Assembly (NCBI GenBank): GCA_947450355.1
Contig: CANFVB010000006.1
Coordinates: 1 to 35,475, forward strand
Reading direction: 5' to 3'
DNA from: Bacteroidota bacterium
GTDB lineage: Bacteria; Bacteroidota; Bacteroidia; Flavobacteriales; Flavobacteriaceae
DNA: 35,475 bases
The first letter of the stretch is position 1; the number at the start of each line of letters is the position of its first letter. Position numbers and translations under genes: made by a program. Under the pieces are notes generated by a model. That model did not search any database. It saw nothing but the letters and a program-made list of their open reading frames with translations, and had not been told where the DNA came from. Of the stretch, positions 1 to 35,475 are shown piece by piece.

Positions 1-32
1 AAAAAAAGGCGGAATTTTACTTCCGCCTTTTC
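1..32. terminator. bidirectional-type intrinsic terminator hairpin
   Basis: aaaaaaaggcggaa-ttttac-ttccgcctttt: GC-rich stem flanked by A and T runs. Confidence 0.6.
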
Positions 33-327
33 CCCCCAAATCTACCAATAACTTTACCTACTAATGCTATGGTTTTGTAAATATATACCGACAAAGATGT
101 TGTGGGAAAAATAGTAGATGAATTGTAAGAAAAATCGATGAACTGTGAAATTGGCTACAAAATCGGATAATTTTATATGAATAGTGATTAAAATATAGCC
201 TGCTTTAAAAATAGTAATATTCAACAAGTTGAGACAACAACACTGGATTTCCTCTTGAATAGAGGCTAGAAATTACGGTTCGATTTATAATTAATTTCCG
301 AATGATTAAAGAATGTAGTTTTGCCGC

Positions 328-2136
328 TTAAATCTCTCCTTTTTCGGCTAATTTACGTTCTAATTCTGCTTGAAATTCTTCCATAACAGGTTTAACAGTA
401 CTATCTGGAATATCGGAAATTCTAATATACATTAATCCATCAACAGCATTATTAAATAAAGGGTCAACGTTGAAAGCAACTACACGAGCATTTTGCTTGA
501 TATATTTTTTAATTAAAACAGGTAACCGCAAAGAACCTGGCTCTAATTCATCAATTATTTTGTCAAATTTATTCAAATCTGATTCTGCTTCGTTGAAAAC
601 AAAATCCTTATCGGCATCTTTAAGTTTAACTTTAAATGCTTTTTTTGGATGAATATATTGAGCAATATAAGGGTCATAGAAATTAGATTTCATAAATTCA
701 ATCATCAATGATTTTGAAAAATCTGAAAATTGATTGCTAATACTCACACCGCCAAGCAAGAATTTATGTTCTGGAAATCGTAAAGTCGTGTGAATAATTC
801 CTTTCCAAAGCAAGAAAAGTGGCATTGGTTTTTGTTGGTATTCTTTGATGATAAATGCGCGTCCCATTTCGATAGATTTGTTCATCATATCGTGTAATTC
901 GGGTTCAAATCGGAAAAGTTCATTCAAATAAAATCCATTTATTCCATATTTTGGATAAATTTCCGAACCCAATCCCATTCTATAAGCACCCGCAATTTTT
1001 TTGGCATCTTCATCCCATAAAAACATGTGATGGTAATATTTATCGTATTTGTCAATATCGATGGATTCATTTGTCCCTTCGCCAACTTCTCTAAAGGTAA
1101 TTTCTCGCAAACGTCCAATTTCATGAAGAATACTTGGAATTTTAGAAGCTTCGGCAAAAAACACTTCGTAATTTTTACTTTGCAATAATCGGCAGTCGGA
1201 AGTTCGTAAAGCATCTACTTCCAAAATCATATTTTCTTGACTTGCACCAGTTACAATTTGTTTAGGTCCTTTTTTAGGAAGTATTGAATTTGTTGTAGGT
1301 AAAAAAGGCGTTTCTTTCTGAAATGGTTTTGCCAACATATAGGTTTTTCGGCGCAAAAATTCGGAATATTCCTCAATAGTTGTATGTTCGTTTTGCTCAT
1401 TTACAGAAATTGGTTTTCCAATTCTAACTTTAATAACTCTGTCTTTTTGGGAAAACAATTCTGAAGGCAATTTTGCAGTTCGTAAAGTATCATCAATCTT
1501 GGATAAAAAATAAAATAATCTACTGTTTTTAGCGTGAAAATAAATTGGAACGACAGGAACTTGTGCTTTTCGAATTACTTTTATAGCCCCTTCTTCCCAA
1601 GGTTTGTCAACCATTAATTTTCCGTCTTTATAGGTAGAAACTTCACCAGCAGGAAACATTCCCAAAGGTTTTCCATCTCTCAAATGACGTAATGTTTCCT
1701 TAATTCCAACCACGCTAGATTTGACATCTTTGTGGTTTTCAAAAGGATTCACGGGCATTATGTATTTTTTCAAAGGTTCAATTCTGTGCAAAAGAAAATT
1801 GGCTATTATCTTGAAATTAGGTTCTCTTTCAAGCATTAATTTCAATAATAAAACGCCATCAATTCCTCCTAAAGGATGATTTGAAATAGTGATATATGCA
1901 CCTTCTTTTGGCAACCGTTTTAAATCTTCTTCAGGAATTTCAAATTTTATTTCTAAATCATCTAAAATGGCATTTAAAAACGTAACATCTTTCAAATGTT
2001 TATTTCTATCATACACTTTGTTTAGGGTAGATATTTTTAAAGCCTTCATCAGTAACCAACCTGAAAAAGTACCTAAAACGCCGTACTTATCAGTATTTAT
2101 TGCTTTGGCAACTTCCTTTGCAGTAACTAAACCCAT
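328..2136 (-). CDS. olsF: bifunctional acyltransferase: N-terminal PlsC/LPLAT-like domain plus C-terminal GNAT/OlsB-like domain (ornithine-lipid synthase OlsF-like)
   Basis: 602 aa; NHPLGGIDG (NHxxxxD-type acyltransferase motif) and PAGEVST in the N-terminal half; C-terminal hemolysin-like GNAT segment (FREVGEGTNESIDIDKYDKYYHHMFLWDEDAKKIAGAYRMG). Domain order matches OlsF. Confidence 0.7.
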   Translation of the reverse strand: MGLVTAKEVAKAINTDKYGVLGTFSGWLLMKALKISTLNKVYDRNKHLKDVTFLNAILDDLEIKFEIPEEDLKRLPKEGAYITISNHPLGGIDGVLLLKLMLEREPNFKIIANFLLHRIEPLKKYIMPVNPFENHKDVKSSVVGIKETLRHLRDGKPLGMFPAGEVSTYKDGKLMVDKPWEEGAIKVIRKAQVPVVPIYFHAKNSRLFYFLSKIDDTLRTAKLPSELFSQKDRVIKVRIGKPISVNEQNEHTTIEEYSEFLRRKTYMLAKPFQKETPFLPTTNSILPKKGPKQIVTGASQENMILEVDALRTSDCRLLQSKNYEVFFAEASKIPSILHEIGRLREITFREVGEGTNESIDIDKYDKYYHHMFLWDEDAKKIAGAYRMGLGSEIYPKYGINGFYLNELFRFEPELHDMMNKSIEMGRAFIIKEYQQKPMPLFLLWKGIIHTTLRFPEHKFLLGGVSISNQFSDFSKSLMIEFMKSNFYDPYIAQYIHPKKAFKVKLKDADKDFVFNEAESDLNKFDKIIDELEPGSLRLPVLIKKYIKQNARVVAFNVDPLFNNAVDGLMYIRISDIPDSTVKPVMEEFQAELERKLAEKGEI

Positions 2137-2281
2137 TTATAATTTTTATTTAAATCGAAAAACAAAGATAGGAAAATTCTCTTGTTACCAACGAAAATGT
2201 GTTTCGATTTTCTTTGTGTTTTCTGTATGTTACGTTCAAGTTTTTTTATTACTTTTGGAAATATAAATTTGAATTATTATA

Positions 2282-3043
2282 ATGAAGATTATTTCCTATA
2301 ATGTAAATGGAATTCGAGCCGCAATTACCAAAGGTTTTATTGAATGGTTGCAACAGGCAAATCCAGATGTAATTTGCCTTCAAGAGATAAAAGCTTCTGA
2401 AGACCAAGTGCCAATTTCCGACATTGAAAAAGCAGGTTATCCCTATCAATATTATTATCCCGCAACAAAAAAAGGATATAGCGGCGTGGCTGTTTTGTCG
2501 AAAATAAAACCCAATAATGTTGTTTTTGGAACAGGAATTGCACACATGGATTTTGAAGGACGAAACCTTCGTGTTGATTTTGATGGTGTATCGGTGATGA
2601 GTTTGTATTTGCCTTCAGGTACAAATAGTGACCGATTAGATCATAAATTTATGTTTATGGACGACTTCCAAAGTTATATCGACAACTTGAAAAAGGAAAT
2701 TCCGAATTTGGTAATTTGTGGTGATTACAACATTTGCCACCAGGCAATTGATATTCATGACCCAATTCGCAACGCAAAAGTTTCAGGTTTTTTGCCCGAA
2801 GAACGTACTTGGTTGGATACATTTATGAAAAGCGGATTCATCGATAGTTTCCGATTTTTTAACAAACAACCCGATCAATACAGTTGGTGGAGTTACAGAG
2901 CTGGCTCTCGTGGCAATAATAAAGGCTGGCGAATTGACTATTGTTTGGTAAGTGAAACCTTAAAAGACAGACTTAAAAGAGCCTTAATTTTACCCGAAGC
3001 AAAACATTCTGACCATTGTCCCATTTTAGTAGAATTAGAATAA
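2282..3043 (+). CDS. xth: exodeoxyribonuclease III (AP endonuclease family)
   Basis: MKIISYNVNGIRAA, LQEIKA, GDYNICH, WRIDYCLVS, KHSDHCPI motifs of the ExoIII/AP endonuclease family. Confidence 0.93.
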   Translation: MKIISYNVNGIRAAITKGFIEWLQQANPDVICLQEIKASEDQVPISDIEKAGYPYQYYYPATKKGYSGVAVLSKIKPNNVVFGTGIAHMDFEGRNLRVDFDGVSVMSLYLPSGTNSDRLDHKFMFMDDFQSYIDNLKKEIPNLVICGDYNICHQAIDIHDPIRNAKVSGFLPEERTWLDTFMKSGFIDSFRFFNKQPDQYSWWSYRAGSRGNNKGWRIDYCLVSETLKDRLKRALILPEAKHSDHCPILVELE

Positions 3044-3066
3044 TTTTAACCTTTAAAATATTTAAA

Positions 3067-4029
3067 ATGATTAAAAAAATTGCATTAGGAATAGTAGTTT
3101 TAACTTTAGCAACATCGTGTGTGTCTAAGAAAGTTTTTAACGAATTGGAAACAAAATTTGCCGATTTAAAAAAAGAAAATAGAAGAACTGCCGATTTAAA
3201 TGACAGTATTACCAAAGCTAAAAGCAAACTCGATTTGGATTATGCTTCCTTAAAAAAGGATTACGATAAAACAAAATCCGAAAGAGATAAATTGGCTATT
3301 GATTTTGCTGCAGCTGATAAAAATCTGAAAACGTTACAAGCATCTTATAATGCATTAGAAAAAAATAGCGATGAATCTTTGAAAGAAAACATGGCTAAAA
3401 ACCGGGAATTATTAGCACAGCTAGAAGCTAAAGAAAAAGCATTGGCTGCTGAAAAAGAGCGCTTGAACAAGTTAAGTGCCGATTTGAAAAAAGGTACCGA
3501 CCGAGTAAATGAACTGGAAAGTATCATGGCGGCTAAAGAAGCGGCTATGAAAAAACTGAAAGACGCCTTGTCAAAATCACTGAAAGCCTTTGAAGGTAAA
3601 GGACTTACCGTGAATCAAAAAGACGGAAAAGTATATGTTTCTATGGAAAACAAGTTGCTTTTTGAATCAGGAAGTTGGGCTGTGGGTTCAGAAGGTAAAA
3701 AAGCCGTAGTTGCTGTTGGAACTGTTTTGGCGCAAAATCCAGACATCGCAGTTTTGATTGAAGGACATACTGACAATGACAAATTTGCTGGCGCTGTGGG
3801 TCAAATTGAAAACAACTGGGATCTTTCTACAAAAAGAGCTACTGCAATTGTGAACATTTTATCAGAAAATAAAGCAGTAAAAAAAGAAAATTTAACCGCA
3901 GCGGGTAGAGGTGAATTTGCCCCTTTAATGAGCAATGATACTCCTGAAGGAAAAGCTAAAAACCGTAGAATTGAAATTATTCTAACACCAAAATTAGACG
4001 AAATTTCTAAAATGTTGAATGATTTATAA
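3067..4029 (+). CDS. OmpA-family lipoprotein with coiled-coil N-terminal region
   Basis: Lipobox TLATSCVSKK after the internal ATG at 3067 (longer ORF starts at 3016); OmpA C-terminal domain IEGHTDN...LSTKRATAIVNIL...GRGEFAPL...NRRIEIIL. Confidence 0.88.
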   Translation: MIKKIALGIVVLTLATSCVSKKVFNELETKFADLKKENRRTADLNDSITKAKSKLDLDYASLKKDYDKTKSERDKLAIDFAAADKNLKTLQASYNALEKNSDESLKENMAKNRELLAQLEAKEKALAAEKERLNKLSADLKKGTDRVNELESIMAAKEAAMKKLKDALSKSLKAFEGKGLTVNQKDGKVYVSMENKLLFESGSWAVGSEGKKAVVAVGTVLAQNPDIAVLIEGHTDNDKFAGAVGQIENNWDLSTKRATAIVNILSENKAVKKENLTAAGRGEFAPLMSNDTPEGKAKNRRIEIILTPKLDEISKMLNDL

Positions 4030-4044
4030 AAAAGGTTTCAAAGT

Positions 4045-4087
4045 AAAAAAGGTTCAAAGGTTCAGAGTTATACTTTGAGCCTTTTTA
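4045..4087 (+). terminator. intrinsic terminator after OmpA-like gene
   Basis: aaaaaaggttcaaag...ctttgagcctttttac inverted repeat with T-run. Confidence 0.6.
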
Positions 4088-4126
4088 CTTTATCTAATTG
4101 TAACTTTATAACTTTCCCACTTATCT

Positions 4127-5164
4127 ATGAAATACACCAATTTACCAAATACCGAAACAAAAATTAGTAAAATTTGTCTTGGAACAATGACTTTTGGCGA
4201 ACAAAACACAGAAGCCGAAGGACATTCTCAAATGGATTATGCCTTCGAAAACGGAGTCAATTTTTTTGATACCGCTGAAATGTATTCGGTTCCAGCCCGT
4301 CAAGAAACCTATGGAAGTACAGAAAAAATCATTGGAACATGGTTCAAAAAAACAGGAAATAGAGAAAATATAGTTTTGGCAACCAAAGTAGCGGGACCCA
4401 ATCCAAACTTTACTTACATGCGTGAAAAAAACGATTTTTCGCCCAAAAGCATCACATTTGCATTAGAGCAAAGTTTGCAACGACTTCAAACAGAATATGT
4501 CGATTTGTATCAATTGCATTGGCCTGAGCGCAAATCAAATATGTTTGGTTCACTTGGATTTAAAGTACAAGAAGATGCTTGGGAAGACAACTTTCAATCG
4601 GTGTTGGAATGTTTACAAGGGTTAATTCGTCAAGGGAAAATACGCAATATTGGTGTTTCCAATGAAACTCCGTGGGGATTAATGCGCTTTTTAGAAGAAA
4701 GTAAAAAACATAATTTACCAAGAATGGCAACCATCCAAAACCCATATTCTTTAGTAAATCGGAGTTTTGAAGTCGGTTTATCCGAAGTATGTCATCGGGA
4801 AAATGTCGGTTTATTGGCCTATTCCCCAATGGCTTTTGGTGTATTGTCAGGTAAATTTTTAAACGGAGCAACTCCTCCAAACGCACGAATTAGTTTATTT
4901 CCACAATTTGCACGTTACAACGGAGAAAATACTAGAGAAGCAACCAAGAGATATAACGAAATTGCACTCGATTTTGGGCTTACATTAACCGAATTGTCCT
5001 TGGCATTTGTGGCACATCAATCGTTTGTAACTAGCACAATTATTGGTGCTACAACTTTAAAACAATTAAAAGAGAACATCGACACAATTGGAGTTTCCTT
5101 AAATGAAAATATCCTTTTAGAAATCGAGAAAATTCAAAGTATCTTCCCAAATCCAGCTCCATAA
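4127..5164 (+). CDS. aldo/keto reductase (Tas-like)
   Basis: LGTMTFGEQNTEAE, FFDTAEMY, DLYQLHWPER, IRNIGVSNETPWG, IIGATTLKQLKENI. Confidence 0.92.
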   Translation: MKYTNLPNTETKISKICLGTMTFGEQNTEAEGHSQMDYAFENGVNFFDTAEMYSVPARQETYGSTEKIIGTWFKKTGNRENIVLATKVAGPNPNFTYMREKNDFSPKSITFALEQSLQRLQTEYVDLYQLHWPERKSNMFGSLGFKVQEDAWEDNFQSVLECLQGLIRQGKIRNIGVSNETPWGLMRFLEESKKHNLPRMATIQNPYSLVNRSFEVGLSEVCHRENVGLLAYSPMAFGVLSGKFLNGATPPNARISLFPQFARYNGENTREATKRYNEIALDFGLTLTELSLAFVAHQSFVTSTIIGATTLKQLKENIDTIGVSLNENILLEIEKIQSIFPNPAP

Positions 5165-5178
5165 AGTATTCTCGATTT

Positions 5179-5907
5179 TTAATTCCTCCCTTTTTCATCA
5201 GGATATAATTCAGGCAATGGATCACTTTGCCAAAATTCTTTCGTTTCCACATCCAAAATTGTCAAAGAACCTAGAAAAGCAGCACCCGTATCCACATTCC
5301 AAACATTCGCCATTGGAACAGGAATGGTTTTGCCAATTTTAGTTACGGGAGTATGACCAATATAAATTTCATCGTACAACGTAAGTCGTTTTGGATATAA
5401 TATATCGTCTTTTTTCATTGATTTATCCAATGCCAATGCCATTTCCCAAAGAGTTCGTTCCCAATAAAACATTTTATGAAAATGCTCGTGCGTTACTCCG
5501 TTCATACTCGTAAAACCTGCATGAACGAACAATCTATTATTCGAATCTATATGATAATTGACCAAATTCAATAAAAACTCAATGTGTTTTTGTTTGGTAG
5601 TTTCGTCCACATTTGCGTAGGCTAAAACCGTCGCTTCTCCCCCATGTTCATACCACAAAGGATTATCGTGATGGTTTTGCAACCAATGCAACGCCAATTC
5701 ATCATGGTTTCCCCGAATGAAAACGCAAGGTTGCTTTTGCCCTAAAGCGATTAAACAATCCAATACTTGTGGCGATTCGCTCCAGCCATCCACATAATCT
5801 CCAAGAAAAATTAAAGTATCTTTTGTGGTGACACTCGCTTTATCAAGAATTTGATGCAGTGCTCGTAATCCTCCATGGATGTCTCCGATGACCAATGTTC
5901 TTTTCAT
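5179..5907 (-). CDS. metallophosphoesterase (PPP-type serine/threonine phosphatase-like)
   Basis: GDIHGG, GDYVDGW, RGNHDE, and GHTPVTK metallophosphoesterase signature blocks. Confidence 0.9.
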   Translation of the reverse strand: MKRTLVIGDIHGGLRALHQILDKASVTTKDTLIFLGDYVDGWSESPQVLDCLIALGQKQPCVFIRGNHDELALHWLQNHHDNPLWYEHGGEATVLAYANVDETTKQKHIEFLLNLVNYHIDSNNRLFVHAGFTSMNGVTHEHFHKMFYWERTLWEMALALDKSMKKDDILYPKRLTLYDEIYIGHTPVTKIGKTIPVPMANVWNVDTGAAFLGSLTILDVETKEFWQSDPLPELYPDEKGRN

Positions 5908-6237
5908 CTTTATATATTATTTGTTTTTTGTTGTAAATTGGAATACCAGCGATACATTTCAATGTAGTTTCTACAACAAAAGTAACTAAAACTTTAACAT
6001 TTTTTGAGTTAAACCCGTACTACCTAAAAAAACAATCTGGGTAGTTTTAAAAAGTAATATTACAAGCACAAGGAATTCCAAAATTTTTAACCAAAATCGT
6101 AATGCATTGTTTTTCAATGTTGTTACACAGAAAACTATTGTCTCATTTTATTACTTAAAATTATGAAAAATTCAAATCAAAACAATTTGCCAACGTTGCA
6201 AATCATCTAGATTAATAATTCACAAGCAACATTTATA

Positions 6238-6271
6238 ATAAAAAAAACTGCCCAATTTCTTGAGCAGTTTC
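6238..6271 (-). terminator. recA intrinsic terminator
   Basis: On minus strand AAACTGCTCAAGAAATTGGGCAGTTTTTTTTATT, hairpin plus U-tract just after the recA stop. Confidence 0.75.
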
Positions 6272-6276
6272 TGAAT

Positions 6277-7314
6277 TTAAGCGTTATTTTCTTTAATTCT
6301 ATCTTTAATTTTTTGTTCTAATTCGTCTGCCATTTCAGGATTATCTTTGATTAACGATTTCACCGCATCGCGACCTTGTCCTAATTTGGTTTCGCCATAA
6401 CTGAACCAAGAACCTGCTTTTTTGATAATTTCAAATTCAACGGCCAAATCTAATATTTCCCCAGTTTTAGAAATTCCTTCACCGTACATAATATCAAATT
6501 CTGCAACTTTGAAAGGTGGTGCCACTTTATTTTTAACGACTTTCACTTTTGTTCTGTTTCCAATAACATTATCGCCATCTTTTATTTGAGTAGAACGACG
6601 AATATCTAAACGAACTGAAGCATAAAACTTCAATGCGTTTCCACCAGTTGTAGTTTCTGGATTACCAAACATAACCCCAATTTTCTCTCTCAACTGATTG
6701 ATAAAGAATACCGTACAATTTGTTTTACTAATAGTTCCAGTTAATTTCCTCAAGGCTTGTGACATCAAACGGGCGTGTAATCCCATTTTAGAATCACCCA
6801 TTTCGCCTTCAATTTCACTTTTTGGTGTCAAAGCGGCAACAGAGTCAATTACTACAATATCAATTGCGCCGGAACGAATTAAATTCTCGGCTATTTCAAG
6901 TGCTTGTTCCCCATTATCAGGTTGCGAAATGATTAAATTTTCAATATCAACGCCTAATTTTTCTGCATAAGTTCTATCGAAAGCGTGTTCCGCATCAATA
7001 AAAGCTGCAATTCCTCCAGCTTTTTGAGCTTCTGCAATTGCGTGCAAGGTTAAGGTTGTTTTTCCAGAAGATTCTGGGCCGTATATTTCAATAACTCTTC
7101 CTCTTGGATAACCGTTTACGCCTAATGCTAAATCGAGTCCTAATGAACCTGAAGAGATAGTTTCCACTTCTTCAACGGCTTTATCGCCCATTTTCATTAC
7201 GGTTCCCTTTCCGTAGGTTTTATCTAATTTATCTAATGTAAGTTGAAGGGCTTTTAACTTGGCTTCTTTTTCTGGATTTGCTTTTTCTTTGTCCGAACTC
7301 ATCTTTGCTTTCAT
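6277..7314 (-). CDS. recA: recombinase RecA
   Basis: [20 protein letters not shown] Walker [56 protein letters not shown]. Confidence 0.98.
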
Positions 7315-7450
7315 TTAGTTTTACTTATTTTTAGTAAAAATAGTTCTTTTTTCCGAAGTTCCAAGAAGTGTTTTAATAAAGAATTTTGTCTTTGTAAAAA
7401 AAACCACTACAAAATAAATATTTCGTACTTTTGACCGCAATTTCACAGCA

Positions 7451-8188
7451 ATGGAAAAAATAATATCGTATCCAATATCTATAATTAGCTTACTCTTGTT
7501 TTTGCTAACAATAGTTATTTTTCATCCCATTCAGTGGATTTGTTTCAATTTATTTGGATACCAAGCCCATAAAAAAAGTGTCGATTATCTCAATTTTATA
7601 CTTTTGCGAATTGGACACTTATTAGGAACTCGCTATAAAATTGAAAATAGAGAATCCATTCCCGAAGGAGTTCCAATAATTTTTGTGGCAAATCATCAGA
7701 GTTTATACGACATCATCGGAATAATATGGTTTTTGAGAAAATTCCATCCTAAATTTGTAAGTAAGAAAGAATTGGGCAAAGGAATTCCGAGTATTTCCTA
7801 TAATTTAAATCACGGAGGTTCTGTATTAATTGACAGAAATGATCCAAAACAGGCTATTTCAGTTATCAAAGAATTATCACAATATATTGAAAATACAAAT
7901 CGTTCAGCGGTAATTTTCCCTGAAGGAACACGTTCTAAAACTGGAAAACCGAAAGAATTTGCGAAAAGCGGCTTAAAAATTCTATGTAAATACGCTCCTT
8001 CTGCATTTGTTGTTCCAATAACGATTAACAATTCATGGAAATTTGTTAAATTTGGCTTTTTGCCGTATGGTCTTGGAAATCGAATTACCTTTACCGTTCA
8101 TAATGCAATATCTGTAAAGGAATCCGACATTGAGGATTTATCAAATAAAGTAGAAGAAATTATAATTAAAAGCATAAAACATAAATAA
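7451..8188 (+). CDS. plsC: 1-acyl-sn-glycerol-3-phosphate acyltransferase
   Basis: NHQSLYD (NHxxxxD) and FPEGTRSKTGK motifs. Confidence 0.9.
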   Translation: MEKIISYPISIISLLLFLLTIVIFHPIQWICFNLFGYQAHKKSVDYLNFILLRIGHLLGTRYKIENRESIPEGVPIIFVANHQSLYDIIGIIWFLRKFHPKFVSKKELGKGIPSISYNLNHGGSVLIDRNDPKQAISVIKELSQYIENTNRSAVIFPEGTRSKTGKPKEFAKSGLKILCKYAPSAFVVPITINNSWKFVKFGFLPYGLGNRITFTVHNAISVKESDIEDLSNKVEEIIIKSIKHK

Positions 8189-8243
8189 ATTGATTTTACA
8201 GTTTTGAGGAATTGAAACTATAAAATCCAAACCTAAATTAATT

Positions 8244-9230
8244 ATGTCAATAAAAAACATGCGTCTTGAAGTGATGCAATTTCTTGAAAAAAATGTCGAT
8301 ACTTTTGTCGATCAATATTTAATTCCTGTTGAAAAAATTTGGCAACCTACCGATTTTTTACCTAATTCTCAATCTGAAAATTTCTTTGAAGAAGTTAAAG
8401 AATTACGTGAAATTGCAAAAGATTTACCTTATGATTTCTGGGTAACTTTAGTAGGTGATACTATCACCGAAGAAGCATTGCCAACCTATGAATCTTGGTT
8501 AATGGACGTGGAAGGAATTGACCAAGTGGAAGCTAACGGCTGGTCAAAATGGATTCGTCAATGGACTGGCGAAGAAAATCGTCACGGAGATTTGTTGAAT
8601 AAATACCTTTATTTATCGGGTCGTGTAAACATGCGTGAAGTTGAAATGACCACACAACATTTGATAAATGATGGATTCGATATTGGAACAGGAAGAGATC
8701 CATACAAGAATTTTGTTTACACAAGTTTTCAAGAATTAGCAACGTATGTTTCTCACAATCGTGTTGCACAATTGGCAAAAACGTATGGCGATAATAAATT
8801 GTCTAAGATTTGCAAAATGATTGCGGGCGATGAAATGCGTCACCACCATGCTTATAGCGAATTTGTAAACCGTATTTTTCAAGTAGATCCAAGCGAAATG
8901 ATGTTGGCTTTTCAATATATGATGAAACAAAAAATCGTTATGCCCGCACAATTTTTGAGAGAATCTGGCGAAAAAATGAGTTCTGCATTTGAACATTTTT
9001 CAGATTCTGCACAAAGAATTGGCGTTTATACAGCAAATGATTATGTAGATATTATGCAAAAATTAATTGATAAATGGGAAATCGACAAAATTTCAAATTT
9101 AACTGACGAAGCAGAAAAAGCACGTGATTATTTGATGAAATTGCCAGGAAGAATGGCTAAAATTTCAGAAAGATTAATTATTCCACAAGAATCTCAAATT
9201 TTCAAATGGGTAGAACCAGCGAGAATTTAA
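8244..9230 (+). CDS. acyl-ACP desaturase (fatty acid desaturase type 2, ferritin-like)
   Basis: 328 aa; EENRHGD and DEMRHH di-iron motifs; start may be the internal Met at 8259. Confidence 0.88.
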   Translation: MSIKNMRLEVMQFLEKNVDTFVDQYLIPVEKIWQPTDFLPNSQSENFFEEVKELREIAKDLPYDFWVTLVGDTITEEALPTYESWLMDVEGIDQVEANGWSKWIRQWTGEENRHGDLLNKYLYLSGRVNMREVEMTTQHLINDGFDIGTGRDPYKNFVYTSFQELATYVSHNRVAQLAKTYGDNKLSKICKMIAGDEMRHHHAYSEFVNRIFQVDPSEMMLAFQYMMKQKIVMPAQFLRESGEKMSSAFEHFSDSAQRIGVYTANDYVDIMQKLIDKWEIDKISNLTDEAEKARDYLMKLPGRMAKISERLIIPQESQIFKWVEPARI

Positions 9231-9265
9231 TGTTTTTAGTATTTCTTGAATTTCTGTTTAATTAT

Positions 9266-9310
9266 AAAAAAACCGTAATAACTTATAATATAAGTAATTA
9301 CGGTTTTTTT
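9266..9310. terminator. bidirectional intrinsic terminator between desaturase and tRNA
   Basis: aaaaaaccgtaat...attacggttttttt hairpin with A/T tracts on both sides. Confidence 0.75.
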
Positions 9311-9311
9311 G

Positions 9312-9385
9312 TGGAGAATATCGGATTCGAACCGACCACCTCTTGCCTGCCAGGCAAGCGCTCTAGCCAAATGAGCTAATCCCCC
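9312..9385 (-). tRNA. tRNA-Ala (anticodon GGC)
   Basis: Reverse complement GGGGGATTAGCTCATTTGGCTAGAGCGCTTGCCTGGCAGGCAAGAGGTGGTCGGTTCGAATCCGATATTCTCCA: cloverleaf arms, T-loop GGTTCGAATCC, anticodon loop CTGGCAG. Confidence 0.93.
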
Positions 9386-9490
9386 ATTAGTTTCGCAAAT
9401 ATACATTTTTTTAGTTTTAAAAAAAGCAATTTGTAAATTTCAAAATAGAATGACTTCAATTTAGTAAATTTGCATTCAAATACTTTAACA

Positions 9491-9940
9491 ATGAGCAATA
9501 TCAGAATTACAAAACAATTCAGTTTCGAAACGGGCCATGCCTTATATGGCTATGACGGAAAGTGTAAGAATGTTCATGGACACAGTTATAAATTATCTGT
9601 AACAGTAATAGGGAAGCCAATCACAGATGCTTCTAATGTGAAATTTGGAATGGTTATTGACTTTACAGACCTAAAGAAAATTGTGAAAGAAGAAATTGTA
9701 GATCAATTCGATCACGCCACAGTTTTCAATAAAAACACCCCTCATATTGAGTTGGCTAATGAATTACAATCTAGAGATCATCATGTGATTTTAGTTGAAT
9801 ACCAACCTACAAGCGAGAATATGGTAATTGATTTTGCACTAAGAATAAAAAATCGTTTGCCTATTGGAATTCAATTGCATTCATTAAAGCTCCAAGAAAC
9901 AGAAACCTCATTTGCAGAATGGTACCAAGAAGATAATTAA
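9491..9940 (+). CDS. queD: 6-carboxy-tetrahydropterin synthase (QueD/PTPS family)
   Basis: FETGHALYGYDGKCKNVHGHSYKLSVTV, GMVIDFTDLK, DHATVF, PTSENM; ATG at 9491 is a better start than 9470. Confidence 0.85.
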   Translation: MSNIRITKQFSFETGHALYGYDGKCKNVHGHSYKLSVTVIGKPITDASNVKFGMVIDFTDLKKIVKEEIVDQFDHATVFNKNTPHIELANELQSRDHHVILVEYQPTSENMVIDFALRIKNRLPIGIQLHSLKLQETETSFAEWYQEDN

Positions 9941-9963
9941 TTTCCAATATTATTTTCATTAGA

Positions 9964-10039
9964 AGCTATTCCTGCTATTCGCTATATCTCTTGTGGCGAA
10001 CGCCGCCACAAGAGGATGCCGCTGCTATCAGGGCTAAAA
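9964..10039 (+). repeat. REP-like hairpin repeat, copy 1
   Basis: agctattcctgctattcgctatat-[ctcttgtggcg aacgc cgccacaagag]-gatgccgctgctatcagggctaaaa; 11-bp perfect stem; outer flanks shared with copies 2-4. Confidence 0.7.
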
Positions 10040-10121
10040 ATTACAACCATTTGTGTACACAATAATTTTAGAAATAATTTTGTAGATTTGACAAAATTTA
10101 ATCCTGAAATCCCTCTCAAAA

Positions 10122-10547
10122 ATGAAAACTCCCACTTCAGAATGTTTATATTGTGAAAATAATGAAACCCTAAAAAGTTTAATGATTAAAATTTGTGATT
10201 TAGAAGTTTCACAACTTTTCTTATTTAAAGAGCAATCTCATTTAGGCCGTTGCAATGTTGTTTACAAAGACCACGGAATTGATTTTCATGAATTGAGTCC
10301 CGAACAACGCAACGCATTTATGTCTGATGTTGCAAAAGTGGGAAATGCAATAACGGAAGCATTCCATCCACATAAAATTAATTATGGCGCTTATGCCGAT
10401 ACCATTTCTCATTTGCACATGCACGTAGTTCCAAAATATAAAGACGGTTTCGGGTTTGGCGGTGTTTTCGATATGAACCCACAACAAACCTTCCTTTCGG
10501 ATTCAGAATATCACGAAATTATTGAAAAGATACAACTTGCTTTATAA
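10122..10547 (+). CDS. HIT-family hydrolase
   Basis: Catalytic SHLHMHVVPKY (HxHxH) and N-terminal CLYC. Confidence 0.88.
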   Translation: MKTPTSECLYCENNETLKSLMIKICDLEVSQLFLFKEQSHLGRCNVVYKDHGIDFHELSPEQRNAFMSDVAKVGNAITEAFHPHKINYGAYADTISHLHMHVVPKYKDGFGFGGVFDMNPQQTFLSDSEYHEIIEKIQLAL

Positions 10548-10659
10548 AATAATCTTGCAGATTAAACGCCAAGTTACGCAGTGTTTTGGAGATTTATTTC
10601 AAAATATAAATAAAAGAAATCGTTATGAATTTCAAATTTATTGTTGAGTTTAACGCTTG

Positions 10660-10780
10660 GCCTGTAACAGCAGTTGCTGATAAAAGTGGACTGAATTTTC
10701 TCTGCCAAAATAAAAATTCTTGCGAAACGTAAACGTGAACATACCACAAAATTCGCAATTGCGAGAATCTGCTGTTGGCA
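10660..10780 (-). repeat. cassette-boundary imperfect palindrome (downstream of lipocalin-like gene)
   Basis: Minus strand TGCCAACAGCAG (10769-10780) ... CTGCTGTTACAGGC (10660-10673), with internal stem ATTCTCGCAATTGCGAA/TTCGCAAGAAT. Confidence 0.6.
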
Positions 10781-10796
10781 AATCGGTTTTCTTTTT

Positions 10797-11228
10797 TTAA
10801 TTAATTCGAGTTAAAACTTCTACGTCAGTAATTCCCGAGTTAATGAATTTCTCTTTTAGTGTTGTATTTGTAAGTTCCAATATTTCACCATTAAGAGTTG
10901 GCTGATTTGGATAAGATACTGTTACAGAATTATTGTTTTTTGTCCAAGTTCCTGTACTAATTGTTTCTTGACAATTAGGATTGTTATATTCGTGACTTTT
11001 AAGAATTCCACCAGCAAGTATTTCTATGTAATCTTTAGTACAACCTGCTGTGTGTTGGTAATCTGTAAGTATTTCTTGATTATTTGTTATTGTTCCAACT
11101 TTTGTGTATTGCCATTTTCCTTCTATTGAAACAGGTACAGTTTCTGGAGTTGAATCACTTTTACTACAAGAATATAATCCGAAAAAGATAACAGGAATTA
11201 AATGAATAATTTTTTTAAAGTTTGTCAT
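10797..11228 (-). CDS. small lipoprotein, lipocalin-like domain
   Basis: Lipobox LYSCSKS; IEGKWQYTKV...GTWTKNNNSVTV pattern typical of Bacteroidota lipocalin-like lipoproteins. Confidence 0.7.
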   Translation of the reverse strand: MTNFKKIIHLIPVIFFGLYSCSKSDSTPETVPVSIEGKWQYTKVGTITNNQEILTDYQHTAGCTKDYIEILAGGILKSHEYNNPNCQETISTGTWTKNNNSVTVSYPNQPTLNGEILELTNTTLKEKFINSGITDVEVLTRIN

Positions 11229-11331
11229 AGTTTTAAGTTTTTTGAATTTAAGTTAGTAAACTTAATATATATTTAGTTGTAAACAATTATTTATTATTTT
11301 TCTATGTTTTTTTTCAAGTTCCGACAAACTT

Positions 11332-11472
11332 CCGGCTAACTTTCCGCGGCTTGGCATTGTGGCGGACTTTCAGAACCAAGCCTTTACAAATATAAACAAA
11401 ACTTTTGATTAATGACCTTTCCAATTTCTGATAAATCCCATGCCTCGCCATTTCTTGAAACTGCTGTTGGCA
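11332..11472 (-). repeat. cassette-boundary imperfect palindrome (downstream of S41 peptidase gene)
   Basis: Minus strand TGCCAACAGCAG (11461-11472) ... GTTAGCCGG (11332-11340), internal GGCTTGG/CCAAGCC stem. Confidence 0.6.
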
Positions 11473-11480
11473 GATTGTTT

Positions 11481-12989
11481 TTATTTTTTTAGCAATAGTT
11501 CCATTGTAAAATTCAACTGCGTGTCAATGTTTATTAGAAAGTCGTCAAAAGTTTGAGTGATTTCATAATTAGGTATAATTCCACTGCCATACTTTTGATT
11601 TTCTTTTTTAGGAACATCTTGTTCTAAATTCACAACAGAAAATGTTATCACTATTTTTGATTTAGGTAATTTATAACTCAATGGTGAATGTCCGTTGTGT
11701 CCATAATAACCACCTAAAGTTTCTTCTCCAATTGTTGTTGTATTTTCATTTCCTGAAACCATTGCGGCAAACAAACTTCCTGCTGATGCAACCTTTGGAC
11801 TTATTAGCAGGTAAATATTTCCATTGAATGCGTTTTGATTTGGTTTTCTAATTTTGTGGTCATCCGAATTTTCATCCTGAAAAAATTTGCCGTTTTGTTC
11901 TTTAGGGAAAATTTTTTGAAATTCTCTATTATATTTTCCAACTATTAATGGTCTTATAAATTTAGGTATTCCAATATTATAATATTTCATTAAAGGTATT
12001 TTTTTAAAACTAATCCAAGCTTGCTTATTTTCTTGAAAAATTCTATTCGTCAAATAAGAATAAGTTACTAAATCATTTGGGTCATTTCCGCCACCATTAT
12101 TTCGAATATCAACAATTAAGTTTTTAATTCCTTGAGTTTTGACATTTAAGAAAATACTATCTAAAAAATATCGATACGTTTTATGTTCAATTGTCTTTTC
12201 ATCACCTATATCAAAAGTGTGTATCGTCAAAATTCCTGTTGATGGATTTAATTGTTTGTAATTATATTTTTGATTTTCCTTTAAATCTGCATAATAATAT
12301 TGATCAACAGACATTGTGTGCATTTTTCTGAAGTTTTCGTAATATGGTTTGTTGCCAACACTTTGGATTTGTTTAGTTTCTAATTGTTTAGAATTTGGAT
12401 ATACAAAACTTATCACAAAAGTTTTTGTAAGACCAAAATGAAGTCTGTAATATTTTGAAAAGTCTTTCATTAAACCAATTCTTTTACCTGTCAGATTATT
12501 TCCGTCAGTCGAATAGTATTTATAAAGTTCTGGAATTATTTTATTAATTGAAATATTATTTATTGTTACAATTTCAGCTCCTAAAGGAATTTCTTTATCA
12601 CTAATATTTATAAGCCATTTACCTTCAATCCATTTGATTGGATATGGAAAATAACCGAATGTTTCATCTTTCAAATTTTCAGCGTATTTTTTGGGTAATG
12701 ACACTTCATTATGACAGCTTCCTTCAAAGTCAGAAATAGTAAATATTAAATTATAAAATTCTCGATAAGATGTAATTTTCTCAATTTGCTGATTTGCCCA
12801 TTTATTAATGCTATCAATTTGTTTTTCTGTGCGGTATTTGTTAACTCCAGAATTGGCTTTGGATGATATGCTTTTAAAGACTTCAAAATCTTGTTTCATT
12901 TTATTTTTGGAAAACGGTTCATCAATAGATTGTCCGTTTGCAAAAAATGAAATAAATAAAATCAAAAATATTGTCGTAAATCTCGTCAT
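11481..12989 (-). CDS. S41-family peptidase, secreted
   Basis: N-terminal signal peptide; NLIVDIRNNGGGND and LLISPKVASAGSLFAAMV...IGEETLGGYYG blocks of S41 (tail-specific protease-like) peptidases. Confidence 0.85.
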   Translation of the reverse strand: MTRFTTIFLILFISFFANGQSIDEPFSKNKMKQDFEVFKSISSKANSGVNKYRTEKQIDSINKWANQQIEKITSYREFYNLIFTISDFEGSCHNEVSLPKKYAENLKDETFGYFPYPIKWIEGKWLINISDKEIPLGAEIVTINNISINKIIPELYKYYSTDGNNLTGKRIGLMKDFSKYYRLHFGLTKTFVISFVYPNSKQLETKQIQSVGNKPYYENFRKMHTMSVDQYYYADLKENQKYNYKQLNPSTGILTIHTFDIGDEKTIEHKTYRYFLDSIFLNVKTQGIKNLIVDIRNNGGGNDPNDLVTYSYLTNRIFQENKQAWISFKKIPLMKYYNIGIPKFIRPLIVGKYNREFQKIFPKEQNGKFFQDENSDDHKIRKPNQNAFNGNIYLLISPKVASAGSLFAAMVSGNENTTTIGEETLGGYYGHNGHSPLSYKLPKSKIVITFSVVNLEQDVPKKENQKYGSGIIPNYEITQTFDDFLINIDTQLNFTMELLLKK

Positions 12990-13006
12990 TGTTAGGGTTT
13001 TCTAAA

Positions 13007-13727
13007 ATATCTGCCAACTTATATATAGTAATGACACGGTAGCTATTATACACCTAGATTTGGTTAGATTGTAGTGATAAAAGGCAGACTTTATTTATTT
13101 TCAAATATAGTTATTACTTATTACAAATCACCAAATGTGCTTTTTATTTGCATCCACACAATCTAATGATTACAAACTTTTATGGTTCATATCCGCAAAG
13201 TAAGGAGACATTTGCGAAGCATTTTAGAGAAACACTTTTCAGAGCAGAGTTATAGTTAAAAGCATCAATTTTCGAGTTAAAAATATCAAATTGTATTTTT
13301 CAAAAACCATCGGCTTCCTGTTTTAGTGCGACAACGGGGTTCCGAAGCGGGTCAACGGGGTCTTGAACGTGGTAAACGGGGTTCCGAACCCCATAATTGG
13401 GGTTGTACAACGTGGTAAACGGGGTCTTGAACGTGGTAAACGGGGTTAAGAACCCCATAATTCGGGTTATACAACGTGGTAAATGGGGTCTTGAATTTAA
13501 TAAACACAAGAAACAGACCAGAATTTTGTATAAACTCGAGATTGCTTACATTTATTAGGATTAGTCATTAGATTGTGTATATGCAAATAAAAAGCCCATT
13601 TGATGATTTGTAATTAAGTAATACCTATATTTGAGAATATAGAAAGTGGAACAATCCTTCGCTAATCTATACAAAATTGGGTGTGTTTATGAAGGTTTGT
13701 AGCGCCTATATAATAGTTGGCAGATAT
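13007..13727. repeat. ~720-bp inverted-repeat element between divergent genes
   Basis: Perfect 13-bp terminal inverted repeat ATATCTGCCAACT (13007-13019) / AGTTGGCAGATAT (13715-13727), plus a ~72-bp, roughly 85-90% identical internal inverted repeat 13102-13173 / 13563-13633. Confidence 0.8.
13333..13494. repeat. nested tandem repeat (21-bp and 43-bp subunits, 64-bp super-period)
   Basis: ACGGGGTCTTGAACGTGGTAA (21) alternating with ACGGGGTTccGAACCCCATAATTgGGGTTgTACAACGTGGTAA (43); two full and partial further units. Confidence 0.85.
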
Positions 13728-13752
13728 AGTAAAAAAAACGAAACGTAAATCA

Positions 13753-14226
13753 ATGAAATATAGATTATTAATTACACTTTTTTTAATTTCAGTAAGTTTG
13801 ATTCTACTTAATAGATTTTCTGATTTAAGTATAAATAATCCATTAATTTATTGGCTTCTGATTTTTGTTTTATATTCAACATTTTTTCTTCTACTAAATG
13901 GAATATTAAAAGAAAAATACAGAAAAGCAACAAAAATATTAATAATTATAATTGGCGTTATTTGTATTGGTTTATATCGTATTACATACTTGAGTTTTTG
14001 GGGAACACAAACAATTGAATACGTAAATATTTCTAACGAAAATAAGTCAATTGAATTTCAAATGAGAGATTTAGGTGGATTAGGATTCAAAACTCGAATA
14101 ATAGAAAATACAAAAATTCTTCCAAACATAAATTGGATAAAAGAAATAGACACAAGCAAAATAAACAAAACCGAATGGAAGAAAGTTGAGATTGAACGGA
14201 ATGAAATGAATATTAAATTCCCATAA
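13753..14226 (+). CDS. hypothetical membrane protein
   Basis: ATG at 13753 (MKYRLLITLFLISVSLILL...); three hydrophobic segments; no family recognised. Confidence 0.65.
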   Translation: MKYRLLITLFLISVSLILLNRFSDLSINNPLIYWLLIFVLYSTFFLLLNGILKEKYRKATKILIIIIGVICIGLYRITYLSFWGTQTIEYVNISNENKSIEFQMRDLGGLGFKTRIIENTKILPNINWIKEIDTSKINKTEWKKVEIERNEMNIKFP

Positions 14227-14245
14227 TAATAAATAAAACTACATC

Positions 14246-14373
14246 TGCCAACAGCAGTTACACAAGATGCAAGGATTTAGTGGAATTGCCGTTTCACATT
14301 GAACTTTTTACTTAAATAGAAAATATGCAGTCACGAAGCCTTGCACCTCTTGTAGCTGCGGAACGTTACTGGC
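14246..14373 (+). repeat. cassette-boundary imperfect palindrome (downstream of membrane-protein gene)
   Basis: TGCCAACAGCAGTTACACAAGATGCAAGG ... CCTTGCACCTCTTGTAGCTGCGGAACGTTACTGGC, imperfect long inverted repeat. Confidence 0.7.
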
Positions 14374-14485
14374 AAACATCCCAAAAACAATTATCCATCA
14401 CTACATTCCCGTCCAGTCACCCTTTCCTTTTAATTGCTTCGTGCCTCGCAAAGACAGGCTGGTAATAAGAACCGTTTCATTTTCT

Positions 14486-15484
14486 CTATTTCAACAATCC
14501 ATCCAATTGCTCTTGAAGTTTTGGCGACGAAGGTCTTGCCGCATCAGCGCTAACTACTTTCCCGCTTGGGTCAATCAAAATAAATCTAGGAATGCTATTA
14601 ATACTGAAACTTTTCATAAAATCAGAGTTCCAGTTTTTGTCAGCAAACAATTGAATGCCGCCCAATTGTTTCTCTTCAACAAATTTTCTCCATTTCTCTA
14701 AATCCTTGTCCACATCTACCGAAATACTCACAAAAGCAATGTTTTTACCTTCATATTTTTCTTCTACTTTTTTCAAAAATGGAATTTCAGCACGACAAGG
14801 TCCGCACCAAGTTGCCCAAACATCAATGTAAACATATTTCCCGTTTAAGTCGGAAAGTTTGGTTGTTCCGCCTTTAAAATTCACATAATCAAAACCTGGA
14901 GCATCCGTATTATTCAGTTTTGACTTTTCCTTGCTTTCTTTGAAATACGCTGTCATTCCTGCTTTGTCTCCTTCAATTTTCTTTTTTTGCAAGGCAACAA
15001 AATTGGCATCTAATTTGCTTCCTTCGAGTTTCTCCAAATCCGATTTGATTTTAGCATCAATTGCAGCACCAAAGTCTGCATCATTCAATTCCATTAGTTT
15101 TTCAAACTCAAAAGCACTTTCTGCAAGAGTTGCTTTCGCCAAATAATTATTTTCTTTTGCACCCGTTCCAGAATACACAATAGATTCATCAAATTTTTTG
15201 GCATCCATTTTCAAAGTCAAATCGTATCCATTTTTCAAATACAAATCGGTATATTCAACACCGTCATACATTTGATACATTCCTTCTTTTATGTTCAACG
15301 TATCTTTGAAAACCCCATCTTTGTTAACTTGGATTTTTTTGTACACCTTTTTATTGTCTCTCAAAGAAATAAAATCACCGTTTTTATTCGCAATTTCGGC
15401 TTTAAAAGAAACGTAGTTTTTTGTTTGGGCTTTAGACGCAAAAGAAGCTGCCAAAACCATTCCGATAATAAAGACTCTTTTCAT
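14486..15484 (-). CDS. TlpA/ResA-like thioredoxin-fold thiol-disulfide oxidoreductase
   Basis: YIDVWATWCGPCRAEIPFLKKVEEKY (CxxC), SIPRFILIDPSGK; signal peptide from ATG at 15484 (MKRVFIIGMVLAASFASKAQ). Confidence 0.88.
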   Translation of the reverse strand: MKRVFIIGMVLAASFASKAQTKNYVSFKAEIANKNGDFISLRDNKKVYKKIQVNKDGVFKDTLNIKEGMYQMYDGVEYTDLYLKNGYDLTLKMDAKKFDESIVYSGTGAKENNYLAKATLAESAFEFEKLMELNDADFGAAIDAKIKSDLEKLEGSKLDANFVALQKKKIEGDKAGMTAYFKESKEKSKLNNTDAPGFDYVNFKGGTTKLSDLNGKYVYIDVWATWCGPCRAEIPFLKKVEEKYEGKNIAFVSISVDVDKDLEKWRKFVEEKQLGGIQLFADKNWNSDFMKSFSINSIPRFILIDPSGKVVSADAARPSSPKLQEQLDGLLK

Positions 15485-15603
15485 AATTATTTGGATTTTG
15501 ATTAAGTACCAAATATAGGTTTTTATAAGTTTCAAAATAAATTTTAATGCTGAAACCTTAATCAAAAAACAAAATAGTATTTTTGCAGTCTAAAATTTCA
15601 ATA

Positions 15604-17385
15604 ATGTATAGAAGTCATACTTGTGGCGAGTTAAACGCTGCTCATATTAATACGGAAGTTACACTTGCTGGTTGGGTTCAAAAATCACGTGATAAAGGAT
15701 TTATGAATTGGGTAGATTTACGCGATCGTTATGGCGTTACCCAATTACTATTTGACGAAAGTCGTAGCAATAAAGTAGTTTTTGAACTCGCTAAAACTCT
15801 TGGTCGTGAATTTGTAATTCAAGTAAAAGGAACCGTTATTGAGCGGGAATCCAAAAATTCAAATATGAAAACGGGCGATATTGAAATTTTAGTTTCAGAA
15901 ATGACTATTTTAAATGCTGCACTGACCCCGCCTTTCACAATTGAAGATGAAACCGATGGTGGCGAAGACATCCGAATGAAATACCGCTATTTGGATATTC
16001 GTAGAAATCCTGTAAAAAACAACTTGCTTTTCCGTCATAAAGTGGCAATGGAAGTGCGAAAATACCTTTCAGATTTAGATTTCTGTGAAGTTGAAACGCC
16101 TTATTTAATTAAGTCAACTCCAGAAGGCGCAAGAGATTTTGTGGTGCCAAGCAGAATGAATGCGGGACAATTTTATGCGTTGCCACAATCGCCACAAACC
16201 TTCAAACAATTATTGATGGTGGGTGGAATGGACAAATATTTCCAAATCGTGAAATGTTTCCGTGACGAAGATTTGCGCGCCGACAGACAACCAGAATTCA
16301 CACAAATAGATTGTGAAATGGCATTTGTAGAACAAGAAGATATTTTGAATGTTTTTGAAGGATTGACACGTCATTTATTGAAACAAATAAAAGGCATTGA
16401 AGTAGATAAATTCCCAAGAATTACCTACGATTATGCAATGAAAACCTACGGAAATGACAAACCAGATATTCGTTTTGAAATGAAATTCAATGAATTAAAA
16501 AATTTTCCCGAACAGTTTCTAACTCCCCCTTCGGGGGCTGGGGGGCTTGGTTTTCCCGTTTTTGATGTGGCAGAATTAGTAGTTGGAATAAATGTTGAAG
16601 GTTGTGCAGAATACACCAGAAAGCAAATAGACGATTTAATTGACTATATCAAAAGACCGCAAATTGGAGCTACAGGCTTGGTTTGGGTGAAATATAATGC
16701 CGATGGAACCTTAAAATCTTCGGTTGATAAATTCTATTCTGAAGAAGTTTTAAAAACTTGGGCAGATAAAATGAATGCAAAACCAAACGACTTAATGTTA
16801 GTTCTTTCAGGTCCAGCCGATAAAACAAGAACGCAACTTTCCGCTTTACGAATGGAATTGGCAACACGTTTAGGATTGAGAAATCCAGCAGAATTTGCCC
16901 CATTATGGGTTGTAGATTTCCCATTATTAGAATTTGAAGAAGAAACGGGTCGTTACCACGCAATGCACCATCCGTTCACCTCGCCAAAACCAGAGGATAT
17001 GCATTTGTTGGAAACCAATCCAGGAAAAGTGCGTGCCAATGCCTACGATATGGTGTTGAACGGAAACGAAATTGGCGGTGGTTCAATCAGAATTCACGAC
17101 AAAGCAACGCAACAATTGATGTTTAAATATTTAGGTTTCACCGAAGAAGGTGCCAAAGAACAATTTGGTTTCTTGATGGACGCATTTCAATTTGGCGCGC
17201 CACCACACGGCGGATTGGCTTTTGGATTGGACAGATTGGTTGCCATTTTGGGCGGACAAGAAACCATCCGAGATTTTATCGCCTTCCCAAAAAACAATTC
17301 TGGTCGCGATGTAATGATTGATGCGCCGTCAATTATCGATGAAACGCAGTTAAACGAGCTGCACATCCAATTGGATTTAAAATAA
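15604..17385 (+). CDS. aspS: aspartyl-tRNA synthetase
   Basis: [73 protein letters not shown]. Confidence 0.97.
16519..16551 (+). repeat. palindromic repeat inserted in-frame in aspS
   Basis: ctaactcccccttcgggggctggggggcttggt: G/C-rich palindrome in an AT-rich gene, encoding [11 protein letters not shown] at a position where I expect no such segment in AspRS. Confidence 0.65.
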
Positions 17386-17406
17386 AACCACATACAATTC
17401 CCAAAT

Positions 17407-17454
17407 CCGCAAAGTGTTCTTTCCTCAACGAGAACATTTTGCGGATTTTATTTT
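17407..17454 (+). terminator. aspS intrinsic terminator
   Basis: aaatccgcaaagtgttct...agaacattttgcggattttatttttt. Confidence 0.75.
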
Positions 17455-17510
17455 TTATAAAAACTTCTCTTTCTTTTGGAGCGAATTGCCCTTTACTATT
17501 TGCAATTGCA

Positions 17511-17572
17511 ATTCCCGCTTTCCATTGCAATCCACGTCCAAAAGCGTGGGATTTCCATTGCAATCGGGGCTA
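17511..17572 (+). repeat. REP-like hairpin repeat, copy 2
   Basis: attcccgctttccattgcaat-ccacg tccaaaag cgtgg-gatttccattgcaatcggggcta. Confidence 0.7.
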
Positions 17573-17732
17573 CTGGATTAGTCATTTTCTTGTTTTGAAT
17601 TTTTGGCTTTTAAAAAAAGATGCCGACTGAAAATTCTGAAATAGGTTTGCAAAAAACCCCAAAAACCAAACTTTAAAAACATTTCCAAGTTTTGAACAAA
17701 TTAGAATAGATAATAATTGTAAGTTTGTAATT

Positions 17733-18419
17733 ATGGACGAAAAAGCGAAACTTACGATACCAAAACTGATAGAAGAAGCACAAATATTTTGTGTTGTTCA
17801 ATCAAAATTTCAACACAAAGAACTTTTCGGAGTTACAGACGGAAAAGCTGTTGGAACACTAATTGAACAAAAATTTCAAAAGCATCTTAATGATATTTAT
17901 AAAGTTCAAATTGGCTCTTCTGCAAGCGGAGTTGATTTGCCTTCTGAAGATATTTTAACAGATATTAAAGTAACTTCTATCAAACAACCCCAGTCTTCTT
18001 GCCCATTTAAAGACGCTAAACAGAAAGTTTTTGGACTTGGTTACAATCTTTTAGTTTTTGTGTACGACAAAACGGACGATCCAAAATCAAAAACTGCGAT
18101 TCTAAATTTTGTAAGTTGTTCCTTTGTCTCAAAAGAAAGAACAGGGGATTTTACAACTACATTTCGTTTGAGAGAAATGGTAAAAGACAATGCAAACGAA
18201 GAGGATATTGTTGCTTATTTACAAGACAAAAATATTCCCGCAGACGAAATAACATTGTCAAAATTAGCAAAACAGATTTTAAAAACTCCACCAGAACAAG
18301 GATATTTAACAATTTCAAATGCTTTGCAATGGAGATTACAATATGCACGAATAGTTGCGTTATCTGATGATATTTCTGGGATTTCAAAAATAATAAGCTA
18401 CAACAAACCTAATAAATGA
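17733..18419 (+). CDS. probable type II restriction endonuclease
   Basis: 228 aa; candidate nuclease motif GSSASGVDLPSEDILTDIKVTS; 4-bp ATGA overlap with a downstream N6-adenine methyltransferase. Confidence 0.6.
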   Translation: MDEKAKLTIPKLIEEAQIFCVVQSKFQHKELFGVTDGKAVGTLIEQKFQKHLNDIYKVQIGSSASGVDLPSEDILTDIKVTSIKQPQSSCPFKDAKQKVFGLGYNLLVFVYDKTDDPKSKTAILNFVSCSFVSKERTGDFTTTFRLREMVKDNANEEDIVAYLQDKNIPADEITLSKLAKQILKTPPEQGYLTISNALQWRLQYARIVALSDDISGISKIISYNKPNK

Positions 18420-20185
18420 AAGTTTTTGAAGCAAATATTACCCCAATAGTTTCAAACTTTTTAAACGAAAGTTTGAGAGAAATTGAGTCTATTAAAATCG
18501 CCAATAAAACAATTCATAAATCCTTCGGGATAATCAATTTTTTTGAAACTTCTGAAGATTTAGAAATTTTAAAAAACACTATTTCAGAAAGCTTAACCAT
18601 TTTAGAAGAACCAAACAGAGCTGAATATGGCGATTTTCAAACAAATGAAGAATTAGCTAATAAAGTAACTTTACATTTAGGTTCTGAAACGATAATGCCA
18701 AAAGTTGTAATTGAACCAACTTGCGGCAAAGGAAATTTTATAATTGCTTCGTTAAAAAATTTCAAAAGCATTTCAGCTATTTTTGGCGTTGAAATCTATA
18801 AGCCGTATGTTTGGGAAACCAAATTCAACATCATAAATTTTCATCTTGAAAATCCAGAAAACAACAAACCTGAAATTTCAATCTCACATTGTAATGTTTT
18901 TGATTATGACTTTAAAAAAATTGCAAATCAATTTTCTTTAGAAGAAATTTTGGTAATTGGAAATCCACCTTGGGTAACAAATTCAATGTTAGGAAGTTTA
19001 AATTCTACGAATTTGCCAAAAAAAAATAACTTCAAAAAACATAGCGGATTAGACGCAATGACGGGAAAAGGAAATTTCGATATTGCCGAATTTATTACAA
19101 TGTCTTTAATTGAGACTTTTCAAAATAACAAAGGAAATATAATGCTTTTGGTAAAAAATTCTGTGGTGAAAAATATAGTTTTTGACCAACATAAAAGAAA
19201 TTTTAAAATCGGAACCATTCAAAAACATTGTATTGATTGTAAAAAAGAGTTTAATGTTTCCGTTGAAGCGTCTTTGTTATATTGCAAATTAAATTCCATT
19301 CCAGAATTTAATTGCAAAGAATTTAATTTTTATGCCAATGAAAATTACATTCAAAATTTTGGCTGGTTAGAAACCAAATTTGTTTCCAATATCGACACCT
19401 ATAATAATACTAAAGAAATTGATGGCGTTAGTCCATTTGTTTGGCGGCAAGGTTTAAAACACGATTGTTCAAACATTATGGAATTGGACAAAGTAAATGG
19501 GCATTATATCAATGGATTAAAAGAAGAAATTAAGTTAGAAAGCGATTTGATTTATGGAATTTTAAAAAGTTCCGACTTAAAAAATGTCGTTATAAATCAA
19601 ACTCGAAAATATACAATTGTTACGCAAAAAAAAGTAGGTCAAGACACAAAATATATAAAATCTGAATTTCCCAAAACATATAGCTATTTAATAGAACATT
19701 TGTCAAATTTTGACGCAAGAAAATCAAGCATATACAATAACAAACCTTTGTTTTCGATTTTCGGAATTGGCGATTATTCTTTCAAACCCTATAAAGTTGC
19801 CATATCAGGACTTTACAAAACATTTCATTTCACATTGGTATTACCGCAAAATGAAAAACCCGTAATGCTTGATGACACTTGCTATTTATTAGGATTTGAC
19901 AAAATAGAATTTGCCCTATATTCCTTAATTCTTTTAAACTCAAAAACAGCAATGCAATTTTTGAAATCAATAACTTTTTCGGATGCAAAAAGAACCTTTA
20001 CAAAAGATGTTTTAATGAGAATTAACCTTTTAGAATTGGCAGAAAACATAGCAATTGACGAACTAAAATTGGAACTCGAAAGACTAAATCAATTATATAA
20101 TTTAAACACAACTTTAAACTTATGGGAAAATTATTTAAGTGAAATGAAGCCTGTAAATAGTGGGCAATTTGAAATGTTTGCATAA
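18416..20185 (+). CDS. N6-adenine DNA methyltransferase (type II R-M-like)
   Basis: SAM-binding motif I IEPTCGKGNFI, catalytic motif IV GNPPW; 589 aa. Confidence 0.85.
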   Translation: MKVFEANITPIVSNFLNESLREIESIKIANKTIHKSFGIINFFETSEDLEILKNTISESLTILEEPNRAEYGDFQTNEELANKVTLHLGSETIMPKVVIEPTCGKGNFIIASLKNFKSISAIFGVEIYKPYVWETKFNIINFHLENPENNKPEISISHCNVFDYDFKKIANQFSLEEILVIGNPPWVTNSMLGSLNSTNLPKKNNFKKHSGLDAMTGKGNFDIAEFITMSLIETFQNNKGNIMLLVKNSVVKNIVFDQHKRNFKIGTIQKHCIDCKKEFNVSVEASLLYCKLNSIPEFNCKEFNFYANENYIQNFGWLETKFVSNIDTYNNTKEIDGVSPFVWRQGLKHDCSNIMELDKVNGHYINGLKEEIKLESDLIYGILKSSDLKNVVINQTRKYTIVTQKKVGQDTKYIKSEFPKTYSYLIEHLSNFDARKSSIYNNKPLFSIFGIGDYSFKPYKVAISGLYKTFHFTLVLPQNEKPVMLDDTCYLLGFDKIEFALYSLILLNSKTAMQFLKSITFSDAKRTFTKDVLMRINLLELAENIAIDELKLELERLNQLYNLNTTLNLWENYLSEMKPVNSGQFEMFA

Positions 20186-20329
20186 AGAATAGATGTTTTC
20201 CCAGAGTCATTTGCCCTGCAATAAATATTAAAATTGGCTTATTAAATTGCATCTAAAGAAAATCCCCGCTCCCGATCCTTTCGAGTACTTCCCTATTAAA
20301 ACCCAATTATGAAAATATAAGCGTTCATA

Positions 20330-20397
20330 TTTAGCCTCCGATAGTAGCGGCATCCCACGCTTTTGGGCGTGGATACAGCGAATAGCGGGTGGAATAG
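20330..20397 (-). repeat. REP-like hairpin repeat, copy 3 (inverted relative to copy 2)
   Basis: Reverse complement CTATTCCACCCGCTATTCGCTGTAT-CCACGC CCAAAA GCGTGG-GATGCCGCTACTATCGGAGGCTAAA. Confidence 0.75.
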
Positions 20398-20526
20398 TGA
20401 AGTGAAATAAAATCGTGTGCTCCTAAAGAAAAAAAACATCCTAATTTTGAAATTCACTAACTTTCGTGGGAAATGAATTTTGGTAATGTTACTCCGTCAG
20501 TTTTATATAAGAAGAATTGTTGCGCT

Positions 20527-20574
20527 GAAATTTTGGTTGAAAATGGTTGAAACGAGCTGCATATAAAATTAGAT
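20527..20574 (+). pseudogene. possible decayed duplicate of the aspS 3' end
   Basis: acgagctgcatataaaattagat vs aspS acgagctgcacatccaattggat (17354-17376); reads NELHIKLD vs AspS NELHIQLD, with TGA where aspS has TTA just upstream. Confidence 0.5.
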
Positions 20575-20709
20575 AGTGTGTATTTCATCGATAAAATGTG
20601 CTCGAAAACGTTGAATATCAATATTTTTGAAAAAAAAACTCACACAAATGATTTTCGTATTACAATAAAGTTTACATTTGTCTCATTATAAATTATTATT
20701 ATTTTTACA

Positions 20710-20910
20710 ATGCGTACAGGTACAGTTAAATTTTTCAATGAGTCAAAAGGTTACGGATTCATTACAGACGAAGAAACAGGAAAAGACATTTTTGTGCATG
20801 CTTCAGGAATCAGAGCGGAAGAATTACGCGAAGGTGACAGAGTTAGTTACGAAGAAGAAGAAGGAAGAAAAGGTAAAGTTGCTGCACAAGTTGCAGTACT
20901 TGAAGACTAA
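20710..20910 (+). CDS. cold-shock domain protein
   Basis: MRTGTVKFFNESKGYGFITDEETGKDIFVHASGI: RNP1 and RNP2 motifs. Confidence 0.95.
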   Translation: MRTGTVKFFNESKGYGFITDEETGKDIFVHASGIRAEELREGDRVSYEEEEGRKGKVAAQVAVLED

Positions 20911-20940
20911 AAATATATATATTTTTGTTACCTAAAGTGT

Positions 20941-20974
20941 AAACGTTCCGGATCATTTCGGAACGTTTTTTTTT
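20941..20974 (+). terminator. intrinsic terminator after cold-shock gene
   Basis: aaacgttccg-gatcattt-cggaacgttttttttt. Confidence 0.85.
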
Positions 20975-21132
20975 GGATTATCCCCAACTATTTTGTCTAA
21001 ATAACGAATTCTGCCATAGAATTATCTGACAAATTAAAATTGCTTGACAAACTCCCAAAGCAAGCGTTATTTATAATTAATAAAAATTAGAAAAATATAT
21101 CGATATAGTTGTAACGAATTTTTATTTTTTCG

Positions 21133-21163
21133 TTGCGAAATCAATTATTGAAAGTTATCTTTG
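21133..21163 (+). promoter_or_regulatory. Bacteroidota-type promoter upstream of nuoA
   Basis: TTG (21133-21135), 20-bp spacer, TATCTTTG (21156-21163) matching TAnnTTTG. Confidence 0.5.
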
Positions 21164-21194
21164 CGGGTAAAATCAAAGGTTAAAAACAATTACT

Positions 21195-21560
21195 ATGCAA
21201 TCAAGTTTATCCAGTTATTTTCCAATACTAATGCAAATGCTTTTAGCGGTTGGATTTGTTGTAGGAACAATCATAGTTTCGGGGAAATTAGGCCCTAAAA
21301 GATCGTCGGTATCAAAAGATAAAAATTTTGAATGCGGAATAGAATCTGTTGGAAATGCACGTATTCCTTTTTCGGTAAAATATTTCTTAGTTGCCATATT
21401 GTTCGTGCTTTTTGATGTTGAAGTTATTTTCTTATATCCTTGGGCAATCAATTTCAAGGAATTAGGAATGGAAGGAATGGTTAAAATGGTAATTTTTATG
21501 CTTTTGCTTTTGGTAGGATTTTTCTACATTATCAAAAAGAAAGCGTTGGAGTGGGAGTAA
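21195..21560 (+). CDS. nuoA: NADH-quinone oxidoreductase subunit A
   Basis: FECGIESVGNARIPFSVKYFLVAILFVLFDVEVIFLYPWA. Confidence 0.95.
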   Translation: MQSSLSSYFPILMQMLLAVGFVVGTIIVSGKLGPKRSSVSKDKNFECGIESVGNARIPFSVKYFLVAILFVLFDVEVIFLYPWAINFKELGMEGMVKMVIFMLLLLVGFFYIIKKKALEWE

Positions 21561-21678
21561 AGTAATTTAAGAATTTTGATTTACGATTTTTGATTTAAAA
21601 CTGGAATTAACGATTGAATTTCGATTTCTTAAAAAACAATATTGATTTAAAAAATGATTTTAATTTCAGGTTTATTAC

Positions 21679-21710
21679 AATCTGAAATCTAAAAATCTAA
21701 AATCTAAAAT
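21679..21710 (+). repeat. (CTAAAAT)n-type heptad repeat directly upstream of nuoB
   Basis: aatctgaaatctaaaaatctaaaatctaaaat ending 3 nt before the nuoB ATG. Confidence 0.7.
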
Positions 21711-21713
21711 AAA

Positions 21714-22262
21714 ATGACTGAATCTAAAACAAATATGGTTGAAGCACCTGAAGGGGTTGTAGGAGAAGGGTTCTTCGCTACAAAACTGAATGATGTGGTT
21801 GGATTAGCGAGAGCCAATTCACTTTGGCCTTTGCCCTTTGCAACTTCTTGTTGTGGAATTGAATTTATGGCTACGATGGCTTCGCATTATGATTTGGCAC
21901 GTTTCGGTTCTGAAAGAGTGAGTTTTTCTCCTCGTCAAGCGGATATGCTAATGGTGATGGGAACAATCTCGAAAAAAATGGCGCCAATTTTACGTCAGGT
22001 TTACGAGCAAATGTCAGAGCCTCGTTGGGTAATTGCTGTTGGAGCTTGCGCTTCTTCCGGCGGAATTTTCGACACGTATTCTGTACTTCAAGGAATTGAC
22101 AAAGTGATTCCCGTTGATGTTTATGTGCCGGGTTGTCCGCCAAGACCAGAACAAATTGTTGATGGTGTAATGAAATTGCAAGAATTGGTTAAATCCGAAT
22201 CGGTACGAAGAAGAAGTTCTCCAGAATACCAAGAATTATTAGCTTCTTATAACATAAAATAA
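21714..22262 (+). CDS. nuoB: NADH-quinone oxidoreductase subunit B
   Basis: SLWPLPFATSCCGIEFMA; GACASSGGIFDTYSV; YVPGCPPRPE. Confidence 0.97.
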   Translation: MTESKTNMVEAPEGVVGEGFFATKLNDVVGLARANSLWPLPFATSCCGIEFMATMASHYDLARFGSERVSFSPRQADMLMVMGTISKKMAPILRQVYEQMSEPRWVIAVGACASSGGIFDTYSVLQGIDKVIPVDVYVPGCPPRPEQIVDGVMKLQELVKSESVRRRSSPEYQELLASYNIK

Positions 22263-22783
22263 TGGCTTTAGATACCACTCAAATTCAAGATAAATTAGTT
22301 GCAACATTTGGCGAAAGCGTTTTTAATTTCACTCAGGAAAAATCTATTTTTTCGCTTGAAGTGGCTTCCGATAAAATCACTGCAGTTTTACTTTTCCTTA
22401 AAAATGACGAAACCTTACGTTTCAATTTTCTAACTGATTTATGCGGAATTCACTATCCTGAAAACGATGAAAACCATCAATTCACGGTAGTTTATCATCT
22501 TCATAATTGGATTGATAATGTGAGAATCAAAATCAAAACCTATATATCAGGGACAAATCCAGAAATAAAAACAGTTTCAACTATTTTTCTTTGCGCCAAT
22601 TGGATGGAAAGAGAAACGTATGATTTTTATGGAATAAATTTTATTGGTCATCCACAATTGAAGCGTATTTTGAACATGGATGAAATGATTTCTTTTCCAA
22701 TGCGAAAAGAATTCCCATTGGAAGACGGTGGAAGAACCGATAAAGACGACCGTTTTTTCGGTAGAACAATAGACAATTGCTAA
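22262..22783 (+). CDS. nuoC: NADH-quinone oxidoreductase subunit C
   Basis: ERETYDFYGINFIGHPQLKRILNMDE; RKEFPLEDGGRTDKDDRFFGR. Confidence 0.93.
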   Translation: MALDTTQIQDKLVATFGESVFNFTQEKSIFSLEVASDKITAVLLFLKNDETLRFNFLTDLCGIHYPENDENHQFTVVYHLHNWIDNVRIKIKTYISGTNPEIKTVSTIFLCANWMERETYDFYGINFIGHPQLKRILNMDEMISFPMRKEFPLEDGGRTDKDDRFFGRTIDNC

Positions 22784-22815
22784 AAACACAATATATAATT
22801 TTTCACATTAAATAA

Positions 22816-24054
22816 ATGTCAGAACTATTATTACCACCAGAGCATCGATATGCTGAAATTATAAAAAAGCGTCAAAATGAAGACGGAAGCGAGCTTTCGA
22901 TTCTTAATTTAGGACCAACGCATCCAGCGACACACGGTATTTTCCAAAATATTTTGTTGATGGATGGCGAGCGAATTTTGGAAGCCGAACCAACCATTGG
23001 ATACATCCATAGGGCTTTTGAAAAAATTGCAGAAAACCGACCTTTTTACCAAATCACGCCACTTACGGATAGGATGAATTATTGTTCATCGCCTATCAAT
23101 AATATGGCTTGGTGGATGACATTAGAAAAATTATTAGACATTGAAGTTCCCAAAAGAGCACAATATTTAAGAGTTATTGTAATGGAATTGGCGAGAATTA
23201 CGGATCACTTAATTTGCAATTCCATACTTGGTGTTGACACTGGAGCTTATACCGGTTTCTTGTATGTGTTTCAATTTAGAGAAAAAGTATATGAAATCTA
23301 CGAAGAAATTTGTGGCGCTCGTTTGACAACAAATATGGGAAGAATTGGTGGTTTCGAAAGAGATTGGTCGCCAGAAGCTTTCCGCAAATTGGATGTGTTT
23401 TTAGAAGAGTTTCCGGTTGCTTGGAAAGAATTTGAAAACCTATTTGAAAGAAACAGAATTTTTATTGATAGAACTGTAAATGTAGGACCGATTACCGCTG
23501 AAAAAGCAATGGCTTACGGATTTACAGGTCCGAATTTACGTGCTGCCGGAGTCGATTATGATGTTCGTGTGGCGCAACCGTATTCTTCTTACGAAGATTT
23601 TGATTTCATTGTTCCTGTAGGAAAATCAGGTGATACCTACGATCGTTTTTGCGTTCGTAATGCTGAGGTTTGGGAAAGTTTAAGCATCATTCGTCAAGCA
23701 TTAGCAAAAATGCCTGCCGGAAATGACTTTCACGCTGATGTTCCCGATTATTATTTGCCACCAAAAGAAGATGTTTACCATAATATGGAATCCTTGATTT
23801 ATCATTTCAAAATTGTAATGGGTGAAGTTCCTGTTCCAGTTGCCGAAATATATCACGCTGTTGAAGGTGGAAATGGAGAATTAGGATTTTATTTAGTTAC
23901 CGATGGAAGCAGAACGCCATACAGATTGCATTTCAGAAGACCTTGTTTTATTTATTACCAAGCGTATCCTGAGATGATTAAAGGCGCATTATTATCTGAT
24001 GCAATTGTTATTTTGTCGAGTTTGAATGTTATTGCAGGAGAATTAGACGCATAA
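22816..24054 (+). CDS. nuoD: NADH-quinone oxidoreductase subunit D
   Basis: LNLGPTHPATHGIFQ; IGYIHRAFEKIAE; DGSRTPYRLHFRRPCF. Confidence 0.97.
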   Translation: MSELLLPPEHRYAEIIKKRQNEDGSELSILNLGPTHPATHGIFQNILLMDGERILEAEPTIGYIHRAFEKIAENRPFYQITPLTDRMNYCSSPINNMAWWMTLEKLLDIEVPKRAQYLRVIVMELARITDHLICNSILGVDTGAYTGFLYVFQFREKVYEIYEEICGARLTTNMGRIGGFERDWSPEAFRKLDVFLEEFPVAWKEFENLFERNRIFIDRTVNVGPITAEKAMAYGFTGPNLRAAGVDYDVRVAQPYSSYEDFDFIVPVGKSGDTYDRFCVRNAEVWESLSIIRQALAKMPAGNDFHADVPDYYLPPKEDVYHNMESLIYHFKIVMGEVPVPVAEIYHAVEGGNGELGFYLVTDGSRTPYRLHFRRPCFIYYQAYPEMIKGALLSDAIVILSSLNVIAGELDA

Positions 24055-24178
24055 AATTGCAGATTTAAGATTTCTGAATTTAGAATAAAATACAGAAATA
24101 ATATATAAAATAGATTACTGAATGAAGATTTACGACTTTAGAAAGAACAAACAAATTATAAGTAAAATAAGTTTCAAG

Positions 24179-24209
24179 AATCTAAAATCTAAAATCTAAA
24201 ATCTAAAAT
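24179..24209 (+). repeat. (CTAAAAT)n heptad repeat directly upstream of nuoE
   Basis: aatctaaaatctaaaatctaaaatctaaaat ending 5 nt before the nuoE ATG. Confidence 0.8.
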
Positions 24210-24214
24210 AAAGA

Positions 24215-24745
24215 ATGGAACATACACATTACAAGCAGGAAATTAATATCACAGAAGCACTGATGGTTCGCATCAATGAGTTGATAAGTCATTATCCTGA
24301 AGATAAAATAAAATCGGCTTTATTGCCAGTTTTGCACGAAGTTCAAGATGCTCACGACAATTGGTTGAGCTTGGAATTAATGGACAAAGTGGCTGAAATT
24401 TTACGCATCAAACCTATTGAAGTTTATGAAGTGGTTTCGTTTTATACGATGTACAATCAAAGACCAATTGGGAAATATATGTTTGAATTTTGTCAGACTT
24501 CGCCTTGTTGTTTGAATGGTGTAGAAGATTTGATGGATTATACTTGTGAGAAATTAGGAGTAAAAGTAGGCGAACCAACAGCTGACGGACTTTTTGAAGT
24601 AAGAGGAGTTGAATGTTTAGGCGCTTGTGGTTATGCGCCAATGATGCAATTGGGAGATTTCTATAAAGAACATCTTACCAAAGAAAAAATCGATCAATTG
24701 ATTGTTGATTGTAAAGAAGATAAAATTACGTTACACGATAAATAA
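24215..24745 (+). CDS. nuoE: NADH-quinone oxidoreductase subunit E
   Basis: YEVVSFYTMYNQRPIGKYMFEFCQTSPCCLNG; VECLGACGYAPMMQ 2Fe-2S ligands. Confidence 0.95.
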   Translation: MEHTHYKQEINITEALMVRINELISHYPEDKIKSALLPVLHEVQDAHDNWLSLELMDKVAEILRIKPIEVYEVVSFYTMYNQRPIGKYMFEFCQTSPCCLNGVEDLMDYTCEKLGVKVGEPTADGLFEVRGVECLGACGYAPMMQLGDFYKEHLTKEKIDQLIVDCKEDKITLHDK

Positions 24746-24746
24746 T

Positions 24747-26114
24747 ATGTCACAAAAAATATTATTAGACAAAATAAATGTTCCGGGAATTAGAACCTAC
24801 GAAGTATATCGCCAAAATGGTGGTTACGCTTCTGTGGAAAAAGCTATGAAAACAATGACCCCAGATGAAGTTGTGGAAGAAGTGAAAACTTCGGGACTTC
24901 GTGGTCGTGGTGGAGCAGGATTTCCAGCAGGAATGAAGTGGAGTTTCATTGATAAAAAATCAGGAAAACCAAGACATTTAGTTTGCAATGCCGATGAATC
25001 AGAACCGGGTACTTTCAAAGATCGCTATTTGATGGAATTTATTCCTCATTTATTGATTGAAGGAATGATTACTTCAAGTTTTGCGTTGGGAGCGAATTTA
25101 TCTTACATCTATATTCGTGGTGAATATATGTGGATTTATAAAATATTAGAAAGAGCCATCGCCGAAGCAAAAGCTGCTGGTTGGTTAGGGAAAAATATAT
25201 TGGGAACAGGTTACGATTTGGAATTATATGTACAAATTGGAGCTGGAGCTTACATTTGTGGTGAAGAAACCGCATTAATAGAATCGTTGGAAGGAAAAAG
25301 AGGAAATCCTCGAATTAAACCGCCATTTCCTGCAGTTTCAGGACTTTGGTCAAATCCAACCGTGGTAAATAACGTAGAAACTATTGCAGCTGTGCCTTGG
25401 ATTGTCAATAATTCAGGTGCCGATTATGCTAAAATAGGAATTGGTCGTTCTACAGGAACCAAATTAATTTCGGCTTCGGGACACATTAAAAATCCAGGTG
25501 TTTATGAAATCGAATTGGGTTTAAGTGTTTACGAATTTATGAATTCTGATGAATATTTAGGAGGAATGAGTTCTGATCGACCATTGAAAGCGTTTGTTCC
25601 CGGAGGAAGTTCTGTGCCAATTTTACCAGCGCATTTAATTTATAAAACTGCCAACGGTGAAGATCGTTTAATGTCTTATGAATCGTTGAGTGACGGAGGA
25701 TTTGCAACAGGTTCAATGTTGGGTTCAGGAGGATTTATTGTTTATAATGATACTTCTTGTATTGTTAGAAATACGTGGAATTTCTCAAGATTTTACCACC
25801 ACGAAAGTTGTGGACAATGTTCGCCTTGCCGTGAAGGAACAGGTTGGATGGAAAAAGTTTTACATCGAATTGAAAATGGTCACGGACGTGAAGAAGATAT
25901 CGATTTGCTTTTGAGTATCCAAAGTAAAATTGAAGGGAATACGATTTGTCCATTAGGCGATGCAGCAGCTTGGCCAGTTGCAGCAGCGATTCGTCACTTT
26001 AGAGATGAATTTGAGTATCATATTCGTTTCCCAGAAAAAATTAAAAACAGAGATCACTTTGTTGCAGAGCCTTTTGAAAAGGTAAAGCATTTGGTTTCTA
26101 AAATAACAGTATAA
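24747..26114 (+). CDS. nuoF: NADH-quinone oxidoreductase subunit F
   Basis: SGLRGRGGAGFPAGMKWSF; GAGAYICGEETALIESLEGKRGNPR; ESCGQCSPCREGTGW; start at the ATG at 24747. Confidence 0.97.
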   Translation: MSQKILLDKINVPGIRTYEVYRQNGGYASVEKAMKTMTPDEVVEEVKTSGLRGRGGAGFPAGMKWSFIDKKSGKPRHLVCNADESEPGTFKDRYLMEFIPHLLIEGMITSSFALGANLSYIYIRGEYMWIYKILERAIAEAKAAGWLGKNILGTGYDLELYVQIGAGAYICGEETALIESLEGKRGNPRIKPPFPAVSGLWSNPTVVNNVETIAAVPWIVNNSGADYAKIGIGRSTGTKLISASGHIKNPGVYEIELGLSVYEFMNSDEYLGGMSSDRPLKAFVPGGSSVPILPAHLIYKTANGEDRLMSYESLSDGGFATGSMLGSGGFIVYNDTSCIVRNTWNFSRFYHHESCGQCSPCREGTGWMEKVLHRIENGHGREEDIDLLLSIQSKIEGNTICPLGDAAAWPVAAAIRHFRDEFEYHIRFPEKIKNRDHFVAEPFEKVKHLVSKITV

Positions 26115-26130
26115 AGTTAAGTCATAGAAA

Positions 26131-27174
26131 ATGAAAGTAACTATAGATGGTCAGGCGATTGAAGTAGCACCAGGGACAACAATCCTGCAAGCAGCACGAA
26201 TGATTGGTGGCGAAAGCGTTCCCCCAGCAATGTGCTATTATTCTAAATTAGAAGGTAGCGGTGGAAAATGCCGTTGTTGTTTAGTGGAAGTTGCCAAAGG
26301 AAGCGAAGCCGATCCAAGACCAATGCCAAAATTAATGGCTTCTTGTGTAACAGGATGTCAAGATGGAATGGAAATTAATAGCAATTCATCAGAAAGAGTA
26401 ACGGAAGCGAGAAAATCGGTGACGGAATTCTTATTGATAAATCACCCTTTGGATTGTCCAGTTTGCGATCAAGCGGGAGAATGTGATTTGCAAAATTTAA
26501 GTTTCAAACACGGAAAATCAGAAACAAGATTCATTGAAGAAAAAAGAACTTTTGAGCCAGAAGATATTGGTCCAAATATTCAATTGCACATGAATCGTTG
26601 CATTCTTTGTTACCGTTGCGTGATGGTTGCTGATCAATTGACAGACAATCGCGTGCACGGAGTTATGGACAGAGGCGATCATTCCAACATTTCAACATGT
26701 CTTTCAAAAGCAATTGACAATGAGTTTTCAGGAAATATGATTGATGTTTGTCCCGTTGGTGCATTAACCGATAAGACATTCCGATTCAAATCGAGAGTTT
26801 GGTTCAACAAACCTTATAATGCACACAGAGATTGCGATAAATGTTGTGGAAAAACTACCGTTTGGATGTTTGGTGACGAAATTCAAAGAGTTACAGGTAG
26901 AAAAGATGAATTCCACGAAGTAGATGAATTTATTTGTAATGGATGTCGTTTTGACCACAAAGAAGTTTCGGATTGGGTTATTGAAGGTCCTCGTAAATTC
27001 GAGAAAGATTCCGTAATCAATCAAAATAAATACTACAGAAAATTAGAAGCGGTTCATATTGCTACGGAAACTGGAATCTTAAAAGGAAGAGACCAAGACC
27101 GTAAAAAAATAAGTATGCCCGCAATTCCATTGAGTAAAGAAGAGGAACAAGAATTTCAAAAAGGCAACCTTTAG
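26131..27174 (+). CDS. nuoG: short NuoG-like 2Fe-2S/4Fe-4S protein (complex I 75-kDa N-terminal module)
   Basis: CRCCLVEV, HPLDCPVCDQAGECDLQ, CILCYRCV; 347 aa with no C-terminal molybdopterin domain. Confidence 0.9.
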   Translation: MKVTIDGQAIEVAPGTTILQAARMIGGESVPPAMCYYSKLEGSGGKCRCCLVEVAKGSEADPRPMPKLMASCVTGCQDGMEINSNSSERVTEARKSVTEFLLINHPLDCPVCDQAGECDLQNLSFKHGKSETRFIEEKRTFEPEDIGPNIQLHMNRCILCYRCVMVADQLTDNRVHGVMDRGDHSNISTCLSKAIDNEFSGNMIDVCPVGALTDKTFRFKSRVWFNKPYNAHRDCDKCCGKTTVWMFGDEIQRVTGRKDEFHEVDEFICNGCRFDHKEVSDWVIEGPRKFEKDSVINQNKYYRKLEAVHIATETGILKGRDQDRKKISMPAIPLSKEEEQEFQKGNL

Positions 27175-28230
27175 ATGATGGATACGACAATAATAATCGA
27201 AAAAAGTGTCATTATTTTAGTTGTTTTTGCAATTACAATGTTGATGGCGATGTATTCTACTTGGGCGGAACGTAAAGTTGCTGCTTGGTTACAAGACAGA
27301 ATTGGTCCTAATAGAGCGGGTCCACTTGGATTATTTCAACCGCTTGCCGATGGATTAAAATTATTCGCAAAAGAAGAATTTGAACCAGATACCCCGAATA
27401 AATTTTTATTTATGGTAGGACCTGCAATTGCTATGAGCACTGCTTTAATGACGAGTGCAGTAATTCCTTGGGGCGACAGATTTCATCTTTTTGGACGAGA
27501 TATTTTACTGCAAGCAACCGATATTGATGTAGCTTTGTTATACATTTTCGGAGTTGTTTCTGTAGGTGTTTATGGAATTATGATTGGTGGTTGGGCTTCA
27601 AATAATAAATTTTCATTGATTGGGGCGGTTCGTGCTGCTTCGCAAATGGTTTCTTATGAAGTAGCGATGGGACTTTCGATGATCGCTCTTTTGATGATGA
27701 CGGGAACGTTGAGTTTGAGAGAAATTTCGGCGCAACAAGCGGGAATGAATTGGAATGTTTTTTATCAACCAGTATCGTTTTTAATATTTTTGATTTGTGC
27801 TTTTGCAGAAACCAACAGAACGCCTTTTGATTTAGCGGAATGTGAAACCGAGTTAATTGGTGGATATCACACGGAATATTCTTCTATGAAAATGGGATTT
27901 TATTTGTTTGCTGAATATGCGAATATGTTCATTTCTTCGACCATTTTAGCGGTTTTATTCTTCGGGGGTTATAATTATCCTGGAATGAGTTGGGCAGTTG
28001 AAAATTGGGGTGTGAATATTGCCAATGTTATAGGAATTGCCGTTTTATTTGCAAAAATATGTGGGTTTATCTTTTTCTATATGTGGGTTCGATGGACAAT
28101 TCCAAGATTTAGATACGATCAATTGATGCATTTGGGATGGAGAATTTTAATTCCATTATCGATTGTGAATATTATGATTACGGGAATTGTGATTTTAAGA
28201 CACGAAATAATTGCGTTTTTAGGATTTTAA
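27175..28230 (+). CDS. nuoH: NADH-quinone oxidoreductase subunit H
   Basis: WAERKVAAWLQDRIGPNRAGPLGLFQPLADGLKLF; ETNRTPFDLAECETELIGGYHTEYSSMK. Confidence 0.97.
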   Translation: MMDTTIIIEKSVIILVVFAITMLMAMYSTWAERKVAAWLQDRIGPNRAGPLGLFQPLADGLKLFAKEEFEPDTPNKFLFMVGPAIAMSTALMTSAVIPWGDRFHLFGRDILLQATDIDVALLYIFGVVSVGVYGIMIGGWASNNKFSLIGAVRAASQMVSYEVAMGLSMIALLMMTGTLSLREISAQQAGMNWNVFYQPVSFLIFLICAFAETNRTPFDLAECETELIGGYHTEYSSMKMGFYLFAEYANMFISSTILAVLFFGGYNYPGMSWAVENWGVNIANVIGIAVLFAKICGFIFFYMWVRWTIPRFRYDQLMHLGWRILIPLSIVNIMITGIVILRHEIIAFLGF

Positions 28231-28244
28231 ATTAGAAATTGAGG

Positions 28245-28263
28245 TGGTCACAGATTGTGACCA
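28245..28263. repeat. palindrome, ORF6N-associated, copy a
   Basis: tggtcaca-gat-tgtgacca. Confidence 0.75.
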
Positions 28264-28316
28264 GTTAATAAATTTTCTGGTAAAAATCGGGGTAAGTTAC
28301 AATAAATCAATAAGTT

Positions 28317-28343
28317 GAGGTGGTCACAATTTGTGACCACCTC
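28317..28343. repeat. palindrome, ORF6N-associated, copy b
   Basis: gaggtggtcacaa-t-ttgtgaccacctc, perfect 13-bp arms. Confidence 0.85.
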
Positions 28344-28369
28344 AAGAAAGAAAAAAATAATTACAATAT

Positions 28370-28894
28370 ATGAGCCAAGAATTAATTATTACAGAAGAAT
28401 TTATAATGAGCAAAATCTTGCTTATAAGAGATCAAAAGGTAATGATAGATTCAGATTTGGCTACGCTTTATGGGGTTACAACCAAGCGTTTAAATGAGCA
28501 AGTTAAACGAAATATAAAACGCTTTCCAAGTAATTTTATGTTTCAGTTGACCGAAATTGAAAAAACATATGTGGTCGCAAATTGCGACCACCTCAAGAAA
28601 TTAAAATTTTCGTCATCTTTGCCTTATGTTTTTACAGAACACGGAACAATGATGTTAGGAAATGTATTAAGCTCGGATAGAGCAATTGAATTTAGTATTA
28701 AAATTGTTGAGGCATTTATTAAAATGAGAGAATTTCTAACCAATAATGTAAGTGTAAAACTTGAAATTGAGGAAATTAAAAAGAAGTTGATGAATCACGA
28801 CAAGAACATTGAATTGGTTTTCAATTACTTAGATGAAATGATGGAAAAGCAAGATAATAAAGTGGAAAGAATCAAAATTGGTTACAAAAAATAA
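28370..28894 (+). CDS. ORF6N domain-containing protein (phage-type DNA-binding domain)
   Basis: ILLIRDQKVMIDSDLATLYGVTTKRLNEQVKRNIKRFPSNFMFQLT...LPYVFTEHGTMMLGNVLSSDRAIEFSIKIVEAFIKMRE; the start may be internal. Confidence 0.9.
   Translation: MSQELIITEEFIMSKILLIRDQKVMIDSDLATLYGVTTKRLNEQVKRNIKRFPSNFMFQLTEIEKTYVVANCDHLKKLKFSSSLPYVFTEHGTMMLGNVLSSDRAIEFSIKIVEAFIKMREFLTNNVSVKLEIEEIKKKLMNHDKNIELVFNYLDEMMEKQDNKVERIKIGYKK
28571..28591. repeat. palindrome inside ORF6N coding sequence, copy c
   Basis: gtggtcgcaa-a-ttgcgaccac, followed by cctcaagaaa exactly as after copy b. Confidence 0.85.
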
Positions 28895-28929
28895 TAATTA
28901 AACGAAAAACATAATAAAGACCCGAATGC

Positions 28930-29005
28930 CCTAGCCCTGATTGCAGTGGAAATCCTTTGTGAAACGCAGTGGAACAAAGATTGAAACGGAAAGCAGGATT
29001 AAGCT
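28930..29005 (-). repeat. REP-like hairpin repeat, copy 4
   Basis: Reverse complement AGCTTAATCCTGCTTTCCGTTTCAATCTTTGTTCCACTGCGTTTCACAAAGGATTTCCACTGCAATCAGGGCTA. Confidence 0.7.
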
Positions 29006-29023
29006 TCAAATAAAAAAATAAAA

Positions 29024-29569
29024 ATGTCAATAGAAAGTATATCCTTATCGGGAAGAAAAAAAGTGGTTTCCAACAAGGAAATGACTTTTTTAGAAAGTAT
29101 GTATCTGATTGCGATTATTAAAGGTTTGTTTATTACAATCAGACACTTATTTCGCAGAAAAGTAACGATTCAATATCCGGAACAAGTTCGGGAAATGAGT
29201 CCGGTTTATCGTGGGCAACATATGTTGAAACGCGATGAAGAAGGGCGCGAAAACTGCACCGCTTGTGGATTGTGTGCGTTATCTTGTCCTGCAGAAGCCA
29301 TCACGATGAAGGCGGAAGAGCGCAAGGCGAACGAATTGCATTTGTACCGTGAGGAGAAATATGCATCGATTTATGAGATAAATATGTTGCGTTGTATTTT
29401 CTGTGGATTGTGTGAGGAAGCATGTCCGAAAGATGCGATTTACCTTACAATTTCGAAAGAATTGGTTCCTTCAAGTTATGAAAGAGAAGATTTTATTTTT
29501 GGAAAAGACAGATTGGTAATGCCATTGGACATTGCAATGCAAAATGCTCAACTTAAAAACGCAAACTAA
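29024..29569 (+). CDS. nuoI: NADH-quinone oxidoreductase subunit I
   Basis: CTACGLCALSCPAEAI and CIFCGLCEEACPKDAI, two 4Fe-4S motifs. Confidence 0.96.
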   Translation: MSIESISLSGRKKVVSNKEMTFLESMYLIAIIKGLFITIRHLFRRKVTIQYPEQVREMSPVYRGQHMLKRDEEGRENCTACGLCALSCPAEAITMKAEERKANELHLYREEKYASIYEINMLRCIFCGLCEEACPKDAIYLTISKELVPSSYEREDFIFGKDRLVMPLDIAMQNAQLKNAN

Positions 29570-30081
29570 TGTCAGCACTACTTATAATTTTTTGTGTGTT
29601 AGCGGCGATTACTTTATCGACGGCTTTTTTGACGGTTTTCAGTAGAAATCCGATACACAGCGCTATTTATTTGGTGATTTGCTTTTTCTCGATTGCAGGT
29701 CATTATTTACTATTGAATTCTCAATTTCTGGCAATTGTTCACATTATCGTGTATTCTGGAGCAATTATGATTTTGTTTTTATTTACGATAATGTTGATGA
29801 ATTTGAACAAGGAAAACGAAGTCCACAAACCCCGAGTTACGAGATTGGCAGCGGTGATTTTGTTTTGTTCGACGTGTTTGATTTTGATTGCGATTTTCGT
29901 GAATTCTAAACCTATTGTTGGAGAATACGACGCTACAGGAGAAGATTTTCAATCAATTAAAAAATTAGGAAACGTACTTTTGAACGAATATATGGTGCCT
30001 TTTGAATATGCTTCCATTTTGCTATTGGTGGCGATGATTGGAACTGTTTTATTGTCTAAGAAAGAAAAAATAGAAAAATAA
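29569..30081 (+). CDS. nuoJ: NADH-quinone oxidoreductase subunit J
   Basis: [22 protein letters not shown]; position in operon. Confidence 0.95.
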
Positions 30082-30082
30082 T

Positions 30083-30403
30083 ATGAACAATATTTTAAAT
30101 CAAATAGGTATTGAAAACTATATATTCCTTTCGGTAATACTTTTTAGTATTGGTGTATTTGGAGTTTTATACAGACGAAATGCCATTATCGTTTTTATGT
30201 CAATTGAAATTATGTTGAATGCCGTGAATTTGCTTTTTGTAGCTTTTTCAACGTACCATCAAGATGCCCAAGGACAAGTTTTTGTATTTTTCTCGATGGC
30301 GGTTGCTGCAGCTGAAGTTGCGGTAGGTTTAGCAATATTGGTTTCAATATTTAGAAATTTAGGTTCGATTGATATCGATAATTTGAAAAATTTAAAAGGA
30401 TAA
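30083..30403 (+). CDS. nuoK: NADH-quinone oxidoreductase subunit K
   Basis: [43 protein letters not shown]. Confidence 0.96.
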
Positions 30404-30407
30404 TTTA

Positions 30408-32291
30408 ATGGAAACCAATTTAGCTTTAGTATTAATATTGATTCCTTTTTTAGGATTTTTATTAAATGTATTCTTCGGAAAAAGTCTTGGAAAAACGGTT
30501 TCTGGAACAATTGGAACGCTTTCGGTAGTGGTTTCATTTGCAGTTACACTTTATTTTTTCTTGCAAATAAATGAAACGAAACAACCCATCCAAATCAATT
30601 TATTCGATTGGATGTCTTTCAGTAATTTCAGTGTAAAATTTGGATTTCTTTTAGACCAATTGTCACTTTTATGGTTGCTATTTGTAACTGGAATTGGGTC
30701 GTTAATTCACCTATATTCTATCAGTTATATGCACGATGATGAAAATATGCACAAGTTTTTTGCGTATTTAAATCTGTTTATATTCTTTATGATTACTCTT
30801 GTAATAGGAAGTAATTTATTGGTAATGTTCATTGGTTGGGAAGGCGTTGGACTTTGTTCGTACCTGTTAATTGGATTTTGGTATAAAAACCAAGATTTCA
30901 ATGATGCTGCAAAAAAGGCTTTCATTATGAACCGAATTGGTGATTTAGGTTTGCTAATCGGAATATTTATCATCGCAAGTTTATTCAAAACTACTGATTT
31001 TGTAGAATTAAAAGAACTTGTAATTGGCGGTACTAATAGTGGTGAAACCTTTTGGATTGCAGCTGCGGCATTAGCTTTATTTATTGGAGCTTCAGGAAAA
31101 TCGGCGCAAATTCCTTTATATACTTGGTTGCCAGACGCAATGGCAGGACCAACACCAGTTTCAGCACTAATTCACGCTGCAACAATGGTAACGGCTGGGA
31201 TTTTTATGATTACAAGATTGAATTTCTTATTTGATTTAGCACCACAAATTCAAAATCTAATTGCAATTATTGGAGCAATTACGGCTTTGGTAGCGGCTAC
31301 AATCGGATTGGTTCAAAATGACATCAAAAAAGTATTGGCGTATTCAACCGTTTCACAATTGGGATTAATGTTTCTTGCTTTAGGTCTTGGTGCTTATGAA
31401 GTTGCCGTTTTCCACGTAATCACGCACGCATTCTTTAAAGCGTGTTTGTTCTTGGGTTCGGGTTCTGTAATTCACGCCTTGCACGGAGAACAAGATATGC
31501 GAAAAATGGGCGGTTTGAAAAAAGCAATGCCAATCACATTTATCACGATGTTAATTGCTTCTTTAGCGATTTCTGGAATCTTTCCATTTGCAGGTTTTTG
31601 GTCGAAAGATGAAATATTAATGACAGCTTTCCATACTGATATTCCTCTTTGGGTAATTGGTTCGATTGCTTCAATTATGACCGCTTTCTATATGTTCAGA
31701 TTGATGTATCTAACGTTCTTCAAGGAATTTAGAGGTACAGAACATCAAAAAAGTCATTTACACGAATCCCCAAAATTAATCACATTGCCTTTGGTAATTT
31801 TAGCAATTCTAGCCACATTTGGAGGATTGATTAATTTCCCAGGAAGCAATTGGTTGCACCATTATTTAGAGCCAATTATTACAAAAACTGGTCACGAAGC
31901 TATTCTTGGAACCACAGAATATATATTGATGGGAATTGCTTTAGTTGGTGCTATTATCGGAATCTCAATTGCATTTTCAAAATACATCAAGCAAAGTCAA
32001 GTTCCTTCTGAAGATGCTGAAATTACAGGCGTTGCCAAAGTTTTATACAACAAATATTATCTTGACGAAGCCTATACTATTATTTTTGTAAATCCTATAA
32101 ATGCAGCTTCTAGTTTTTTCAGAGACGTTTTGGAAACTTCATTGTCTTCCTTTGTATATGGATTTGGAAAAGTCACAGAAGCCATTGGAACGCAAGGAAA
32201 AAAATTACAAAGTGGAAGCATCGGATTGTATCTTTTTGCTTTTGTTTTAGGAGTTTGCATAATACTAACCTGTTTATTTATAGCTCAATAA
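30408..32291 (+). CDS. nuoL: NADH-quinone oxidoreductase subunit L
   Basis: GWEGVGLCSYLLIGFWY; PLYTWLPDAMAGPTPVSALIHAATMVTAG; AFFKACLFLGSGSVIHALHGEQDMRKMGG. Confidence 0.97.
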   Translation: METNLALVLILIPFLGFLLNVFFGKSLGKTVSGTIGTLSVVVSFAVTLYFFLQINETKQPIQINLFDWMSFSNFSVKFGFLLDQLSLLWLLFVTGIGSLIHLYSISYMHDDENMHKFFAYLNLFIFFMITLVIGSNLLVMFIGWEGVGLCSYLLIGFWYKNQDFNDAAKKAFIMNRIGDLGLLIGIFIIASLFKTTDFVELKELVIGGTNSGETFWIAAAALALFIGASGKSAQIPLYTWLPDAMAGPTPVSALIHAATMVTAGIFMITRLNFLFDLAPQIQNLIAIIGAITALVAATIGLVQNDIKKVLAYSTVSQLGLMFLALGLGAYEVAVFHVITHAFFKACLFLGSGSVIHALHGEQDMRKMGGLKKAMPITFITMLIASLAISGIFPFAGFWSKDEILMTAFHTDIPLWVIGSIASIMTAFYMFRLMYLTFFKEFRGTEHQKSHLHESPKLITLPLVILAILATFGGLINFPGSNWLHHYLEPIITKTGHEAILGTTEYILMGIALVGAIIGISIAFSKYIKQSQVPSEDAEITGVAKVLYNKYYLDEAYTIIFVNPINAASSFFRDVLETSLSSFVYGFGKVTEAIGTQGKKLQSGSIGLYLFAFVLGVCIILTCLFIAQ

Positions 32292-32298
32292 TTATATT

Positions 32299-33741
32299 AT
32301 GAATGTATCTCTTATATTAATTATACTTTTAGTTGGCGCATTCGCAACGTTTTTAGCGGGTGATAAATTCGCTTCAAAAGTTGCCTTGTTCTTTAGTTTG
32401 GCTGCATTAGGTTGTTCAATTATATTGTTAAATCATTATAATTTAGGTGAAAACATCAACTTTTTAAGTGCTTGGATTTCAAAACCAACTATTTATTTTG
32501 CACTTCACGCGGATGGGCTTTCATTGGCAATGCTATTATTAACAGCTGCTTTAACACCAATTATCATCTTTTCTTCTTTTGGAAATGACTATAAAAACAG
32601 CAAAAGTTTTTATGCTTTAATTCTGTTTATGGCTTTTGCAATGACAGGAACATTCTTGGCTGCGGATGGAATTTTATATTATATTTTCTGGGAATTATCA
32701 TTAATACCGATTTATTTCATCGCCTTACTTTGGGGAAATGGTGATGCCGAAGAACGTAAAAAAGCAGTTATAAAATTCTTTATTTTCACTTTGGCAGGTT
32801 CGTTGTTTATGTTGGCAGCTTTCGCTTATTTATACCAAAAAACAAACAACTTCTTAATTGGAGATTTGTGCCAAGTGAAATTATCTGAAACAGAACAATT
32901 TTGGATATTCCTAGCCTTCTTCTTGGCGTATGCAATAAAAATTCCATTGATTCCATTTCATTCTTGGCAAGCGAGTGTGTATCAAAAAGCACCAACAGTT
33001 GGAACGATGTTATTATCGGGAATTATGTTAAAAATGGGATTGTACAGCGTAATTCGTTGGCAATTGCAAATAGCACCATTAGCAGCAAAACAATACATCA
33101 ACGTATTTATAACCATTGGAATTGCAGGTGTAATCTACGGTTCAATTGTAGCTTTGAGACAAAAAGACTTAAAGAAATTATTGGCTTATTCTTCACTAGC
33201 ACACGTTGGATTAATTGCAGCTGGAGCATATACCTTAACAATTGACGGTTTGCGAGGTGCAGTTCTTCAAATGATTTCTCACGGTTTTGTAATTGTAGGT
33301 TTGTTTCTTGCTGCCGAAATCATTTTCCGCAGGTTCCAAACAAATACCATTTCTGAGATGGGAGGCATACGCTCGCAAGCACCAAAATTCACTTCTTTAT
33401 TTATGATTTTAGTTTTGGCTTCGGTTGCATTGCCGTCAACATTCAATTTTGTTGGAGAATTTACCGTTCTTTACAGTCTTTCGCAAATTAATATTTGGTT
33501 TGCCATTTTAGGTGGAACAACCATTATTTTAGGAGCGTATTATATGTTGAAAATGTTTCAAACTTCAATGTTGGGTGAAACAAACACAAAAATATTTTCT
33601 GATATTACACTAAACGAAGGAGTTTCATTGACAGTAATTGTTGCTGTTTTGTTTTTCTTCGGATTCTATCCAAAACCTATTATAGACTTGATAACCCCAA
33701 GTTTAGAATCGATTTTGGTTAGCATCAACAGATTCGGTTAA
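32299..33741 (+). CDS. nuoM: NADH-quinone oxidoreductase subunit M
   Basis: FWELSLIPIYFIALLWG; LIPFHSWQASVYQKAPTVGTMLLSGIMLKMGLY; LLAYSSLAHVG. Confidence 0.96.
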   Translation: MNVSLILIILLVGAFATFLAGDKFASKVALFFSLAALGCSIILLNHYNLGENINFLSAWISKPTIYFALHADGLSLAMLLLTAALTPIIIFSSFGNDYKNSKSFYALILFMAFAMTGTFLAADGILYYIFWELSLIPIYFIALLWGNGDAEERKKAVIKFFIFTLAGSLFMLAAFAYLYQKTNNFLIGDLCQVKLSETEQFWIFLAFFLAYAIKIPLIPFHSWQASVYQKAPTVGTMLLSGIMLKMGLYSVIRWQLQIAPLAAKQYINVFITIGIAGVIYGSIVALRQKDLKKLLAYSSLAHVGLIAAGAYTLTIDGLRGAVLQMISHGFVIVGLFLAAEIIFRRFQTNTISEMGGIRSQAPKFTSLFMILVLASVALPSTFNFVGEFTVLYSLSQINIWFAILGGTTIILGAYYMLKMFQTSMLGETNTKIFSDITLNEGVSLTVIVAVLFFFGFYPKPIIDLITPSLESILVSINRFG

Positions 33742-33834
33742 GCATTTAAAATATATAAATTCAAAACAATAGTATCACGATTTTCGACTAGAAGCAATTC
33801 AATTCTTCCAATTCCGAAATCTAAAATTTAAACA

Positions 33835-35205
33835 ATGAATACATTAATAGCAATAATAGGATTAGGTGTTTTATGCCTTTTATTTGAAATCATAAATTTC
33901 AGAAAAGCCATTATTCCAGTAACAATTATTGGTTTACTTGCCATATTAGGACTCAATATTTCCGAATATAATTCGCCAGCAACCTACTACAATAATATGA
34001 TTATTGTTAATAAATTCTCGGTTGCTTTTTCCAGTTTATTCATTGTATTAACGATTTTCTTGGTGGCACTAAGTCATAATTTCTATGAAAACCACCAATC
34101 AAAAATCTCAGATTACATCGCTATAAAAATATTTTTATTGTCAGGAGCAGTCGCAATGGTATCTTTTGGAAACCTTTCAATGTTCTTTTTAGGAATTGAA
34201 GTATTGTCCATTTCATTATACATTTTAGCAGCGTCAGACCGAACTAGTATCAAAAGTAACGAAGCAGGTTTGAAATATTTCCTAATGGGATCTTTCGCTT
34301 CAGGAATATTATTATTTGGAATTTGCCTTATTTATGGCGCAATGGGAACATTCGACATCACAGAAATCAGTGAATTATCGCAATCAGCCGAATTACCGTC
34401 TTGGTTTTTCATCGGAATTGTATTGCTAACCATCGGAATGTTATTCAAAATTGCAGCAGTACCCTTTCACTTTTGGGCTCCGGATGTTTACGAAGGTTCG
34501 CCAGCATTAACAACAGCCACAATGAGCACTTTAGCAAAAGTGGTAGCAATGGCAACATTATACAAACTAATAACGGCAATGAACGTAGAAATTACTTACG
34601 GATTCCAAATCGTAATTGTCGTGATTTCTATCGCTTCAATGACCGTTGGAAACATTATGGCATTAAAACAAACCAATGTAAAACGGATGTTGGCATTCTC
34701 AGGAATATCGCACGCCGGATTTATGTTAATGGTTTTATTGAGCGCCACAACCGCCGCAGGAAGTCTATTGTATTATGCGTCAGCGTATGCATTAGCAGGA
34801 ATTGCGTCGTTCAGCGTAGTGCTTTATGTTTGTAAAAACAAAGGCAACGAAGAAATTAGTAACTTCAACGGATTAGGAAAATCCAACCCAATAATGGCAG
34901 CCGTACTCACAGCCTCGTTATTGTCAATGGCAGGAATACCAATATTCGCAGGATTTTTCGCCAAATTTATGTTATTTACCCAAACAATTCAAGCAGGATA
35001 TTTAATCGTTGTAATCGCCGCCGTAATCAACTCAATCATCAGTGTCGGTTACTATTTCAAATTAATCTTGGCGATGTACACCAAAGAGCCAGAAGAAGCC
35101 ACCGCAAAAACACCATTCGTTTTCTATGCCGTAGCCGTAATCGCAATCGTTTTGAACATCATCATTGGACTTTTCCCGTCACTAATCATTGATGTTTTAG
35201 CATAA
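33835..35205 (+). CDS. nuoN: NADH-quinone oxidoreductase subunit N
   Basis: FKIAAVPFHFWAPDVYEGSPALTTATMSTLAKV; RMLAFSGISHAGFMLM; GIPIFAGFFAKF. Confidence 0.96.
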   Translation: MNTLIAIIGLGVLCLLFEIINFRKAIIPVTIIGLLAILGLNISEYNSPATYYNNMIIVNKFSVAFSSLFIVLTIFLVALSHNFYENHQSKISDYIAIKIFLLSGAVAMVSFGNLSMFFLGIEVLSISLYILAASDRTSIKSNEAGLKYFLMGSFASGILLFGICLIYGAMGTFDITEISELSQSAELPSWFFIGIVLLTIGMLFKIAAVPFHFWAPDVYEGSPALTTATMSTLAKVVAMATLYKLITAMNVEITYGFQIVIVVISIASMTVGNIMALKQTNVKRMLAFSGISHAGFMLMVLLSATTAAGSLLYYASAYALAGIASFSVVLYVCKNKGNEEISNFNGLGKSNPIMAAVLTASLLSMAGIPIFAGFFAKFMLFTQTIQAGYLIVVIAAVINSIISVGYYFKLILAMYTKEPEEATAKTPFVFYAVAVIAIVLNIIIGLFPSLIIDVLA

Positions 35206-35231
35206 AAAATCGTTTTTCACATATAATTATA

Positions 35232-35266
35232 CCAAACCATCAGAATCACTTTTGATGGTTTTTTCT
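35232..35266 (+). terminator. nuo operon terminator
   Basis: aaaccatcagaatcacttttgatggttttttctttt. Confidence 0.75.
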
Positions 35267-35475
35267 TTTGGGCGTGCCCTCGTTTTGAACGTTTTGACTA
35301 ATTACAATATTTTCACTAAACTCGGTCGGGCTCATATCTTTGTATTGATTACAATTATAAGAAATACTTATCTTTGAAATAGTAATAATTGATAACAAAA
35401 CAAAGTTGCATAATCGTAGTCGGGCTAGATACATTTAATGATATTGCTGAGAAAGGAAGATCAACTTTGTTTTTA

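Follow-up and report, generated by a model that had tools for sequence, protein, structure and literature searches.

A head-to-head pair of probable promoter-bearing attI sites and a candidate integron-like cassette system in Bacteroidota

In the window, the 35,475-nucleotide stretch of flavobacterial DNA analysed here, an inverted repeat of about 720 bp lies between two divergent genes, which raises the question of whether it is a mobile element, a local duplication or a boundary of the gene arrays on both sides. The original prediction left two alternatives, a non-autonomous (MITE-like) element and two opposed repeats bounding head-to-head cassettes upstream. The second stood and the first did not; more precisely, the element most probably consists of two attI sites with promoters, arranged head to head and separated by approximately 390 bp of unrelated repeats (probability about 0.86). 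As judged from sequence, the best reading of the locus is a bidirectional cassette platform without an integrase of its own, which would be either a relic or served in trans by an integrase encoded on contig C128 of the same genome.

Ends, arms and spacer of the inverted repeat

As originally described, the terminus ATATCTGCCAACT (13007-13019) recurs without mismatch in inverted orientation as AGTTGGCAGATAT (13715-13727). Such a 13-bp match is by itself not unusual for DNA this AT-rich: at a spacing of 400-1000 nt, 8 inverted pairs of 13-mers were observed, whereas a Markov control gave 2.5 on average and 10 at most. The significance of the ends derives from homology, since each arm singly is a genome repeat reading toward a gene start. 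The inner arms, predicted to be roughly 85-90% identical, pair in inverted orientation over 53 nt at 91% (13120-13172 / 13562-13614), and a longer pairing covers 86 nt at 88% (13088-13172 / 13562-13647). No open reading frame of 70 aa or more is present within the element, in agreement with the prediction. Single arms, which it had proposed to look for, occur at approximately ten other places in the genome, most of them oriented toward a gene whose start lies a short distance downstream. Blastn of the arm against plasmid and phage DNA gave no match, and an Rfam search of the element matched no known RNA family. The features of the element are as follows.

13011..13123, minus strand: attI-L, reading leftward from a decayed intI stop through promoter and hairpins to AGTT, followed by GGCAG; crossover GTT at 13016-13018 (E 4e-15 with R1, the attI covariance model, whose training set includes both window copies; intI-linked attI alignment; cassette-end test)
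13102..13109, minus strand: TATATTTG, Bacteroidota-type -7 element, putative Pc of the left array (conserved TAnnTTTG)
13121..13151, minus strand: integrase 3'-end remnant, about 10 codons, KSPFDDL-like and degenerate (match to the intact C128 integrase gene, 3' end)
13173..13561, no strand: spacer between the attI modules, separate repeat DNA unrelated to the arms, attI or intI
13191-13253, within the spacer: dispersed short repeat
13329-13505, within the spacer: GGGGTTC minisatellite with a period of about 21 bp
13583..13613, plus strand: integrase 3'-end remnant (match to the intact C128 integrase gene, 3' end)
13612..13723, plus strand: attI-R, reading rightward; crossover GTT at 13716-13718 (E 1.4e-12 with R1, same training set; intI-linked attI alignment; cassette-end test)
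13626..13633, plus strand: TATATTTG, putative Pc of the right array (conserved TAnnTTTG)

The spacer gave no detectable homology to attI or intI, and its matches in the genome fall at other places than those of the arms.

Integrase remnants, promoters and attI folds

Each arm contains the decayed end of an integrase gene (the last ~10 codons, KSPFDDL and stop), a putative TAnnTTTG promoter and a hairpin-rich attI of about 100 bp ending in AGTT. On contig C128, an uninterrupted 347-aa tyrosine recombinase gene terminates in the arm sequence (YTHVSTKSIQQIKSPFDDL and a stop codon), which continues into the DNA downstream, where the stop is followed by TAnnTTTG, ~90 bp of hairpins, TATANACNAGTT and then a gene. 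This integrase (L018:2060-3103) is the only intact member of the family found in the window's genome, and it is followed by an attI and at least one attC (L018:3101-4206). A second copy on contig C11 (L033) carries a TAG at codon 3, and its match ends at aa 268. An integrase gene adjoins attI at C128 and at the homologous loci of relatives, and none does at the window locus. The TAnnTTTG motif, which we take from its consensus to be a Bacteroidota-type promoter element, sits just after the intI stop in most aligned copies.

The attI half-sites covary, with a score of 0.66-0.75 against 0.225 for shuffled alignments (0/500). Within each attI, neighbouring members of a series of four short words, A-B-C-D, are complementary; their sequences vary between loci and agree within a locus. 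The pairings A.B plus C.D and B.C plus A.D are mutually exclusive, and both covary (alignment A3, columns 40-101); pairs were counted on named structures, as RNAalifold alone recovered one attI hairpin. Such a two-fold alternation may represent a leader-RNA (attenuator-like) switch or a DNA fold. In the window copies the hairpins are partly decayed. The inner tail-plus-Pc parts of the two arms are each other's nearest copies in the genome (86%), whereas the outer attI halves more closely resemble other loci (C55 at 69% for the right half, C143 at 74% for the left), and the window copies therefore appear mosaic.

XerA/XerC-like recombinases have, to our knowledge, no known role in cassette capture. 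The solved structures closest to the integrase by sequence belong to this group (4a8e and 5hxy); compared with it, the integrase here adds an N-terminal domain of ~70 aa and adjoins attI and cassette arrays. In alignments, ~20 aa occupy the region where VchIntIA has 62, and a gap of ~40 aa appears relative to IntI1. The integron-integrase profile TIGR02249 matches only residues 2-176 and 237-315, below cut-off. On these alignments and the profile match, on which its likeness to IntI rests, the integrase is XerA/IntI-like and lacks the IntI-specific insertion (I2 helix). The I2 helix is regarded as the innovation that enabled the use of folded single-stranded attC, and the insertion is reported to be necessary for cassette capture in IntI1 and absent from other proteins (PMC7790495); hence, integron chemistry cannot be assumed for this enzyme. 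Because the IntI-specific additional domain is missing, the system is classed as an integron-like variant and not as a standard member.

Cassettes and attC sites on both sides

The arrays flanking the element contain the following features.

10648..10780, minus strand: attC of cassette L2, R' GTTAAAC (R2 E 1.3e-4)
10797..11228, minus strand: gene of cassette L2, lipocalin-like protein (Pfam PF13648)
11334..11472, minus strand: attC of cassette L1 (R2 E 3.9e-9)
11340..13018, minus strand: cassette L1, S41-family peptidase gene at 11481-12989 (Pfam PF03572; same cassette and 5' boundary in G152)
13716..14364, plus strand: cassette R1, gene at 13753-14226 for a 157-aa protein of unknown family
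14246..14371, plus strand: attC of cassette R1, R'' TGCCAAC, R' GTTACTG (R2 E 2.5e-18)

The attC model R2 was built from 19 curated sites of relatives, and the window was kept out of its training; in the 35 kb it finds three attC and no more, each following one cassette gene in the expected orientation. The 19 sites, which have R'' and R' boxes, form a common covarying, imperfect stem that is 89% paired, with a score of 0.70 against 0.205 after shuffling (0/500). Beside the R boxes, the unpaired spacer measures 1 nt on one side and 5 nt on the other, and an unpaired A is conserved.

In addition, the cassette 5' ends are complementary to their own R'' boxes. In cassette L1, the 5' end GTTGGCAGAT and the R'' ATCTGCCAAC (11466-11475) are reverse complements at 10/10 positions, and the same 5' end GTTGGCAGAT in cassette R1 pairs exactly with R'' ATCTGCCAAC at 14243-14252 (10/10). 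The 5' end of cassette L2, GTTAGCCGG, is unpaired with its own R''. The outer TTGGCAGATAT of the element thus belongs to the adjoining cassettes, each of which has its exact reverse complement at its own 3' end. In the terminal repeat originally described, the outer 11 bp form the start of the two cassettes and the inner bases are attI; the agreement of the two termini follows from the R box that the cassettes share. The proposed link to the cassette boundaries through TGCCAAC is borne out, and the cassette R1 attC has TGCCAAC as its R''.

Among 46 attI sites, 21 are followed downstream by a perfect 9-nt reverse complement of the cassette 5' end, against 1.5% in a control with cassette ends exchanged between loci; both window sites are exact. 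The S41 cassette of G152, another species, agrees with that of the window at 28/32 positions from GTT onward and at only 17/60 upstream. Furthermore, the sister genome G014 is 98% identical to the window in the flank with the HIT gene, starting at 8180 and ending at the R' box CGTTAAAC (10648-10655), after which a different attC follows. This break fits cassette exchange at the R' box, although the draft contigs may be misjoined at attC repeats. In G014 both window flanks lie on separate contigs in rearranged order, with another attC at the left flank; near TlpA the attC model finds no attC in this genome. The empty sites that the original prediction had suggested looking for were not forthcoming, as the nearest relatives gave no clean one.

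A C128-type tyrosine recombinase would join the attC of a circular cassette to the attI crossover between AG and TT, and the inserted gene would land directly behind Pc, transcribed away from the element. Each attI would then start its own small array, with the S41 peptidase followed by the lipocalin leftward and the 157-aa protein rightward. Elsewhere in the window's genome, four attC lie within 2.1 kb as a run of short cassettes (G000:C163:15-2145).

Distribution, rival explanations and known systems

The window's genome (2.3 Mb, 226 contigs, 84% complete) contains at least 10 attI and one intact integrase. The attI model finds 3-18 sites per genome in 15/16 genomes of the same genus, where the order of stop, promoter, hairpins and AGTT follows intI orthologs of 70-86% identity; an identical layout occurs in more distant Bacteroidota. 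The complete genome G010 carries five or more strong solo attI and lacks a close ortholog of the integrase. In the relative G007 (L059), at least seven cassettes lie behind the integrase, and the 5' ends of several are visibly complementary to their own R''. Integrase tails of 60-80 codons remain at L067-L069, and G017 (L271, G017:C32:17000-24000) contains four tandem attI ~1 kb apart, which are preceded by decayed intI tails and each have a gene after them. A protein search placed the integrase and attI on two complete Chryseobacterium plasmids (L269 and L270; NZ_CP041688.1 and NZ_CP094530.1); at L269 attC sites were detected behind the integrase, with Crp/Fnr-family and other genes downstream. 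No other head-to-head attI pair occurs among the matches listed, and the arrangement therefore seems unusual.

A MITE or another non-autonomous inverted-repeat transposon would account for the inverted ends, the absence of an internal ORF and the repetition of the arms. However, no target-site duplication was found at either flank, no whole copy of the 720 bp occurs elsewhere in the window's genome, where all other copies are single arms lying before genes, the ends are mostly cassette DNA and common to cassettes, the arms match integrase 3'-end sequence, and the middle is unrelated repeat DNA. This explanation, the MITE-like half of the original prediction, was rejected as very improbable. 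A simple inverted duplication of a promoter region, unconnected with recombination, agrees with the mutual nearness of the inner tail-plus-Pc parts and is improbable to a slightly lesser degree: the outer halves resemble other loci more closely, and cassette-end complementarity and the attC evidence speak against it. A plain local duplication with no arm copies elsewhere had been named as the finding that would count against the prediction; the module is instead dispersed across the genus, and in its simple form the duplication is refuted. A duplication followed by an exchange of attI halves may still account for the two arms.

The remaining rival shares the attI anatomy of the preferred reading and differs from it only on present activity. 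The arms would be leftovers of two decayed integrons without intI, retained for the expression that Pc still gives the first genes, with no recombinase acting now, to which we assign somewhat less than an even chance. Only ~10 degenerate integrase codons remain in the window arms, intermediate decay is visible elsewhere in the 60-80-codon tails and the C11 intI with its early TAG, and G010 retains its solo attI with no close intI ortholog; together, the partly decayed window hairpins and the unpaired 5' end of L2 indicate that the locus may be a relic. On the other side, the cassette ends are still exact 10/10 complements, the array beside the HIT gene differs from that of the sister despite a 98% identical flank, and the genome encodes one intact integrase of this family. 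The platform reading accommodates either state. On a wider scale, we lean slightly toward a separate integron class in Bacteroidota, in which an XerA-like, I2-less recombinase would capture attC-like cassettes and one integrase, or none, would serve many scattered promoter-bearing attI, some back to back for two-way expression.

IntI integrons, both class 1 and the sedentary chromosomal type of Vibrio, have in common with this system a tyrosine recombinase, an attI, a promoter and directional promoterless cassettes; attC bearing R''/R' boxes, a covarying stem, a conserved unpaired A and an unpaired spacer of unequal length on the two sides (1 vs 5 nt); a crossover between G and TT; and cassettes that start with the complement of their own R''. 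They differ in that the integrase here lacks the I2 insertion, intI reads toward attI, many hairpin-rich attI are scattered over each genome, and R' is often GTTNNNN instead of strict GTTRRRY. In the chromosomal integrons of Treponema, intI is likewise transcribed toward attI, in the cassette direction, but one attI per integron is described and the integrases are identified as IntI (PMC3607928). CALIN and In0, in IntegronFinder terms, resemble the window locus as cassette arrays without an adjoining integrase gene (PMC9024848), whereas here attI and promoter are retained, doubled and placed back to back.

No published description of the system was found in the open-access literature. The IntegronFinder 2.0 survey reported one complete integron in Bacteroidetes proper, in Salinibacter ruber (PMC9024848), and the program requires the IntI-specific domain (PMC9668308). 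Searches based on that domain would not count integrases of the present type, and the seeming near-absence of complete integrons from Bacteroidota may have this cause. If true, a widespread I2-less cassette system with covarying attC hairpins would represent either an independent solution or an intermediate that was missing. With many attI docks in each genome, the one-platform view of integrons would change as well.

Other repeats are also present in the window. A dispersed 70-100-bp repeat at ~9949-10052 has more than 20 copies in G014, and intergenic repeats at 17450-17618 and 20275-20452 are 79-86% identical to G014 contigs. The palindrome GGTCACAATTTGTGACCACC occurs three times in 28236-28606, upstream of and inside the gene at 28370, and may mark regulator sites.
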